This document shows positions 1 through 64,000 of a stretch of DNA of 64,000 nucleotides, piece by piece (the stretch's first letter is position 1; each line of letters begins with the position of its first letter). This DNA is from Hymenobacter caeli. Its GTDB lineage: Bacteria > Bacteroidota > Bacteroidia > Cytophagales > Hymenobacteraceae. Location: the NCBI RefSeq assembly GCF_013294115.1, contig NZ_JABSNP010000012.1:62001-126000 (forward strand), given 5' to 3'. The notes beneath the pieces were generated by a model. That model worked only from the letters and a program-made list of their open reading frames with translations, had not been told where the DNA came from and searched no databases. Both the position numbers and the translations under genes were made by a program.

Positions 1-1204
1 AAATCCGCATCTTGTTGTGGCCCCGGAACACGGTGGGCTGGATGTAGTAGCCCTCGGCCAGGGCCCCGTCTTCCTGGTGGTAGGCCTCGCCGCCCACCAG
101 TACCTCGGCCCCTTCGGCCTTGCCGATTTCGAGGTAGCTCAGGATTTTTTCGAACTGGTCGTTGCTGGCCTGGGCCCCCATCATGGTTTCGGGGTCCATC
201 GGGTTGCCCAGCTTGATGGCTTTCACCCGCTCAATCACGCGCTCGATGAACTTGTCGTAGATGTCTTCGTGCACGAGCAGGCGCGAGGGACAGGTGCAGA
301 TTTCGCCCTGGTTCAGGGCAAACATCACCGCCCCCTCGATGCACTTGTCGAGGAAGTCGTCGTCGTGGTCCATCACCGATTTGGTGAAGATGTTGGGCGA
401 CTTGCCGCCCAGCTCCATCGTGACGGGGATGATGTTTTCGGCGGCGTATTGCAGGATGAGGCGGCCGGTGGTGGTTTCCCCGGTGAAGGCCACTTTCTGC
501 ACGCGCTTGTTGCTGGCCAGGGGCTTGCCGGCTTCCAGGCCGAAGCCGTTCACCACGTTCAGCACCCCGGGCGGGATGACGTCTTGCAGCAGCTCCATGA
601 GGCACATGATGCTGGCCGGGGTTTGCTCGGCGGGCTTCACCACCACGCAGCAGCCGGCGGCCAGGGCCGGGGCAATCTTCCAGGTGGCCATCAGCAGGGG
701 GAAGTTCCAGGGAATAATCTGGCCCACCACGCCCAGCGGCTCCTGAATCACCAGCGACAGGGTGGTCTCGTTCAGCTCGGTGGCCGAGCCTTCCTCGGCC
801 CGAATGACGCCCGCGAAGTAGCGGAAGTGGTCGATGGCCAGCGGCAAGTCGGCCGCCATCGTCTCGCGAATGGCCTTGCCGTTCTCCACCGTTTCCACCG
901 CCGCCAGGTAGGCCAGGTTGGCTTCCATGATGTCGGCAATTTTCAGCAGCACGTTGCTACGCGTGGTGGCCGAGGCCTTGCTCCAGGTTTTGAAGGCTTC
1001 GTGGGCCGCGTCGAGGGCCAGCTCGATGTCTTCCTTGGTGCTGCGGGCCACTTTGCAGAAAGCCTGGCCGTCGATGGGCGACGGGTTGTCGAAGTACTGG
1101 CCCTTGACGGGGGCCACCCATTTGCCGCCGATGAAGTTGTCGTAATGCGATTTGAATTGGGGGCGGGCCACGACGGTGGTGGCTTTTTCGAGCACTTCGG
1201 CCAT
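1..1204 (-). CDS. Aldehyde dehydrogenase, NAD(P)-dependent (C-terminus beyond window)
   Basis: Oxidises an aldehyde to the acid with NAD(P)+ in the cytoplasm. Reading from the ATG at 1204 gives about 400 residues before the window edge. The glutamate motif [11 protein letters not shown] and the catalytic-cysteine motif [11 protein letters not shown] are present; the cysteine is residue 303, matching the usual Cys302 position. The NQGE-C-TCPSR form is typical of the acetaldehyde-active ExaC/AldB-type subgroup, so a short-chain aldehyde is the likely substrate (family inference). The gene is divergent from the AraC-type regulator at 1359, with 154 bp between the start codons, suggesting control by that regulator. 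The long plus-strand open frame over it is antisense and not a gene. Confidence 0.93.
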
Positions 1205-1358
1205 AACGGAGGGGGTGGGATTGGTGGAGATTGACGAACGGCCAAAGGTCACATATTAGTAAAACAACCGTTTGCGTTATCGTCGCAGAAAGTGCTGGAA
1301 TTGTCGCAACTTGCGCCCGCCGGGCGGCGCTTCCTGGCCTTCGTCATTCGCTTCGCTC
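1205..1358. promoter_or_regulatory. Divergent intergenic region between aldehyde dehydrogenase and AraC regulator
   Basis: This 154-bp spacer must hold the promoters of both divergent genes. It contains an AT-rich core around 1250-1275. A GACCTTTG sequence on the minus strand near 1241-1248 is one base from the Bacteroidota -7 box. No clear operator palindrome was seen. Confidence 0.4.
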
Positions 1359-2285
1359 ATGAATCCCCGCATCCATTTGCCCGCCGCCGTGGCCCCGCTG
1401 CCAACCGACCAGCTGCTCAGCCTGGTCGAAAACCGGACCACGTTTGCCCTCGACACCTTTGAGCTGAGCATCTTTGAAACCCACCAAAAGGCCCTGCGCG
1501 TGCCCCTGCGCCTCGACGGCCTGGCCCTGACCACCATGCTGCGCGGCAAAAAGGTGATGCACCTGCCCGGCCGCCCGGCCTTCGACTACCTGCCCGGCGA
1601 GTCGGTGGTGGTGGGCGAGGCCGAGCGGATGGAAATCGACTTCCCCGAAGCCTGCGCCTGCCGGCCTACGCAGTGCCTGGCCGTGGCCATCGCCCCCGAT
1701 ACCATCCGCCACACCGTGGACCTGCTCAACGAGCGCTACCCCCGCGCCGAGGCCCACACCCCCTGGGCCCTGGCCGGCCCCGAGCACGCCCACCTCACCA
1801 ACACCCCCGAGCTGACCGGGGCCCTGGAGCGCCTCGTGGCCGTGGCCCGCACCCCCGACGCGGCCAAGGACGTGCTGGCCGGCTTCACCCTGCAAGAGCT
1901 GCTGGTACGCCTGATGCAGACCCAGGCCCGCGAGCTTATTTTCCACGACTACGCCCGCCACCTCACCACCCACCGCTTCGCCGCCGTGGTGGCCTATATC
2001 AAGCAGCACCTGGCCGAGAACCTGTCGGTGGACAAGCTCAGCGCTGTGGCCTGCATGAGCAAGGCCACATTTTTCCGGGTGTTCAAGCGCGAGTTCGGCC
2101 TCACGCCGGTCGAGTACATCATCCGCGAGCGGCTGGGCGAGGCCAAGCGCCTGCTCCGCCAGCCCCTGGCCAGCGTGGCCGAGGTGTGCCTGCGGGCCGG
2201 CTTCAACAACCTCTCGCACTTCCAGGCGTTATTCAAGAAATACGAGGGCGTGACGCCGGGGACGTATAAGCGGCAGCCGTATTAG
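1359..2285 (+). CDS. AraC-family transcriptional regulator
   Basis: A 308-residue DNA-binding regulator. The N-terminal half resembles the AraC_N type ligand-sensing domain (FALDTFELSIFETHQKA, then FDYLPGESVVVGEAERMEI). The last 100 residues hold the two helix-turn-helix units of the AraC/XylS family, with LSAVACMSKATFFRVFKREFG in the first and AGFNNLSHFQALFKKYEGVTP in the second. The frame is open back to 1272, but the ATG at 1359 starts just before recognisable domain sequence, so it is preferred. Its position opposite the aldehyde dehydrogenase suggests it controls that gene in response to an aldehyde or alcohol. The inducer is not visible in the sequence. Confidence 0.9.
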   Translation: MNPRIHLPAAVAPLPTDQLLSLVENRTTFALDTFELSIFETHQKALRVPLRLDGLALTTMLRGKKVMHLPGRPAFDYLPGESVVVGEAERMEIDFPEACACRPTQCLAVAIAPDTIRHTVDLLNERYPRAEAHTPWALAGPEHAHLTNTPELTGALERLVAVARTPDAAKDVLAGFTLQELLVRLMQTQARELIFHDYARHLTTHRFAAVVAYIKQHLAENLSVDKLSAVACMSKATFFRVFKREFGLTPVEYIIRERLGEAKRLLRQPLASVAEVCLRAGFNNLSHFQALFKKYEGVTPGTYKRQPY

Positions 2286-2323
2286 GGGGCTGTTCTTGCC
2301 CCGGCCCGCCCCGCTCCAACCGC

Positions 2324-4531
2324 ATGAGCAGATTAGTGAGCGTGGGGATGTTGTGGCTGCTGGGCCGCGCCGCGCTGGCGCAAGCGCCGGTACAGGAAGT
2401 GATTGTACTGGCCCCGGCCCGCGCCGCCGGGCAGCCGGTGCACGCGGCCTGCTACCAAAAAGTAGAGCTGGCCGTGGCCCTGGCGCCGGCCGTGCAGCGC
2501 GAAGTGGCCGGCGGCACCCTCAACCCCTACGACCCGCGCCAGGTCGACCTGACGGCCAAGCTGTACGACGCCGACTCGGGGCAGCCGGTGCAGCCGCCGG
2601 TGCTGGGCTTTTACACCGAGCGCTTCCGCACCGATGCCGACGGGCAAGCGGTGGGGCAGCCCCTGGCCAGCGCCCACCCTTGGCACCTGCGCTTCGTGCT
2701 GGCCCGGCCGGGGCGCTACCGGCTGCGGCTGCACTGCGCGGTGCGCCAGGCCCCCGACCCCGGCCCCGGCCAGGAAGCCGGCTTCGACGTGGTGGCCACG
2801 GCCGCCCGGCCCGGCCAGCACGGGCCCCTGGGGTTTCCGCCGGGCCAGCCCTACCTGCGGTTTGCCGACGGCGCGCCATTTTTTGCCATCGGCGAAAACC
2901 TGGCCGACTACTCGGGCACGTCGTCGTTCACCCCCGACGACATCCCGCGCCTGGGCACCAACACCTACCCGCCCTACGCGGTGCGGGCCTACCGCCAGGT
3001 GCTGGACTCGCTGCACCGCCAGGGGGGCAACTTCGCCCGCCTGCTGCTGAGCCCGGCCAGCTTCGAGGTGGAGTGGGACTCGGCGGGCTACTACGGGGCC
3101 CAGCAAAACCGCGCCCAGGACCTCGACCAGGTGCTGGCCCTGGCCGAGCAGCGCCGGGTGTACTTGCAGCTGGGCGCGTTCCACTACATCGACTACCGCC
3201 TGCAAGTGGAGGCGGACCCCACCACGCGGCTGCTGCTCTGGGACCACAACCCCTACCGCCGCCTGCCCGGGGTGCGGCTGCCCATCGACGTGTTCCGGCA
3301 GGTGCAGGGCGACAGCTGCGGCCTCAACCCCGACGCCGAGCAGCTCTTTGCCAACAAGCTCCGCTACCTGGTGGCGCGCTGGGGCTACTCGCCCAACCTG
3401 GCGGCCCTGGAAATCTTTGCCGAATTCGACAACCTCGACCGCGACCCGGCCCTGGCCCCGGAGGGCTTCTACTGGAGCTGGCGCGGCTGCCCCCGGCCGA
3501 ACTACTACTACGTCGAGCTGATGCAGCGCCGGCTGGCCGCCCGCCTGCGGGCCTGGTGCCCGCGGCTACTGCTCACTTCGAGCCCGGCCACGTACATCGC
3601 CGGGGCGTCGCTGTTCCAGGACTCGGCCATCGCCTTCACGAGCTTCCACTTCTACAGCGACTTGCAAAATTACGGGCAGCTCTACAACTACGTGGTGCGC
3701 TGGGCCCAGCACGCGTACCAGAAGCCCGTGCAGGGCGGCGAGTGCGGGTTTTCGGGCGCCTGGTACCAGTCCGACAACCACAGCGAGTTCCGCAACCTGC
3801 TGTGGTCGTCGTCGTTTTCGGGCTCGTTCGGCACCGGACTCAACTGGTGGAGCTGGGGCTACCTGCACCACCACTGGCCCGGTTGGCCCCAAGGCGTCGA
3901 TTACATGAAGTCCGTGGCCCGCTTCTTTGCCCAGAAAGACCTCACGCGCTACGCCTACGAGCCCGTGCGCACGCCGCTGGTGCCCGACTCGGCCGCGCTG
4001 CGCCCCTGCCTGCCCGGCGGCGTGGGGCCGCCCGAATGCCTGGAAGCCGGCCGCGCCAACCGCGTCATGCCCGACCCCAACAACGACCCCGCCCTGGCCG
4101 CGCCCGCCAGCCTGCTCCCCTCCGACCGCCGCCTCGAAGCCTTCGCCCTGCGCAGCCCCGGGCGGGTGCTGGGCTGGGTGCACCACCGCGACGACTACTG
4201 GTACAACCGGCCCCACCAAACCGACCCCGCCCAGCGGGCCCGCTACCTGCACCCCGACGCGGCGGGCCAGGTGCCCGCCACCCGCCAGACGGTGCGCTAC
4301 GTCACCGACCTGTGCGGGGCCCGGCTCACCGTGGCGGGGCTGCCGCCGGGGGCCCGCTACCGGCTGGAGTGGTGGCAAACGCTGGGCCCCGGGGGCCCCC
4401 GGCCGCGCTACGCCTACCCGGTAGCTGCCGACGCGCAGGGCGAAGTGCAGCTGCCCGTGCCCGATTTGGTGGCCGCCGACGCCCGCGGCAACGGCCCCGA
4501 CTACGCCTTCAAATTGCTGGCGCGGCCGTAG
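2324..4531 (+). CDS. Secreted glycoside-hydrolase-like protein with N-terminal DUF5060-type domain
   Basis: A 735-residue exported protein with a signal peptide ending near ARAALAQA. Residues about 20-150 look like the DUF5060 beta-sandwich found before glycosidase barrels. A TIM-barrel-like region follows, starting near PYLRFADGAPFFAIGENLADY. Two glutamates sit where clan GH-A enzymes carry their catalytic pair: ALEIFAEFDN (E367 as likely acid/base) and QGGECGFSG (E473 as likely nucleophile). The C-terminal 100 residues form another small beta domain. Substrate and GH family number cannot be assigned from sequence alone. It begins 38 bp after the AraC gene on the same strand, but functional linkage is uncertain. 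Confidence 0.72.
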   Translation: MSRLVSVGMLWLLGRAALAQAPVQEVIVLAPARAAGQPVHAACYQKVELAVALAPAVQREVAGGTLNPYDPRQVDLTAKLYDADSGQPVQPPVLGFYTERFRTDADGQAVGQPLASAHPWHLRFVLARPGRYRLRLHCAVRQAPDPGPGQEAGFDVVATAARPGQHGPLGFPPGQPYLRFADGAPFFAIGENLADYSGTSSFTPDDIPRLGTNTYPPYAVRAYRQVLDSLHRQGGNFARLLLSPASFEVEWDSAGYYGAQQNRAQDLDQVLALAEQRRVYLQLGAFHYIDYRLQVEADPTTRLLLWDHNPYRRLPGVRLPIDVFRQVQGDSCGLNPDAEQLFANKLRYLVARWGYSPNLAALEIFAEFDNLDRDPALAPEGFYWSWRGCPRPNYYYVELMQRRLAARLRAWCPRLLLTSSPATYIAGASLFQDSAIAFTSFHFYSDLQNYGQLYNYVVRWAQHAYQKPVQGGECGFSGAWYQSDNHSEFRNLLWSSSFSGSFGTGLNWWSWGYLHHHWPGWPQGVDYMKSVARFFAQKDLTRYAYEPVRTPLVPDSAALRPCLPGGVGPPECLEAGRANRVMPDPNNDPALAAPASLLPSDRRLEAFALRSPGRVLGWVHHRDDYWYNRPHQTDPAQRARYLHPDAAGQVPATRQTVRYVTDLCGARLTVAGLPPGARYRLEWWQTLGPGGPRPRYAYPVAADAQGEVQLPVPDLVAADARGNGPDYAFKLLARP

Positions 4532-4688
4532 GGGCCGCACACCAAAATTCCGCGGGGCCCCAGGGCGGTGCCGGCCTCCGTTTTTGTGTCGGCAACGGCC
4601 CGGGCAGGCCTGCACGCAACCATTGGCCGGCGCGGATGGTTAACGGCACTCGCTCCACAAAGCGTTAAGTGCTCTGCCTGCCTTTGCT

Positions 4689-5891
4689 ATGAATCCATCT
4701 TCAGCGGCCACCGCGCCGCTTCCCAAAGCCACTGCCGCTCCCCAACTAGACAACGCGCTGGTTTGGCTCATGGCCCTTACCTGCGGGCTGGTGGTGGCCA
4801 ACATCTACTACAACCAGCCGCTGCTGGCCGCCATCGGCCGCACGTTTCACGTGCCCGACAGCCAGGCCAGCCTCGTGGCCACGGCCACCCAGGTGGGCTA
4901 CACGCTGTGCATGCTGCTGGTGGTGCCGCTGGGCGACATGCTGGAGCGCAAGCGCCTGATGCTCGTCATGCTGCTGGGGGCCGCCGCCTGCCTGGGCGGG
5001 GCGGCCCTGGCCCCCACCTTCGCCGTGCTGGCCGGGGCCAGCGTGCTGATTGGCGTGTGCTCGGCGGTGCCGCAACTGCTGCTGCCCATGGCCGCCCACC
5101 TGGCCCCCGACGCCGACCGGGGCCGCATCGTGGGCCGCATCATGAGCGGCCTGCTCGTCGGCATCCTGCTCTCGCGCACGGCCAGCGGCTACGTGGGGGC
5201 CCACTACGGCTGGCGCACGGTGTTCGGGGGCGCGGCCGGGCTGATGGTGCTGCTCATCGGCCTGCTGGCCTGGCGCTTGCCCACCGACCGGCCCCATTTC
5301 ACCGGCACCTACGCCTCGCTCATGCGCTCGCTGCTGACGCTGGTGCGCGAGCAGCCGGCCCTGCGCCGCTCGGCCCTGGTGGGGGGCGGCGTGTTCGCCG
5401 CGTTCAGCGTGTTCTGGACGGCCTTGGTGTTTTACCTGGAGAGCCCGGTCTACGGCTACGGCAGCGACGTGGCCGGTTTTTTCGGGCTGGTCGGGGCTTT
5501 CGGGGCCCTGGCCGCGCCGTGGGCGGGCAAAACCGCCGATGCCAAGGGCCCCCGCTTCGCCATCACCGTGGGCCTGCTGCTGGCCCTCAGCGCCTACCTG
5601 GTGCTGGGCCTGGGCGGCGGCCACCTGGCCGGCCTGGTGGTGGGCATCCTGCTGCTCGACGTGGGCGTGCAGTCGGCCCATATCTCCAACCAGACCCTGA
5701 TATTTTCGCTGGTGCCCGAGGCCCGCAGCCGCCTCAACACCGTGTACATGACCGGCTACTTCACGGGCGGCTCGCTGGGCTCCATCGCCGGCGGCCTGGC
5801 CTGGACGCACTTCGGCTGGGCCGGCGTGTGCCTGGTAGGCGGGGCTTTTGTAGGGCTGGCCCTGGCGCTGCACCGGTATTACGGGCGGTAA
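4689..5891 (+). CDS. MFS transporter
   Basis: A 400-residue inner-membrane protein with about 12 hydrophobic segments. The opening LTCGLVVANIYYNQPLLAAI and the loop LGDMLERKRLMLVM are typical of the small-molecule or drug exporters of the major facilitator superfamily related to YnfM and AraJ. It most likely exports a small compound by proton antiport. The substrate cannot be told. No regulator is adjacent, and the 157 bp upstream contain no obvious terminator. Confidence 0.88.
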   Translation: MNPSSAATAPLPKATAAPQLDNALVWLMALTCGLVVANIYYNQPLLAAIGRTFHVPDSQASLVATATQVGYTLCMLLVVPLGDMLERKRLMLVMLLGAAACLGGAALAPTFAVLAGASVLIGVCSAVPQLLLPMAAHLAPDADRGRIVGRIMSGLLVGILLSRTASGYVGAHYGWRTVFGGAAGLMVLLIGLLAWRLPTDRPHFTGTYASLMRSLLTLVREQPALRRSALVGGGVFAAFSVFWTALVFYLESPVYGYGSDVAGFFGLVGAFGALAAPWAGKTADAKGPRFAITVGLLLALSAYLVLGLGGGHLAGLVVGILLLDVGVQSAHISNQTLIFSLVPEARSRLNTVYMTGYFTGGSLGSIAGGLAWTHFGWAGVCLVGGAFVGLALALHRYYGR

Positions 5892-5898
5892 TTGCTAT

Positions 5899-6510
5899 TT
5901 ATTCGCTCAAAATGGGCCGAATAGCTATAATTAACCACTGCCCTTGTTTTCGAGCTAAAATGAAAGATAAGTCTGGACCTTCACTCATTTCACTTTCTTG
6001 CCAGTGATAAACCACACGTGCCGTGTCGCCTTTCACTACTACACTTGCCGGCCTACTGCGCAACAATAATTGCACTTGGCTTTCAGCATCTTGAGTATAA
6101 AGTATCCGGTCGTAATCTAAGCCAAAGGGCGGACCATCTGTCTGCAAACGAGTTTGCAAGGAGTCTTGGCAGTGTTTAAAATAATCACGTTGTGTCAGTA
6201 GGAAAGCAGGTGATAAACTACCGCTACTTTGCAGTTGATGCAAATAGCTCTCAACAACTGCGAAGTCAATAGCATATATATTAACGGTGTCCTTATCATT
6301 AGCAGCAGGCACTAATGGCATCGTGTTTAGTTGCTCCTCATGCTGTTTATACCAGCCAAGAAACTGGTGTACGGTGTTAATTGGCGGGGCAGTAACTGGT
6401 GCAGCTATAGAAGCTGGTTGATTTTTCGTTTGTTCAGAAGCTACCGGCTCAGTTGAACAAGCGGTAAGCCATAAAAGGCTTCCGTAAAAAGCGTAGTGGC
6501 ATGTTTTCAT
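5899..6510 (-). CDS. Hypothetical lipoprotein
   Basis: A 203-residue protein with a lipoprotein signal peptide: a short hydrophobic stretch and lipobox LTAC, with the acylated cysteine at residue 18. The mature part has no family I recognise. It ends in a beta-rich stretch (SVVKGDTARVVYHWQESE, then QGQWLIIAIRPI) that looks like the SnoaL/NTF2-type folds seen in similar lipoproteins, but this is weak. Its base composition is clearly lower in GC than its neighbours, which hints at recent acquisition. It is convergent with the MFS gene, with only 7 bp between their stops. Confidence 0.75.
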   Translation of the reverse strand: MKTCHYAFYGSLLWLTACSTEPVASEQTKNQPASIAAPVTAPPINTVHQFLGWYKQHEEQLNTMPLVPAANDKDTVNIYAIDFAVVESYLHQLQSSGSLSPAFLLTQRDYFKHCQDSLQTRLQTDGPPFGLDYDRILYTQDAESQVQLLLRSRPASVVVKGDTARVVYHWQESEMSEGPDLSFILARKQGQWLIIAIRPILSE

Positions 6511-6531
6511 AAGTAATTTGAAACGAAAGCA

Positions 6532-7386
6532 TTACTCTAACCGCCCGACACACACCGCCAAACTCGCCCGCCAGTGCGGAATGGCCACCCCAAGCACCGT
6601 TTTGGCTTTGGTTTTGTCCATTACTGAGTAAGCGGGGCGGGTGGCTTTGGTGGGGTACTCGGCGGTGCGGATGGGCACGGTTTTCACCGGCGTGCCGCTT
6701 AGCTCGAAGATGGCCGTGGCAAAATCGTACCACGAGGTTACGCCTTCGTTGCTGTAATGGTAGATGCCGTGGTGCTGGTTTTGCGTTTCGATGATGGTGA
6801 GGACGCAGCCGGCCAAGTCGATGGCGTAGCAGGGCGTGCCGGTCTGGTCCCAGATGATGCGCAGCTCGTCGCGCTCCCGGCCCAGCTTCAGCATCGTTTT
6901 CACGAAGTTGTTGGCGTATTCAGAGTACAGCCAACTGGTGCGCAGGATGAAGAACTGGCCCGTGTGGGCCGCAATCACCTGCTCGCCTTCCAGCTTGGTG
7001 AGGCCGTAGACGCTGATGGGCGCGGCCTCGTCGGTTTCCACCAGGGGCGTGTTGCCGGTGCCGGCGAACACAAAATCGGTTGAAATCTGGATGAGCGTGG
7101 TGCCGAATTCGCCGCAGAGCCGGGCCAGGTTTTCCACCCCGTCGCGGTTGATTTTGCGGGCCAGGTCCAGCTCGTCCTCGGCCTTGTCCACGGCCGTGTA
7201 GGCGGCGCAGTTGACGACGTAGGCCGGGCGGTGCTGCTCGAACAGGGCCCGCAGCTTGGCGGGGTTTAGGATGTTGGCCTCGGCCTCGGGCGGAAACACC
7301 AGGCCCGGCGTATTTCTTTCCTTGGCCACGTGCGCCAGGCACTGCCCCAATTGCCCGGAGGCCCCAAAAATCAGCGTATTACCCAT
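6532..7386 (-). CDS. rfbD: dTDP-4-dehydrorhamnose reductase
   Basis: The last step of dTDP-L-rhamnose synthesis: NAD(P)H-dependent reduction of dTDP-4-dehydrorhamnose. The 284-residue protein has the nucleotide-binding motif GASGQLG at the N-terminus, the RmlD-type YVVNCAAYTAVDKAEDE segment, and the catalytic YGLTKLEGE (YxxxK). The TSWLYSEYANNFVKTML region is also typical. The frame is open a few codons upstream, but the ATG at 7386 directly precedes the Rossmann strand and is chosen. The other rhamnose genes (rfbA, rfbB, rfbC) are not adjacent. Confidence 0.93.
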   Translation of the reverse strand: MGNTLIFGASGQLGQCLAHVAKERNTPGLVFPPEAEANILNPAKLRALFEQHRPAYVVNCAAYTAVDKAEDELDLARKINRDGVENLARLCGEFGTTLIQISTDFVFAGTGNTPLVETDEAAPISVYGLTKLEGEQVIAAHTGQFFILRTSWLYSEYANNFVKTMLKLGRERDELRIIWDQTGTPCYAIDLAGCVLTIIETQNQHHGIYHYSNEGVTSWYDFATAIFELSGTPVKTVPIRTAEYPTKATRPAYSVMDKTKAKTVLGVAIPHWRASLAVCVGRLE

Positions 7387-7451
7387 TAATTGCCTTGTTC
7401 GTTGCGGCCGCAAGTTAGCCCCCCCGGCCCGGAGCGGCGGGGCCGGCCCGG

Positions 7452-8393
7452 CTACTCGGGGCCCGCGGCGGGGCCGGCCAGGGCCCCCGCCGCGCCCGGC
7501 GGCCGCTTGTTTTGAATGGGCTGGAAGGGCTGGGCGCGGGGCTGCTTCTCGCTCAGGTACTTCCAGTAGCGCAGGGGCATGTGGCGGCGGTGCAGCTTCA
7601 GGTTGCGGCGCTCGGGGATGTTCACATGGTCGAAATACGCCTGCCAGAGCACCTGGAACAGGGGTTCCCGCTCGTCGAGCACGGTGGCGGCCACGGCCCC
7701 GGTGGCGTGCGCCGGGGCCCCGGCTTCCTCGAACTGCACCACGTCGGTGCGCGTCAGGTCGTAGTAGAGGCCGTAGCGGCGGCGGCGGTCGTAAATCAGC
7801 CAGCGCTGGTCGGCGTAGCGCTTGGTGAAGTGCGCGGCGATGAGCGGCAGCACGTCGTAGTCGGGCTCGACGGTGGCGTGGAACAAGCCGTCCCGGGTTT
7901 TCTCGAACCGCACGAAGGCTTCCATGCGGTGCTTCTCGCGGAACATCTGCTGGGCCAGGCGCTGCACCCGGCGCACGGTGGCTTCAACGTAATTTTCGGC
8001 AATGTCGCGGCCGGCCCGCAGGGCCAGGTCCACGTAGCGGAAAATCAGCAACTCCCGCTCGGCGTCTTCGCTCAGAAACACGTGGTAGAGGCGGGCGCGG
8101 GCCTCGGCGTCCATCGTGCGCAGCAGGCCGTCCCACACCCGGGCGGCCTGGGCCTCGTCGGTTTCGCGGTGGGCCGGCTGGGCAAACAGGCCCGCCTGGG
8201 CCGTGGCCGCGGGCTGGATGGAGTTGGGGGCCGCCCGCCAGTCGTACACCGTGAACAGCACCGTCAGCAGGCCCTCAAACGTGCCGTCGTAGGTATAGTC
8301 GCGCGGGGCGGCGGTGAGGGCCGGGGCCCCCGCGGGCCGGGCCCCGGCGGGGCTCACGGCGGTGGCCCGGCGGCGCATCAGGGGTTGGCTCAT
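7452..8393 (-). CDS. Probable DNA metabolism protein, TIGR03915/DUF4130 family
   Basis: A 313-residue protein that opens with YTYDGTFEGLLTVLFTVYDW, the hallmark of the DUF4130 family that accompanies a radical-SAM DNA repair or modification protein in many bacteria. The C-terminal half has the usual LIYDRRRRYGLYYD and RHMPLRYWKYL segments. Its biochemical function is not established; pairing with the radical-SAM gene upstream implies a shared role in DNA repair (family knowledge plus context). The ATG at 8393 is chosen over the longer open frame because the upstream extension is proline-rich and unlike the family. Confidence 0.85.
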   Translation of the reverse strand: MSQPLMRRRATAVSPAGARPAGAPALTAAPRDYTYDGTFEGLLTVLFTVYDWRAAPNSIQPAATAQAGLFAQPAHRETDEAQAARVWDGLLRTMDAEARARLYHVFLSEDAERELLIFRYVDLALRAGRDIAENYVEATVRRVQRLAQQMFREKHRMEAFVRFEKTRDGLFHATVEPDYDVLPLIAAHFTKRYADQRWLIYDRRRRYGLYYDLTRTDVVQFEEAGAPAHATGAVAATVLDEREPLFQVLWQAYFDHVNIPERRNLKLHRRHMPLRYWKYLSEKQPRAQPFQPIQNKRPPGAAGALAGPAAGPE

Positions 8394-8444
8394 GGGGGGG
8401 GGAAGGCTACGGAAACCCGGGAAATACGGCGCGGGCACCCGGCC

Positions 8445-8624
8445 CTACGCGGCCTGCTGGGCCAGCTGCACGCGGGCCTCGGCCTGGGCGCGGGCCACAT
8501 CGTGCAGCTGGCGCACCAGCGGCATCAGCTCGCTGATGCGGCAGCAGCACGAGAGGCGCGGGGCTTTGTCGGAACCAGTCGAGGCGAGGCGTTGGGCAAC
8601 GTTTTGGCGGTGGGAAACTTTCAT
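8445..8624 (-). CDS. Small hypothetical protein between radical-SAM and DUF4130 genes
   Basis: A 59-residue reading frame starting at the ATG at 8624 (cat on the plus strand at 8622-8624). It lies 26 bp after the radical-SAM gene and 51 bp before the DUF4130 gene, all on the minus strand. Nearly every codon in its second half ends in G or C, as in the neighbouring real genes, so I take it as coding. The protein has a central LSCCCRISEL with three consecutive cysteines, followed by an amphipathic helix rich in Ala, Gln and Arg. No family is recognised. The three cysteines could bind a metal or cluster (inference). Confidence 0.55.
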   Translation of the reverse strand: MKVSHRQNVAQRLASTGSDKAPRLSCCCRISELMPLVRQLHDVARAQAEARVQLAQQAA

Positions 8625-8650
8625 AACCAAGGCGTTATATGAAGAAAAAC

Positions 8651-9919
8651 TTAGCTGGCTTGGGCAAACAAGTCGAGCTGCTGCGTGACGAGGGCCGAGC
8701 GCACCGAGCCGGCCCCGAACAAAATCTGGCGGCGCACCTGCTGCTCGGTCAGCTCGCCGAGGGCGGCCGGCTGCCCGCCGCGGCAGGTGAGGAAATATTT
8801 GGCCCGCTTCAGCACCACGCCGAAGCTGTGCAGCAGCTCCATCGTGAGCGGGGCGAAGCGCCGGGCGGCCACGATGCGCTTGGCCGAGCGGGCCCCTACG
8901 CCGGGAATCCGCAAAATCATCTCAAACTCGGCCGTGTTCACGTCCACCGGAAACACGTGGCGGTTGCGCAGGGCCCAGGCCAGCTTGGGGTCAATCTCCA
9001 GGTCGAGGTGCGGGTGGGCGGGGTCGAGAATCTCGTCGGCGTGGAAGCCGTAAAAGCGCATCAGCCAGTCGGTTTGGTACAGTCGGTGCTCGCGGATAAC
9101 GGGCGGCTGCGTCACCTGCGGCAGGCGGGCGTCGTCGGTCACGGGCACGTAGCCCGAGTAGTACACGCGCTTCAGCCCGTAGCCCTGGTAGAGCGAGTCG
9201 GAGAGCTTGATGATTTCCAGGTCCGTTTCGCCGCTGGCCCCCACGATGAGCTGGGTGGTCTGGCCGGCCGTGGCGAAAGCGGGCACTTTCTTGAACAGCG
9301 CCTTCTCCTCTTTATTCTGGATGATGCCGTCCCGAATCTGCGCCATCGGGGTCAGAATCTCCTGATAATTTTTCTCCGGGGCCAGCGTTGTCAGGGCCAG
9401 CTCCGAGGGCAGCTCGATGTTCACGCTCAGGCGGTCGGCGTACAGGCCGGCTTCCTGGATGAGTTCTTCGGAGGCCCCGGGGATGGTTTTGACGTGGATG
9501 TAGCCGTTGAACTTGTGCTCGGTCCGCAGCTTTTTCACGATGCGCACCAGCCGCTCCATGGTGTAGTCGGGGCTGCTGAAAATGCCGGAACTCAAGAACA
9601 GGCCTTCGATGTAGTTGCGGCGGTAGAAGTTGATGGTCAGGTCCACCACTTCGTCCACCGTGAAGGCGGCGCGTTTCACGTCGTTCGAGCGGCGCGACAC
9701 GCAGTAGGCGCAATCAAAAATGCAGTGGTTGGTGAGCAGGATCTTGAGCAGGCTCACGCACCGGCCGTCCTCGGTGTAGCTGTGGCAGATGCCCATGCCT
9801 TCGGCGTTGCCGAGGCCCTTGCCTTCGTTTTTGCGCTTGCCGCCGCTGCTGCTGCACGAAGCGTCGTACTTCGCGGCATCAGCTAATATGCTTAGTTTCT
9901 CCTGAATCCGCTCGTTCAT
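8651..9919 (-). CDS. Putative DNA repair/modification radical-SAM protein, TIGR03916 family
   Basis: A 422-residue radical S-adenosylmethionine enzyme. The CxxxCxxC cluster motif is visible as CIFDCAYC (C66, C70, C73), followed by SRRSNDVKRAAFT. An early conserved segment reads DAAKYDASCSSSGG. Near the C-terminus a helix-hairpin-helix, RIPGVGARSAKRIVAARR, indicates DNA binding. The family always occurs with the TIGR03915 partner found at 7452-8393, and a role in repair or modification of DNA bases is predicted but not proven. The start at 9919 (MNERIQEKL) is preferred to the longer open frame because it begins the conserved region. Confidence 0.88.
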   Translation of the reverse strand: MNERIQEKLSILADAAKYDASCSSSGGKRKNEGKGLGNAEGMGICHSYTEDGRCVSLLKILLTNHCIFDCAYCVSRRSNDVKRAAFTVDEVVDLTINFYRRNYIEGLFLSSGIFSSPDYTMERLVRIVKKLRTEHKFNGYIHVKTIPGASEELIQEAGLYADRLSVNIELPSELALTTLAPEKNYQEILTPMAQIRDGIIQNKEEKALFKKVPAFATAGQTTQLIVGASGETDLEIIKLSDSLYQGYGLKRVYYSGYVPVTDDARLPQVTQPPVIREHRLYQTDWLMRFYGFHADEILDPAHPHLDLEIDPKLAWALRNRHVFPVDVNTAEFEMILRIPGVGARSAKRIVAARRFAPLTMELLHSFGVVLKRAKYFLTCRGGQPAALGELTEQQVRRQILFGAGSVRSALVTQQLDLFAQAS

Positions 9920-10324
9920 CGGGCAAGGCTGCTTTTCGGTGTTAAAAGTACTACGAATCCCGCTAACGGGCAATACTTACTAAGCTAATTTTATTAGAAA
10001 AAGTTTCTAAAATTGCTCTTTTAACCTGGCCACAGTTTAGCGCAACGAAGTGCAGCGTAACTGTAGGCCGGCAAACGGGGTGAGTCTGCGACGCACGGCC
10101 GCGCAGCGGCCATTGGGGGGGGTGGACTCCCGCGCTGGCCCACGGGGTGCGGCACCGCCAGGCCGCTGCGCAGCCGTGCGTCGCAGACTCACCCCGTTTG
10201 CCGGGCCAGCAGTTACGCGCTTCGCGCTAAACTGCGGCCAGCGCGGCGGCGCGTGCCCCCGGACTGGGGGCCTCATCCTGTCCTTCTCTTTTGTAACTTG
10301 CCCCTGGCCGCCCACGGCCCCATT
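9920..10324. other. Intergenic region, 405 bp, with a large palindrome
   Basis: A gene-free stretch between the divergent radical-SAM gene and BamA-like gene. Its first 100 bases are AT-rich and probably carry the minus-strand promoter. Positions 10027-10240 form the palindrome described separately. The short open frames on both strands within it are mirror products of the palindrome and are not taken as genes. Confidence 0.7.
10027..10240. repeat. 214-bp imperfect inverted repeat (palindromic element)
   Basis: The left arm 10027-10111 and right arm 10161-10240 are reverse complements over about 80 bp with few differences. The inner 45 bp of each arm (from GGCAAACGGGGTGAGTCTGC through GCAGCGGCC) are nearly identical, and the outer ends match as AGTTTAGCGC against GCGCTAAACT. 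A spacer of 49 bp separates the arms. The structure could form a long hairpin on either strand. It may be a dispersed extragenic palindrome or a MITE-like element. No flanking target duplication was seen. Confidence 0.85.
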
Positions 10325-12235
10325 ATGTCGTCGCGCTTCCTTTTTTTCATCCTATCGATACTGCTGGGGCTGGGCGGCGCGGCGCGGGCGCAGTCGTTCG
10401 ACCCGCGCTCGGCGGTGCCGCCCGACTCGCTGCGCACCGGCCCGGCGCGCCGCAACGAGCAGCCCGACTCGCTGCGGCGCGACTTCGACGAGCAGCGCCT
10501 GCGCCAGCGGCTGCAAGCCTACACGCGCCGCAAAACCATTGCCGGGCGGGCGGCGTCGGCGGTGCTGCGCCTTACCCGGCCCAAGGAGGAAAACGCCGGC
10601 CTCGACGCGGCGCTGCTCGACCGGCAGTTCGACCGGCACACGTTCAAAATCGTGCGCCACGTCACCATCCGGCCCTTCGATGCCTTCGGCTACAGCCTCA
10701 CCGACTCGACGCGGCAGCCCCGCTCGTTCCTCGACCGGACGGGCAATTTTATGCACATCCGCACGGCCCCCTCGCGCATCCGGCAGGTGCTGCTGTTCCG
10801 GCCGGGCCAGCCGTTGGCCCCGCAGGCCCTGGCCGAATCGGAGCGCCTGCTGCGCCAGACCGACGAAATCCTCGACGCCCGGGTGCTGGTGAACGAACGC
10901 ACGGCCACCGCCGACAGCATCGACATCATCGTGCTCACCACCGACGTGTTCAGCATCACGGGCAGCTTCGAGGTGGGGGGGCCCGCCGCGGGCCGCGTCG
11001 ATTTGAGCGACCAAAACTTCCTGGGCCTGGGCCACCACTTCAACAACACCTACCAGTACGGGCGCAACCTCGACCAGCGCTGGCGCTACGCCGGCGATTA
11101 CTCGGTGCCGTTCCGCAACTTCCTGCTGGCCCAGGCCCGCTACAACAACGAGTTCCGCGACCGGCACGGGGGCGTGTCGTTGCAGCGCGACTTCTACTCC
11201 GTGAACACGCGCTACGCCGGGGCCCTGTCCTTGGACAGCTACGACCAGCAGATTAACCTTACCATCCAGCAGCCCGGCGAAATCCTGCCCTACTACGCGC
11301 TGCGCTACAACCGGCAGGACTTGTGGGTGGGCCGCGCCCTGCGCCTGCGCTCCTACGACCTGGGCTACGAAAACCCGGGCCGGCTCATCGTGGCCACCCG
11401 CTTCACGCGCACCAATTACACCACCAGCCCCACCCCCGATTACCGCAACACCAACCTCATCCTGGGCACGGTGGGCTACTCGGTGCGCCGCTACTACAAG
11501 GACCGCTACCTGTTCGGCTTCGGCCGCACCGAGGACGTGCCCACCGGCACGCTGCTCAGCCTCACGATGGGCCTCGACGCCAACGCCGTGGTGCCGCGCC
11601 GCTACTTCGACGTGCGCCTGGCGGCGGCCGTGTTCAGCCAGCGCCACGGCTACCTGTTCGGCAACCTGGAGTTTGGCTCGTTCCAGCGCCTGGCCGATGC
11701 CAGCGCCTGGGAGCAGGGCCTGCTCAACGCCCAAACCACGTACTTCACCCGCCTCTACCACGTGGGCAACTACCAGTACCGGCACTTCATCGGCACCACC
11801 ACCACGGCGGGCTTCAACCGCCGCCCGGGCGAGCTGCTGCAAGGCATTTCCGACGACCGCGGCATCCTGGGCTTTTCGCCCAACGTGCCCATCCTGGCCA
11901 CCAGCCGCTTTGCCTTCAACTACGAGGCCACCGTGTTCACGCCCCTCTCGCTGCTGGGCTTCCGGGTGGCCGGCGTGGCCTTCGCCGACGCCGCCTGGGT
12001 GGGCGAGCACGTGGGCGGCGGCACGCCCTTCGGCAACACCCCGTACACGGGCTTCGGCCTGGGCCTGCGCCTGCGCAACGAGTTCACGGCCCTGCGCACG
12101 TTCCAGATTTTGCTCGGCTACTACCCGCGCGGCCTCGTGTCGGCCAGCGGCCTGCGCCTGTTCGAAACGGCCCGCGAAACCGTCCAGTTCACCGACTTCG
12201 GCCTCGGGGCCCCCGGCGTCACCATTTACCAGTAG
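10325..12235 (+). CDS. BamA/TamA-like outer-membrane beta-barrel protein
   Basis: A 636-residue exported protein with a signal peptide ending at ARAQ. Residues about 90-230 look like POTRA-type repeats (IRQVLLFRPGQPLAPQALAE, then RQTDEILDARVLV), and the remainder is a beta-rich barrel with many aromatic and alternating residues. This organisation places it in the Omp85-like group of outer-membrane proteins, although it is shorter than a true BamA and its role in membrane-protein assembly is uncertain. The ATG at 10325 directly precedes the signal peptide. A bidirectional terminator follows at 12254. Confidence 0.75.
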   Translation: MSSRFLFFILSILLGLGGAARAQSFDPRSAVPPDSLRTGPARRNEQPDSLRRDFDEQRLRQRLQAYTRRKTIAGRAASAVLRLTRPKEENAGLDAALLDRQFDRHTFKIVRHVTIRPFDAFGYSLTDSTRQPRSFLDRTGNFMHIRTAPSRIRQVLLFRPGQPLAPQALAESERLLRQTDEILDARVLVNERTATADSIDIIVLTTDVFSITGSFEVGGPAAGRVDLSDQNFLGLGHHFNNTYQYGRNLDQRWRYAGDYSVPFRNFLLAQARYNNEFRDRHGGVSLQRDFYSVNTRYAGALSLDSYDQQINLTIQQPGEILPYYALRYNRQDLWVGRALRLRSYDLGYENPGRLIVATRFTRTNYTTSPTPDYRNTNLILGTVGYSVRRYYKDRYLFGFGRTEDVPTGTLLSLTMGLDANAVVPRRYFDVRLAAAVFSQRHGYLFGNLEFGSFQRLADASAWEQGLLNAQTTYFTRLYHVGNYQYRHFIGTTTTAGFNRRPGELLQGISDDRGILGFSPNVPILATSRFAFNYEATVFTPLSLLGFRVAGVAFADAAWVGEHVGGGTPFGNTPYTGFGLGLRLRNEFTALRTFQILLGYYPRGLVSASGLRLFETARETVQFTDFGLGAPGVTIYQ

Positions 12236-12253
12236 GGCCAGCCGCAGGCACAA

Positions 12254-12284
12254 AAAAGGGCGAGCCGCAATGGCCCGCCCTTTT
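12254..12284. terminator. Bidirectional terminator
   Basis: AAAAGGGCG pairs with CGCCCTTTT across a short inner GCC/GGC stem. It lies between the convergent BamA-like and TonB-like genes, with A and T runs on either side. Confidence 0.8.
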
Positions 12285-12390
12285 CGTATAGTTTTTATAG
12301 TTCTGTAATTTTTATAGTTTTGATAACGAATAAAATAGCTCTATTTGCTTTCCTGATAAGGGGTGCCCGGGCGAGCGTAAAGGCCAACGG

Positions 12391-12852
12391 CTAGCGTTGC
12401 GTATCGAAGTTGATGGGGATAGTGCAGGCCGTGCGCACGGGCTGGCCCTGTTGCAAAGCGGGCTGCCAGTTGGGCATCAGCCACACCAGGCGCAGGGCCT
12501 CGTCGTTGAGGCCGTAGCCGGGGCCGCGCACCACGTGGGCGTCGGTCACGCGGCCGGTGCGGTCCAGCACGAACGACACGTACACGCGGCCCGACACTTG
12601 CTGCCGCAGGGCCGCCTCGGGGTAGTGAATGTTTTTGCGCAGGTAGGCCGTCAGGGCGGCGTCGCCGCCGGCAAAGGCCGGGCGGCTGTCGGTGTTGACG
12701 TAGATGGAATCGGGCGAGACGGCCGCGGCCGGGGCCAGGCCGGCCCCGCCGCCGGCGTGCGTGCCCCCGGCCACCACGTCCTGGGCCTGCAGGCGGCTCG
12801 CGCCCAGCAGCAAACCCGTCATCAAAAGCAAAAATTGAGTAAAGTTTTTCAT
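12391..12852 (-). CDS. Exported TonB C-terminal-domain protein
   Basis: A 153-residue protein with a signal peptide ending near SRLQAQ. Residues about 55-150 match the TonB C-terminal domain (IHYPEAALRQQVSGRVYVSF, then DAHVVRGPGYGLNDEALRL). Unlike true TonB it has a cleavable signal rather than a membrane anchor and lacks a proline-rich linker. Such proteins are common in Bacteroidota, and their coupling to TonB-dependent receptors is not certain. It is convergent with the BamA-like gene. Confidence 0.85.
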   Translation of the reverse strand: MKNFTQFLLLMTGLLLGASRLQAQDVVAGGTHAGGGAGLAPAAAVSPDSIYVNTDSRPAFAGGDAALTAYLRKNIHYPEAALRQQVSGRVYVSFVLDRTGRVTDAHVVRGPGYGLNDEALRLVWLMPNWQPALQQGQPVRTACTIPINFDTQR

Positions 12853-13050
12853 GGCGATAGTACTTTGTTGTGAATTACTTGGCCGCTTTTAAATACCATT
12901 TCACCAAAGCTACAGCGCATTACACGAACAATCAATACCATAAAATTATATTTTTAGCCAGTCCTGTTTGCCCTTGGAAAATTGCACTTGCGCCGGCCGT
13001 AGCTTTGCGCCCCGGGCCTGCCCCGGGCCCTTCCCCCCTTGCCCCCGCCC
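12853..13050. promoter_or_regulatory. Divergent intergenic region with cvfB promoter
   Basis: This 198-bp AT-rich spacer separates the TonB-like gene and cvfB. On the plus strand TAGCTTTG at 13000-13007 matches the Bacteroidota -7 box TAnnTTTG, about 44 bp before the cvfB start. Confidence 0.55.
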
Positions 13051-13878
13051 ATGAACCTCGGCGATTACAACGACCTCGAAGTAGCCCGCGAAACCAGCGT
13101 CGGCCTCTACCTCACCTCCGACGACGGCGACCTGCTGCTGCCCAACAAGTACATCCCCGAGGGCACCCGGGTGGGCGATGTGCTGCGCGTGTTCGTGTAC
13201 CGCGACTCGGAAGACCGCCTCATCGCCACCACGCTGCGGCCGCTGGCCCTGGTCAACTCCTTCGCCGCGCTGGCCGTGCGCGACCACGGCCCGGCCGGCT
13301 CCTTCCTGGAGTGGGGCCTGGAAAAAGACCTGCTCCTGCCCTTCGACAACCAGCGCCGCGACCTGCGCGTGGGCGAGCGGGTGCTGGTGTACGTGTACCT
13401 CGACAAGGAAAGCGACCGGCTGGTGGCCTCCGCCAAGTGGAAGAAGTTCTTGTCCCAGGAGCCGTTCGCCGGCCAGCCCGGCGACGCGGTGCGCCTGCTG
13501 GTGGCCGACGAAACCGACCTGGGCTACCCCGTCATCGTGAACGGCACCCACCAGGGCCTCTTGTTCCACAACGAGGTGTTCCGGCCCCTGCGGCTGGGCG
13601 AGGCCATCCCCGGCTTCCTGCGCCAGGTGCGGCCCGACGGCAAGCTCGACGTGCGCCTCCAGCGCGAGGGCTACGACGAGGTGGAAACCGCCGCCGCCAC
13701 GCTGCTCGTGGCCCTGCGGGCGGCCCCCGGCGGCCGGCTGCCCATCGGCGACAAAAGCGAGGCCGACGACGTGTACCGCCGCGTGGGCATGAGCAAAAAA
13801 GTATTCAAGAAGGCCCTGGGCACACTGTTCCGGCAGGGGCTGGTGCTATTGGAGCCAACGGCATCGGTGCTCAAATAG
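13051..13878 (+). CDS. cvfB: S1-domain RNA-binding protein, CvfB family
   Basis: A 275-residue cytoplasmic protein. It has the serial S1-like domains of the CvfB family, with GLYLTSDDGDLLLPNKYIPE at the N-terminus, a second unit near WGLEKDLLLPFDNQRRDLRVG, and a third near DLGYPVIVNGTHQGLLF. The C-terminal winged-helix segment RRVGMSKKVFKKALGTL is also typical. CvfB (YitL) proteins bind RNA and affect gene expression; the targets are unknown here. The ATG at 13051 starts the first S1 unit. A possible upstream in-frame ATG at 13039 would add only four residues. Confidence 0.92.
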   Translation: MNLGDYNDLEVARETSVGLYLTSDDGDLLLPNKYIPEGTRVGDVLRVFVYRDSEDRLIATTLRPLALVNSFAALAVRDHGPAGSFLEWGLEKDLLLPFDNQRRDLRVGERVLVYVYLDKESDRLVASAKWKKFLSQEPFAGQPGDAVRLLVADETDLGYPVIVNGTHQGLLFHNEVFRPLRLGEAIPGFLRQVRPDGKLDVRLQREGYDEVETAAATLLVALRAAPGGRLPIGDKSEADDVYRRVGMSKKVFKKALGTLFRQGLVLLEPTASVLK

Positions 13879-13907
13879 CGCAGAGTCCAATGCGGCAGAA
13901 AACGGCG

Positions 13908-14285
13908 ATGGATAATTTTTGGGGCATGGAGTTCGACTGGTTTGCCGTTGATGCAGCGGGCAACATCGGAATCTTCAGTTTCGGCGGCTTCGGCTTCATA
14001 CCCGACGAAGTGTTGGCAAATCACGAGGCCCACACTCAAATTGCTCAGGAAATAGAATTGCCGCACTGGGGCAGTGAGCAGGTTTATGATGACTATGCTG
14101 AGTACGGATTATTTGTCTACGACTGGCAGATATATCCTGGGCCGTACCGCCGAATGGCCCTACCCAACTCGCCGCTGAGTGAGGTATCAAGGAACAGAAT
14201 TTTATGCATCGAAGGACTGCCAACCCTCTGCTACAACTTTTACGATAATGTGACAGTAAGCGAAGCGGAATTAGACCCTTCTTTT
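13908..14285 (+). CDS. Immunity-like small domain, open in frame into the next gene
   Basis: A 126-codon segment starting at ATG 13908 (or 13890) with no stop before the start of the oxidoreductase at 14286. It begins with MEFDWFAVDAAGNIG and IFSFGGFGFIP, a pattern I associate with small Bacteroidota proteins of immunity-like type; this is from memory and unverified. The tail CIEGLPTLCYNFYDNVTVSE may be the end of that domain. Its GC content is lower than its neighbours. Either this is a true N-terminal fusion to the oxidoreductase (340 residues in all) or an acquired gene that lost its own stop codon. Confidence 0.55.
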
Positions 14286-14930
14286 ATGCCCAAAACTGCC
14301 CTCCTGGCTGGGGCCACCGGCCTCATCGGCGCGGCGCTGCTGCCGCTGCTGCTCGCCGATGCCCGCTACGCCAAGGTGGTGGCGGTGGGCCGCCGGCCGG
14401 TGGCCCTGGCCCACCCCAAGCTGGTACAGGTCGTCACGGAACTGGACGAGTTGGAAAGTCACCGCCTCCAGCTCATTGCCGACGACGTATTTTGCTGCCT
14501 CGGCACCACCCAGAAGCAAGCCGGCTCGAAAGAAGCCTTTTACCGGGTTGATTTCCTGTACGTGGTGCAGCTGGCCGCGCTGGCCGCCAGCAACTTCGCC
14601 GGGCAATTCCTGGTGGTATCGAGCCTGGGGGCCGACGCCGCCAGCCGCGTGTACTACCCCCGGGTGAAGGGCGAGATGGAAGCCGCCGTGCGGAAATTGC
14701 CGTTTCGGGCCACGCACATTTTCCGGCCCTCGCTGCTGCTCGGGTCCCGGGCCCGGCCGCGCCTGGGCGAGCGGGTAGCGGCCGCCGCGCTGGCCCTGGC
14801 GGGCCCCCTGCTGCGCGGCGGCTGGGCCAAGTACCGGCCGGTGGCGGCCAGCGCCGTGGCCGCCGCTATGCTGCACGCGGCTAAAAGCGACGCCACGGGC
14901 GTGCGGGTGCACGAGGCCGCCGGCGCGTAG
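14286..14930 (+). CDS. NAD(P)-binding oxidoreductase, HTATIP2/YbjT-like
   Basis: A 214-residue atypical short-chain dehydrogenase. It opens with ALLAGATGLIGAALLPLLL, giving the glycine-rich NAD(P)-binding loop, followed by VAVGRRPVALAHPKL. The later DDVFCCLGTTQKQAGSKEAF and VVSSLGADAASRVYYPRVKG segments are characteristic of the HTATIP2-related group. The substrate is unknown. The ATG at 14286 is the natural start by family length, but the frame is open upstream without a stop through the 13908 segment, so a longer fusion protein is possible. A terminator follows at 14964. Confidence 0.85.
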   Translation: MPKTALLAGATGLIGAALLPLLLADARYAKVVAVGRRPVALAHPKLVQVVTELDELESHRLQLIADDVFCCLGTTQKQAGSKEAFYRVDFLYVVQLAALAASNFAGQFLVVSSLGADAASRVYYPRVKGEMEAAVRKLPFRATHIFRPSLLLGSRARPRLGERVAAAALALAGPLLRGGWAKYRPVAASAVAAAMLHAAKSDATGVRVHEAAGA

Positions 14931-14963
14931 CCCCGGGGCCCCGGCCCGGGCGGGCGGCCCACA

Positions 14964-14994
14964 AAAAACCCCGGCCGCGAGGGCCAGGGTTTTT
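14964..14994. terminator. Rho-independent terminator
   Basis: AAAAACCC and GGGTTTTT flank an inner GGCC/GGCC stem. It lies between the oxidoreductase and the convergent tyrosine-rich protein gene and can act in both directions. Confidence 0.8.
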
Positions 14995-15025
14995 CTTTCA
15001 TAGCATAACCAATAGAAGGGATTCA

Positions 15026-15313
15026 CTAATAGCGCCGACCGTAGTAGCCACGGTACCGGGGCGCGTAGTAGCGGGGGGCGTAATAGGGGCGGCCGTAGTA
15101 CGGGCGGGCGTAGTACGGGGCCACCACCGGGCCGTAGTACACCGGGGGAGCAATTACCACGGCGGGCCGGGGGTAGTAGCCGCCGCCGTAATAAGGACGG
15201 CCGTAGTAGCCCCCGCCGAGCTGCACGCCCACGCGAATCTGGGCGGAAGCCGCGCCGCTGCTCAGCAGCAATAAGAAGAAGGCCGAAGCGAATATCAAAA
15301 GCTTGTTACGCAT
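15026..15313 (-). CDS. Secreted Tyr/Gly/Pro/Arg-rich small protein
   Basis: A 95-residue exported protein with a clear signal peptide ending at GAASA. The mature part is made almost entirely of tyrosine, glycine, proline and arginine in repeated blocks such as YYGRPYYGGGYY and APRYYAPRYRGYYGRRY. No folded domain is expected. Such proteins in Bacteroidota are usually unannotated; a surface or matrix role is a guess. The ATG at 15313 gives an intact signal sequence. Confidence 0.75.
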   Translation of the reverse strand: MRNKLLIFASAFFLLLLSSGAASAQIRVGVQLGGGYYGRPYYGGGYYPRPAVVIAPPVYYGPVVAPYYARPYYGRPYYAPRYYAPRYRGYYGRRY

Positions 15314-15472
15314 GGGGTTGGAGCGCCGGAGCGCATCGGTTAAAGGTGAAAGTAACGGACCAACGACTGAACAATTTACAAATAGGGTGCCAGATAATAC
15401 GTCCTTTTGAGGGCTTTTTTTTCGGCGGGTTTAATCGGGAATTGATATTTCCTTTAACGAGGCGGCCACAAA

Positions 15473-15505
15473 AAAAGTGGCGCACTCGGGAGGTACGCCA
15501 CTTTT
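15473..15505. terminator. Terminator after Skp-like gene
   Basis: AAAAGTGGCG pairs perfectly with CGCCACTTTT, ten base pairs, across a 13-base loop. It lies just downstream of the minus-strand Skp-like gene. Confidence 0.82.
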
Positions 15506-15522
15506 CAGCAATTTGCAGCGCC

Positions 15523-16206
15523 TTACTTCTTGTACGTCTGGTTGAGGTAGGCGAGCACGGGCGTGGTCAGGTCCAGGTCTTTGCGGCCGTAGGCGATGGT
15601 GCCGCTGGGCGCGGCGATGAGGATGAGCTTGTAGCCGTGGGCCTTGCCGTAGGCCTCCACTTTTTTGTTGACGGCCCCGAGCACGGTTTGCGTCAGCTTG
15701 GCTTCTTCCTGCTGGGCCTGGGCCTGGAGCTTCTGCTGCTGCTCGCCGGACTGCTGCTGCTGGGCCTGGAGCTTCTGCTCGGTGGCGGCCCGCTGCTCGG
15801 GCGTGAGGGTGGGGGCCTGCTTCTGGTAGGCCTCCACGGCCGTGCGGAAACTGGCGACCAGCGCCTGGTTCTGGCCCTCCCAGCCCTTGGCCTTTACCCC
15901 AAAGGCCCGGCGGGCGTCCTTCATGCCCTGGTAGCCGTCGAGCAGCTTCGCTTCTTCGATGTAGGCAATCTGGTCGGCGTTGGCGGCGGCTTCGGCGGCG
16001 GGCACCACGGGCGGCACCACGGGCTGCTCGGCCACGGCGGGCGCGGCGGTGGCCGTATCGGCGGGGGTGGCGGCAGCGGCCGGGGCTTCGGTGGCGGCGG
16101 CCACGGGGGCGGTGGCGGGGGTGGGCTGGCGGAAGTGCAGCAGGTAGAGCACGGCCACGGCCAGCAGCAGCACGGCATTAAAAACTATTTGGAGCGTATT
16201 TTTCAT
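15523..16206 (-). CDS. OmpH/Skp-like periplasmic protein with N-terminal membrane anchor
   Basis: A 227-residue protein. Residues 1-20 form a hydrophobic anchor or uncleaved signal (MKNTLQIVFNAVLLLAVAVL), then a long Ala/Pro/Thr-rich linker, then a helical region with glutamine-rich coiled coil (QKLQAQQQQSGEQQQKLQAQ). The end, VNKKVEAYGKAHGYKLILIA followed by a terminal YLNQTYKK, is typical of OmpH/Skp chaperones. These bind unfolded outer-membrane proteins in the periplasm. The extended linker is longer than in ordinary Skp. The ATG at 16206 gives the normal N-terminus. Confidence 0.82.
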   Translation of the reverse strand: MKNTLQIVFNAVLLLAVAVLYLLHFRQPTPATAPVAAATEAPAAAATPADTATAAPAVAEQPVVPPVVPAAEAAANADQIAYIEEAKLLDGYQGMKDARRAFGVKAKGWEGQNQALVASFRTAVEAYQKQAPTLTPEQRAATEQKLQAQQQQSGEQQQKLQAQAQQEEAKLTQTVLGAVNKKVEAYGKAHGYKLILIAAPSGTIAYGRKDLDLTTPVLAYLNQTYKK

Positions 16207-16252
16207 GGAAGCGCAAAGTGAAACGATGGGCAAAAGTACGGCCCCGGGGCCC

Positions 16253-17209
16253 TCAGCCGGGCAGGGCCAGGTGCAGCAGGGCATCGCCCTGGTTTACGAC
16301 CGGCATGTGATTGAGGCCCACCACGTAGCCGCTCACCGGCGACTCCAGCCGCACGGCCCGCTCGCCGTAGGGGTCGGCCACGGAGCCGTACACCTGGCCT
16401 TTTTCCAGGAACACGCCGTTCTGCACGTGGGCCCGGAACAGGCCCGCGAACCGGGCCCGCAGCCAGGTGTGGCGGCGGCACACGATGCTGGGCTGCGCCG
16501 GCCCGGGCACCGCCGGGCCCATGCCCAGGTGGTGCAGCACGCGCAGCGTGCCGGCCACGGCCAGCTCAATGCCGGGCTCGTCGAGGCGCAGGCTCTCGCC
16601 GGTTTCGAACACCAGCAGGCGCTTGCCCAGCCGCTGGGCGGCCTCGCGCACGGAGCCCGGCCGCAGGCCCGCGTGCAGCGTGAAGGGGGCCCCGAAGGCG
16701 GCGGCCAGCGCGTCGGTTTCGGGGTCCACGCCCAGCTCGCAGCGCACCTGCGGGTAGTTGGCCCGGGCCGCGCCGCCGGTGTGGAAATCCACGGCGTAGT
16801 CGAGCAGGGGCATGATTTCGCGCATGAAGCGGTGGGCCACCCGGCTGGCCAGCGACCCGCGCGGCGAGCCCGGAAACGCCCGGTTCACGTCCTTGCCGTC
16901 GGGCACTTCGCGGCTGAAGTTCAGGAACCCGTAGATGTTGAGGATGGGAATGGCCACTACCGTGCCGCGGGTGGGCATCAGCAGGTCGCGCCGCAGCATG
17001 CGCCGGATGATTTCGATGCCGTTCACCTCGTCGCCGTGCATGCCGGCCATCAGCAGCAGCGTGGGGCCGGGCGCGGGGGCCCGCAGCACGTGCACCGGCA
17101 CGTCGATGAGGGTGCCCGAGGGCAGGCGCGACACCACGAGCCGCGTGAGCACCCGCTCGCCGGGCCAGATGGTGAGGCCGTTGAGGTACAGCGGGTCGGT
17201 CGGGGCCAT
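16253..17209 (-). CDS. Succinylglutamate desuccinylase/aspartoacylase-family zinc hydrolase
   Basis: A 318-residue M14-type metallohydrolase. Zinc-binding residues are visible in LLLMAGMHGDEVNGIEIIRR (His and Glu) and in DYAVDFHTGGAARANYP (second His). DVNRAFPGSPRGSLASRVAH is the usual following segment. The family cleaves N-acyl amino acids or isopeptide-like bonds. It is the third gene of a row with the retropepsin-like protease and RimK, 24 bp downstream of rimK, so it may remove or trim glutamate-type modifications (inference). A TACCTTTG box 5 bp before the start suggests an extra promoter. Confidence 0.9.
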   Translation of the reverse strand: MAPTDPLYLNGLTIWPGERVLTRLVVSRLPSGTLIDVPVHVLRAPAPGPTLLLMAGMHGDEVNGIEIIRRMLRRDLLMPTRGTVVAIPILNIYGFLNFSREVPDGKDVNRAFPGSPRGSLASRVAHRFMREIMPLLDYAVDFHTGGAARANYPQVRCELGVDPETDALAAAFGAPFTLHAGLRPGSVREAAQRLGKRLLVFETGESLRLDEPGIELAVAGTLRVLHHLGMGPAVPGPAQPSIVCRRHTWLRARFAGLFRAHVQNGVFLEKGQVYGSVADPYGERAVRLESPVSGYVVGLNHMPVVNQGDALLHLALPG

Positions 17210-17213
17210 CGGG

Positions 17214-17221
17214 CAAAGGTA
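17214..17221 (-). promoter_or_regulatory. Possible -7 box immediately before the M14 hydrolase gene
   Basis: TACCTTTG on the minus strand fits TAnnTTTG. It lies only 5 bp before the start codon at 17209, so a transcript from it would be leaderless or nearly so. It may also be chance. Confidence 0.35.
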
Positions 17222-17233
17222 GCCGCCGGGGCC

Positions 17234-18160
17234 CTAGGGGACGGGCGCGTCGGAGGCTTTTTTGGCCTTGCCCTTGCCCCGCTTCTTGCTCACGAGCGCG
17301 GCGGTGTAGTCGATGATGCGGCCGGCGATGTCGAGCTGGGTGGCTTTTTCGATGCCTTCCAGGCCGGGCGAGGAGTTCACTTCCAGCACCAGGGGGCCCC
17401 GCTTGCTTTGCAGCATGTCCACGCCCGCAATGCCCAGGCCCAGGGCCTTGGCGGCGAGCAGGGCGGCGGCTTTTTCGGCCCGGCTGAGCTTGACGAGGGT
17501 GCCCACGCCGCCGCGGTGCAGGTTCGAGCGGAACTCGCCCTCTTTGCCCTGGCGCTTCATGGCCCCCACCACCTGGCCGTCCACCACGAAGGCCCGCAAA
17601 TCGGCCCCTTTGCTTTCGGCGATGAACTCCTGCACGATGATGCGGGCCTTGAGGTTGTGGAAGGCCTCGATGACCGACTGCGCGGCCTTGGCGCTTTCGG
17701 CCAGCACCACGCCCAGGCCCTGGGTGCCTTCGAGCAGCTTGATGATGACGGGGGCCCCGCCCACTTGCTCAATCATGGCGGGCACGTCCTGCGAGAAGTT
17801 GGTGAAGGCCGTTTTGGGCATGCCCAGGCCGGCGCGGCTCAGGATTTGCATCGAGCGCAGCTTGTCGCGCGAGCGCACGATGGCTTGGCTGTCCACGGCG
17901 GTGCGCACCTTCATCATCTCGAACTGCCGCACCACGGCCGTGCCGTAAAACGTGACCGAGGCCCCGATGCGCGGCACAACGGCGTCGAAGTGCTCGAGCG
18001 GCTGGCCGTGGTAGAGGATGCTGGGCCGGCCCTTTTCCAGCACCAGGTTGCACTGCAAGTGGTCGACCACCACGGCCGCGTAGCCGCGGGCCACCGCCGC
18101 TTCGACCAGGCGCTGGGTAGAGTACGATTTGGGTTCCCGCGAGAGGATGGCCAGTTTCAT
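17234..18160 (-). CDS. rimK: RimK-family ATP-grasp alpha-L-glutamate ligase
   Basis: A 308-residue ATP-grasp enzyme. RimK adds glutamates to the C-terminus of ribosomal protein S6 in Escherichia coli. The protein matches along its whole length: [20 protein letters not shown], then [34 protein letters not shown] (nucleotide-binding loop), [19 protein letters not shown], and the metal-binding end [17 protein letters not shown] lysine-rich tail follows. It stands between the retropepsin-like gene and the M14 hydrolase on the same strand. The substrate could be S6 or another protein; S6 is the default by family. Confidence 0.92.
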
Positions 18161-18254
18161 GAGCGGAGGGTTGGGCGGGGCAGCACAAACAGCGGGCGGC
18201 GGCTTTGGTTACCGCCCGGGCCGGCGCGGCCCCAAAGCGGGCGCAAAATACACC

Positions 18255-18743
18255 CTACCCGGCGGGGCGCGCGGCCCGGCGGGCGGCGGCCCGCGCTTCG
18301 GCCTTGTGCGAGAGGTTGCGCCGGGCCACGTCCACCACGAAGCGGCCCTGCCGCAGCAGGCTGCGGCCCAGCAGCACGGGGTACTTCATGTCGGAGCGGT
18401 CGGAGAGCGAAAATTCCACCAAAAATTCCTGGCCGTACAGCCGCACCGCCGCCCGAATGACGTAGCGCTCCTGCACCTCGCCGTTGGAGGAGCGGATGTC
18501 GCGCCGCCCAAACTCCGCGAAGAACAGGTCCTGGCCGTCGAAGCCGGGGTGGTCGGGGTCGAGCAGGCGGCCGTGCAGCCCGGGCTGGCCGCCCGGGCCG
18601 GGCCCCACCCGGATGTCGGTGCAGTGCAGGGCGCTGGTGTAGGCCCCGGTATCGACCTTGGCTTCGACGCCGCGCAGGGCAAAAGCCGGAAAATCAACCA
18701 GCTCGCGCCGGCCGAGCAAACGCTTGGGAGGGCGGGTTTTCAT
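18255..18743 (-). CDS. Retropepsin-like protease (ATP-dependent zinc protease family, RimB-like)
   Basis: A 162-residue protein of the family labelled ATP-dependent zinc protease, which has a retropepsin-like fold. The aspartic motif VDTGAYTSALHC is near residue 30, and YPVLLGRSLLRQGRFVVDV is the typical second motif. In other bacteria a gene of this family sits with rimK and acts on glutamylated targets. Here it is the first gene of the row, 94 bp upstream of rimK. The C-terminus is Ala/Arg-rich and probably disordered. Confidence 0.88.
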   Translation of the reverse strand: MKTRPPKRLLGRRELVDFPAFALRGVEAKVDTGAYTSALHCTDIRVGPGPGGQPGLHGRLLDPDHPGFDGQDLFFAEFGRRDIRSSNGEVQERYVIRAAVRLYGQEFLVEFSLSDRSDMKYPVLLGRSLLRQGRFVVDVARRNLSHKAEARAAARRAARPAG

Positions 18744-18821
18744 GGCGGCTAAGGTAGAACGAAATACGCCCTTCCCGGCAGGCGGGAAGGGCGTAGCACG
18801 GGCGGAGAAGGCACGGACGGG

Positions 18822-19106
18822 CTAATAGCGGCCGTCCTGCTGGCGCACCAGCCGCTCGTATTCGCGCTGGGTGCGCTCGGGCCGACCGTGGCCCGCGTAG
18901 GCGGCCAGGCCCTGCGTGAGCAGGCCGAAGCCCCAGAAGGCCGACGTCCAGAGGGGCCAGGGCAGCAGCTCGCGGCCGTGGGGCGTGAGGGCCCACAGCA
19001 GCCACAGGCCCCCGTTGACGAGGCCGTACACGAGCAGATGCGATTGAAACTTGGTGCGGGCCTTGGCTTTCTGCCAGAGGTAGGGGTCGCGGGGCTGGGT
19101 TTGCAT
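18822..19106 (-). CDS. 2TM-domain membrane protein
   Basis: A 94-residue inner-membrane protein. It begins with DPYLWQKAKARTKFQSHLLV, the signature of the 2TM domain, and has two hydrophobic segments (VYGLVNGGLWLLWAL and WTSAFWGFGLLTQGLAAYAG) followed by a charged tail. Function unknown. The frame is open further upstream, but the ATG at 19106 begins the conserved domain. Confidence 0.85.
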   Translation of the reverse strand: MQTQPRDPYLWQKAKARTKFQSHLLVYGLVNGGLWLLWALTPHGRELLPWPLWTSAFWGFGLLTQGLAAYAGHGRPERTQREYERLVRQQDGRY

Positions 19107-19283
19107 GGCGGGGCGAAGGTTAGGGGGAGGCGGTGGATGGATTTGATGCTCAAAACTATCCCGGGGCCCCGGGGCCCACAATTGCCCGTGGCCGAAGCGG
19201 CGGCTTCGGTGGACCAAGCGTCGGAAATGACTGCCGAAGCGTGGGGCCCGGCAGCTTTCTGGCCTACATTTCCGTTGGCTTCT

Positions 19284-19850
19284 ATGCCCTTCCGCCCCAT
19301 GCCCACTCCCCTCGCCGACCTCGCCGCCCGCATTCGCCTCGTGCAGGGCGACATCACCCGCCAGCCCGTGGCGGCCATCGTCAACGCCGCCAACTCCAGC
19401 CTGCTAGGCGGCGGCGGGGTCGACGGAGCCATTCACCGCGCCGGGGGCCCCCAGATTTTGGAAGAATGCCGGCATTTGCGCGAACGGCTTTACCCATCCG
19501 GCCTTCCGATGGGCCAAGCAGTGGCAACCACTGGAGGAAATTTGCCTGCGAAATACGTCATCCACACCGCGGGGCCAGTTTGGCACGGTGGAAAACAGCA
19601 CGAGGCAGAGCAATTAGCAGCTTGCTACCAAAGTTGCCTCAAGATTGCTTCCGCGCGGCAACTCGACAGCGTAGCCTTTCCCGGCATCAGCACGGGCATT
19701 TACGGCTACCCGAAGGCCGAGGCGGCGGCCGTAGCCGTGCGCGAAGTGCGGGCATTTCTGTCCCAACATCCGGTGCCGGCCACGGTCACGTTCGTGGTGT
19801 TTGACGACGAGAGCCGGCGGCTGTACGAGCAGGCGCTGGCCGGGGCGTAG
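19284..19850 (+). CDS. ymdB: Macrodomain O-acetyl-ADP-ribose deacetylase
   Basis: A 188-residue (183 from the second ATG at 19299) macrodomain hydrolase acting on ADP-ribose derivatives. It follows E. coli YmdB closely: IRLVQGDITRQPVAAIVNAA, the catalytic NSSLLGGGGVDGAIHRAGGP, YVIHTAGPVWHGG and SVAFPGISTGIYGYP. The two candidate ATGs are five codons apart; neither adds conserved sequence. It is divergent from the 2TM gene and convergent with ispH. Confidence 0.93.
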   Translation: MPFRPMPTPLADLAARIRLVQGDITRQPVAAIVNAANSSLLGGGGVDGAIHRAGGPQILEECRHLRERLYPSGLPMGQAVATTGGNLPAKYVIHTAGPVWHGGKQHEAEQLAACYQSCLKIASARQLDSVAFPGISTGIYGYPKAEAAAVAVREVRAFLSQHPVPATVTFVVFDDESRRLYEQALAGA

Positions 19851-19862
19851 GGCCCCGGGGCC

Positions 19863-20744
19863 CTACACTAGTTCCCCCATCGACTCCACGCCTTCCGCCA
19901 CCTGGCGCATCAGCCACAGCGGGGTGCTGGTGGCCCCGCAGATGCCCACGGTAGCGGCCCCCGCAAACCATTCGTCTTGCAGCTCGCCTTCGTTTTCGAT
20001 GAAGTAGCTGCGCGGATTCACGGCGTTCACCACCGAAAACAGGGCCTTGCCGTTGGAGCTTTTGCGGCCGCTCACGAACAGCACCACGTCGTGCTGGGCA
20101 GCGAAAATGGCCAGTTGCGGCTCGCGGTTGCTCACCTGCCGGCAGATGCTGTCGTTGGCATCGAAGCTATCCAGCGTGCCGCCGGCGGCCGCGATGCGGG
20201 CCTCCATCAGGGCCTTCATCTTGTAAAAGCCGGCCGTGCTCTTGGTGGTTTGGCTGAAGAGCGTGACGGGCCGCGCGAAGTCAACCTGGTCGAGGTCGGC
20301 TTCCGTCATCACGATGAGGGCGCGGTTGCCCGTCTGGCCCGCGAGGCCGGCTACTTCGGCGTGGCCGGGCTGGCCGTATATCACAATCTGGCCGTCCTGG
20401 CGCTGGCTCAGGTCGAAGGCGTGCTTCACGCGGTTTTGCAGCTTCAGCACCACCGGGCACGAAGCGTCAATCAGCTCCAAGTTGTTGCGCAGGGCCAGGG
20501 CGTAGGTTTCGGGCGGCTCGCCGTGGGCTCGGATGAGCACCTTGCAGTCGTGCAGCAGCTCCAGCTGCTCGCGGTCGATGACGCGCAAGCCCTTCTGGTT
20601 CAGACGCTCCACTTCCATGCGGTTGTGCACAATGTCGCCCAGGCAATAGAGCATACCGCCGTGCGCTAATTCGTCCTCGGCCATCTGAATGGCAAACTCG
20701 ACGCCGAAGCAGTAACCAGAGTTCTTATCGATCGTGACTTGCAT
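19863..20744 (-). CDS. ispH: 4-hydroxy-3-methylbut-2-enyl diphosphate reductase
   Basis: The last enzyme of the MEP isoprenoid pathway, an iron-sulfur reductase making IPP and DMAPP. The 293-residue protein has the cluster cysteines in NSGYCFGVEFAI (C12), LIDASCPVVLKLQ and NDSICRQVSNREPQL. GDIVHNRMEVERL and RAHGEPPETY carry the conserved His positions. A TACCTTTG box on the minus strand at 20792-20799 is its likely promoter. Its stop is 12 bp from the macrodomain gene stop. Confidence 0.96.
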   Translation of the reverse strand: MQVTIDKNSGYCFGVEFAIQMAEDELAHGGMLYCLGDIVHNRMEVERLNQKGLRVIDREQLELLHDCKVLIRAHGEPPETYALALRNNLELIDASCPVVLKLQNRVKHAFDLSQRQDGQIVIYGQPGHAEVAGLAGQTGNRALIVMTEADLDQVDFARPVTLFSQTTKSTAGFYKMKALMEARIAAAGGTLDSFDANDSICRQVSNREPQLAIFAAQHDVVLFVSGRKSSNGKALFSVVNAVNPRSYFIENEGELQDEWFAGAATVGICGATSTPLWLMRQVAEGVESMGELV

Positions 20745-20791
20745 ATGCTACAATAAAACACCGCGGATAGACCGGAGGTTCGCCGGCCCGG

Positions 20792-20799
20792 CAAAGGTA
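20792..20799 (-). promoter_or_regulatory. -7 promoter box of ispH
   Basis: TACCTTTG on the minus strand fits the Bacteroidota consensus TAnnTTTG, 48 bp before the start codon. Confidence 0.6.
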
Positions 20800-20870
20800 C
20801 GGTGGGCCGGAACGCAGATGCACCGGGCTTGCTCCCACAAGCCGGAACCGTGCCAAACGTGTGCGTTGGA

Positions 20871-21563
20871 TTAAGTTCGGCCCGCCGCGAACAGCGCCGC
20901 CGACACTTGGTCGAGCACGAAGTCGACCTGCTCACTGATGGTGATGTGAGTGGTGTCGAGCAGCACGGCGTCGGCGGCGCGGCGCAGGGGGCTTTCGGCA
21001 CGGGTCGAGTCGATGTGGTCGCGCTTGCGCAGGTTTTCGATAATGTCGGCCAGAGCCACGTGCTCGCCTTTAGCGGCCAGCTCGGCCTGTCGGCGCAGGG
21101 CCCGCAGCTCCATGTCGGCGGTCATGAAAATTTTCACCTCCGCGTCGGGAAACACGGTGGTGCCGATGTCGCGGCCGTCCATCACCACGCCGCGCCGGTG
21201 GCCCATGCGCTGCTGCTGGGCCACCATGGCGTGGCGCACCTGCGGGATGACCGACACCTCGCTCACGGAGTTGGAAATCCGCATCTGGCGGATGTCGTCC
21301 TCGCGGTTCGCGCCGTCGAGAAACAGTTCGTTGCGGCCGGTGGTGGGGTGCCGGCGGAAGCTGACGGTGAGGGCCTTGAGGGCCCGCTCCACGGCGGGCA
21401 GGTCGTCGAACGCAATGCCGTGCTCCAGTAGGTAGAGCGTCACGCCCCGGTACATGGCCCCGGTATCGACGTAGGCGTAGTGCAGCAGGTGGGCCACGGC
21501 CTTAGCGGTGGTGCTTTTGCCGCACGAGGAGTAACCATCAATGGCGATGACGAGCTGTTTCAT
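20871..21563 (-). CDS. cmk: (d)CMP kinase
   Basis: Phosphorylates CMP and dCMP with ATP. The 230-residue protein starts with the P-loop AIDGYSSCGKSTTAKAVA, then AYVDTGAMYRGVTLYLLE (nucleotide-binding), and contains VVMDGRDIGTTVFPDAEVKI and RDHIDSTRAESPLR, all diagnostic of Cmk. A longer in-frame opening exists upstream but the ATG at 21563 places the P-loop at the normal distance from the N-terminus. Confidence 0.96.
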   Translation of the reverse strand: MKQLVIAIDGYSSCGKSTTAKAVAHLLHYAYVDTGAMYRGVTLYLLEHGIAFDDLPAVERALKALTVSFRRHPTTGRNELFLDGANREDDIRQMRISNSVSEVSVIPQVRHAMVAQQQRMGHRRGVVMDGRDIGTTVFPDAEVKIFMTADMELRALRRQAELAAKGEHVALADIIENLRKRDHIDSTRAESPLRRAADAVLLDTTHITISEQVDFVLDQVSAALFAAGRT

Positions 21564-21594
21564 AACAAAGCGGGCGGCCATTGGCCCCGCAAGA

Positions 21595-22002
21595 TTACGA
21601 AATCCAGCGCTTACGCTCGGGCGGCGGGGCCGCCAGCCGGCCCGGCACCGACGCAAAGAACGCCGCCACCGACGCCGCGTCGCCCCTATCCAACTGCTGG
21701 CTAACCAAATAAAACGGGTTGAAAAAAAGCCGCTCCGCCAGCCCCACGCCGGTGCTGCCGTCGGGCCCGGTGGCCCACTCGCCGCCGTAGGTGCGCACCA
21801 GGCATTGGCCCAGGTAGCACCCAAACGCCTGCACCACGCCCTGGCGCTGGCTGGCCCCCACCTGCCCCCGCTGGGCGGTGAGAAAATGGTCGAGCCCGGC
21901 CACGCCCGCGGCGTCGAAGGCCGCCAGGCCCAGCTGCCGGCGCACGGCTTCGGCGGCGGCTTCGAGGGCGGGCACGGGGTTGGGGGCGGGTTGGTCGGGC
22001 AT
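21595..22002 (-). CDS. Hypothetical protein
   Basis: A 135-residue soluble protein upstream of cmk on the same strand, 31 bp away. Segments such as GVVQAFGCYLGQCLVRTYGG and GVGLAERLFFNPFYLVSQQL suggest an all-alpha or alpha/beta domain like those of small DUF families in Bacteroidota, but I recognise none with confidence. The start at 22002 is chosen because the upstream extension reads into the intergenic region before the next gene. Confidence 0.65.
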   Translation of the reverse strand: MPDQPAPNPVPALEAAAEAVRRQLGLAAFDAAGVAGLDHFLTAQRGQVGASQRQGVVQAFGCYLGQCLVRTYGGEWATGPDGSTGVGLAERLFFNPFYLVSQQLDRGDAASVAAFFASVPGRLAAPPPERKRWIS

Positions 22003-22066
22003 CCTGGGGGTCGAAAAAAGAATGCCGCGCCTGCGCAGCATCGTTCCTAGTTTATTGGCTGATAAG

Positions 22067-22711
22067 CTAGAAGGCGGCCTTGCCACGCCGGCGGCAATCG
22101 GCGTATTCTTGAACAATCTGTACTACCTCTTCGCGACGCAGCGACCCGTCCGTTATCTGCTCGGTCAGGGCTGGGCAATCCTTTACCACCTCCAGCATCG
22201 CGGCTTTGAAGCGGGCCTTGCCGGTGGGCAGCAATAACGGCGCGGCATCGGGGCGGCTCAAGATGTAGGTCGCTTTGCTGTTGCGCGGGTATTGGGCCAA
22301 CAAGCGCACCCCCCGCAGGTTGACGCACGACTGGTAAAAGGCGGGGCCCTCGGCCAGCGACTGGCCCGGCAGCCCCGCCATTACAATGAACGTATCGGCT
22401 TTTACTTCCAGCTGGCGAATGGCGTTTGCATCGAAACGCAGCTTGCCAGCCGCGCCGTCTTTAATCACCAGTTTGCTGCCGTCAAACACCATCTTTTCGG
22501 ACCGCTGCCAACTGCCGTCGGCAAGCTGGTAGCTTCCGGCTCCTTCCCGGTGGGCCAGGTTTTCTCCGTTGCCGAAAGGCCCGTATGGCAGGGGCATGTT
22601 GGGCATTGCGGGCGGTGGACTGTAGTGGTAGCTGGGCATTCCTTGCCCGTAACCAGCTGGGCTTAGGCATACCAATCCCAGAGCACTCAACAACAGTAAA
22701 TAATTGCGCAT
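22067..22711 (-). CDS. Exported hypothetical protein
   Basis: A 214-residue protein with a signal peptide (MRNYLLLLSALGLVCLSPAG). A proline-rich section with PSYHYSPPPAMPNMPLPYGP follows, then a beta-rich region (KMVFDGSKLVIKDGAAGKLR) and a C-terminal alpha region with three cysteines in total. The mature family is not recognised. It is preceded by the 49-residue lipoprotein gene on the same strand, 35 bp away. Confidence 0.7.
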   Translation of the reverse strand: MRNYLLLLSALGLVCLSPAGYGQGMPSYHYSPPPAMPNMPLPYGPFGNGENLAHREGAGSYQLADGSWQRSEKMVFDGSKLVIKDGAAGKLRFDANAIRQLEVKADTFIVMAGLPGQSLAEGPAFYQSCVNLRGVRLLAQYPRNSKATYILSRPDAAPLLLPTGKARFKAAMLEVVKDCPALTEQITDGSLRREEVVQIVQEYADCRRRGKAAF

Positions 22712-22746
22712 AAAAGCAGTTATAGTGGGTATAGATACTTGATAAC

Positions 22747-22896
22747 CTAGTGGCCCTCGCAGGGGCAGGGCACGTGCTTGCCGCCGCTGTGGTGCTTGTA
22801 CCAGCTGGTTTTCTTCTGCATGGCGCTGCGCTGAGCGCAGCCGCCGCTGGCCAGCAGCAGCGGGGCCAGCAGGAGGATAGTGATAATTTTTTTCAC
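22747..22896 (-). CDS. Very small lipoprotein, GTG start
   Basis: A 49-residue protein that starts at GTG (cac on the plus strand, 22894-22896); no in-frame ATG is available before the signal peptide. The N-terminus KKIITILLLAPLLLASGGC is a good lipoprotein signal with the acylated cysteine at residue 20. The short mature part ends in a His/Cys-rich tail, WYKHHSGGKHVPCPCEGH, which could bind a metal ion (inference). A TATATTTG box lies 20 bp upstream. It is too short for routine gene calling and easily missed. Confidence 0.68.
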   Translation of the reverse strand: MKKIITILLLAPLLLASGGCAQRSAMQKKTSWYKHHSGGKHVPCPCEGH

Positions 22897-22915
22897 GGTA
22901 TAAGGGCTTGTTTGC

Positions 22916-22923
22916 CAAATATA
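22916..22923 (-). promoter_or_regulatory. -7 promoter box of the small lipoprotein gene
   Basis: TATATTTG on the minus strand matches TAnnTTTG exactly, 20 bp before the GTG start at 22896. It supports the small gene as transcribed. Confidence 0.6.
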
Positions 22924-22973
22924 AGGTTCTTTGCCGGCCTAAACCCAATTTCCCGGCTCGTCCGTTCCCGCCC

Positions 22974-24629
22974 ATGCCCCCCGATTTTTCCCTGCTCGCC
23001 AACGTCGTCGATGTCTTTGCCCGCACCGTGCGCCCCGCCACCCTCCGGGTGGCCGGCGGGCGCGTGGCGGCCATCGAGCCCACGGGGGCCCCGGGCCCCG
23101 ACGCGGCCCTGCCCTACGCCCTGCCGGGCTTCGTGGACGCGCACGTGCACGTGGAAAGCTCGCTGCTGGTGCCCACCGAGTTTGCCCGGCTGGCGGTGGC
23201 CCACGGCACGGTGGCCACCGTGTCGGACCCCCACGAAATCGGCAACGTGCTGGGCGTGGCCGGCGTGCAGTACATGCTGGACAACGCCGCCGCCTCGCCG
23301 TTCAAGTTTTGCTTCGGGGCCCCCAGCTGCGTGCCGGCCACGCCCTTCGAGACGGCCGGGGCCGAAATCACGGCCGCCGACATCGCGCAGCTGTTCCAAA
23401 ACCCCAAAATCGGCTACCTGGCCGAGATGATGAACTGGCCCGGCGTGCTGGGCCGGGACGCCGGCGTGATGGAGAAAATTGCTTTGGCCCAGACAGCCGG
23501 CCGGCCCGTGGATGGCCACGCGCCCGGCCTGCGGGGCCCCGACGCGGCCCGCTACGCCAGCGCCGGCATCGCCACCGACCACGAGTGCTTCACCGCCGAC
23601 GAGGCCCGCGACAAGCTGGCCGCGGGCATGAAAATCCTGATTCGCGAGGGCTCCGCGGCCCGCAACTTCGACGCCCTCATCGAGCTGCTGCCGGCGCACC
23701 ACGCCAACCTGATGTTCTGCTCCGACGACAAGCACCCCGACACGCTCGTGCTCGGCCACATCGACCAGCTGGTGCGCCGGGCCCTGGCCCTGGGCCACGA
23801 CGTGTTCGACGTGCTGCAAGTGGCTTGCGTGAACCCCGTGCAGCACTACCGCCTGCCGGTGGGCCTGCTGCGCGTGGGCGACCCGGCCGACTTCATCGTG
23901 GTGGACAACCTCACCGATTGCCGGGTGCGGCAAACCTACCTCGACGGCCAGCTGGTGGCCGAAAACGGCCGTTCCCTGTTGCCCGCCGCGCCCATCGCCG
24001 CCGCCAACAACTTCCACGCCCAGCCCGTGCAGGCCGCCGATTTCCGGGTGGCCGCGCCCACCGGCCCCCCCACCCTGCGCGTCATCGAGTGCTTCGACGG
24101 CCAGCTCATCACCGCCCGCCGCGACCTGCCGGCGCGGGTGGAAAACGGCGAAATCGTGGCCGACCCGGCCCGCGACGTGCTCAAGCTGGCCGTGGTGAAC
24201 CGCTACCGGGCCCACGTGCCGCCGGCCGTGGCCTTCATCCAGGGCTTCGGGCTGAGGGGCGGGGCCCTGGCCAGCAGCGTGGGCCACGACTCGCACAACA
24301 TCACCGCCGTGGGCGGCGACGACGCCAGCCTGGCGCGGGCCGTCAACCTGGTCGTCGGGGCCCGGGGCGGCTTAGCGGCCGTGGGCCCCGGCGGCGAAGA
24401 GCTGCTGCTGCCGCTGCCCGTGGCCGGCCTCATGTCGGACCAGCCGGGCGCGGACGTGGCGGCGGCCTACGCCGCCCTCGATGCCTTCGCCAAGCGCCTG
24501 GGCTCGCCGCTGGGGGCCCCGTTCATGACGCTCTCCTTCATGGCTTTGCTGGTCATTCCCAGCCTCAAGCTCAGCGACAAAGGACTGTTCGACGGCGAGG
24601 CCTTCCGGTTTGTAGAGGCGGTGGGGTGA
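22974..24629 (+). CDS. ade: Adenine deaminase
   Basis: Converts adenine to hypoxanthine for purine salvage. The 551-residue amidohydrolase has PGFVDAHVHVESSLLVPTEF (metal-binding HxH), TVSDPHEIGNVLGVAG, DGHAPGLRGPDAARYASAGI, ATDHECFTADEA and FCSDDKHPDTL. The C-terminal Ade domain has VGHDSHNITAVGGDDAS. All are diagnostic of bacterial Ade. The ATG at 22974 is chosen; the open frame upstream runs into the promoter of the divergent small lipoprotein. Confidence 0.96.
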   Translation: MPPDFSLLANVVDVFARTVRPATLRVAGGRVAAIEPTGAPGPDAALPYALPGFVDAHVHVESSLLVPTEFARLAVAHGTVATVSDPHEIGNVLGVAGVQYMLDNAAASPFKFCFGAPSCVPATPFETAGAEITAADIAQLFQNPKIGYLAEMMNWPGVLGRDAGVMEKIALAQTAGRPVDGHAPGLRGPDAARYASAGIATDHECFTADEARDKLAAGMKILIREGSAARNFDALIELLPAHHANLMFCSDDKHPDTLVLGHIDQLVRRALALGHDVFDVLQVACVNPVQHYRLPVGLLRVGDPADFIVVDNLTDCRVRQTYLDGQLVAENGRSLLPAAPIAAANNFHAQPVQAADFRVAAPTGPPTLRVIECFDGQLITARRDLPARVENGEIVADPARDVLKLAVVNRYRAHVPPAVAFIQGFGLRGGALASSVGHDSHNITAVGGDDASLARAVNLVVGARGGLAAVGPGGEELLLPLPVAGLMSDQPGADVAAAYAALDAFAKRLGSPLGAPFMTLSFMALLVIPSLKLSDKGLFDGEAFRFVEAVG

Positions 24630-24659
24630 GCGGAAGTTTACGAAACCAGTTATTCTTAA

Positions 24660-24696
24660 AAACGGTCATGCTTCACTTCGTTCAGCATGACCGTTT
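24660..24696. terminator. Bidirectional terminator between ade and the receiver-domain gene
   Basis: A 13-bp perfect stem, AAACGGTCATGCT with AGCATGACCGTTT, across an 11-base loop. It lies between two convergent genes and is flanked by A and T runs. Confidence 0.88.
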
Positions 24697-24719
24697 CTCT
24701 AATGAGGCTTCAAACCGCT

Positions 24720-25112
24720 CTAAAAGCGCTTTTCCAGCAGCTTTTGCATCTTTTCTTCGGTCAGGGGCTTGGTGAGGTATTCCACGTTGGGATACTCGGC
24801 CACGCGGGCGGTGTCGGCTTGGTGCATGGAGGTGGTGAGCACGGCCAGCACCGTTTTGTCCTGCACGAGCTGGGGCAGCTTGCTGTACATTTTCAGGAAT
24901 TCGAACCCCGACACGCCGGGCATCTTCAGGTCCACGAACACCAGGTCGGGGGCCTCGGCCCCGTCGGCCCACAGCTGCGCAAAGGCTTCGTCGGCGCGGG
25001 TGTAGGTGGTCACCTGCCCGGCCAGCGCCAACCGCCCCAGCAGGCGGTTGTTGAGGAAGCTGGTAGTTTCGTTATCGTCTACTAGCACGATGTGATTGAG
25101 GGAGGCAGGCAT
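24720..25112 (-). CDS. Single-domain response regulator (CheY-like)
   Basis: A 130-residue receiver-domain protein with no output domain. The acidic pair is at D12/D13 (VLVDDNETTSF), the phospho-acceptor is D61 (VFVDLKMPGVSGFEF), and the conserved lysine is in YLTKPLTEEKM. It must signal by protein contact. No histidine kinase is adjacent. The frame is open 21 codons upstream, but the ATG at 25112 directly precedes the first beta strand. Confidence 0.9.
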   Translation of the reverse strand: MPASLNHIVLVDDNETTSFLNNRLLGRLALAGQVTTYTRADEAFAQLWADGAEAPDLVFVDLKMPGVSGFEFLKMYSKLPQLVQDKTVLAVLTTSMHQADTARVAEYPNVEYLTKPLTEEKMQKLLEKRF

Positions 25113-25217
25113 GTGATAAGCGGTGTGCGTAAGCGTTATTTCCACGAAACTACAGCCCTGGGCCCCACGGCACAACCTCGACGGTGGGGCCCGGGGCGGG
25201 CCAGTTGCGACCCCCGG

Positions 25218-26195
25218 CTACAGCCAGCCCTGGGCCCGCATCCAGTCGTCGTTGTAGATTTTGCCCAGGTAGCGGGTGCCGTGGTCGGGCAGGACGACAA
25301 CCATCGTGTCGGTTTCCTTTAAATGCTCGCGGGCATATTCAAGGGCCCCGAATACGGCCGAGCCGCAGCTCCAGCCCACGAACAGGCCTTCTTCCTTGGC
25401 CAGGCGGCGCGTCATCAGGGCGGCGTCCTTGTCGGTCACTTTAATAAATTCATCGATGACATCGAAATTCACGTTTTTCGGCAGAATATCCTCGCCGATG
25501 CCCTCCGTTTTGTAGGGGTAAATTTCGTTGGTGTCGAAGACGCCGGTTTCCTTGTACTTCTTGAACACCGAGCCGTAGGTGTCGATGCCGAGCGTGAAAA
25601 TGGCCGGGTTCTGCTCCTTCAGGTACTTGCTCACGCCGCAGATGGTGCCGCCCGTGCCCACGCCGGCCGCCCAGTGCGTGATTTTGCCCTCGGTACCTTC
25701 CCAGATTTCGGGGCCCGTGTTTTCGTAGTGCGCCGCCGTGTTCGACATATTGTCGTACTGGTTGGGGTAGAACGAGTTGGGCGTTTCGGCGTTGAGGCGG
25801 CGGGCCACCGAGTAGTAGGAGCGCGGGTCGTCGGGGGCCACGTCCACGGGGCAGACCACCACCTGGGCCCCCACGGCCCGCAGAATGTCTTGTTTCTCCT
25901 TGCTTTGCTTGTCGCTCATCACGAAGATGGTACTGTAGCCTTTGGCGATGGCGGCCAGCGCCAGGCCCATACCGGTGTTGCCGCTGGTGCCTTCGATAAT
26001 GGTGCCGCCGGGCTTGAGCAGGCCGGCCTTTTCGGCGTCCTCCACCATGCGGATGGCCATGCGGTCCTTCACCGAGTTGCCGGGGTTCATATACTCGACT
26101 TTGGCCAGAATAGTGCCTTTGATGCCTTCGGTAACCTTGTTGAGCTTAACGAGCGGGGTGCGGCCAACGGCCTCGATGATGTGGTTGTAGTGCAT
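25218..26195 (-). CDS. PLP-dependent cysteine synthase / cystathionine beta-synthase-like enzyme
   Basis: A 325-residue fold-type II PLP enzyme. The PLP lysine lies in VEYMNPGNSVKDRMAIRMVE, the phosphate loop in IIEGTSGNTGMGLALAA, and a glycine loop in HWAAGVGTGGTICGV. Length and end match the CBS-like group that has no C-terminal CBS domains. It makes either cysteine from O-acetylserine or cystathionine from homocysteine; which one cannot be told here. The start at 26195 gives the typical MHYNHIIEAVGRTPLV. Confidence 0.92.
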   Translation of the reverse strand: MHYNHIIEAVGRTPLVKLNKVTEGIKGTILAKVEYMNPGNSVKDRMAIRMVEDAEKAGLLKPGGTIIEGTSGNTGMGLALAAIAKGYSTIFVMSDKQSKEKQDILRAVGAQVVVCPVDVAPDDPRSYYSVARRLNAETPNSFYPNQYDNMSNTAAHYENTGPEIWEGTEGKITHWAAGVGTGGTICGVSKYLKEQNPAIFTLGIDTYGSVFKKYKETGVFDTNEIYPYKTEGIGEDILPKNVNFDVIDEFIKVTDKDAALMTRRLAKEEGLFVGWSCGSAVFGALEYAREHLKETDTMVVVLPDHGTRYLGKIYNDDWMRAQGWL

Positions 26196-26219
26196 TGCCA
26201 ACGGTTGGTAGAACGGCCG

Positions 26220-26227
26220 CAAAGGTA
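26220..26227 (-). promoter_or_regulatory. -7 promoter box of the cysteine synthase gene
   Basis: TACCTTTG on the minus strand, 25 bp before the start codon, fits TAnnTTTG. Confidence 0.6.
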
Positions 26228-26305
26228 CGGCCCCGGGGCCCCCACGCCGGGCGAATGAACGGCGGGCCCGGGATATTTCTGTGCCGCCGCCCGCCGAATT
26301 AGCCC

Positions 26306-26313
26306 TACTTTTG
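26306..26313 (+). promoter_or_regulatory. -7 promoter box of sucD
   Basis: TACTTTTG on the plus strand fits TAnnTTTG, 53 bp before the sucD start codon. Confidence 0.6.
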
Positions 26314-26366
26314 CGGCGGCGCAGGCCACCCCCTTCCCATCGTTTTCATCCCCCAAATCCCCAAGA

Positions 26367-27248
26367 ATGAGCGTTCTGGTCAATAAAAACTCCAAGGTTA
26401 TCGTGCAGGGCTTCACCGGCTCCGAGGGCTCGTTCCACGCCGGGCAAATGATTGACTACGGCACCCACGTGGTGGGCGGCGTGACGCCGGGCAAGGGCGG
26501 CACCCAGCACCTCGACCTGCCGGTGTTCAACACCGTGGCCGACGCCGTGGCCGCCACCCAGGCCGACACCAGCATCATTTTCGTGCCCCCGGCCTTCGCC
26601 GCCGATGCCATCCTCGAAGCCGCCCAGGCCGGCATCAAAGTCATCGTGACCATCACCGAGGGCATCCCGACCAAGGACATGATTGCCGTGAAGCACTACC
26701 TGAAGGACCGCCCCGAAATCACGATGATCGGGCCGAACTGCCCCGGCGTGATGACCGCCGGCGAGTGCAAGGTGGGCATCATGCCCGGCTTCATTTTCAC
26801 GAAGGGCCGCGTGGGCATCGTGTCCAAGTCGGGCACGCTCACCTACGAAGCCGTGGACCAGCTCACCAAGGCCGGCCTGGGCCAGACCACGGCCATCGGC
26901 ATCGGCGGCGACCCCATCATCGGCACCACCACCAAGCAGGCGGTGGAAATGCTGATGAACGACCCCGAAACCGAAGGCATCGTGATGATCGGCGAAATCG
27001 GCGGCGGCATGGAAGCCGAAGCCGCCCGCTGGATTAAGGCGACCGGCAACAAGAAGCCCGTCGTGGGCTTCATCGCCGGCCAAACCGCGCCTCCCGGCCG
27101 CCGCATGGGCCACGCCGGCGCCATCGTGGGCGGCGCCGACGACACCGCCGCCGCCAAAATGGCCATCATGCGCGAGTGCGGCATCCACGTCGTGGACTCG
27201 CCCGCCGAAATCGGCGACACGATGCTGCGCGTATTGGGCGCGAAGTAG
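26367..27248 (+). CDS. sucD: Succinate-CoA ligase, alpha subunit
   Basis: The citric-acid-cycle enzyme that interconverts succinyl-CoA and succinate with nucleotide phosphorylation. The 293-residue subunit has the CoA-binding N-terminus [20 protein letters not shown], then [20 protein letters not shown] and [20 protein letters not shown]. The phosphorylated histidine is H249 in [12 protein letters not shown]. The beta subunit gene sucC is not adjacent, as is common in this phylum. A long hairpin terminator follows. Confidence 0.97.
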
Positions 27249-27258
27249 AAACATTCAG

Positions 27259-27322
27259 ATACTTTTTGAGCAAAGGAAAAGCGCTTTCATTCGGAAGCGC
27301 TTTTCTTTTGCTCAAAAAGTAT
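27259..27322. terminator. Long hairpin terminator after sucD
   Basis: Left arm 27259-27286 pairs with right arm 27295-27322 over 28 bp with one G-U or A-C position, leaving an 8-base loop. The core is AAAAGCGCTT with AAGCGCTTTT. This is much longer than a normal terminator stem. Confidence 0.85.
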
Positions 27323-27363
27323 TCTTGCTGATAAATTACATGGCATTTACTATCTCAACAACT

Positions 27364-28464
27364 ATGAACCGGACGCTGCTTTTCGTTTTTTTACTCGTCG
27401 CCTCTTCATTGGCTGCCTGTAAAAAAGAGGTGGAAATTCAAATCAAAGAGGTCGATAAAACGTATAGCTGGGCGGAAATAAAGAGGCTGTACGGTACGGA
27501 TAAGGTGATTTTAAACACGGGGAAAGATGCTAACTCCGTCTTCATGCAGACCCCGAGCCTACTGGGCATCCTCTCACCCCTAAAAAATCCGCCTGTTAAA
27601 AACCGCTTCGGCTATTACATCACGGCGTTTGCGGCTTTGCCCAACGACGTCAGCCTCAAAGTACCCATCGGGCCTGTTTTTCTGACTTTTCCCGCCCGGG
27701 ACACCCTATTGCAGCTGACCAGAACGACAGAACCCGTCACCAGCAGCTATAATGCGTACATCAACCTGCGACAACTCGACCCGCGGGCTACAAGTATCAT
27801 CCGAACTTCAACGTCGTGGCTACCCTTCGGGGCCATTAATCGCAACAATACCTTGTTGTTCGGCTACCGTACCCCTACCTTCAACGACTTACGCTTTGTG
27901 CTGGCCAAAGTCAATGTCACGGCTGGGGGACCGTTGCAAGCCCAGTCGCGCACCGTCATAATTTCCGCACCCGCCGGGCGGGCATACAGCAGTATCCGAT
28001 GGATAAAAGCCGTTGATGACTACTTTCTGGTTAATTGCGACGGAGGCTTGTACAAGATTCGGGAAGACGGTTCGGCCAAGCAAGTATTTGGAGCCAACTC
28101 AACGGACGATTGCTATAAATGGCAAGGAGTACTTTACGCAGTAGAAGAGTATAATTCCATTTTAATATCCAAAGACGATGGCGAAACCTGGCAGCGTTCC
28201 ACAGGGGCCCCCGATGCATTCACCTTTACAAGCTACCACGTCATCGGTGACAGTCTGATAGGTGCCGCGCACGGAGCAGGCAGCAATTACTTATTCACGC
28301 TGCGCTGGAATGGCCCTAATTACCGCATCCGGGCCCTTAAAAACGATGGCCTGGGCCAGGGTTCCATCAGCGGCATCGAGCAGCTGGGCGATACGGTGTA
28401 CGTAGGCACCACGAGCGGGCTTTTTAAACGGCCACTGAATGCATTTTTTGAAACCAAGCTGTAA
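27364..28464 (+). CDS. Lipoprotein with Asp-box motif, paralog A
   Basis: A 366-residue lipoprotein; lipobox LAAC with Cys at residue 19, followed by KKEVEIQIKEVDKTYSWAEI. Repeated beta-rich segments and the motif SKDDGETWQRSTG are reminiscent of the Asp-box/BNR units of sialidase-like propellers. The C-terminus reads LGDTVYVGTTSGLFKRPLNA. It is a paralog of the next gene. Function unknown; a surface-exposed propeller is a reasonable reading. GC content is lower than the flanking housekeeping genes. Confidence 0.78.
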   Translation: MNRTLLFVFLLVASSLAACKKEVEIQIKEVDKTYSWAEIKRLYGTDKVILNTGKDANSVFMQTPSLLGILSPLKNPPVKNRFGYYITAFAALPNDVSLKVPIGPVFLTFPARDTLLQLTRTTEPVTSSYNAYINLRQLDPRATSIIRTSTSWLPFGAINRNNTLLFGYRTPTFNDLRFVLAKVNVTAGGPLQAQSRTVIISAPAGRAYSSIRWIKAVDDYFLVNCDGGLYKIREDGSAKQVFGANSTDDCYKWQGVLYAVEEYNSILISKDDGETWQRSTGAPDAFTFTSYHVIGDSLIGAAHGAGSNYLFTLRWNGPNYRIRALKNDGLGQGSISGIEQLGDTVYVGTTSGLFKRPLNAFFETKL

Positions 28465-28583
28465 TCTGCTTAGCTTTTTATGAAAAAGAGTTAGGCTATT
28501 AGTATAGCACGCCGTAGGAGCAGGCGGCGAAGGATTGGGTGTGCCGGGCACGCAGTAGATTCGCGCTTCATCTTCAGTTTAGT

Positions 28584-28614
28584 AAAAGCTCCGGTACTTA
28601 CCGGAGCTTTTTTT
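28584..28614. terminator. Terminator after lipoprotein A
   Basis: AAAGCTCCGG pairs with CCGGAGCTTT around a 6-base loop, followed by a T run. Confidence 0.82.
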
Positions 28615-28653
28615 GAGTCCTTTCCGGCTTCGCATCTACCAAAAATTTAATTC

Positions 28654-29868
28654 ATGCGCCTCACCACCAAATTAATGTTCGCAAGCGCCGTTCTGGCCCT
28701 GGCAACGGCCTGCAAAAAGGAAATAGACACCGTTACGGTGCAGGTGGACAAGGTGTACAGCTGGGCGGAAGTGAAGTACCTCATTAACTACCAGCGCAAC
28801 GTCATCCAGGTAACAACGGGGACGAACACGCTCAACTTGCAGGAAACGGGGAGGTTTGAGGTGCTTTCGCCTATTGCTGGCTCTGCCGAGAAGGCTGCCA
28901 ATGGCTACTACACGGGCTTCGGCCACACCCTATCCCGTACCTGGGGATTCGACCCGCTACCCTTCGATGTGCGCGATGCCGTTCCGATGAACGCGAATTT
29001 CTACGCCAACCCCGGTGGGTACCGGGATGCGAGTTCGGACACGGTTTTAACTATTTACCCCACTGCGTATTTTGACGGCCCTGCTTACCTGCACCTGCGC
29101 AAACTTGACCCCCATGCGGTTCAGTTCGAAAATTTTCCGGTTGGTACCATGCATCCATTTGGAGTCATCAATCGAAATGATTACCTGCTATGCAGCTATT
29201 ACACGGATAATCCCTTCGCAAACACCGGGTTTAATTTGGTGCTGAGTAAGCTCAGTACCGGCCCCGTTAAGCCACCAGTGCCGCAAAGTGGTCCAAATTC
29301 GCGAACCCTGGTAGACTCCCGAGTTATCCGCATACCTACTCTTGGTCTAAGTGAGCGCGACTTTAAGGAGTTTTGGGCAATTGACGACTACTTTTTGGTT
29401 TGGTGCAATAATGCCGGTCTTTATAAAGTGCGGCAGGACGGCAGCGTGAAACAAATAAACGGCCCGCCCAACTTCACCAGCGGCCCGGTGGCCCCCACCA
29501 CCATTTATAAATGGAAAGGGACAGTGTATTCCATTCAGCAGAGTTCCGGCGGCGACGCCATTTTTTACACTTCAACAAACGACGGCGAAACCTGGCAGCA
29601 AATCAGTGGCTTTAATCAAGCACTTATTTTCTCCACCTTTTATCCAGTGGGCGACAGCCTGGTAGGCATTTCGCATGGCGTCATCACCAACAGCATCTAC
29701 ACCCTGCGGTGGTTAAATGCCAATACTATTCGCCTGCGGGAGTTGAAAAACGACGGCCTGGGCTACGCCGACTTTGCCGACCTTGCCCAGCTCGGCGATA
29801 CCGTGTACCTGGGCACCACCAGCGGCCTGTTCAAGCGGCCGTTAAATAAATTCTTTGAGGGCAAATAG
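28654..29868 (+). CDS. Lipoprotein with Asp-box motif, paralog B
   Basis: A 404-residue lipoprotein; lipobox ATAC with Cys at residue 20, then KKEIDTVTVQVDKVYSWAEV, very similar to paralog A. The motif STNDGETWQQISG matches the Asp-box region of paralog A, and both end in LGDTVYLGTTSGLFKRPLNK-type sequence. The middle region (residues about 60-200) has insertions relative to A. Probably arose by tandem duplication. Function unknown. Confidence 0.78.
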   Translation: MRLTTKLMFASAVLALATACKKEIDTVTVQVDKVYSWAEVKYLINYQRNVIQVTTGTNTLNLQETGRFEVLSPIAGSAEKAANGYYTGFGHTLSRTWGFDPLPFDVRDAVPMNANFYANPGGYRDASSDTVLTIYPTAYFDGPAYLHLRKLDPHAVQFENFPVGTMHPFGVINRNDYLLCSYYTDNPFANTGFNLVLSKLSTGPVKPPVPQSGPNSRTLVDSRVIRIPTLGLSERDFKEFWAIDDYFLVWCNNAGLYKVRQDGSVKQINGPPNFTSGPVAPTTIYKWKGTVYSIQQSSGGDAIFYTSTNDGETWQQISGFNQALIFSTFYPVGDSLVGISHGVITNSIYTLRWLNANTIRLRELKNDGLGYADFADLAQLGDTVYLGTTSGLFKRPLNKFFEGK

Positions 29869-29879
29869 GTAAGCCGGCG

Positions 29880-30674
29880 TTAGGGCTGCGGCACCGCGGC
29901 CTTGCGGCGGAAGAGCCGGTTGGGGTCAACCGCTATTCCGAGGTTGCACAGGGTGGTGAAGGGGGCGAGGTTTTCGTTGTCGTCGCGCTGGAAATTCTTG
30001 TGGACGGGGGCCGAGCACCCCACCGCGCCCAGCACCTGAAATGCCCCGCGGCCCAGAGCTGCCCGCATGAAAACGGTGGGCTCCAGAAAAAACTGGTTGC
30101 GCAGGGCCACCGGCTTGCCGGCAAGCACGAGCGAGCGGTAATCTACCCAGGTGCCGCGCACCGACAGCCCGTAGCTGTGCCTGGCGGCCAGGTGCGCCGC
30201 GTACACTTGCCCGTAGTAGCGCCGGTAGCTGGCTTCGTAGTGAACATCAGGCCCCGGCAGCGGCAGAATGAACGCCACGACCAGGCTGGGGTAGTACAGG
30301 TCGGCGGTGGCGAAGCCCACGCCGCCGATGGCCCCCAGGTACGTCGCTTTGTTTTTGCCCAACAACTGGTACGTGCCGATGCCCAGGCCGCCCTGCCGGT
30401 GCCGGCTTTCGTGCGTGGTGGTGACGTTGTTGCGGGTTTGGCTGTCGCTGCTGGCCCGCAGCGCCGCCTCGCCGGTTACCAGCAGGTGGGGCAGCGGAAC
30501 CCACGCCACGCTGGTTTCCAGGGTGTTGGGGTTGCCCACCGCGGCCGTCACCTCCACGTCGCCCTTGTTGCGCAGCAGCGGCGTGCTGGGCACCGTGGGC
30601 ACGTACACGGCGCAGCCGCCCAGCAAAGCGGCGCTGGCAACAGCGCTAGCAAAAAAGCAGTGCGACTTCTTCAT
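29880..30674 (-). CDS. Outer-membrane beta-barrel-like lipoprotein, family member 1
   Basis: A 264-residue lipoprotein; lipobox LGGC with CAVYVPTVPSTPLL after it, and an alternating hydrophobic pattern typical of transmembrane beta strands in the mature part (for example DVEVTAAVGNPNTLETSVAW). The first ~50 residues of the mature part follow the same plan as the genes at 31552 and 34836. Function unknown. Its stop is close to that of paralog B on the opposite strand. Confidence 0.7.
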   Translation of the reverse strand: MKKSHCFFASAVASAALLGGCAVYVPTVPSTPLLRNKGDVEVTAAVGNPNTLETSVAWVPLPHLLVTGEAALRASSDSQTRNNVTTTHESRHRQGGLGIGTYQLLGKNKATYLGAIGGVGFATADLYYPSLVVAFILPLPGPDVHYEASYRRYYGQVYAAHLAARHSYGLSVRGTWVDYRSLVLAGKPVALRNQFFLEPTVFMRAALGRGAFQVLGAVGCSAPVHKNFQRDDNENLAPFTTLCNLGIAVDPNRLFRRKAAVPQP

Positions 30675-30973
30675 TACAAAACTGATTAGTAGGCTATTGC
30701 GCTACCGCGCAGGCTCAGCTGCGGGGCCTGAGTGCCCTGCTGACACAAAGGAGGCCTACCCGTCCGCCTTCCCAAAACCAATTTTTCGCTTTCGCGGACT
30801 TTTCAATCGGTTGGTTTCAGTCCCTCAACTGCTTGGAAAGGCCCTTGCCGTGCATTCTTCCCAACAGCCACCCGCGTTTTAGGGGACTTTACTACCGGCC
30901 ACAAAAAAGCGGAGGCTCCCGGTGCCGTGGCACCGGAAACCTCCGCTTTCTGCTGACGCGAACAGGCCTTGGC
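30675..30973. other. Intergenic region, 299 bp
   Basis: I see no gene here. Positions 30906-30949 form a terminator for ohr; the rest probably holds the promoter of the minus-strand lipoprotein gene. Confidence 0.6.
30906..30949. terminator. Terminator after ohr
   Basis: AAAGCGGAGG pairs with CCTCCGCTTT, with an inner stem CCGGTGCC/GGCACCGG between them. Confidence 0.82.
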
Positions 30974-31405
30974 TTAGGCGTTGGTCGTCGTGGTCAGGCT
31001 CACTTCGATGTTGCCGCGCGTGGCACGCGAGTAGGGGCACACCTGGTGGGCCTTGGCGACCAGCTCCTCGGCCTGCTTTTGGTCCATGTTAGGGATGTTC
31101 ACGGTCAGGTCCACGGCCAGGCCGTAGTTCTCGCCGTCTTTGCCGAAGCTCACGGCGGCGGCCACGGTGCTGCCGGTGATGGGGGTTTTGGCCAGGCGGG
31201 CCACCAGGTTCAGGGCCCCGTCGAAGCAGGCGGCGTAGCCGGCGGCGAAGAGCTGCTCGGGGTTGGTGGTGTCGGCTTTGCCGGGGCCGCCCATCTCTTT
31301 GGGCGTGCTCAGGGGCAGGTCGATGACGTGGTCGGACGAAACGGCGCGGCCGTCGCGGCCCCCGGTGGCTTTGGCGTGGGCGGTGTACAGGCGTTCGATG
31401 CTCAT
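30974..31405 (-). CDS. ohr: Organic hydroperoxide resistance protein, Ohr
   Basis: A thiol peroxidase of the Ohr/OsmC family that reduces organic hydroperoxides. The 143-residue protein carries the two reactive cysteines in the normal places: C60 in FAAGYAACFDGALN and C123 in HQVCPYSRATRGNIE. The start MSIERLYTAHAKATGGRDGR is typical of Ohr; the open frame continues upstream but the ATG at 31405 is preferred. No OhrR-like regulator is adjacent. Confidence 0.95.
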   Translation of the reverse strand: MSIERLYTAHAKATGGRDGRAVSSDHVIDLPLSTPKEMGGPGKADTTNPEQLFAAGYAACFDGALNLVARLAKTPITGSTVAAAVSFGKDGENYGLAVDLTVNIPNMDQKQAEELVAKAHQVCPYSRATRGNIEVSLTTTTNA

Positions 31406-31551
31406 GGTATTGGCGACTAAAGTAGGAATTTTGAACACCAAACTGACACAAGTTGCGCAATGTTTAATTGCATACAACCAAACTTTTACCGAATTTAAAT
31501 ACTTTACTTTATCTTCTTGAAAATCAACGTATTTTATTTTTCACCGTCCGC

Positions 31552-32325
31552 TTACTGCGTACCAGCTTTCCAGGAATTGCTACCCCCCAGGCTCACAATC
31601 ACGCCCAGCTGAAACACCGAATTGGCGGCTTTCAGGTAAGCGTTGGGGTGAAAGCCGAAGGCCTGGCCGCTCATTAGCTGGAGCTGGAAAGGCCCCGCCA
31701 GCTGCACCCGGGTGAAGGTGACGGGCTCAAAAATGACGTTGCCGATGGGGGCCTGGCCCTGGCCGTCGATGCGGAAGTTGTTGAGCTGCACGTAGCTCAG
31801 GCGCAGGGCCGTGCCGTAGCTCAGGGGGAAGTCGTGGTGGCCCAGGTGGAGGCTTTTCTTCTTTTTACTGGCGTAGTTCACCTGCACGAATACCTTGGCC
31901 AGGCTGCCTTCGAGCCGGCGGGCGGGCACCTGGTCGTCGCTGCGCTCGGTGCGGTCGGTGCTGCCGCCGCCCAGGCCGGCGTACACTTCCAGCACGCGCC
32001 GGTCGGGCAGGCGGGTGAAGTAGCCCACGCTGGCCTCGCCAAAGTCAAAGTTTTCGGTTTTGTCGCTCTTGAAGCGGTGCAGCGACGAGAACGTGCCCGC
32101 CGCCGCCAGGTGGTCGGCGAAGGCGTAGGCCCCCTGGAAAGCAAAGTTGTTCTGCTGGTTGGTGCTGACGCTGCCGTAAAACTCGCTTTTCTGGGTGAGC
32201 AGCGGCGCGTGGGGCGGCGGCGGAAAGTAGAGCGACGTGCAGCCGGCCAAGCCGGCCGCGGCGGGTACACCGCCGCGCAACAAGGCACGGCGCAGGAAAC
32301 GAAGCGTTTTTTGGGGCGGCACCAT
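31552..32325 (-). CDS. Outer-membrane beta-barrel-like lipoprotein, family member 2
   Basis: A 257-residue lipoprotein; lipobox LAGC with TSLYFPPPPHAPLLTQKSEF after it, resembling members 1 and 3. The beta-strand-like pattern ends with SVFQLGVIVSLGGSN. The signal region is unusually Arg-rich (TLRFLRRALLRGG). Divergent from the flavoprotein gene at 32381. Function unknown. Confidence 0.68.
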   Translation of the reverse strand: MVPPQKTLRFLRRALLRGGVPAAAGLAGCTSLYFPPPPHAPLLTQKSEFYGSVSTNQQNNFAFQGAYAFADHLAAAGTFSSLHRFKSDKTENFDFGEASVGYFTRLPDRRVLEVYAGLGGGSTDRTERSDDQVPARRLEGSLAKVFVQVNYASKKKKSLHLGHHDFPLSYGTALRLSYVQLNNFRIDGQGQAPIGNVIFEPVTFTRVQLAGPFQLQLMSGQAFGFHPNAYLKAANSVFQLGVIVSLGGSNSWKAGTQ

Positions 32326-32380
32326 GGGTCAACGACGAAGGTAGGGTTTTGTTATTCATCCCCGGCGGGGCCCGGCCCGT

Positions 32381-33817
32381 ATGCCTACCCAAACTCATCC
32401 GTTTATGCCCGCTTCCACTAAGTTCGACGCCATTATCATCGGTTCCGGCCAAGCCGGCAACCCGCTGGCCACCGCCCTGGCCGCGGCCGGCCGCAAGGTG
32501 GCCCTCATCGAAAAAGCCCAGTTCGGCGGCTCCTGCGTCAACTACGGCTGCGTGCCCACCAAAACCCTGCTGGCCACGGCCGAGCGCCTGCACTTGCTGC
32601 GCACCGCCCCCGAAGTGGCCGCCCCGGCCGTGCTTGGCGCGGCCGGCCTGCGGGCAGACCTGGCCGCCGCCGTGGCCCGCAAAGACGCGCTGCTGGCCCA
32701 GTCGCGGCAGGGCCTGGAAGCAAGCCTCACCGGGGCGGGGGTGGCGCTGTTCCGGGGCCACGCAGCCTTCACGGGGCCCCGCACCGTGCGCGTGGCGCCG
32801 AACGAGGCCCCGCACGCCCCCCGGGACCTCACCGCTCCGCTCGTCTTCATCAACACCGGCACCCGGCCGGCCGTGCCCGACGTGCCCGGCCTGGCCGATG
32901 TGCCGTACCTCACCACCACGCAGCTGCTCGACCTCAAGGAGCTGCCCGAACACCTCGTCATTCTGGGCGGTGGCTACATCGGCCTGGAGTTCAGCCAGAT
33001 GTTCCGGCGCTTTGGTAGCCGCGTCACCATCGTCGAGCACAGCCCCCAGCTACTGGAGCGCGAAGACGACGACGTGTGCGAAGCCCTAAAAGCTGGCCTG
33101 GCGGCCGATGGCGTCGAGTTCGTGCTGGGGGCCGAGGCGCACCGCGTAAGCCGGGGCCCCGACGGCCACCTCACCCTCACGGCCCACACCCACCAGGGCG
33201 AGCGGCGCGTGCGGGGCACCCACTTGCTGGTGGCCACCGGCCGCCTCCCCAACACCGACGACCTGGGCCTGGGTTTCGCCGGCATTGCCACCGACGAGAA
33301 AGGCTTCGTGCAGGTCAACGACTTTCTGCAAACCAACGTGCGCGGCGTGTACGCGCTGGGCGACGTGCACGGCGGCCCCCAATTCACGCACATTTCCTAC
33401 GACGACTACCGCGTGGTGCGCGACGCCCTGCTGCACGGCAAGCGCCGCTCGGCCCGGCGGCGGCCCCTGCCCTACGGCATCTTCACCGAGCCGCAGGTGG
33501 CCCGCATCGGCCTGAGCGAAGGCCAGGCCCGGGAGCAGCAGCAGCCGTACCGGGTGGCCAAAATGCCGGTGGCCAGCATCGGCCGCGCCCAGCAAACGGG
33601 CGAGTGCACCGGCTTCTGGAAAGTACTGGTGGGGCCCGACGACCGCATCCTCGGGGCCGCCATCGTGGGGGCCGCCGCGGCCGAAGTCATGGCCATGCTC
33701 GAAATTGCCATGGCCGGCCGCTTGAAATACCCGGTGCTGCAAGAAATGATTTTTGCCCACCCCACGTGGTCCGAAGCGCTGAACACCGTGTTCCGGCACC
33801 TGAAAACAGCCCGCTGA
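32381..33817 (+). CDS. FAD-dependent pyridine-nucleotide disulfide oxidoreductase
   Basis: A 478-residue flavoprotein of the dihydrolipoamide dehydrogenase/mercuric reductase group. FAD-binding site DAIIIGSGQAGNPLATALAA, redox-active disulfide GGSCVNYGCVPTKT, NAD(P)-binding VILGGGYIGLEFSQMFRRFG, FAD contact VYALGDVHGGPQF, and active-site His in AHPTWSEALN. No extra N-terminal cysteine motif of a true MerA is present and no mercury or pyruvate-dehydrogenase genes are adjacent, so the substrate is unknown. Starts at 32381 or 32405. Confidence 0.9.
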   Translation: MPTQTHPFMPASTKFDAIIIGSGQAGNPLATALAAAGRKVALIEKAQFGGSCVNYGCVPTKTLLATAERLHLLRTAPEVAAPAVLGAAGLRADLAAAVARKDALLAQSRQGLEASLTGAGVALFRGHAAFTGPRTVRVAPNEAPHAPRDLTAPLVFINTGTRPAVPDVPGLADVPYLTTTQLLDLKELPEHLVILGGGYIGLEFSQMFRRFGSRVTIVEHSPQLLEREDDDVCEALKAGLAADGVEFVLGAEAHRVSRGPDGHLTLTAHTHQGERRVRGTHLLVATGRLPNTDDLGLGFAGIATDEKGFVQVNDFLQTNVRGVYALGDVHGGPQFTHISYDDYRVVRDALLHGKRRSARRRPLPYGIFTEPQVARIGLSEGQAREQQQPYRVAKMPVASIGRAQQTGECTGFWKVLVGPDDRILGAAIVGAAAAEVMAMLEIAMAGRLKYPVLQEMIFAHPTWSEALNTVFRHLKTAR

Positions 33818-33844
33818 GCCAGGGCGCGGCCCACCCGCCCCGTT

Positions 33845-34801
33845 CTACAAGTATTTCTTGTAGAGGCTGTACAGAATCCGCCGGTCGTCGTGGGTCAGCA
33901 CGGCGTTCACGTCGCTCGGAATGAAGTGCCGCTTAAAGGCTGTGATGGCCGCGTTCAAATCCCGGGTGTCGTAGCCGATGATGCGCAGCGCCGTGCGCGG
34001 GTCGAGGGCATCGGCGGGACTCAGGGGGGCCCGGGCGGTGCTGTCGGCCGGGGCAAGCCCGGGCAAGGGCGCAACCTTTAGCACCGGGGTGGCCCGGGGC
34101 ACGGGCGCGGCCGGAAACACGACGGCCGACGGGGCCACTACGATGGTATCGAGCAGGGCCGTTTCGTCGTACCACAAGCCAAAACCGCTGTCGGCCAGCC
34201 GCTTCCAGGGAAAGCTGGCGCTGGGGTCGTTTTTGCGCGTGGGGGCGATGTCGGCGTGGCCGACGAAGTTGGCGGTGGGGATGTTGTAGGTTTTTTTCAG
34301 GTACTTCAGCACCACCAGCAGGCTCTGGATTTGGGGCTCGGCGAAGGGCTCGGTGCCGTCGTTGTCCAGCTCGATGCCGATGGACGACGAGTTGATGTCG
34401 CTGTCGTTGCCCCAGCGGGCCGCGCCGCCGTGCCAGGCCCGCAGGTAGTCGTTCAGCAGGTGAAACGTGCGGCCGTCGCGCCCGATTACGTAGTGCGCAC
34501 TCACCTGCGTGCGCGGCAGCGTGAAAGTTTTCAGCGTTTCGTCCGTCGAGTGCTGGGCCGTGTGGTGGAGGACGACCAAGTTGGGCTTGCGCAGGCCGAA
34601 ATTGGTGGTGCCCACCCAGTACGGGGCCTGGGGCAGGCTGTCGGGCCCCGCGCTCAGCCGGGGTTGGGCCCGCAGGGTGCGGGCGTAGGCCCTGGCCTGC
34701 CGCTGGTACGATTGGTTGGTGGCGCGGTACGGGTTGGTGGCGCAGGAAGTGGCCAGGACGGCCGCCAACAGCAGCCTTGGCAGAGAAGAAAACTGTTTCA
34801 T
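33845..34801 (-). CDS. N-acetylmuramoyl-L-alanine amidase lipoprotein, AmiD-like
   Basis: A 318-residue lipoprotein with lipobox ATSC (residues 17-20). An Amidase_2 domain follows: KPNLVVLHHTAQHSTDETLK (zinc-ligand His), VSAHYVIGRDGRTFHL, INSSSIGIELDNDGTEPF, and ANFVGHADIAPTRKNDPSASF (second zinc His and catalytic region). It cleaves the amide between muramic acid and the peptide stem and is probably tethered to the outer membrane for wall-fragment processing. The Pro/Ala-rich stretch near residues 220-265 looks like a linker to a C-terminal helical module. Confidence 0.9.
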   Translation of the reverse strand: MKQFSSLPRLLLAAVLATSCATNPYRATNQSYQRQARAYARTLRAQPRLSAGPDSLPQAPYWVGTTNFGLRKPNLVVLHHTAQHSTDETLKTFTLPRTQVSAHYVIGRDGRTFHLLNDYLRAWHGGAARWGNDSDINSSSIGIELDNDGTEPFAEPQIQSLLVVLKYLKKTYNIPTANFVGHADIAPTRKNDPSASFPWKRLADSGFGLWYDETALLDTIVVAPSAVVFPAAPVPRATPVLKVAPLPGLAPADSTARAPLSPADALDPRTALRIIGYDTRDLNAAITAFKRHFIPSDVNAVLTHDDRRILYSLYKKYL

Positions 34802-34835
34802 GGCAAACGAAAAGCGGGAACCGCCCCGCTGTCCG

Positions 34836-35603
34836 TCAGGGCCGCCGGAACAGGGCGTGCGGGAAGAACCCCAAGCCCACCGTAAAGTAACCGCGCCCCT
34901 GCAACACTTCGGCTTCCGGGCTGCCTGCTTGCTGGCCCGCCCCGCTCGGGTTGAGGAGGCGCGAGGCCCCAAAACCAAACTGCGCGTACAGGGGCCGCTC
35001 GCCGCGGGGCCCGCTGCCAAACGCGCCCCGCACAAAAAACATGGATTCGCCGCGCAGCATGCGGCGCAAATCAAGCGGTTGCCCCAAGTCGGTCAGGCCG
35101 ACGAATTGCACCTGGGTGAGCCGATACGCCGCGCCCGCGCTGAAACCCGGGCTGAACTGCACCGCCGCGTAGGCTTCGCCAAAAAATTTGTTGTACCGGG
35201 CGTCGAACTGGTACTGCCTCTGATACCCGTAATAGTTGCTGACGCTGTAGCGGGCTTGGCTGCGCGCCCGGCCCGCGCCGCCCAGGGCCCCCACCAGCAC
35301 CCGCTTGCCCAACGGCCAGTAGGTGCCCACGGCCACTTCGTACTGGCTGCTGCGGTAGTAAGTGCTGTCGTTCTTGTCCTGCTTGCCGTCGGCGGCGGCG
35401 CGCACCACCAAGTGCCGCACGGGCGAATAGTTAACGCCCGCATTTAGGCGGCTGTTGAAGTACGCGCTGGCCGTCGCTTCCACCTGCCCCTTGTCCTGCA
35501 CGGCCGGCGCGGCGCACTGCATGGGCATGTACACGGCGCAGCCCGTGGGCCCCAGGGCCCCGGCCAGCAGCCAGACCAGTTTCGTGAATAGCCGTGTCTT
35601 CAT
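34836..35603 (-). CDS. Outer-membrane beta-barrel-like lipoprotein, family member 3
   Basis: A 255-residue lipoprotein; lipobox PTGC followed by AVYMPMQCAAPAVQDKGQVE, and a barrel-like alternating pattern ending in GYFTVGLGFFPHALFRRP. The opening CAVYxPxxxxAP...KGxVE matches member 1 closely. The long upstream open frame is not needed; the ATG at 35603 gives the lipoprotein signal. Function unknown. Confidence 0.7.
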   Translation of the reverse strand: MKTRLFTKLVWLLAGALGPTGCAVYMPMQCAAPAVQDKGQVEATASAYFNSRLNAGVNYSPVRHLVVRAAADGKQDKNDSTYYRSSQYEVAVGTYWPLGKRVLVGALGGAGRARSQARYSVSNYYGYQRQYQFDARYNKFFGEAYAAVQFSPGFSAGAAYRLTQVQFVGLTDLGQPLDLRRMLRGESMFFVRGAFGSGPRGERPLYAQFGFGASRLLNPSGAGQQAGSPEAEVLQGRGYFTVGLGFFPHALFRRP

Positions 35604-35690
35604 GTGGGCAGCGCACCGGCGTGCAGGGTTCAGCAGCAAGATTGGCCTTGGCCAGCGGAAGGTTGCACCCGTCAGTCCTAAAAGTAAAAC

Positions 35691-35728
35691 AAAGGCCCCT
35701 CGCAGCCGCAGCTGCAAGGGGCCTTTTT
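35691..35728. terminator. Terminator after rny
   Basis: AAAGGCCCCT pairs with AGGGGCCTTT, with a GCAG/CTGC inner stem. Confidence 0.85.
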
Positions 35729-35745
35729 GGGACCAGTAAAAACCG

Positions 35746-37413
35746 CTACTTGGCGTAGGCCACGGCCCGCATCTCCCGAATCACGGTGATTTTGATTTGG
35801 CCGGGGTACTGCATTTCCTTCTCGATTTTCTGCGAAATCTCGAAGCTCAGCTCGGCGGCGCGCTCGTCGGTCACGTTCTCGGCGTCCACCATCACCCGCA
35901 GCTCGCGGCCGGCCTGGATGGCGAAGCACTGGTTCACGCCCTTGAAGGCGCTGGCCGTTTCCTCCAGCTGCTTGAGGCGTTTGATGTAGCTCTCCATCAT
36001 CTCGCGGCGGGCCCCCGGGCGCGAGCCCGAAATGGCGTCGCAGGCCTGCACAAGCGGCGAAATCATGGCCGTCATCTCCATTTCGTCGTGGTGGGCCCCG
36101 ATGGCGTTCACCACGTCGGGGTGCTCTTTGTACTTCTTGGCCATCTCCATGCCCAGGATGGCGTGGGGCAGCTCGGGTTCCTCGCTGCTCACCTTGCCGA
36201 TGTCGTGGAGCAGGCCGGCCCGCTTGGCCTTCTTCACGTCGAGGCCCATCTCGGCGGCCATCGTGGCGCAGAGGTTGGCCACTTCGCGGCTGTGTTGCAG
36301 CAGGTTCTGGCCGTAGCTGCTGCGGAAGCGCATCCGGCCCACCATGCGCACCAGCTCGGGGTGCAGCCCGTGGATGCCGAGGTCGATGATGGTTTTCTCC
36401 CCAATCTCGATGATTTCCTCCTCGATTTTCTTGGTCGTCTTGGCCACGATTTCCTCCACCCGGGCGGGGTGGATGCGGCCGTCCTTCACGAGCAGGTGCA
36501 GCGAGAGGCGGGCAATTTCGCGGCGCACCGGGTCGAAGCCCGAGATGATGATGGCCTCCGGGGTGTCGTCCACAATCACTTCCACGCCCGTGGCCGCTTC
36601 CAGGGCCCGGATGTTGCGCCCCTCCCGGCCGATGATTTTGCCCTTGATGTCGTCGCTTTCGATGTTGAACACCGACACGCAGTTCTCGATGGCGTGCTCC
36701 GAGGCCGTGCGCTGAATGGTTTCGAGCACAATCTTTTTGGCGTCCTTGGTGGCCGTGAGCTTGGCCTGGGCCACGGTGTCCTTCACGAAGGAGCTCGCCT
36801 GAATCTGGGCCTCGTTTTTGAGCGAATCCACGAGCTGCTCACGGGCCTCGGCGGCGGTGAGGTTGGCCACGGTTTCGAGCTGCCGCTGCACGGCGTGCAG
36901 CTGGGCTTCAGCCTCTTCTTCCTTTTGTTTGAGTTCGGCCACGGCGGTTTCGTGGGCCACGCGGCGCTTCTCGTTCTGGTCCTCCACCTTGTCGCGCAAC
37001 TGCTGGGTGTCGGCCTGGTTTTTCTCGCGGGCGGCTTCCAGCTCTTTCTCCTTGCGTTGCAGCTGCTCGAGCTGGCGCTGGGTGGTTTCGGTGAGCTTTT
37101 TAATGCCCTGCTCCTGCTCCATCACGCCCTGGCGGCGCTGGGCCAGCTCGGCCTCCAGTTCGGCCTTGAGGCGGCGGCTTTCCTGGTCGAAGTCGTTGCG
37201 CTGCTGGCGGTTCTTGTCCTTCGACTGCTGGATGCGCTCTTCGCGGATGCGGTTGCCCTTCTCTTCGGCTTCCTGCAAAATTTGCTGGGCCCGCGCTTGC
37301 GCCTGGCCCTCGTGGTCCTGCCGGGCTTTGCCGGCCAGCTGCCGGCCCACCGCGAGGCCCGCCACGAGGGCGACCGCCGCGGCCAGCAAACAGTATATGA
37401 TTATGGTTGACAT
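35746..37413 (-). CDS. rny: Ribonuclease Y
   Basis: A membrane-anchored endoribonuclease central to mRNA turnover in many bacteria. The 555-residue protein has an N-terminal membrane segment ([20 protein letters not shown]), a long charged coiled coil to about residue 200, a KH domain ([20 protein letters not shown]), and the HD domain with [18 protein letters not shown] and [17 protein letters not shown]. The C-terminus [20 protein letters not shown] is typical. The start at 37413 gives the proper membrane segment. Confidence 0.95.
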
Positions 37414-37542
37414 GTAGTTATGGTTTTTGAAAAGGTTCAAAAACCATAACCGGCAAACTTTCCCCTGCCTGGCCCGGCGCCGCGCGGCCAATTGCCGCGG
37501 CTGCGCCCGGTCCGGGCCAACGTGTGCCAGTGCCGCCGGCCG

Positions 37543-37836
37543 TTAGGCCGCCAGCACCACGCCCGACATCAGCTCGTCGAGGCGAGCCAGGCGCTCGGTC
37601 AGCGCCGCGTCGGTACCATCTTTTTCCTTGCTTACTTTCAGTTGGTCGGCCATTGTGGCCAGGGCCACCATCGCCAGCAAGTCCTGCTTGTCCTGGATGC
37701 CGTACTGCTCGCGGAATTCGCGGAGCCGGTCGCCTAACTGGCGGCCGGCCAAGCGCAGCCGCTCTTCGTCGGCCACGTCCACCCGCATGGGGTAGTCGCG
37801 GTCGGCAATACGGATTTTTATGGCTAACTCGCTCAT
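37543..37836 (-). CDS. zapA: Cell division protein ZapA
   Basis: A 97-residue FtsZ-ring-associated protein. The N-terminal beta part AIKIRIADRDYPMRVDVADE and the following helix with LAMVALATMADQLKVSKEKD match ZapA. It lies between the coiled-coil gene and rny, an order commonly seen in Bacteroidota. Confidence 0.9.
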   Translation of the reverse strand: MSELAIKIRIADRDYPMRVDVADEERLRLAGRQLGDRLREFREQYGIQDKQDLLAMVALATMADQLKVSKEKDGTDAALTERLARLDELMSGVVLAA

Positions 37837-37862
37837 AAAATGTCAGTTGAGAAAAAACCGAG

Positions 37863-38159
37863 TTATTCCTTCAAATAGGCAAGGCACTTATCCAGTTCGC
37901 GGATGTATTCGTTGAGGCGTTGTTTTAATTCGTTGGCGTGGGTGGGTTCCCCAGCTATGGTTTGCACAAGTTTAACGATATTTTCCTGGTTTTGCCGCTC
38001 CTTGAGCTGGCGGTCCCGCTCGCGCACGTCGCCCCGGAGCTGTTGCACGGTGGTGTTGGCGTCGGCCAGCTCCTCGCGCAATTGCTGATAGGCAGCCACT
38101 AAAGTGGTCACCTGCCGTTCCAGGCGGTCGAGTTGAGCAAGCTGTTGGGACGAGGCCAA
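37863..38159 (-). CDS. Small coiled-coil protein, ZapB-like
   Basis: A 98-residue protein that is almost all helix. The section from QLDRLERQVTTLVAAYQQLR through QQLRGDVRERDRQLKERQNQ forms a coiled coil, with a second helix near HANELKQRLNEYIRELDKCL. Adjacent to zapA in Bacteroidota, so a cell-division role is possible. It may be equivalent to ZapB, but the sequence is not specific enough to say. Confidence 0.75.
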   Translation of the reverse strand: MASSQQLAQLDRLERQVTTLVAAYQQLREELADANTTVQQLRGDVRERDRQLKERQNQENIVKLVQTIAGEPTHANELKQRLNEYIRELDKCLAYLKE

Positions 38160-38216
38160 AGGGGTAAGTTTTTTTCGGGACGTAAGGTACAGTGTAGGTC
38201 ACTTCCGCGCTTGTAG

Positions 38217-38303
38217 AACGGAGTGGTACTCCGTTTGGATTGCAGGAGGCCAAAAGGCACTTCGTTCCACCATTGCCGGGCAGGAACGGAGTGCCACGCC
38301 GTT
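38217..38303. repeat. Palindromic AACGGAGT repeat unit
   Basis: AACGGAGT pairs with ACTCCGTT around GGT at 38217-38235. A second related hairpin, GGCACTTCGTTCC with GGAACGGAGTGCC, lies at 38256-38295. The two share the AACGGAGT core. They lie between pheT and the coiled-coil gene and may be dispersed extragenic palindromes or part of a terminator. Confidence 0.65.
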
Positions 38304-38313
38304 TTACGCCGCC

Positions 38314-40746
38314 CTACTTCCGAATCAGGGCCCCGGCCTGCTGCTCGAACTGCGCGATGAGCCGCTGCATCACCTGGTCGATGGCCTGCTCGCTAAGGGT
38401 TTGCGTGAAGTCCTGCAAGGCGAAGCTCACCGAGTACGACTTCTTGCCCGCGCCCAGGTTGGGCCCCTCGTACACGTCGAACACGTTCACGCTTTGCAGC
38501 AGCTTCTTCTCGGTGCGCAGGGCAATGCGGCACAGCTGGTCGAAGGTCACGGCCTGGTCCACGACCACGCTCAGGTCGCGCCGCACCTCCGGGAACTTGG
38601 GCAGCTCGCGGGCCACCAGGGCCGGGCGGTACTTGCGCACGAGGCCGTCCCAGTCCAGCTCGGCGTACCACACGGGCTGGCCCACGTCGAGGCGCTTGAG
38701 CAGGGGCGCGGCCACGGCCCCGGCCTGGGCCACGGGCTGGTTGTGGGCCAGCAGGGCCAGGCCGCCGGCCAAGTAGGGGTGGTCGGTGGGCTGCTGGGCG
38801 GGCTGCGCGTGGCCCAGGGCCGCCAGCACCTGCGCCACCGCCCCGGCCAGGTCGGGGAAGGCGGCTTTGCGGGCCGGGTATTGCCAGGTTTCGGCCGTGG
38901 CGTTGCCCGTCAGGTAGAGGGCCAGCACGTTGCGCTCGTCGGTGCCGCCGTCGGCGCGGCGGTGGTAAGTTTTTCCGAACTCGTAGATCTTCAGGTCTTT
39001 CTGGCGACGGTTGGTGTTGTAGCGCACCGTTTCCAAGCCCGAGGGCAGCAGGGAGGGGCGCAGCACGTTCAGCTCCACGCTGTTGGGGTTGAGCAGGCGC
39101 ACCAGGGCCGGGTCGGGGGCCCCGGGGCCCTCGAAGTAAGCGGCGTTCACCACCGAGTTGGTCAGAATTTCCGAAAAGCCCTGGCCGCTGAGCAGCGCAG
39201 CAATCTTCTGGCGCAGCACTTCCGGGTCGGGGTTTGGGAACTTGGCCAGGAACGTGGCCGAGTTGTGGGGCCGCAGCGCCACGTTGTTGTAGCCGTAGAT
39301 GCGCAGAATCTCCTCGATGACGTCGGCTTCGCGGGCCACGTCCACCTTGTGCGGGGGCACGGCCAGCGTCCACTCTTCCTGGCCCTGCGCGTCGGTGTTT
39401 TCGGCGGTGATTTTAATCTCCAAGTCACTCAAAATCTGCCGGATGCGGGCGGGCTCGATGTATTGGCCCACCAGCCGTGCCACGCGGGGCAGGCGCAGGC
39501 GCACGGCCGTGGGCCCGATGGGCGCGGGGTATACGTCCACGACGGGCGCGGCGGGCTGGGCCCCGGCCACTTCTTGCAGCAGCAGGGCGGCGCGGTGCAG
39601 AGCCGGCAGCACCATCTCGGGGTCGGTGCCGCGCTCGAAGCGGAACGAGGCGTCGGTTTTCAGGCCGTGGGTTTGGCTAGTGCGGCGCACGGCGGCGGGC
39701 GCGAAGTAGGCACTTTCGAGGAACACGCGGGTGGTGGCGGGGCCCACGCCCGAGGTTTTGCCGCCGAACACGCCGGCCAGGGCCAGCGGGGCCCCGGTGC
39801 CGTCGGCCACCACCAGGTCGTCGGCCGTCAGGGTGCGCTCCGTGCCGTCGAGGGTCACGAACTTCTCGCCTTCAACGGCCCGCTTCACGACGATGCCGTG
39901 GCCCGCCAGCTGGTCGGCGTCGAAGGCGTGGAGGGGCTGGCCCAGCTCGTGCAGCACGAAGTTGGTCACGTCCACCACGTTGTTAATCGGCGAGAGGCCG
40001 ATGCTGCGCAGGCGGCGCTGGAGCCAGTCGGGCGAGGGCCCCACGCGCACGTTGTCCAGCAGCAGGCCGGCGTAGCGGCGGCAGGCGGCGGCATCTTCTA
40101 CGGTCACGCCGATGGCCTCGCCGCTGGCGGGGGCCCGGAAGCCGCGCACGTCGGGCAAGTGGGCGGGCTGGCGCAGCAGGGCCCGCAGCTCGCGGGCCAC
40201 GCCGTAGTGCGAGGCGGCGTCAGCACGGTTGGGCGTGAGGCCGATTTCGAAGGCCGTATCGGTGCCCAGGCCGAAGTAGTCGGCGGCGGGCGTGCCGTTG
40301 GGCAAGTCGGTGTCGAGCACCATGATGCCGGCGTGCGAGGTGCCCAGGCCGATTTCGTCCTCGGCGCAAATCATGCCCTCGGAGGCCGCGCCGCGGATTT
40401 TGCTCTTCTTGATTTTGAACGGCTCGCCGGCCGTGGGGTGCAGCGTGGCGCCCTCCAGGGCCACCACCACGCGCTGGCCGGCGGCCACGTTGGGGGCCCC
40501 GCACACGATTTGGCGCGGCGTGCCGTCGCCCACGTCCACGGTGGTCAGGCTGAGCTTGTCGGCGTCGGGGTGCTTGTCGCGGGTGAGCACCGTGCCCAGC
40601 ACCACGCCGCGCAGCCCGCCCGGGATGCTTTCCAGCTCCTCCAGGCTTTCCACTTCCAACCCGGAACCGGTGAGCAGGGCCCCAATCTCGGCGGCGGTTT
40701 TATCGGTGGGAATGAGCGTTTTGAGCCAGTCGAAGGAGATGCGCAT
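38314..40746 (-). CDS. pheT: Phenylalanine-tRNA ligase, beta subunit
   Basis: The beta chain of the alpha2-beta2 enzyme that charges tRNA-Phe. The 810-residue protein has the N-terminal MRISFDWLKTLIPTDKTAAE, the tRNA-binding OB domain (HPDADKLSLTTVDVGDGTPR and ASEGMICAEDEIGLG), the B3/B4 editing domain (THGLKTDASFRFERGTDPEM), the B5 domain and the C-terminal anticodon-binding FDX-ACB domain (FPEVRRDLSVVVDQAVTFDQ). The partner pheS is not in this window. A minus-strand TACCTTTG box lies upstream at 40797-40804. Confidence 0.97.
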   Translation of the reverse strand: MRISFDWLKTLIPTDKTAAEIGALLTGSGLEVESLEELESIPGGLRGVVLGTVLTRDKHPDADKLSLTTVDVGDGTPRQIVCGAPNVAAGQRVVVALEGATLHPTAGEPFKIKKSKIRGAASEGMICAEDEIGLGTSHAGIMVLDTDLPNGTPAADYFGLGTDTAFEIGLTPNRADAASHYGVARELRALLRQPAHLPDVRGFRAPASGEAIGVTVEDAAACRRYAGLLLDNVRVGPSPDWLQRRLRSIGLSPINNVVDVTNFVLHELGQPLHAFDADQLAGHGIVVKRAVEGEKFVTLDGTERTLTADDLVVADGTGAPLALAGVFGGKTSGVGPATTRVFLESAYFAPAAVRRTSQTHGLKTDASFRFERGTDPEMVLPALHRAALLLQEVAGAQPAAPVVDVYPAPIGPTAVRLRLPRVARLVGQYIEPARIRQILSDLEIKITAENTDAQGQEEWTLAVPPHKVDVAREADVIEEILRIYGYNNVALRPHNSATFLAKFPNPDPEVLRQKIAALLSGQGFSEILTNSVVNAAYFEGPGAPDPALVRLLNPNSVELNVLRPSLLPSGLETVRYNTNRRQKDLKIYEFGKTYHRRADGGTDERNVLALYLTGNATAETWQYPARKAAFPDLAGAVAQVLAALGHAQPAQQPTDHPYLAGGLALLAHNQPVAQAGAVAAPLLKRLDVGQPVWYAELDWDGLVRKYRPALVARELPKFPEVRRDLSVVVDQAVTFDQLCRIALRTEKKLLQSVNVFDVYEGPNLGAGKKSYSVSFALQDFTQTLSEQAIDQVMQRLIAQFEQQAGALIRK

Positions 40747-40796
40747 GGGGGAATTGTTGAATGGTTGAGGGCTAAATTGTTGCCGCTCAACCCGGG

Positions 40797-40804
40797 CAAA
40801 GGTA
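40797..40804 (-). promoter_or_regulatory. -7 promoter box of pheT
   Basis: TACCTTTG on the minus strand, 51 bp before the start codon, fits TAnnTTTG. Confidence 0.6.
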
Positions 40805-40874
40805 CGGCGGGGCCGGATGACCGATTCGGGGCCCCGGCGCGTATCTTAGCCCAACACCAACCCCTTCATCCGCC

Positions 40875-41495
40875 ATGAAGCAAGTATCGGAAGCCCCCGT
40901 CCCGCGGCCCGACGCGGCCGAAGCCACCGTTTTGCGAGGGGCCCTGATTGCCGGGCTCAGCGACGACGAGTTTTTTCAGTTCTGCCAGGAAAACGACCTC
41001 GTTCGCATCGAGCGGACGGCAGACCACGAAATCAGCATTATGCCCCCCGTAGGAGGAGATTCCAGCGCCACCAACGGCGACGTCTATTTTCAGCTGGCCC
41101 TGTGGAGCCGCCGGTACGGTGGACGCTCATTTGAGTCCTCCGTGGGCTTTTACTTATCCGAGGGCATCGTGCTGTCGCCGGATGTTTCCTGGGTGCCGGC
41201 CGCCACGTGGGCCCGCCTCACGGCGCAGCAGCGAAGGAAATTTCTGCCCGTCTGCCCCGACTTCATCATCGAGGTCAAATCCCCTTCTGACAACCTCAAA
41301 ACCCTGCAAGCCAAGATGGAGCAGTGGCTGCAACACGGTGTGCGCCTGGGCTTTTTGTTGAACACCGAAACCGAGACGGCCTACGTGTACGCCCCCGGCC
41401 AGCCCGTGCAAACCGTGCAGGGCTTCGACCAGGAGCTGAGCGGCGAGCCGGTGCTGCCGGGCTTCCGGCTCGATTTGCGGGAGTTGAAGAGCTGA
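40875..41495 (+). CDS. Uma2-family endonuclease
   Basis: A 206-residue protein of the Uma2 family, a restriction-endonuclease-like fold. The nuclease-type core is VLSPDVSWVPAATWARL then VCPDFIIEVKSPSDNLKTLQ, with the D and ExK residues of a PD-(D/E)xK site. Family function is not established; many copies occur in cyanobacteria and Bacteroidota. Lower-GC N-terminal region than its neighbours. It stands alone upstream of the sulfite-oxidase-like gene. Confidence 0.88.
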   Translation: MKQVSEAPVPRPDAAEATVLRGALIAGLSDDEFFQFCQENDLVRIERTADHEISIMPPVGGDSSATNGDVYFQLALWSRRYGGRSFESSVGFYLSEGIVLSPDVSWVPAATWARLTAQQRRKFLPVCPDFIIEVKSPSDNLKTLQAKMEQWLQHGVRLGFLLNTETETAYVYAPGQPVQTVQGFDQELSGEPVLPGFRLDLRELKS

Positions 41496-41545
41496 CCACG
41501 CGCCGGCTTTCGCGCTTCATTCCACCGTTTATACGCCCGCCTCTC

Positions 41546-42187
41546 ATGCCCTTCGTCAACAAAGGTTTCCACGCCAAGCGGCCCGCCGACGGGGCCCACA
41601 AGCTGCCGCCCGGCCAGTACGAAACCCGGGATTTTCCGGTGCTCACGGCGGGGCCCACGCCGCGCATCAACCTGGCCAACTGGGAGTTCCGCCTCGAAGG
41701 CCTGGTGGAAACCCCGGTGCGGTGGAGCTGGAACGAATTCAACGCGCTGCCACAGCAGGATTTTAACCCCGACATCCACTGCGTTACGAAGTGGTCGAAA
41801 TTCGACACCAAGTGGCGCGGCGTGAGCCTGGACACGCTGCTGGAACACGTGCAGCTGAAGCCCGAAGCGGCGTTTGCCCTGGCTTTCTCCTACGGCGGCT
41901 ACACCACCAACCTGCCGCTGGCCGACCTGCGCAACGCCCAGGCGTTCATTGGCTTGCAGTACGAAGGCAAGCTGCTGACGCCGGAGCACGGGGGCCCCGC
42001 GCGGCTGGTGGTGCCGCACCTCTACTTCTGGAAAAGCGCCAAGTGGGTGCAGGGCCTGCGCCTGCTGGGCGTCGACAAGCCGGGCTTTTGGGAGGAGGCG
42101 GGCTACAGCATGCACGGCGACCCGTGGAAGGAGCAGCGCTACGGCAGCGACGACGACGAGGCCGACCCCAGCAGTTCGCGCCCATGA
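41546..42187 (+). CDS. Sulfite-oxidase-like molybdopterin-dependent oxidoreductase
   Basis: A 213-residue protein with the Moco-binding fold of sulfite oxidase and YedY. The molybdenum-ligand cysteine is C79 in DIHCVTKWSKFDTKWRGVSL. EHGGPARLVVPHLYFWKSAK and WVQGLRLL are the typical later segments. No signal peptide is visible, so it acts in the cytoplasm. The gene ends within the start codon of the reductase that follows (ATGA overlap), suggesting translational coupling and electron transfer between the two. The substrate is unknown. Confidence 0.88.
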   Translation: MPFVNKGFHAKRPADGAHKLPPGQYETRDFPVLTAGPTPRINLANWEFRLEGLVETPVRWSWNEFNALPQQDFNPDIHCVTKWSKFDTKWRGVSLDTLLEHVQLKPEAAFALAFSYGGYTTNLPLADLRNAQAFIGLQYEGKLLTPEHGGPARLVVPHLYFWKSAKWVQGLRLLGVDKPGFWEEAGYSMHGDPWKEQRYGSDDDEADPSSSRP

Positions 42188-42924
42188 GCCGGCTCGATTG
42201 GCAAATCGGCACCGTAACAGCCATCACCCCCGACACGCCCCGCGTTAAAACCTTCACCCTCAGCCTACCGCACTGGGCGGCCCACCGCGCCGGCCAGCAC
42301 TACGACCTGCGCCTAAGCGCCCCCGACGGATACCAAACCGAGCGCAGCTACTCCATCGCCTCGCCCCCGGAACAAACCGGCGAGGTAGCCTTCACCGTGG
42401 AGCTGATTGCCGACGGCGAAGTGTCGGGCTACCTACACGAGGGCGTGGCCGTAGGCGACCAGTTGGAGCTGCGGGGGCCCATCGGCGGCTACTTCGTGTG
42501 GCCCGCCGGGGCCCCCGCCGCCCCGCTCCTGCTGGTAGCCGGCGGCTCGGGCGTGGTGCCGCTGATGGCCATGCTGCGCCACCGCCAACGCGCCGGGTTG
42601 CGCAACCCGGCCGTCCTGCTGTTCAGCGTCCGCGCGCCAGAGGAAGTTATCTATCAGCAGGAGCTGGAGGCCATGGCCCGGGCCGACCCGGCCTTCACGC
42701 TGCTGCTCACTTACACCCGCCAAGCCCCCGCCGGCTGGGCGGGCTGCCACCGGCGCGCCGATGCCCCCATGCTGGCCGAGGCCGTGGGCCACCTGCCCGG
42801 CCCGCCGCAGTGCTACGTCTGCGGGCCCACCGGCCTAGTGGAAAGCGTCGCCACGCTGCTCCAGGCCCAGGGCCTGCCCGACGAATCCATCCGCACCGAG
42901 CGGTTCGGGCCCACGGGGCAATAG
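42184..42924 (+). CDS. FAD/NAD(P)-binding oxidoreductase (ferredoxin-NADP reductase fold)
   Basis: A 246-residue reductase without an iron-sulfur domain. FAD-binding RSYSIASPPEQ, a glycine loop LLVAGGSGVVPLMAMLRHRQ, and the C-terminal CYVCGPTGLVESVATLLQ are clear. It overlaps the upstream molybdoenzyme gene by 4 bp, so it probably supplies electrons to or accepts them from that enzyme. Confidence 0.9.
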   Translation: MSRLDWQIGTVTAITPDTPRVKTFTLSLPHWAAHRAGQHYDLRLSAPDGYQTERSYSIASPPEQTGEVAFTVELIADGEVSGYLHEGVAVGDQLELRGPIGGYFVWPAGAPAAPLLLVAGGSGVVPLMAMLRHRQRAGLRNPAVLLFSVRAPEEVIYQQELEAMARADPAFTLLLTYTRQAPAGWAGCHRRADAPMLAEAVGHLPGPPQCYVCGPTGLVESVATLLQAQGLPDESIRTERFGPTGQ

Positions 42925-42943
42925 GGCCGGGGCCCGTGGGGCT

Positions 42944-43549
42944 TTAATCATGGAAGGATTTTTCGCCGGCTGGCACGGCCACGCTCAAGCGGTTTTCGGG
43001 CGGCGGCACGGGGCAACTGTAGCCGTTGGTGTAGGCGCAGTAAGGATTGTACACCTGATTGAAATCCAGCACGACGGTAGTGGCCCCCTCGGCGGGCACG
43101 GCGGCGTCGAGGTAGCGGCCGCCGCCGTAGGTTTCGCGGCCGTTGCTGGCGTCGGTGAAGGGCACGAACAGGGTGGAATCGGTGGTTTTGCGGAACAGGG
43201 TAAGCTGCTGGCGCTGGCCGTTCAGCTCGAAAGTGGCCCGGCCCCAGGGCGTGTAGGGCTCAGCGCGGCGGTCGGTCATCTGCATCGCCACCGGGGCCAG
43301 GCGGGCCAGGGGCGCGTACTGGGCCGTGACGAGGTACTTCTTATCGGGCGCGAAGTAGTTCAGGCTGTCGAATTGCGGGCGTTGCGCCTCGGTCAGCGGC
43401 GACTCGTTGCCGCCTCGGAAGGCGCTGTTCTTGGCCTTCCGCGCCGCTTGCACTCGGGCAAAATACGGGTCGGGGCCCTGGGCAATGTCCAGCACCGAGA
43501 AACCTACGACGGCCACCGCGCCGCCAATAATCAAGAGCTTGGTTTTCAT
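42944..43549 (-). CDS. DUF1684-family protein
   Basis: A 201-residue protein with an N-terminal hydrophobic anchor (KTKLLIIGGAVAVVGFSVLD). The DUF1684 core includes KNSAFRGGNESPLTEAQRPQ, TPWGRATFELNGQRQQLTLF, then FTDASNGRETYGGGRYLDAA and NPYCAYTNGYSCPVPPPENR. The family function is unknown. The open frame continues upstream but the ATG at 43549 begins the membrane segment. Confidence 0.88.
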   Translation of the reverse strand: MKTKLLIIGGAVAVVGFSVLDIAQGPDPYFARVQAARKAKNSAFRGGNESPLTEAQRPQFDSLNYFAPDKKYLVTAQYAPLARLAPVAMQMTDRRAEPYTPWGRATFELNGQRQQLTLFRKTTDSTLFVPFTDASNGRETYGGGRYLDAAVPAEGATTVVLDFNQVYNPYCAYTNGYSCPVPPPENRLSVAVPAGEKSFHD

Positions 43550-43657
43550 GAAACAGGCGCCAGGTTCGCACAGCGCGAACAAAAACAAAAAGGATTTCCC
43601 TTGGGTAGGGCCTTCAGGAAAGCGCCTTCTCCTTCCGTTCGCGCAGTGCAAAATTAC

Positions 43658-44395
43658 TCACAGCACGCCCTCGTCGGCGAAGCTGTAGTAGCCGCGGTCG
43701 GTGTAAATGAGGTGGTCGAGGACGGGCAAATCGAGGAAATCGCCGGCCTGGCGCAGCTTTTTGGTGAGGGCCAGGTCGGCGGCGCTGGGCTGGCGGTTGC
43801 CGCTGGGGTGGTTGTGCACCAGGATGAGGCTGCTGGCCAGCTGCTCCAGGGCCTCCTTGAAAATCATTTTCGGGTCGGCCACGGTGCCGGCCACGCCGCC
43901 CTGGCTCACGGCCACCTTGCGCATCACCACGTTGGCGCGGTTCAGCAAAATCACCCAGAATTCCTCGTGCGGCAGGTCCATCAGGTTGGGGCGCACGAGG
44001 TTGTAAATGTCGCGCGAGCAGGTGATGGTGGTGCGGGCGGGCGCGTCGGCCTCCTTGCGGCGGCGGCCCAGCTCCAGCGCGGCCACCACGGCAATGGCCT
44101 TGGCCTCGCCGATGCCGGGGTGGCGGCAGAGCTGCTTCACGCCCTGGCGGGCCAACTCGTTGAGGTCGTGGCCCACGCCTTGCAGCATGAGCTTGGCCAC
44201 GTCCACGGCCGAAAGCTTAACGGTGCCCGACCCTATCAAGATGGCAATCAGCTCGGCATCGGACAGCGCGGCGCGGCCCTTGGCCATGAGCTTCTCGCGG
44301 GGGCGGTCTTCCTCGGCCCAGCTTTTGATGCCCAGGGCCGCCGGCGCGGCGTAGGCCGGGGCTGATTCTTCGGCCAGATTATCAGTCATATCCAT
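43658..44395 (-). CDS. radC: DNA repair protein RadC (JAB-domain)
   Basis: A 245-residue RadC-family protein. N-terminal IKSWAEEDRPREKLMAKGRA and LSDAELIAILIGSGT, helix-hairpin-helix LCRHPGIGEAKAIAVVAALE, and JAB metal-binding SLILVHNHPSGNRQPSAADL. The historical link to DNA repair is not proven; JAB domains often act as metallo-isopeptidases or nucleases. The start could be either of two methionines, at 44395 or 44389. Confidence 0.95.
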   Translation of the reverse strand: MDMTDNLAEESAPAYAAPAALGIKSWAEEDRPREKLMAKGRAALSDAELIAILIGSGTVKLSAVDVAKLMLQGVGHDLNELARQGVKQLCRHPGIGEAKAIAVVAALELGRRRKEADAPARTTITCSRDIYNLVRPNLMDLPHEEFWVILLNRANVVMRKVAVSQGGVAGTVADPKMIFKEALEQLASSLILVHNHPSGNRQPSAADLALTKKLRQAGDFLDLPVLDHLIYTDRGYYSFADEGVL

Positions 44396-44497
44396 CGTAC
44401 ACGGCGTTATTTCAGAGCCGAAATTTAGCCCTTGGCCAAGCAAAAGCGGCCGGTTTACGTTTAGGAGGCCGGCGCACTTGCCGCGCCGCCCGTATTT

Positions 44498-45736
44498 ATG
44501 CGCAACCCCACCATTTTGCTGCTTGTATTGGCCACGGTGCTCCTGGCCGAGTGGTACGGCTACCAGGCCACCCGCACCCTCACCCAACACCTCGACGAGG
44601 GGCCCCGGCGCGCGTGGGCCTGGGGCTACTGGCTGCTCACGGCGGCCGTGTGGGGTCTGGCCCTGTGGGCGGGGCCCACCCGGCAATCGGGCAACGCCCT
44701 GCTCAAAAGCCGCCTCCTCAGCCTGTTGCTGCTGGTGCTCGTCACCAAGCTGGTGGTGCTGCTCCCGCTGCTGCTCGAAGACCTGACGCGGCTGGGCCGC
44801 TGGGCCCTGAGCGCCGCCACGCGGCCGGCCGGGGCGGCGGGCGACGCGGTTTCGCGCAGCGAGTTTTTGGCCAAGGTGGCGCTGGGGCTGGGCGCCGTGC
44901 CGTTCGTGGCGCTGCTGTGGGGCGTGGTACGCGGGGCCACCGACTACCAGGTGCGCCGCGTGGTGCTGAAGTACCCGAACCTGCCGCCGGCCTTCGACGG
45001 CTTCAAAGTGCTGCAAATCTCGGACTTGCACACGGGCAGCTTCACCTCCACCGAGCCGCTGCAACGGGCCGTGCGCTTCATCAACGCCCAGAAAGCCGAC
45101 CTGATTCTGATGACCGGCGACCTGGTGAACAACGTGGCCACCGAGGTCGAGCCCCACATTCCGGCCCTGGCGGGCATCCGGTCGGAGTTGCCCATTTTTT
45201 CCAGCCTCGGCAACCACGACTACGGCGACTACGTGCCATGGGGAAGCCCCGCCGCCAAGCGCGCCAACCTGGAGCGCCTGATGCAGAACCACGCCAAAAT
45301 CGGCTGGACGCTGCTCAACGACACCAGCCACACCATTGCGCGCGGGGGTGACAAAATTGCCGTGCTGGGCGTGCAAAACTGGAGCAGCCACGCCAACTTC
45401 CCCAAGCACGGCAACTTGCCGCAGGCCCACGCGGCCAGCGGCGACGCGCCGTTCAAAATCCTGCTCTCGCACGACCCTTCGCACTGGGAAGCGCAGGTAC
45501 TGAACTACCCGGACATCGACTTGACGCTCAGCGGCCACACCCACGGCATGCAGTTTGGGGTAAACCTGCCGTTTTTCAAGTGGAGCCCCGTGCAGTACAG
45601 CTACAAGCAGTGGGCCGGCCTCTACGAACAGGGCCGCCAGAAGCTGTACGTGAACGTGGGCCTGGGCTTCCTCGGCTACCCCGGCCGGGTGGGGTTCCTG
45701 CCCGAAATCACGGTGTTTGAGCTGCAACGGGCGTAG
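44498..45736 (+). CDS. Membrane-anchored metallophosphoesterase
   Basis: A 412-residue protein with several N-terminal membrane segments in residues 1-150 and a calcineurin-like phosphoesterase domain in the rest. The metal-binding motifs are complete: FKVLQISDLHTG, ILMTGDLVNN, SSLGNHDYGDY, and LSGHTHGMQFG. This plan is typical of YaeI/YkoQ-like phosphoesterases. The substrate is unknown. Confidence 0.92.
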   Translation: MRNPTILLLVLATVLLAEWYGYQATRTLTQHLDEGPRRAWAWGYWLLTAAVWGLALWAGPTRQSGNALLKSRLLSLLLLVLVTKLVVLLPLLLEDLTRLGRWALSAATRPAGAAGDAVSRSEFLAKVALGLGAVPFVALLWGVVRGATDYQVRRVVLKYPNLPPAFDGFKVLQISDLHTGSFTSTEPLQRAVRFINAQKADLILMTGDLVNNVATEVEPHIPALAGIRSELPIFSSLGNHDYGDYVPWGSPAAKRANLERLMQNHAKIGWTLLNDTSHTIARGGDKIAVLGVQNWSSHANFPKHGNLPQAHAASGDAPFKILLSHDPSHWEAQVLNYPDIDLTLSGHTHGMQFGVNLPFFKWSPVQYSYKQWAGLYEQGRQKLYVNVGLGFLGYPGRVGFLPEITVFELQRA

Positions 45737-45821
45737 GGGCCGGGTCGCTTAACTCTGCTTTGACGGGACCTGTATAGCGAACGACGCACCCGTTTAATCC
45801 CTTCCCCCACTCCCAGCTACC

Positions 45822-46526
45822 ATGAAAAACTACCTGTTTTTAGTCGCCGGTACGGCCCTTTCACTGGCTTCCTGCTCGCAAATAAAAAAGACGGACACCA
45901 CGACCACCACGGGCACGCCCGGCGACTCGACGGCCATGAAGTCCACGATGACATCCAACACGATGTACACCGACGAGGCGTACAAAACCCGCTCGCAGCG
46001 GATTGCCGACAAGTACGCGGCCGACATGAAGGTGACCGACCCGGCCATGCGCGAAAAAATTCGCACGGCCTACTATAACCGCTCCAAGCGCCTCGGCGAG
46101 CTGCACACCAAATACGCTACGGACACCACCGGCCAATCCGCCGCCACCCGCGAGGCCATGACGGCCACCGATACCGAGTTTAAAAGTATTTACACCGACC
46201 CGGCGCAGTATAAATCGTACGAGTCGAGCCGCACGAACTACGATGAGACCAACTACATGAGCAACGACGCCGGGGCCTCGTCGGACCTGCCAGCCGACAC
46301 GTCGGGGGCCAATATCAGCAACAGCACCAACCGCGACAAAAGCAGCGGCAGCGGCAGCGCCATGAGCGGCAGCACGTCCGACAATGCCATGAGCAGCTCG
46401 ACGAATGCCGCCAGCGGCACCGTTGGCAAGTCGAAAACCAAGCTCACCGACGGCACCAAAATCAAGGTGAAGCCCGACGGCCAAGTAAAAATAAAAGACG
46501 GCGACGGCTCCAAAATGAAGCAATAA
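45822..46526 (+). CDS. Low-complexity Thr/Ser-rich lipoprotein
   Basis: A 234-residue lipoprotein; lipobox LASC with Cys at residue 18. Its mature part is dominated by Thr, Ser, Asp and Lys (TDTTTTTGTPGDSTAMKSTM), with a helical middle (KIRTAYYNRSKRLGELHTKY) and a Ser/Gly-rich linker. The tail TKLTDGTKIKVKPDGQVKIK looks like a small repeated Lys/Asp beta module. No known family. Confidence 0.72.
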   Translation: MKNYLFLVAGTALSLASCSQIKKTDTTTTTGTPGDSTAMKSTMTSNTMYTDEAYKTRSQRIADKYAADMKVTDPAMREKIRTAYYNRSKRLGELHTKYATDTTGQSAATREAMTATDTEFKSIYTDPAQYKSYESSRTNYDETNYMSNDAGASSDLPADTSGANISNSTNRDKSSGSGSAMSGSTSDNAMSSSTNAASGTVGKSKTKLTDGTKIKVKPDGQVKIKDGDGSKMKQ

Positions 46527-46568
46527 GCCGGGCGGTTGGCCGGGCGTTCCGGTCCGTTGGTCTACTAC

Positions 46569-46597
46569 AGCCCGCGCCTGCAACGGCGCGGGCTTTT
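46569..46597. terminator. Terminator after the Thr/Ser-rich lipoprotein
   Basis: AGCCCGCGCC pairs with GGCGCGGGCT around TGCAAC, followed by T residues. Confidence 0.85.
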
Positions 46598-46649
46598 CTT
46601 TGCTCTTTGGTAAGCCCGCCGGACGGTTTTTGGCGTTTATAGTTTCTGC

Positions 46650-47321
46650 ATGACGTTGCGATTTTTTGGATGCACGCGCCGCGGCTGGCCTTGGGTGCTG
46701 GCGCTGCTGGCCGGGCTGGCCCTGCCGGCCCGGGCCCAGCAAGTGCGCGTGAGCGGCACCATCGCGGCGTTCGATTCGCGCGAGCCCATTCCAGGGGCCA
46801 CTGTGCGGGTGCAGCGCACCCGGCGCGGCCTGGCGGCGGGGCTCAAGGGCGAGTTTGAGATTGACGTGCTCAACACCGATACGCTGCTGTTCCGGGCCGT
46901 GGGCTTCAAGCCACGGCAGCTGCCGCTGGGCGGCATGGGCCTCTCGCAGCTCGTCATTCAGGTGCAGCTCCAGCGCGACAGCGTGCGCCTGGGCGAGGTG
47001 CGCGTGAACGGCGACCGCCCCGACCGGGCCATGATTAACCGGGCGCTGCGCAACATGAAGCGGCCCGTGCCCCCGGTGGTGAGCGGGGCCAAGCGCCCGC
47101 CCAAGCCCAAACCCCTGTTCCCCGTCGATTCGAGTGCCCCCAAGGCCCCCGTGCCTACCCTCGAAAGCCCCGTGAGCCTGCTTTACGAACAGTTTTCGCG
47201 CGAGGGCAAGCAGCGCCGCAAAGTGAAAGAGCTGGAAGCTGCCGACAAGGCCGAGAAGGAGCGCCAGGCCCGCGCCAAGTACAACAAGGCCTTTAAAGAC
47301 AACCGCGGCTACGAGCCGTAG
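46650..47321 (+). CDS. Exported carboxypeptidase-like regulatory-domain protein
   Basis: A 223-residue protein with a signal peptide ending at ALPARAQ and a CarboxypepD_reg-like beta domain (VRVSGTIAAFDSREPIPGAT then FRAVGFKPRQLPLG). The remaining half is rich in Lys, Pro and Glu. Such proteins occur near TonB-dependent systems in Bacteroidota, but no receptor gene is adjacent. Confidence 0.82.
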   Translation: MTLRFFGCTRRGWPWVLALLAGLALPARAQQVRVSGTIAAFDSREPIPGATVRVQRTRRGLAAGLKGEFEIDVLNTDTLLFRAVGFKPRQLPLGGMGLSQLVIQVQLQRDSVRLGEVRVNGDRPDRAMINRALRNMKRPVPPVVSGAKRPPKPKPLFPVDSSAPKAPVPTLESPVSLLYEQFSREGKQRRKVKELEAADKAEKERQARAKYNKAFKDNRGYEP

Positions 47322-47366
47322 GGCCCCCGGGCCAACCCCGGCCGGCCGGGCGCGTAAGCACTGGGT

Positions 47367-48353
47367 ATGAAAATCGGTTATCCCTGCGTGAACGAGGCCA
47401 TGGATTGTAGCGCGGCCAACACCTTCCGCCTGGCCTCGTACTCGGACGAGCGCCTGGTGGCGGCCGTGGCGGCCAACCTGGCCTGCCTGCGCCGCCTGCT
47501 CGAATGGAACGTGGCCCAGGGCCTGCTGTTCTTCCGCATGGGCTCGGGCATCGTTCCTTTCGGCTCGCACCCCGTCAACACTTTCCCTTGGCAAACCCGT
47601 TTCGGGTCCGAATTCCGGGCCCTGGGGCAGTACATCAAAGCCCACGGCTTGCGCGTGAGTTTTCACCCCGACCAGTTCGTGGTGCTGAACTCGCCCGACG
47701 CCCACATCGTGCGGCGTAGCGTAGAAGAGCTGGTGTACCAAGGCTCAATGCTGGACCTGATGGAGTTGGATGGCACCGCGAAGCTGCAAATTCACGTGGG
47801 GGGCCTGTACGGCGACCGAGAACTGGCTCTGAGCCGGTTTGCAGCGGTATACGCCACGCTGCCGGCCGCCGTGCGGGCCCGGGTAGTGGTGGAAAACGAC
47901 GACCGGCTGTTCAGCCTGCGCGACTGCCTGGCGCTGCACCAGCAAACCGGCGTGCCCATCCTGTTCGACAATTTCCACCACGAATGCCTAAACCACGGCG
48001 AGCCCATGGCCGACGCCCTGCGCTTAGCCGCCGCCACCTGGCACCCCACCGCCGACGGCGTGCCCATGATGGACTACAGTTCGCAGGCCCCAGCCGAGCG
48101 CAAGGGCAAGCACACGGTGTCGCTGGCCGAGGAGCTGTTCCGCGGCTTCCTGGCCGAATTGCACGGGCTGGATTTCGACCTGATGCTTGAAATTAAGGAC
48201 AAAGAAGCCAGCGCGCTGCGGGCGCTGGCCATTCTGCGCGAAACCGGCCTGGCCGGCCCCGCCCCCACGGGCCCCGTGCCGCCCCTGGCCCTGCCGCCCG
48301 CCCCCGGGGCCCCGCCCAAAGGCAAGCGCCAAAAAAATTCCCACGCCGCGTAG
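47367..48353 (+). CDS. uvsE: UV DNA-damage endonuclease UvsE
   Basis: A TIM-barrel nuclease that nicks DNA 5' to UV lesions. The 328-residue protein begins with MKIGYPCVNEAMDCSAANTF, then FRMGSGIVPFGSHP, LRVSFHPDQFVVLNSPD, RVVVENDDRLFSLRDCLAL and FDNFHHECLNHGEP, all carrying metal-binding residues of the family. The C-terminal 40 residues are Pro/Ala-rich with a basic end. Confidence 0.95.
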   Translation: MKIGYPCVNEAMDCSAANTFRLASYSDERLVAAVAANLACLRRLLEWNVAQGLLFFRMGSGIVPFGSHPVNTFPWQTRFGSEFRALGQYIKAHGLRVSFHPDQFVVLNSPDAHIVRRSVEELVYQGSMLDLMELDGTAKLQIHVGGLYGDRELALSRFAAVYATLPAAVRARVVVENDDRLFSLRDCLALHQQTGVPILFDNFHHECLNHGEPMADALRLAAATWHPTADGVPMMDYSSQAPAERKGKHTVSLAEELFRGFLAELHGLDFDLMLEIKDKEASALRALAILRETGLAGPAPTGPVPPLALPPAPGAPPKGKRQKNSHAA

Positions 48354-48389
48354 CGGCCAACCATTACTTCTCTAAACCCTTCTCTTCTC

Positions 48390-48743
48390 ATGCCCTCCGA
48401 CCACCTCAACGCCACCGTCAGCGCCCTCAAAAACGGCCTCACCAGCCTGCCCCTGGGCTCGGCCATGGACAACACCGAAACCTGGCAGCAGCAATTTTTG
48501 CAGAGCGGCCAGCCCGGCCTGCAAGACATTGCCCGCGAAATCGGCAACCTGCAATCGTTGCTCACCAGCGGCGCGCTCAATACGGCCGCCATCGCCGGCT
48601 CGCTGAGCATGCTCGGCGACCAAACCGGTGAGGCCGCTGCCGGGGCTCCCGCCGAATTTAAGAAACCCCTTACCGAACTGGCCGACCTGCTGCGCCGCCA
48701 CGGCAGCGACTTACAGGCCCACGCCGAGCGCACGGGCGAATAA
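48390..48743 (+). CDS. Hypothetical helical protein
   Basis: A 117-residue soluble protein, probably all-alpha. Segments such as SALKNGLTSLPLGSAMDNTE and QDIAREIGNLQSLLTSGALN have helical periodicity. No family recognised. It follows uvsE by 36 bp on the same strand and may be cotranscribed. A strong terminator lies after it. Confidence 0.7.
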   Translation: MPSDHLNATVSALKNGLTSLPLGSAMDNTETWQQQFLQSGQPGLQDIAREIGNLQSLLTSGALNTAAIAGSLSMLGDQTGEAAAGAPAEFKKPLTELADLLRRHGSDLQAHAERTGE

Positions 48744-48748
48744 TATTT

Positions 48749-48806
48749 CGGCCCGAACGGCCCGCCCCCCCGTAACTGCTACGAGGGGGCCGGGCCGTTC
48801 GGGCCG
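48749..48806. terminator. Strong terminator with 16-bp perfect stem
   Basis: CGGCCCGAACGGCCCG at 48749-48764 pairs with CGGGCCGTTCGGGCCG at 48791-48806. It follows the hypothetical helical protein. Confidence 0.82.
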
Positions 48807-48928
48807 ATTAGGTTGGACTACGACTAAATGACCCTGCAAAATCTAACGGGTCAGCGTCTACCGGTCAGTAAATCAGTTGGCAGCTAACAAGAGAGCCAAT
48901 TAATAAATGACCGTCAACAACCAGCGAC

Positions 48929-49306
48929 TTAATACGGCGTTTTGCTGCTGCGGCTGCTCGGGTCCCGGCTTGGCACTATGTCCGTCGATTCGCGGCGCGG
49001 CTGCTCCCGAATCAGAGGCTGCTCGCGCACGTCGGGCACAGCGGTAGGCGAACCCTCGGGCGACGCGGGCACGAAGCCCGTTTCCGGGTCGAGGCGCGAA
49101 GGCTGGGCGTCGCGGTTGGTGAGTGTACGCTGCACCTCCGGCGGCCCCTGAATGGTGCTTTGGTTGAGGCCCGGGTTGGCGGGCGGCACCGTGGTTTGGC
49201 CCTGGTTACCGGCCCGCACGGGGGCAGTGGGGTCGAGGGGCACAGTTTGGGCCTGTGCCACTGCCGCGGTTAGCAACAAGCTCGCGGCGAGTAAGATGGC
49301 TTTCAT
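48929..49306 (-). CDS. Small exported Pro/Thr-rich protein
   Basis: A 125-residue protein with a signal peptide ending at AVAQAQ. The mature part has no folded domain and is rich in Pro, Thr, Arg and Ser (GPPEVQRTLTNRDAQPSRLD, then RESTDIVPSRDPSSRSSKTP). Function unknown. Confidence 0.7.
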   Translation of the reverse strand: MKAILLAASLLLTAAVAQAQTVPLDPTAPVRAGNQGQTTVPPANPGLNQSTIQGPPEVQRTLTNRDAQPSRLDPETGFVPASPEGSPTAVPDVREQPLIREQPRRESTDIVPSRDPSSRSSKTPY

Positions 49307-49336
49307 GGCGGGAATGGAATAAGTATTTTAAAGCAA

Positions 49337-49371
49337 AATGACGGCTGCTTCTAAGCGAAACAGCCGTCATT
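49337..49371. terminator. Terminator after the Thr/Gly/Met repeat gene
   Basis: AATGACGGCTG pairs perfectly with CAGCCGTCATT across a 13-base loop. Confidence 0.82.
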
Positions 49372-49401
49372 CAAGCATTTGGCCTCGCGGCCAAGGCAGC
49401 T

Positions 49402-49746
49402 TTAGTTCATCGGGGTTGTCGTCGTGCTCGACTTCATTTTGCCCTTACCGTTGCGCTTCATGCCTTTGGACTTGGTGCCCGTCGACATTTTGTCGGCACC
49501 CATCGTACCCGACTGGTCGCTCATGGTGCCCGTGCCCATCGTGCCGGTGGCCGGCATGGTGCCCATCGTGCCGGTAGTGGTGCCCGTGCCCATCGTGCCG
49601 GTGGCCGGCGTGGTGCCCATTGTGCCGGTAGTGGTGCCCGTGCCCGTCGTGCCCGGAGTCGTTGTACCCGGAGTGGTTTGGGCCATCGATACGCTGGTGA
49701 TGCCAACGGTCAACAAAGCAGCGAGGAAGATTTTGGAAGTTTTCAT
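49402..49746 (-). CDS. Exported Thr/Gly/Met repeat protein
   Basis: A 114-residue protein with a clear signal peptide ending at SVSMAQ. The mature part consists mainly of repeats of the type GTTTGTMGTTPATGTMG, followed by a basic stretch with SKGMKRNGKGKMK and a Thr-rich end. No fold is expected. The ATG at 49746 gives the correct signal sequence; the open frame continues into AT-rich non-coding sequence. Confidence 0.7.
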   Translation of the reverse strand: MKTSKIFLAALLTVGITSVSMAQTTPGTTTPGTTGTGTTTGTMGTTPATGTMGTGTTTGTMGTMPATGTMGTGTMSDQSGTMGADKMSTGTKSKGMKRNGKGKMKSSTTTTPMN

Positions 49747-50344
49747 GGTAATCGAATTATGGTTGGAAATGGAGTGGAAGTGGTTCAAGATGGGGCCGTT
49801 TTTCCACGGCAGGCTGCTATACGCAAAACTCAAAGCAAGGGTTATAAATTTTCTAATTATTGTAGTATTAAATATCATAAGCTCAACCCTGACAATTTCG
49901 ATTTTGCAAAATTTAATCGCTATTAATAAACCATTAGCTAAAAATTAAAATACTAATCATACTAATCAAAATACATAATTAATAATCGGCTGAATGACCG
50001 TTATCCAGCTCCTGCAATTCAATCAGGATAAAAAAGTATTTTTTGCAGCAAAATACTTTTGTACTTATTCGATACAATTGATATCCGAAACAAATTAAAT
50101 TCGGGCGGTATCGAATTAATCTGATTAACTAATCACCAAACAGATGTCACATTATTATTGATTTTTATTTCTAGGAAGCTTAAAATACCTCTCAGCGGGC
50201 AAATAAATGGCCTTCGCTAATTTTAATAAATAAAAAAATGCGATTTATCCTAGTCACAATTCGACGGGAAGCGTCTTTTGCATTCTTCAAAAAAATCAAT
50301 ATTTTTGATTTATTCTTGCTCGCCCCACCTAATTGCCCGCATCC
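49747..50344. other. AT-rich intergenic region, 598 bp
   Basis: No gene is seen. The composition is far more AT-rich than the genome average. It contains a perfect 11-bp inverted repeat at 50032-50060 and a plus-strand TACTTTTG box at 50054-50061. It probably carries the promoters of the divergent small secreted-protein genes. Confidence 0.6.
50032..50060. promoter_or_regulatory. Inverted repeat AAAAGTATTTT/AAAATACTTTT overlapping a -7 box
   Basis: The 11-bp arms are separated by 7 bases, and TACTTTTG at 50054-50061 fits the -7 consensus on the plus strand. This may be an operator over a promoter. Confidence 0.4.
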
Positions 50345-50671
50345 ATGAAACTTGCTCTACCCCTGCAAAACGTAGCGTTTATATTACTGCTGTTGGCCAC
50401 CCGCGGGCCCGCAAATGCCGTGGCCGCCGCCCCCCCCGTGGTGCGGGCGGCCGCTACGCTTACGGCCTTCGACGAAGGCAAAGCCGATGGCAACGCCTAC
50501 CGGATTTCTGTGCAGCGCGACCCCAACGGCATTGGCTTGATTGCCCAGCAAATACAGGCGGCCCAGAGCGCCGCTACCGCCAACCCGGCGGCCGCGCTGT
50601 ATTTTCAGGGCTACGTGGTGGGCCTGGAGCCCAGCCATGAGTTGACTACCTTGCTGTCTCCCCGCCCGTAG
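50345..50671 (+). CDS. Small exported protein
   Basis: A 108-residue protein with a signal peptide (KLALPLQNVAFILLLLATRG). The mature part has a single helical region (GIGLIAQQIQAAQSAATANP). No family recognised. Its long AT-rich upstream region contains the inverted repeat and the -7 box noted separately. Confidence 0.6.
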   Translation: MKLALPLQNVAFILLLLATRGPANAVAAAPPVVRAAATLTAFDEGKADGNAYRISVQRDPNGIGLIAQQIQAAQSAATANPAAALYFQGYVVGLEPSHELTTLLSPRP

Positions 50672-50685
50672 TCGGGCACTAAGGC

Positions 50686-51036
50686 CTAGTGGGTGCGGGT
50701 GTTGGCGGGCGAGGGCCGGCTTTTGCCGGGGTTTGGCTGGGCCCCGGTTTTTCCCACAAACGGCGCGCTCTTATCGGCGGGCCCAATGGAAGCCGAGTCG
50801 GCCGCGGCGGCGGCTTGCTCGGTTGGATTCAGCGGAACAGCAGTGGTTTGGGCCGGCGCGTTCAGGGCCTCGTTGCTGGGACGGGGGCCCGACGGCGTAC
50901 CGGGGGCTCCTTCGAGCGGTTGCCCAGGGGCGGGGGCAGTTGCCGTAGTAGGCTGGCGGGCGGGCTCGTTGCACGCGCCAAGCAGCACGCTGGCCAGGCC
51001 CAGGAGCCCGGCAGTGGTTGGCCGCAGTATTTTCAT
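50686..51036 (-). CDS. Small Pro/Ala-rich lipoprotein
   Basis: A 116-residue lipoprotein; lipobox LGAC with Cys at residue 22. The mature part is low complexity with many Pro, Ala, Thr and Gly (TAPAPGQPLEGAPGTPSGPR). Function unknown. It is convergent with the small exported protein gene, with 14 bp between stops. Confidence 0.68.
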   Translation of the reverse strand: MKILRPTTAGLLGLASVLLGACNEPARQPTTATAPAPGQPLEGAPGTPSGPRPSNEALNAPAQTTAVPLNPTEQAAAAADSASIGPADKSAPFVGKTGAQPNPGKSRPSPANTRTH

Positions 51037-51151
51037 GGGGTTGCTGATGACGCGAAAAATTACTGCTTCAACGCATTCATCGGCCAGAGGTTAGCCCCGC
51101 TCACCGCCCAGAGCCTAACCAAACGGTATTGTCCGGGCCGGCTCGGCGACC

Positions 51152-52662
51152 TCATTGCACTTTCACAGCCACGGCCGAATACGTCAATTCCTGCACGGTG
51201 AAGCCATGGTCCGCCGAGAGCTTGAGCGTGGTCATCGCCTCCGTGGGAAAAAACAGCTCGCTCATCACCGTCAGGCCGTGGTCGGCAAATAATTCCACCG
51301 AGCCGGCGTCGAACAGCAGGGTCAGGCTGGCTTCGGGGCCGGTGGCCAGGCGCGGCGCCGTGTGGCGGCCCGCAAACTTTGCGTTAAAGCCCACCACGCC
51401 CGACTTGCTCCGGTCGATGAAGTAGTGGTTGGCCGCTCGGTCGTAGCCGATGGCCAGCGCTTCGCCCTTGGCGTTCGACAGCACCAAAGAAAAACCCGCC
51501 AGCTGCTTCGCCTTGATTGTCAGCTCAAACTTATCGCCGAGCTTGCCCAGCTTCGGCGTGAGGTCGAGCGGCTGCCGCACAGCAACGTTTCGGAGGGTGA
51601 TGCCGGGCCGGACGATTTTTTGCACCTCCGGCACGGGTTGCGAAGTCAGGTAGATTTCATTGCCCACCCGCTGCAACCCCAGCTCGCGCGGCACCGTGAG
51701 GGCATTGCGCCAGGGCGCGGTGGGCAACTGGTTGGCGTAGTCCCAGTTGCTGAGCCAGCCCAGGAAAATGCGGCGGCCCGCGGTGTTGCTCCACGTCACG
51801 CCGGCGTAGTCGTCGGGGCCGTAGTCGACCCATTTGGTTTGCTCGCTCAGCGGCACGAAGGCGTGGCCGTCGAAGCTACCCACGAAGTATTGGGTGCCCG
51901 AGCCGCCGTTGGGGGCCCCGGGGTTCAGGTTCGCCACCAACACCCAGCGGGGCTGGCCGTTCAGCAACAGCGGAAACAGGTCGGGGCACTCCCACACGCC
52001 GCCGTGGGCCCCGGCGGTGGCCCCAAACTCGCTTTCCTTGGCCCAGTCTTTCAGGTTGGGCGACGAGTAGAACGTGACGCGGTCCTTGGTGGCCAGCGTC
52101 ATCACCCACTTTTTGCCCGCCGCGTACCACATCACCTTGGGGTCGCGGAAGTCGCGGCTGCCGGGGTTTTTCAGCACCGGGTTGCCCGCGTATTTGGTCC
52201 AGGTTGTGCCCGCGTCGAGGCTGTAGGCCAGGCTTTGGTTTTCGAACGTGTCCGTGCCTTTCTTTTCGCCCTTCGGGTCGTGGCTCGTGAAGATGGCCAC
52301 CAAGGGCACCTTGCCGTCTTTGCCGAAGCCGGTGGTGTTGGCGGCGTCCACCACGGCGCTGCCGGAGAAGATGTAGCCCAGGCTGTCGGGGTACAGGGCA
52401 ATGGGCCGCTCCTGCCAGCGCACCAGGTCGGGGCTGGTGGCGTGGCCCCAGTGCATGGGCCCCCAGGTGGTGCCGCCGGGGTAGTACTGGTAAAACAAGT
52501 GGTACGTACCCTGGTAAAACACCATGCCGTTGGGGTCGTTCATCCAGTGCGCGGCCGGGCTGAAGTGGTAGGCGGGCCGGTACTGCGGGGTGGGCGCGGC
52601 GGTTTGGGGCGCGGCGGTTTGGGGCGCGGCGGTTTGGGCCCAGCAGCAAAAGTATTTTTTTC
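51152..52662 (-). pseudogene. Glycoside hydrolase family 32 (levanase/inulinase-like), frameshifted after the signal peptide
   Basis: From 52543 down to 51152 the frame encodes 463 residues of a GH32 enzyme that hydrolyses fructose polymers or sucrose: the nucleophile motif MNDPNG, then SRDFRDPKVMWY (RDP) and VWECPDLFPL (EC, acid/base), followed by the C-terminal beta-sandwich. The sequence before MNDPNG, YRPAYHFSPAAHW, is also GH32 but lacks a start codon in that frame. The ATG at 52662 begins a perfect signal-peptide start (KKILLLL) in another frame. Removing one G in the run at 52639-52641 joins the two frames. Either the gene is disrupted, is phase-variable or the assembly has an error. 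First-gene context: sugar porter and fructokinase lie upstream on the same strand. Confidence 0.78.
52594..52638. repeat. Tandem repeat, three copies of 15 bp
   Basis: Three exact copies of GCGCGGCGGTTTGGG on the plus strand. In the GH32 frame each copy encodes five residues (AAPQT type), so copy-number change would not shift the frame. It lies immediately before the frameshift site. Confidence 0.9.
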
Positions 52663-52695
52663 ATGGTTAAAAAGCGGTTGGCGTCAGCGCCCGGG

Positions 52696-53592
52696 CTAGG
52701 CATTGGTGGCCAGTGGAATGGCTTGTTGTAGCGCGGCCACGTCGGCCGGGGTAATGGCGGGCGTGGCCCCTTGGTGGGTGGCCACCAGGGCCCCGGCGGC
52801 GCAGGCAAACCGCAGGCATTCCTGCGGCGGCCGGCCGGCCAGCCAGCCCGTGAGCAGGGCCGCCAGAAAAGCGTCGCCGCTGCCGATGGTGTCCGCCACC
52901 GCCACCGGCACGCCCGGGCTGCGGTACAGGTGGCCAGCGGTCCAGAGCAGGGCCCCGTCGGCCCCTTGCGTCACGCACACGGCTTGTAAGCCGAAGCGGG
53001 CGGCCAGCCACGCCGGGGCCTCGTCGTCGGCGCTTTTGCCGAACCAGTCCATGATTTCGGCCAGCTCGTGGTGGTTCATTTTCACCAAATCGCAGTGTTC
53101 GAGCAGGTACTGCACCACTTCGCGGGTGTAGTGCGGGGGCCGCATGTTCACGTCGAACACGCGGCAGCGGGCGCTGGGCAGCAGCCGGTACAGGGTTTCG
53201 CGGGTGGTGGCCTGGCGGGCGGCCAGGCTGCCGAACACCAGCATGTCGGCCCCGGCCACCACGCGGGCCAGCGCCTCGTCGTACTGGATGTAGTCCCAGG
53301 CCACGGGCTGCGCAATTTTGTACACCACCTCGTGGCGGTCGCCCACGTTGGCCTTCACCACGCCGGTGAGGTGGGTGTGGCCGCGCTGCACGTAGCCGGT
53401 AGCAAGGCCGCGGGCCGCCAGGAAATCCAGCAGCTCGGTGCCCAGGTCGTCGTCGCCCACGCGGCTGATGAGCTGCACGGGCTGGCCCAGCTGGTGCAGG
53501 TGCACGGCCACGTTGAAGGGGGCCCCGCCGGGCTGCTTGCCGGTGGGCAGCATGTCCCACAGGGTTTCGCCGAAGCACACGACGTTGTTCAT
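52696..53592 (-). CDS. PfkB-family carbohydrate kinase, probable fructokinase
   Basis: A 298-residue sugar kinase. The N-terminal VVCFGETLWDMLPTGKQPGG has the substrate-binding glycine motif, and the C-terminal DTIGSGDAFLAALLTGWLAG has the catalytic aspartate. Its place between a sugar porter and a GH32 gene argues strongly for fructose as the substrate; the sequence by itself cannot separate fructokinase from other PfkB kinases. It phosphorylates the imported sugar. Confidence 0.88.
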   Translation of the reverse strand: MNNVVCFGETLWDMLPTGKQPGGAPFNVAVHLHQLGQPVQLISRVGDDDLGTELLDFLAARGLATGYVQRGHTHLTGVVKANVGDRHEVVYKIAQPVAWDYIQYDEALARVVAGADMLVFGSLAARQATTRETLYRLLPSARCRVFDVNMRPPHYTREVVQYLLEHCDLVKMNHHELAEIMDWFGKSADDEAPAWLAARFGLQAVCVTQGADGALLWTAGHLYRSPGVPVAVADTIGSGDAFLAALLTGWLAGRPPQECLRFACAAGALVATHQGATPAITPADVAALQQAIPLATNA

Positions 53593-53641
53593 AAAAAAGC
53601 GGCGTAAGAGGAGGAGGAAAAACGCTGGCCCGGCAGCGGCC

Positions 53642-54961
53642 CTAGTGCAGCACCAGGGCCTTGTCGGCGGCTTCGAGGGTGGTGCCCTTGGTTTCGGGCA
53701 TCATCTTCCACACGTACAGCAGCTGCAGCACCATCATGGCGCAGAAAAAGGCGAACGTGTTGCCCCCACCCAGCTTCTCGGTGAAGTAGGGAAACGTGAA
53801 CGTGATGGCGGCGGCCATCACCCAGTGCGTGCTCGAGCCCAGCGCCTGGCCCTTGGCCCGCACCGCGCTGGGGAAAATCTCGGAGATGAACACCCAGATG
53901 ACGGCCCCCTGCGAGAAGGCAAAAAAAGCGATGTACCCGAACAGCAGCACCGGCACGGTGTAGCCGCTGAACTGCCGGGCGTAGAAGGCCCGCGCCACCA
54001 GCCCCAGGGTGAAAATCAGCCCGACCGAGCCGACGAACATGAGTTTGCGCCGCCCAAACCGGTCGATGATGTTGACGCCCAGCAGGGTGAAGACGAAATT
54101 GACCAGCCCCACACCCGCCGACGAAAGCAGCGCCGCGCCCTGGCCCAGCCCGGTCATCTCGAAAATGCGCGGGGCGTAGTAAATGATGGCGTTGATGCCC
54201 GCCAGCTGGTTGAACATGGCGAAGAGCACCGCCAGCAGCACCGGCTGCCGGTACTGCGGGGCCCACAGCGACTCGCCGGGGCCCTGCTCGGCGGCGTTGG
54301 CCAGCAGGATGGTGGCCACGTTGGCCTCGGCCGTGGCCGGGTCGATGCGCTCGAACACGGCGCGGGCCTCGGCCACGCGGCCCCGGCGCAGCAGCCAGCG
54401 CGGGCTTTCGGGGATGCGGAACAGCAGCAGGAAAAACGCCAGGGCCGGCACGGCCTGCACGCCCAGCATCCAGCGCCAGGCGTCGGGGCCAATGTTTTTG
54501 AGCAGGTAGTTGGACAGGTACGCGGCCAGGATGCCGAACACCACGTTGAACTGGAACATGCCCACCATGCGGCCCCGCGAGGCCGGCGGCGACACTTCCG
54601 AGATGTAGAGCGGGGCCGTGACCGAGGAGGCCCCCACGCCCAGCCCGCCCAAAAAGCGGAACACCATGAACGGCACCCAGGCCGGCGACAAAGCCGCGCC
54701 CACCGCCGACGCCAGGTAGAGCACCGCAATCCAGCTCAGGGTGGTGCGCCGCCCGAGCCGGTCGGACGGAAGGCCCCCAAAAATGGCCCCGAACACCGTG
54801 CCAATTAAGGCGATGGCGATGGTGAAGCCGTGCTCCCAGGGGCTCAGGCCCCACACCTGCTGAATGGCCTTCTCGGCCCCCGAAATCACGGCCGTGTCGA
54901 ACCCGAACAGGAAGCCGCCCAGCGCCACGACGATGGCCCAGAAAAAGACGTTGTTTTTCAT
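53642..54961 (-). CDS. Sugar porter of the major facilitator superfamily
   Basis: A 439-residue 12-span symporter of the GLUT/XylE group. Signature motifs are FLFGFDTAVISGAEKAI, GGLPSDRLGRRTTLSW, RFLGGLGVGASSVTAPLYIS, RIPESPRWLLRRGR and the end MMPETKGTTLEA. It imports a monosaccharide or sucrose with protons. It is the first gene of the operon with the fructokinase and GH32 genes. The ATG at 54961 begins the first membrane segment; the upstream open frame is not conserved. Confidence 0.92.
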   Translation of the reverse strand: MKNNVFFWAIVVALGGFLFGFDTAVISGAEKAIQQVWGLSPWEHGFTIAIALIGTVFGAIFGGLPSDRLGRRTTLSWIAVLYLASAVGAALSPAWVPFMVFRFLGGLGVGASSVTAPLYISEVSPPASRGRMVGMFQFNVVFGILAAYLSNYLLKNIGPDAWRWMLGVQAVPALAFFLLLFRIPESPRWLLRRGRVAEARAVFERIDPATAEANVATILLANAAEQGPGESLWAPQYRQPVLLAVLFAMFNQLAGINAIIYYAPRIFEMTGLGQGAALLSSAGVGLVNFVFTLLGVNIIDRFGRRKLMFVGSVGLIFTLGLVARAFYARQFSGYTVPVLLFGYIAFFAFSQGAVIWVFISEIFPSAVRAKGQALGSSTHWVMAAAITFTFPYFTEKLGGGNTFAFFCAMMVLQLLYVWKMMPETKGTTLEAADKALVLH

Positions 54962-55328
54962 GGGAATTCCAGTTGAGATAAGTGTTGGCAAGGTAGCCGG
55001 TAATCGGCAGCAACGCCCCAGCTTACGAAGCGGCAAGGGGGGGCACTACGTAGCAGATTGCCGCCGCCGCGCAAAGCGCAAACCTTCGATTGGCGCGGCA
55101 CAAACGGTTTTTCGGGCGGACGCGCCCGGCCGGCCGCGGGCCAGTGCCCGATATTCGTGGGCAACGTTCTGGACACGGAAAGTGGCTTGCCCGCGCGTTG
55201 CCCTAGCGTGGGACGCACCTGGCTCGCCAGGCGCTCAGCTTTTGGGGAAGGCCCGTATCGCATACAGCCAAAAAAGCCCCAAATCGTGCGATTTGGGGCT
55301 TTTCAAAGGGGGTTTAGCAAGCAAACGG
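54962..55328. other. Intergenic region, 367 bp
   Basis: No gene is seen. It holds the minus-strand promoter area of the sugar operon near 54990 and the ssrA terminator at 55272-55303. Short open frames here lack coding bias. Confidence 0.6.
55272..55303. terminator. Terminator of ssrA
   Basis: A 15-bp perfect stem, AAAAGCCCCAAATCG with CGATTTGGGGCTTTT, around TG. Confidence 0.9.
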
Positions 55329-55697
55329 TGGAGCTGCAGGGATTCGAACCCTGGTCCAGACAAGGAAATCGACGTGCTTTCTACGTGCGTATCTATGCTT
55401 AGATTTTCGAGGCGTTTCAGGCGCACATCAGGCCCTTGAAACGCCCTTAGCTGCAGTTGGGCTTCGCCCCCGAATCACAGCTCTTCGGAGGCTAGTTTCT
55501 ACTTGCGACGCGCCGAACTCCCAGGTGTAAAAACCGACCCGGGCGGCACGATGGCATTACCTAATTCTGAACTAGGCAGCCATGGCGTACGAATAGTCGC
55601 CAGTTGTTGTTTGGGCGATTTTTTAACGGGAGAGCTTCGACCAACTCCCGGCACGCTTACCCGCGAAGTACACAAGCTGTCAATTCCGGTCAGCCCC
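55329..55697 (-). ncRNA. ssrA: Transfer-messenger RNA (tmRNA)
   Basis: About 369 nucleotides on the minus strand. The 5' end GGGGCUG pairs with the 3' CAGCUCC, and the T-arm GGTTCGAATCC is clear. After the ACAACAACU segment the tag frame reads GDYSYAMAA and stops at TAG (minus 55574-55572). The tag has the AMAA type end seen in relatives such as Cytophaga. CCA is not fully encoded (ACCG follows the acceptor stem). It frees stalled ribosomes by tagging unfinished proteins. Exact ends are inferred from pairing. Confidence 0.93.
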
Positions 55698-55873
55698 AGT
55701 AATTAAGAAGAACGAGTTTCCGCCGCGGGCCCCCGAGGGGTTCGTTGGCGGGCCGCGAAGGTACGCGGGACGGAGTAAACGCCGGGCGGCGACGAAAGGT
55801 TTCGGGCCCCGGGCCCGGCCGGCACCGCGCCGCAAACCCGCCGGCCGGGCTTTTAAACGCCCTGTTTTCGGGG

Positions 55874-55881
55874 TAACTTTG
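55874..55881 (+). promoter_or_regulatory. -7 promoter box of dnaX
   Basis: TAACTTTG fits TAnnTTTG, 12 bp before the dnaX start codon, giving a very short leader. Confidence 0.6.
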
Positions 55882-55892
55882 TAGGAAGTCCT

Positions 55893-57935
55893 ATGGAGAA
55901 TTTTGTCGTTTCGGCCCGGAAGTACCGTCCCGCCACCTTCCGCAGCGTGGTGGGGCAGCAGCACGTCACCACCACCCTGCAAAACGCCATCCAGAGCCAG
56001 CACCTGGCCCAGGCGTTCCTGTTTTGCGGCCCGCGCGGCGTGGGCAAAACCACCTGCGCCCGCATCCTGGCCAAAACCATCAACTGCACCAACCTCACGC
56101 CCGAAACGGAGGCCTGCGGGGTGTGCGCCTCGTGCGTGGCGTTCCAGGAAAACGCTTCTTTCAACGTACACGAGCTGGACGCCGCCTCCAACAACTCGGT
56201 AGAGGACATCCGCTCGCTGGTGGAGCAGGTGCGCTACCCGCCGCAGGCCGGCAGCCGCTACAAAATCTACATCATCGACGAGGTGCACATGCTGTCCAAT
56301 CAGGCCTTTAACGCCTTTTTGAAGACGCTGGAGGAGCCGCCGTCCTACGCCATCTTCATCCTGGCCACCACCGAGCGCCACAAAATTATCCCCACGATTT
56401 TGTCGCGCTGCCAGATTTTCGACTTCAGCCGCATCCGGGTGGACGACATGCGCCAGCACCTGCGCTACGTGGCCACCCAGGAGGGCATTGCCGCCGAGGA
56501 CGACGCCCTGCACCTGCTGGCCCAAAAGGCCGACGGGGGCCTGCGCGACGCGCTGTCGATGTTCGACCAGATGGTGACGTTTGCCGGCAACCACCTGACC
56601 TACAAGGACGTGGTGCAGAACTTGCACGTGCTGGACTACGACTATTACTTCCGGCTGGTGGACGCGCTGCTGGGCGAGGACCTGTCGGCCGCGCTGCTCT
56701 TGCTAGACGAGGTGGTACAGCAGGGCTTCGACCTGCACAACTTCGTGGTGGGCACCGCCGAGCACCTGCGCGGCCTGCTCGTGTGCAAAGACGCCGTGAC
56801 GGTGCAGCTGCTGGAAGTGTCGGACGGCATCCGCAAGCAGTACGTGGCCCAGGCCCAGGCCGCGCCCCTGGCCTTCGTGCTCTCGGCCCTGAACCTGGTG
56901 AGCCAGTGCGACCGGGACTTCAAGCAAGCCAAAAACCAGCGCCTGCACGTGGAGCTGGCGCTCATGAAGCTGGCCTATCTGAACGGGGCCGTGCAGTTTG
57001 TGCGCGACGTGAACGGCCCGGAAGCCGCTAAAAAAAAAACTAGCGGCCTAGCCGAGGGCCCCGCGGCCGAGGCCCCGGCGCTGCCGGTGGCCCCGCATGC
57101 AACCGCCCCAGTACCCGCGGCCCCGCCGTCATTAGCCCCAACCCAGCCAGAACCCATTGCTCCAGCCTCGCGGGCAGAGGCAGAGTACCAGGCACCAGAC
57201 ACCAGGCACCAAGCACCAAGCACCAAAAGCCAGGCACCCATAACCGCGCCCGCCCCGGCCGACGGCCCCGAGCCGCTGCCCGTGGAAAACGGCGTGGACG
57301 AGCTGCACGACACGCCCAGCATCGAGGCCGATTTGGCGGTGGCCGAGACCGGGCGGCACCAGCTGCGCGACACGCTGCCGCACGTAGAAATCGGGGCCCC
57401 GAGCATGGAAGGCCTGGAGCCGGAGCCCCGGCCGGCCCCGCCGTCGCTGCTGAACCTGGCGGCCGGCGGGGGCAGCAGGCTGCCCAGCCTCCAGGATTTT
57501 GGCACGCGCCCGACGGGCCCGGCGGCCCAGGCCGTGGCCGAGCCGCTGCCTGCGTCCGGCCCGGTGGCCCCCGTGAACGAGGCCCTGCTGCAACGCGTGT
57601 GGCGCGAAATGGCCGAGGAGCGCCGCGCCCAGGACCGCATGAGCGAGTACACGCTCCTGAACCGGCCCGTGGCCGCGGGCCCCGACCACCGCATCGAGCT
57701 GACGGTGGACAACCCTGTGCAGGAGGACCAGTTCAACGACATCCGCACCGAATTTTTGGCCGAGCTGCGCCGCCGCACCGGCCACCCGCGCCTGAACGTG
57801 GTGCCCGTGGTGGCGCAGGCCGCCCCCACGGCCCGCAAGCTGTATACCTCCACCGACAAGTTTGAGTACCTGGCCGAGCGGTTTCCGGCCCTGCGCGAGG
57901 CCAAGCAGCGGCTGGGGTTGGAGGCTGATTTTTAG
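55893..57935 (+). CDS. dnaX: DNA polymerase III subunits tau and gamma
   Basis: The clamp-loader ATPase, 680 residues in the full-length (tau) form. Walker A FCGPRGVGKTTCARI, zinc cysteines in CGVCASC with the earlier INC, Walker B YIIDEVHMLSNQAFNAFLKT, and sensor FILATTERHKIIPTILSRCQ are clear. The ATPase domains end near residue 375, followed by a ten-adenine run at 57030-57039 (codons 380-383) with stop codons just downstream in both other frames. A Pro/Ala-rich linker follows, then the tau-specific C-terminal domain. Slippage at the run would give a gamma-like product of about 383 residues. Confidence 0.96.
   Translation: MENFVVSARKYRPATFRSVVGQQHVTTTLQNAIQSQHLAQAFLFCGPRGVGKTTCARILAKTINCTNLTPETEACGVCASCVAFQENASFNVHELDAASNNSVEDIRSLVEQVRYPPQAGSRYKIYIIDEVHMLSNQAFNAFLKTLEEPPSYAIFILATTERHKIIPTILSRCQIFDFSRIRVDDMRQHLRYVATQEGIAAEDDALHLLAQKADGGLRDALSMFDQMVTFAGNHLTYKDVVQNLHVLDYDYYFRLVDALLGEDLSAALLLLDEVVQQGFDLHNFVVGTAEHLRGLLVCKDAVTVQLLEVSDGIRKQYVAQAQAAPLAFVLSALNLVSQCDRDFKQAKNQRLHVELALMKLAYLNGAVQFVRDVNGPEAAKKKTSGLAEGPAAEAPALPVAPHATAPVPAAPPSLAPTQPEPIAPASRAEAEYQAPDTRHQAPSTKSQAPITAPAPADGPEPLPVENGVDELHDTPSIEADLAVAETGRHQLRDTLPHVEIGAPSMEGLEPEPRPAPPSLLNLAAGGGSRLPSLQDFGTRPTGPAAQAVAEPLPASGPVAPVNEALLQRVWREMAEERRAQDRMSEYTLLNRPVAAGPDHRIELTVDNPVQEDQFNDIRTEFLAELRRRTGHPRLNVVPVVAQAAPTARKLYTSTDKFEYLAERFPALREAKQRLGLEADF
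57030..57039 (+). other. A10 slippage site in dnaX
   Basis: Ten consecutive adenines within codons 380-383. The -1 frame reads AAC then TAG at 57041-57043; the +1 frame reads CTA GCG GCC then TAG at 57049-57051. Both terminate within four codons. A GC-rich potential hairpin follows. Confidence 0.75.
57187..57238 (+). repeat. 7-bp tandem repeat in the dnaX linker
   Basis: Degenerate copies of ACCAGGC/ACCAAGC in tandem. Because 7 is not a multiple of 3, three units are needed to return to frame, and the protein shows a seven-residue period of the form HQAPSTK. Confidence 0.75.
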
Positions 57936-57952
57936 GGGCTACCGGGGGCCTC

Positions 57953-57985
57953 AACGGGTTGGCAAAACCCGTAAAAACCGTTTTT
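57953..57985 (+). terminator. Possible terminator after dnaX
   Basis: ACGGGTT pairs with AACCCGT around a short loop, followed by AAAAACCG and a run of six T. Confidence 0.5.
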
Positions 57986-58004
57986 TATTCCCCTATCGGC
58001 CAGC

Positions 58005-58012
58005 TACCTTTG
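58005..58012 (+). promoter_or_regulatory. -7 promoter box of the M16 protease gene
   Basis: TACCTTTG fits TAnnTTTG, 39 bp before the GTG start at 58051. Confidence 0.55.
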
Positions 58013-58050
58013 TTTTTTCGTCCTGAAGCTAGCTTTTGCCCACCCATTTC

Positions 58051-61023
58051 GTGAAAAAATCCCATTTGCTGTTGCTGCCCACGCTGGCAGTGTTGGGGCT
58101 GGCCACTACTGAATGCCGCACCAGCCAGCCCACCGCAGCCACAACAGCGCCCGCCGCGCCCGCGCCGCCCGTAGCCGCCAAAACCTACCCCTACGAAACG
58201 GCCCCCAACGACCCGCTCAGCGCCCGCGTGTACCACCTGGCCAACGGGCTGACGGTTTATTTGTCGGACTACAAAAACGCCCCCCGCATCCAAACCTACC
58301 TGGCCGTGCGGGCGGGCTCGAAGAACGACCCGGCCACCGCTACCGGCCTGGCCCATTACCTGGAGCACATGGTGTTCAAGGGCACGTCGCGGCTCGGCAC
58401 CAAGGACTGGAGCAAAGAGAAACCCGAGCTGGACAAGATTGAGGCCCTGTACGAGGTGTACCGCGGCGAACGCAACGACCCCGCGGCCCGCAAGCGCACC
58501 TACCACCAGATTGACTCGATTTCGGGGGTGGCGGCCCGCTACGCCGTGCCCAACGAGTACGACAAGCTGATGGGCAGCATCGGCTCGAAGGGCTCCAACG
58601 CCCACACCTCCAACGAGGAGACGGTGTACCAGGAAGACATTCCGAGCAACCAGCTCGAAAAATGGGCCGCCGTGCAGAGCGAACGCCTCAAGGAGATGGT
58701 GCCGCGCCTGTTCCACACCGAGCTGGAGGCCGTGTACGAGGAGAAAAACCGGGGCCTGGACAACGATTTCAGCAAGGAGTTTGAGACGCTGAACGCGGCG
58801 CTCTACCCCACGCACCCCTACGGCACCCAAACGACTATCGGCACAATTGAGCACTTGCAAAACCCGTCGATTGTTGAGATTAAGAAGTATTTTGGCCAGT
58901 ACTACGTGCCGAACAACGTGGCCCTGTGCCTGAGCGGCGACCTGGACTACGACCAAACCATTCGCCTGATTGATCGGTATTTCGGCGAGCTGCCGAGCAA
59001 GCCGGTACCGGTTTTCACGTCGCCGGTGGAGCAACCGATTGCCGCGCCCCTCGTGAAGGAAGTGGTGGGGCCCCAGTCGGAAAACGTAATGCTGGGCTAC
59101 CGCCTGCCCGGCAAAGCCACCCGCGACGCGGTGCGCCTGCGGATGCTGGACAAAATCCTCACCAACGGCCAGGCCGGCCTCATCGACCTCGACCTGAACC
59201 AGCAGCAGAAAGTGCTGCAAGCCGCCTCGTTCACCGACCTCAACGACGACTATTCTACGCACGTCATCTACGGCACGCCGCGCCAGGGGCAGTCGCTGGA
59301 AGCGGTGAAGGGCCTGCTGCTGGCCGAGCTGGACAAGGTGAAGCAGGGCCAGTTCCCGGATTGGCTGATTCCGGCCATCGTCAACAACGAAAAGCTTCAG
59401 CGCACCAAGGCCTACGAGAGCAATGAAGCCCGCGCCGGGGCCCTGTACGAAGCCTTTATTGAGCGCGTGAGCTGGGCCGACTACGTGAAGCAGCAGGACG
59501 ACTTCGGCACCCTCACGAAAGCCGAAATCGTCAAGTTTGCCAACGACAACTACGGGCCCGGCTACGCCACCGTGTTCAAGCGCACCGGCAAGGACGTGAG
59601 CACGGTGAAGGTGGTGAAGCCGGCCATCACGCCGGTGCCGGCCAACCGCGACGCGGCCTCGGCCTTCTACACGCAGGTGTCGAAGCTGCCGAGCACGGAG
59701 CTACAGCCGGTGTTCGTCGATTACAAGAAGGACATTCAAACGGCCGAGATTAAGCCAGGGCTGCCGCTGTATTATACTAAAAACACCGAAAATGGGCTGT
59801 TCAGCCTGTTCTACGCCATCGACCTGGGTACCAACAACGACCCGCTCTTGGACGTGGCCACCGACTACCTGCAATACCTGGGCACCGGCCAATATTCGGC
59901 GGCGCAGCTGCAACAGGAGTTCTACAAGCTGGGCTGCTCGTTCGCCGTCAGCAGCGGGCCCGACCGGGTGCTTATCAGCCTAAGCGGACTGGATGACAAC
60001 CTGGAGCCGGCTCTGAAGCTATTTGAGCAATTGCTCAACAGCCCGCGTCCCGACGCGGGGGCCCTGAAGAGCCAGGTGGCCGGCATCCTCAAGCAGCGCC
60101 AGGATTCAAAGCTCAACAAGGGCGTGATTCTGAACCAGGCCATGCTGAACTACGCGAAGTATGGGCCCCGGAATCCGTTCACCAATATTCTGAGCGAAAA
60201 GAAGTTGAATGCGTTGAAGCCCGAGCAGCTAACCGCGCTGCTCCAGAAGCTGCCGACGTACCAGCACCGGGTGCTGTACTACGGGCCCCGGCCTGTCGAG
60301 GCCACCGTAGCCGTACTGCGTACCGAGCATCAGACGCCTGCCAAGCTCCTCCCCGACCCGGCCGCCAAGGACTTCGCGGAGCAGCCGTTGAAGGAGAAGA
60401 AAGTTTATTGGGTGGACTACAACATGGTGCAGGCCGAAATCCTGTTCCTGACCAAGGGCGACTTGTACGACAAGGCGATGGTGCCCACGGTGAGCTTGTA
60501 CAACGAATACTTCGGCGGGGGCATGGGCAGCATTGTGTTCCAGGACTTGCGCGAGAGCAAGGCCCTGGCCTACTCGGCCGCCTCGCGCTACGCCAACGCC
60601 GACAAGCTGGGCCGCTCCAACTACATCGTGAGCTACATCGGCACCCAGAGCGACAAGCTGCCGGAGGCCATGAGCGGCATGGAAGCCCTGTTTACCGACA
60701 TGCCCCTGGCCGACGCCAACCTGGAAATCGCCAAGCAGAGCATCCGCAACAGCATCGCCACCGACCGCATCACCCACGAAGGCATCCTGCTGAGCTACGA
60801 GCGGGCCCGCCGCCTGGGCCTCGACTACGACCTGCGGCGCGACGTGTACGACCAGACCCAGAAGATGAGCTTCGCGGACTTGAAGCAGTTTCAGTCCACG
60901 AAGGTGAAGGGCCAGAACCAGGTCATCCTGGTGATTGGCTCCAAGGACCGGCTCAACTTTAAAGAACTCGCCAAATACGGCTCTGTGCAGCAGCTCACGC
61001 TGCCGGAAATCTTTGGCTATTAA
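58051..61023 (+). CDS. M16-family zinc protease, exported
   Basis: A 990-residue insulinase-family protease. The catalytic HxxEH is at H102-H106 (LAHYLEHMVFKG), with the third ligand region ELEAVYEEKNRGLDNDFS. Two homologous halves are present; the second half (from about residue 570) lacks the zinc motif, as usual. The N-terminus (GTG at 58051, or TTG at 58036) gives a signal sequence, KKSHLLLLPTLAVLGLATTE, with a cysteine that is not in a perfect lipobox. It probably degrades peptides in the periplasm. No ATG is available near the start. Confidence 0.92.
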   Translation: MKKSHLLLLPTLAVLGLATTECRTSQPTAATTAPAAPAPPVAAKTYPYETAPNDPLSARVYHLANGLTVYLSDYKNAPRIQTYLAVRAGSKNDPATATGLAHYLEHMVFKGTSRLGTKDWSKEKPELDKIEALYEVYRGERNDPAARKRTYHQIDSISGVAARYAVPNEYDKLMGSIGSKGSNAHTSNEETVYQEDIPSNQLEKWAAVQSERLKEMVPRLFHTELEAVYEEKNRGLDNDFSKEFETLNAALYPTHPYGTQTTIGTIEHLQNPSIVEIKKYFGQYYVPNNVALCLSGDLDYDQTIRLIDRYFGELPSKPVPVFTSPVEQPIAAPLVKEVVGPQSENVMLGYRLPGKATRDAVRLRMLDKILTNGQAGLIDLDLNQQQKVLQAASFTDLNDDYSTHVIYGTPRQGQSLEAVKGLLLAELDKVKQGQFPDWLIPAIVNNEKLQRTKAYESNEARAGALYEAFIERVSWADYVKQQDDFGTLTKAEIVKFANDNYGPGYATVFKRTGKDVSTVKVVKPAITPVPANRDAASAFYTQVSKLPSTELQPVFVDYKKDIQTAEIKPGLPLYYTKNTENGLFSLFYAIDLGTNNDPLLDVATDYLQYLGTGQYSAAQLQQEFYKLGCSFAVSSGPDRVLISLSGLDDNLEPALKLFEQLLNSPRPDAGALKSQVAGILKQRQDSKLNKGVILNQAMLNYAKYGPRNPFTNILSEKKLNALKPEQLTALLQKLPTYQHRVLYYGPRPVEATVAVLRTEHQTPAKLLPDPAAKDFAEQPLKEKKVYWVDYNMVQAEILFLTKGDLYDKAMVPTVSLYNEYFGGGMGSIVFQDLRESKALAYSAASRYANADKLGRSNYIVSYIGTQSDKLPEAMSGMEALFTDMPLADANLEIAKQSIRNSIATDRITHEGILLSYERARRLGLDYDLRRDVYDQTQKMSFADLKQFQSTKVKGQNQVILVIGSKDRLNFKELAKYGSVQQLTLPEIFGY

Positions 61024-61149
61024 TTTTTTATTCCCCCGTTGGCGGTCCTCGGTGGTCAGGCCGATGACCAGCGCGGCCGCCGCGCCGTAACAACAACCGA
61101 CCGTTCCCACCTGACAATTGACCCTAAATAACCGACAACCCTTTTCCAC

Positions 61150-62415
<1,266 letters not shown>

Positions 62416-62442
62416 TGGCTTGGCAGCTGCTCGGGCAATCAT

Positions 62443-62480
62443 AAGAAACCCGCGTTGGCTTTGGCCGGCGCGGGTTTCTT
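62443..62480. terminator. Terminator after icd
   Basis: AAGAAACCCGCG pairs perfectly with CGCGGGTTTCTT around a 14-base loop. It can serve both the plus- and minus-strand genes. Confidence 0.88.
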
Positions 62481-62527
62481 TGTGAAAATACCTTCTTATT
62501 TAAAATCAAAACATCTTTCAAAAACAT

Positions 62528-63181
62528 TCACTGCTTTTTTGCAACTACATATTCGGCAAAGCCCAGCAAATCCCAAAATATACTGGGAACTACCCTTTTG
62601 TATTTAATTAAATTATGAGGGATTTTAAACGGAATCAGCAAGATATTGTGCCAACGCCGTTGCACACCCCCGGCTATTACTCGAAACTTGTTACGCATAA
62701 ACATATTATAAAATTCTTGCAGCGAATAAATACGGACGTGGGTATCATCATCAAAAAAATTCAGCGTGCCCTTCATCTTGGGCAAAGTAGTAGAATGATA
62801 ACCAGGAAATTCCACGTATATCATACCTCCTACCCTGAGCTTGGGCAATAATCCTTCAATCACGGCATCTCCATTTGCCAAGTGTTCCACAACGTGCGCC
62901 ATGACGATAAAATCGAAATAATTATTCGGGATAGCGTCAAAATTCAGTGCTTCCAAATTCATTTCGTAGAATGCCGTCATCAGCCGAAAATCATTTTCGT
63001 CGTTATGGTAGTTCTTATCCATATCGACCCCATGGTATTCACAAGCTGGGAACCATTTTTTAGTGTTCGAGGCGGAGTGATTACCAGCGCCGATGTCTAG
63101 TAGCCTAAATGGCTGGTCATCATAAAACCGCTCTATGAATCTGAATTTGGATGGCAGCAAAATAGGTCGCAACAATTTCAT
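62528..63181 (-). CDS. SAM-dependent methyltransferase
   Basis: A 217-residue class I methyltransferase. RLLDIGAGNHSASNTKKWFP gives the SAM-binding motif, EYHGVDMDKNY the acidic motif II, and FDFIVMAHVVEHLANGDAVI the post-motif region. It resembles methyltransferases of surface-polysaccharide loci, but none of that context is present. GC content is much lower than both neighbours, suggesting transfer. The target is unknown. The ATG at 63181 is preferred. Confidence 0.88.
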   Translation of the reverse strand: MKLLRPILLPSKFRFIERFYDDQPFRLLDIGAGNHSASNTKKWFPACEYHGVDMDKNYHNDENDFRLMTAFYEMNLEALNFDAIPNNYFDFIVMAHVVEHLANGDAVIEGLLPKLRVGGMIYVEFPGYHSTTLPKMKGTLNFFDDDTHVRIYSLQEFYNMFMRNKFRVIAGGVQRRWHNILLIPFKIPHNLIKYKRVVPSIFWDLLGFAEYVVAKKQ

Positions 63182-63599
63182 ATTATTTTGAAGTAGCAGC
63201 AATCAAAGTAGGAGGGGAATCGAAAATAGTCACCAAGTCTTGACCTGAAAATTTCGCTTTGTTCCACGTTATCCCTAGCAGTCTAGCCGCAATGGATACT
63301 GGCCGCAGCTTCTTTTTGATGGAAACAAGCAATGGGGTGACGACCAGACCGGTTGCGCCAAACAACGATTTTTCGGCCCGCAATGCTGAAATAAGGCCAC
63401 GTCGGCACAATTATACACCTGCGACGGCTGTTTCGTCCGCACCCGGGCAGTTGCGTTGCTCATCGGCTGCAAGGTTACCGGCTAAACAACGCTCGCCGGA
63501 GCTGGCGGCTTTGCTGAGGATGCTACGGCCCGCGCAACGCCACGCCCCACGCGGCCGGGGCGTTTCCTTACCGCACGGCCAATCGTACCTTTGCCCGGT
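63182..63599. other. Intergenic region, 418 bp
   Basis: No convincing gene is seen. A 75-codon minus-strand frame at 63183-63410 ends 1 bp before the methyltransferase start, but it has no coding bias and begins at TTG; see the rejected list. The right end holds the promoter of the aminotransferase. Confidence 0.5.
63586..63593 (+). promoter_or_regulatory. -7 promoter box of the aminotransferase gene
   Basis: TACCTTTG fits TAnnTTTG and lies only 6 bp before the ATG at 63600. Translation may therefore be leaderless or start at the second ATG at 63630. Confidence 0.5.
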
Positions 63600-64000
63600 A
63601 TGCCACCACTCTCCCACCGCGGCCAGGCCATGCCGGTGTCGCCGTTTCGCAAGTTATTGCCCTTTGCCGAGGCTGCCAAGCAGGCCGGCAAGGTCGTTTA
63701 TCCGCTCAACATCGGCCAGCCCGACGTGCTCACGCCGCCCGAAATGCTGGACGCGGTGCGCCACGCCGACCTCACGATTTTGGGCTACGCGCCCGGCGCG
63801 GGCACCGAGAGCTACCGCCACAAGCTGGCGGCCTACTACCAGCGGGCGGGCATCCCGGCGCGGTTCGAGGACGTGATGGTGACGACGGCGGGCAGCGAGG
63901 CCATCCTGTTCGCGATGCTTACCTGCCTCAACCCCGGCGACGAAGTGATTGTGGCCGAGCCGTTTTACGGCACGTACACAGCGTTTGCCATCGCGGCGGG
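63600..64000 (+). CDS. PLP-dependent aminotransferase, class I/II (C-terminus beyond window)
   Basis: The first 133 codons of an aspartate/aromatic-type aminotransferase. VYPLNIGQPDVLTPPEMLDA is the usual N-terminal GxPD segment, LGYAPGAGTESYRHKLAAYY follows, and VMVTTAGSEAILFAMLTCLN is the PLP-phosphate contact region. The lysine that binds PLP is beyond the window. Either ATG 63600 or 63630 (MPVSPFRKLL) could be the start; the promoter position favours the second. Confidence 0.9.
   Translation, partial: MPPLSHRGQAMPVSPFRKLLPFAEAAKQAGKVVYPLNIGQPDVLTPPEMLDAVRHADLTILGYAPGAGTESYRHKLAAYYQRAGIPARFEDVMVTTAGSEAILFAMLTCLNPGDEVIVAEPFYGTYTAFAIAA

Follow-up and report, generated by a model that had tools for sequence, protein, structure and literature searches.

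In Thermus thermophilus, dnaX is reported to undergo transcriptional slippage at a run of nine A residues (A9; PMC1088944; PMC5009743). The dnaX gene of Escherichia coli is described as a site of -1 ribosomal frameshifting, made up of the heptamer A_AAA_AAG, an upstream Shine-Dalgarno (SD) element and a stem-loop (PMC3711429, PMC5009743). A survey with GeneTack recorded 17 dnaX genes consisting of two ORFs, nine of them with ten A, and proposed transcriptional slippage for them; the nine species are named in the supplement of that study (PMC3711429). A second Lys tRNA, as suggested in PMC5009743, may favour slippage by the polymerase. According to the same source, the need for a separate gamma in bacteria has long been disputed, even in E. 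coli, and a slip that truncates a protein is held to be hard to judge by comparison, as it yields no new coding sequence to compare (PMC1088944). In the open-access literature we found no paper on dnaX frameshifting in Hymenobacter and none on transcriptional slippage of DNA polymerase III in Flavobacterium; on dnaX slippage or pseudoknot frameshifting in Bacteroidetes, PMC3711429 was the only one found.

The dnaX gene described here lies in a 64-kb stretch of Hymenobacter DNA (the window, meaning that whole stretch) and carries an unbroken run of ten A (A10), closely followed by stops in both alternative frames. Judged by comparison with related sequences, this run is probably (roughly three chances in four) a programmed transcriptional slippage site that would give both tau and gamma from one gene.

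Results

The A10 run of the window

The features to which the text refers are the following.

55893..57935, + strand: dnaX, DNA polymerase III subunit gamma/tau, with tau (680 aa) in the genomic frame (ORF, profiles)
56604..56984, + strand: domain III (PF12169), residues 238-364, the last domain common to tau and the predicted gamma (Pfam)
57030..57039, + strand: A10 run, predicted slippage site, codons 380-383 (sequence; kept in relatives)
57040..57932, + strand: tau-only part, a Pro/Ala-rich linker and the tau C-terminal region (ORF; homology in relatives)
57041..57043, + strand: TAG predicted to be used with 11 A or after a -1 ribosomal shift; predicted gamma of 383 aa (sequence)
57049..57051, + strand: TAG predicted to be used if the run holds 9 or 12 A or if the frame shifts by +1; predicted gamma of 385/386 aa (sequence)

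The product matched the NCBIfam profile NF011531 with 784.5 bits (cut-off 685) and TIGR02397 with 432.4 bits (cut-off 250). Across the run the genomic frame reads GCT AAA AAA AAA ACT AGC; it contains no gamma stop and stays open to residue 680. With 11 A, or after a -1 shift, the message would read AAA AAA AAA AAC TAG and yield 383 aa, while 9 A or a +1 shift would give AAA AAA AAA CTA GCG GCC TAG and 385 aa; with 12 A, a product of 386 aa is predicted. An earlier reading made from the window's sequence only had pointed to this run and to its two close stops, at the second codon of the -1 frame and the fourth of the +1 frame, and had placed it at codons 380-383 behind the conserved ATPase domains. 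All of this is borne out by the sequence: PF12169 ends at residue 364 and the run begins at 380, so that it lies just behind the clamp-loader domains.

The same reading had called such a homopolymer unusual in GC-rich coding DNA. In the whole genome (4,978,110 bases, 45 contigs) the dnaX run is the sole A10/T10 match, and a single match of this kind is likewise present in each of 28 of the 120 genomes of the genus (a tally from the match table). A9/T9, on the other hand, gives 19 matches in the genome, two of which are an overlapping pair inside the dnaX run, and 15 of 100 dinucleotide shuffles of the 64-kb window gave at least two A9 matches; hence the window alone proves little about rarity. 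A foldable GC-rich sequence had also been seen behind the run. The 60 nt in question do form a stable fold (-32.1 kcal/mol), but one no better than that of their own shuffles (z -0.43; 63/200 shuffles as good). No pseudoknot of the form tested (interleaved stems of 5 + 6 pairs) was found at the window's site, and the heptamer A_AAA_AAG is absent from it, leaving A_AAA_AAA as the sole possible heptamer. A search of the 64-kb window for tRNA genes found none. An inverted repeat picked up by reading (GCCGCTA at 57024-57030, TAGCGGC at 57041-57047) is absent in the relatives listed and was taken as chance.

Genomes and counting rules

Within the genus, dnaX was read in 118 of 120 genomes searched (L001-L118), G095 and G099 being left out because they gave weak matches only (E about 1e-7). 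For the order, 148 genomes were searched and 84 loci outside the genus, picked to span genera, were read; for the phylum, 198 genomes were searched and 60 further loci read, 34 from the same class and 26 from other classes. The class total of 236 loci is heavily weighted to Hymenobacter and its order, and related genomes are not independent. In the other four genera of the family, besides Hymenobacter and the genus designated g2 below, 30 of 34 genomes were examined. Stops and layouts were counted at loci with at least eight A (225/236), and pseudoknots at loci with at least nine. The tau frame in the stop and layout counts is the longest open frame, a call that C-terminal homology contradicts for the genus loci L081, L118 and L094; the last of these (A8) changes frame once more downstream of the run, and its assignment is uncertain.

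Conservation of the run

The outcome that the sequence-only reading had named as its refutation, a run missing or broken up in close relatives, did not come about: at least nine A are found in 117 of the 118 dnaX genes, with A10 in 106, A11 in 8, A9 in 3 and A8 in the remaining one. The exact 17-mer GCT-A10-CTAG is present in 55 of the 120 genus genomes, and the dnaX genes of Hymenobacter sp. IS2118, H. polaris and an uncultured Hymenobacter all have A10 with tau in frame. Outside the genus, runs of at least nine A occur at 74/84 order loci and 32/34 further class loci. Over the class as a whole this amounts to 223 of 236 loci (no run of at least seven in 7, A7 in 4, A8 in 2, A9 in 13, A10 in 191 and A11 in 19), and at least one such gene is found in 24 of the 28 families and 90 of the 100 genera represented. 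The other classes have a run of this length at 6 of 26 loci (L288-L293).

Across the class the run is found in all three codon phases, and the variation in phase, flanks and tau frame argues that nucleotides are kept, not residues. The 110 genus genes with tau in frame use 929 AAA against 1570 AAG as Lys codons outside the run, yet the run is A-only. Elsewhere in 225 of these dnaX genes, runs of at least nine A or nine T number 12 in total.

Among the best 80 named matches, 62 have at least nine A, including records labelled Pedobacter, Mucilaginibacter, Dyadobacter, Chitinophaga, Chryseobacterium and Muricauda. The other 18 comprise one with A7 and 17 without a run, and 14 of the 17 are Bacteroidales. 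The 30 best class-wide matches to Bacteroides-type DnaX divide into 22 with at least nine A and 8 without A8. In the sequences sampled, a long A run is therefore the rule in the class, from which part of the Bacteroidales clearly departs. An A-only heptamer followed by a -1 stop within eight codons is present at 7 of the 13 class loci lacking nine A and absent from the other 6 (one of them cut by a contig end). A heptamer with a -1 stop was found in L349 only among the 18 named loci where the run is A7 or missing; L313 has only GGGAAAA and the other 16 have none. Many Bacteroidales dnaX genes without the run have no recognised substitute, and its loss there, mostly without a -1 heptamer, suggests that gamma may not be needed everywhere.

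Stops in the other frames

Both frames other than that of tau are closed within five codons in 112/118 genus, 52/75 order and 19/32 further class genes (at least eight A); at control positions these linkers give 2.4%, 11.0% and 10.9%, respectively. Where tau is in the genomic frame, the -1 frame stops within three codons in 110/110 genus, 25/33 order and 22/22 further class genes, and the +1 frame within six codons in 105/110, 22/33 and 18/22. The latter counts, for the third frame, compare with expectations of 23.6, 8.9 and 5.7 under a codon shuffle that preserves local composition. In split genes, those with the gamma stop in the genomic frame, third-frame stops within the same six codons were found in 8/8 genus (expected 2.1), 36/42 order (22.5) and 8/10 further class genes (4.8). 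With the limit set at three codons, +1 stops of tau-in-frame genes are enriched in the genus (99/110) and not in the order (10/33, p 0.16) or further class (6/22, p 0.39). Ribosomal shifting by -1 only would have no need of third-frame stops.

Tau or gamma in the genomic frame

Tau occupies the genomic frame in 110/118 genus, 33/75 order and 22/32 further class genes. It is in the -1 frame in 3, 40 and 9, and in the +1 frame in 5, 2 and 1, so that the split layout, in which tau can be had only through a shift, amounts to 8/118, 42/75 and 10/32, respectively. By homology, the tau C-terminal region is present behind the run, in frame 0 or another, in 118/118 genus genes and at 81/84 order loci, and in another frame at 40 of those 84 order loci. 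Both layouts coexist inside one group in 12 of 28 families and in four genera. On an approximate FastTree phylogeny of the shared domain, in which 192 rows were labelled, parsimony counts 34 layout changes, or 29 once the genus rows are removed, compared with a mean of 60 when the labels were shuffled 50 times; some of the layout changes may be sequencing errors, as may the 8 out-of-frame genus genes. If slippage is transcriptional, the genomic frame would have little weight, because the mRNA pool would hold all three frames. Since layouts flip between relatives, the difficulty that truncating slips pose for comparison is bypassed here. The lean of split genes towards the -1 kind is expected if slippage mostly adds a base, and also if ribosomes shift by -1.

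Folds and SD-like elements at long-run sites

Interleaved stems of the H-type pseudoknot form occur near chance frequency at sites with at least nine A: 8/117 in the genus, 3/74 in the order and 1/32 in the further class, where 6.1, 1.0 and 1.1 are expected from codon shuffles, the stem lengths and loop limits of this search having been fixed after g2 was seen. The minimum free energy (MFE) behind the run is near control in the order (p 0.16) and further class (p 0.59) and slightly stronger than control in the genus (p 0.013). Inside the family the MFE does not tell A10 sites from short-run ones, the 60-nt values for A10 sites of three other genera (g177, g179 and g180; -8.4 to -30.2) overlapping those of g2 (-14.2 to -28.5), and the pseudoknot count was for this reason used instead.

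Upstream SD-like matches of at least five bases are found in 5/117 genus (control 7.9%), 15/74 order (6.9%) and 1/32 further class genes (7.4%), and a four-base match in 111/117 genus genes against 29% at control positions. Ribosomes of Bacteroidia are reported to fail to recognise SD sequences (PMC9976891), which, as far as that account goes, makes a -1 site of the E. coli type less likely. The SD-like enrichment, the -1 lean of split genes and the stable fold in the window together make a ribosomal share possible.

Short-run genera of the same family

The 204 genomes of the family fall into six genera. Most Hymenobacter have A10 with tau in frame, as do all loci read in g177 (7), g179 (13) and g180 (8). 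The genus g2 may be Pontibacter, to go by its family and number of species. Here 29 of the 30 loci read have zero-frame A_AAA_AAA followed by GCTAAGG, with a -1 stop TAA; the exception, L395, carries A6, with tau in a different frame. The motif A7GCTAAGG is present in 47 of 50 g2 genomes. Five bases behind the heptamer, GGUAG, GGCACC, CUACC and GGUGCC follow one another in the order of an H-type pseudoknot, and the stems GGUAG/CUACC and GGCACC/GGUGCC show standard pairs in 330 of 330 cells (11 pairs, 30 sequences), compared with 22-54% when the pairing is slid by 1-3 columns. Interleaved stems of 5 + 6 pairs are found in 30/30 g2 genes, where codon shuffles lead one to expect 1.9, g2 being a single lineage. 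Third codon positions are nearly invariant in the stems and variable in the loops (p 0.0004; 8 stem versus 8 non-stem positions from column 28, with four invariant heptamer or adjacent positions excluded). Stem variation is confined to three sequences, which show wobble variants at two pairs, and compensatory changes are lacking because the stems hardly vary; the putative pseudoknot is supported by constraint, not by covariation. To judge from these sequences, A7 with the pseudoknot looks like a ribosomal -1 site and not a transcriptional one.

In g178 (2 genomes), A_AAA_AAG stands in the genomic frame, with gamma in that frame and tau in the -1 frame. A GCCGG...CCGGC stem was read by eye behind the heptamer, with 60-nt MFEs (-17.1 and -18.0) not stronger than those of many A10 sites of the family. 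The two genera, g178 and g2, are separate clades in one unresolved fork of the family tree. In another family, one incomplete genome (L159) has A_AAA_AAG followed by a 14-pair hairpin with a one-base bulge (-24.7 kcal/mol). A further locus, L213, has A_AAA_AAG with a -1 stop and weak folding.

Discussion

The run, both stops, their conservation at the nucleotide level and the exchange of layouts are observed directly in these genomes. From them we infer that slippage occurs, that the polymerase and not the ribosome is what slips, and that the cell makes gamma and uses it. RNA polymerase, copying T10 into A10, would slip and release dnaX mRNAs with 9, 10, 11, 12 or more A. Those with 10 (or 13) A would encode tau of 680 (or 681) aa, and in those with other run lengths a stop would follow the run at a distance of 2 to 4 codons, ending the product as gamma at about 383-386 aa, with the clamp-loader part retained and the tau-only C-terminal region missing. 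The proposal in the sequence-only reading of a slippage site making a short gamma form is the best fit to the comparative data. On the wider scale we lean, if only slightly, to the view that dnaX is frame-agnostic in much of the Bacteroidia, and that two genera of the family have re-encoded the split as ribosomal -1 frameshifting. Slippage on A9-A11 would then be efficient enough to supply tau from inside or outside the genomic frame, letting lineages drift between layouts, and the re-encoded forms would be A7 with an H-type pseudoknot in one genus (g2) and A_AAA_AAG with a stem, in reversed layout, in the other (g178).

An unlikely alternative is that the window's site itself works by -1 ribosomal frameshifting, tRNA-Lys slipping back one base on A_AAA_AAA to meet the stop TAG one codon on. 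It would account for the -1 stop within three codons in all 110 tau-in-frame genus genes and for the preponderance of -1 among split genes (40 versus 2 in the order and 9 versus 1 in the further class, with 3 versus 5 in the genus), and what look like true -1 sites are present elsewhere in the family, as A7 with a pseudoknot in one genus and A_AAA_AAG with a stem read by eye in another. The window's 60 nt at -32.1 kcal/mol could in principle stall ribosomes, +1 stops within three codons are not enriched in the order or further class, and SD-like matches of at least five bases are enriched in the order, with the four-base match near-universal in the genus. The longer SD-like matches, however, are not enriched in the genus or further class, and the E. 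coli site relies on an SD recognition that Bacteroidia ribosomes are described as lacking (PMC9976891). Stops are also kept in the frame that a -1 shift does not need, A7 would suffice and yet at least A9 is kept, sites with nine or more A show no excess of pseudoknots and no clear folding excess in the order or class, and A_AAA_AAG is absent from the window's site. A joint process, polymerase slippage with some ribosomal slipping on the same A run, would cover both the -1 bias of split genes and the two-sided stops; being more complex than needed, it seems quite improbable.

Two further readings of the run were rejected. Replication slippage at a phase-variable contingency tract, toggling tau between cells, would fit the 8 of 118 genus genes in which run length puts tau out of frame, but length is fixed at exactly ten in 106 of the 118, and dnaX is essential in studied bacteria; this we consider very improbable. 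That the run is a poly-lysine motif or chance, with no role in expression, is scarcely credible: KKK is basic and sits at a domain border, and A9 does arise by chance in shuffles of the window, but the run persists from family to family though its phase and the residues it encodes change, these genes use AAG more often than AAA for Lys, and both other frames are stopped far more often than at control positions.

A homopolymer with two-sided stops, kept by selection in most of the genes read in the class, together with a frameshift signal in some short-run lineages, constitutes comparative evidence that making gamma matters there; Bacteroidales that have neither the run nor a recognised substitute offer a contrast case. 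If the proposed history is true, transcriptional recoding has been naturally exchanged for translational recoding at the same place in one gene within one family. This family, with its A10, A7-pseudoknot and reversed A_AAA_AAG genera, would allow a side-by-side test of both mechanisms in the same gene. Split dnaX genes in these taxa may also run the risk of being labelled pseudogenes.

A system of this kind is already known, whereas the class-wide pattern, in which frames flip and mechanisms are swapped, was not found in the open-access literature. The dnaX of g2 shares with that of the window the gene, the border at which it is divided and a close -1 stop (TAA in g2), but it has A7 and a pseudoknot. 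In E. coli the outcome is the same as that predicted here, gamma terminating one or two codons past an A-rich site, though at A_AAA_AAG, which the window's site is without. The two-ORF dnaX genes of the GeneTack study, as described there, resemble the window's in their A10, and their split layout recurs in 42/75 order and 10/32 further class genes; they need recoding to make tau, whereas the window's gene has tau in the genomic frame. The dnaX of Thermus belongs to a different phylum and has A9 in place of A10, and for the window slippage and its products are predicted from sequence; as reported, it nevertheless shares with the window's gene a long sense-strand A run, tau in the genomic frame and near stops in both other frames.

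Sequence features at the gamma/tau boundary

The dnaX genes of g2, a sister genus (L144, L381-L409), share a conserved H-type pseudoknot no more than some 50 nt downstream of A7, and the combination of A_AAA_AAA with this pseudoknot is probably a -1 ribosomal frameshift signal. At the gamma/tau border of four other loci (L470 and L471 of another genus of the family, g178, together with L159 and L213) the A10 run is replaced by an A_AAA_AAG heptamer, which is accompanied by a stem in g178, as read by eye, and in L159, as found by folding. The genomic frame in g178 (L470, L471) encodes gamma, the predicted short form.

Two local features of the window's own dnaX were also recorded:

57024-57047: perfect 7-base inverted repeat flanking the A10 run, found by reading
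57187-57238: tandem array in the dnaX linker, its unit being 7/14 bases (ACCAGGC)

The inverted repeat was absent around the run, again by reading, among the relatives listed.

A mini-hairpin of the form GGGC-N3/4-GCCC occurs at the same border in 12 Bacteroidales-type dnaX genes that lack the A run, with both its loop and the encoded amino acids varying among them. Of the 18 named loci that have no long run (from the best 80 named matches), 8 carry it, as do half of the eight without A8 (from the 30 best matches to Bacteroides-type DnaX).

L339, L342, L350, L364, L366, L371, L375, L380, L492, L493, L498, L499: mini-hairpin 18-30 nt behind domain III

Irregular genes and linker repeats

Within Hymenobacter, the match to the window's DnaX begins near residue 41-71 as a separate piece in 55 of 118 genes; in the three worked out, L111 (G114), L112 (G098) and L081 (G118), some 33-34 additional residues lie near residue 67.

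Residues 60-72 of DnaX: extra-residue region in genus loci such as these three

The dnaX reading frames of L081 and L118 close about 145-165 codons past domain III, their C-terminal regions sitting in a different frame, and L118 has an additional break near residue 117-125; each of these may be an assembly error or real.

In the window's linker, the 7-mer ACCAGGC reaches 5.6 copies at 57187-57225. Directly behind domain III, the linkers of three Bacteroidetes dnaX genes (L347, L363, L370) carry similar stretches bearing CATAGATTGC, which possibly represent an inserted repeat.
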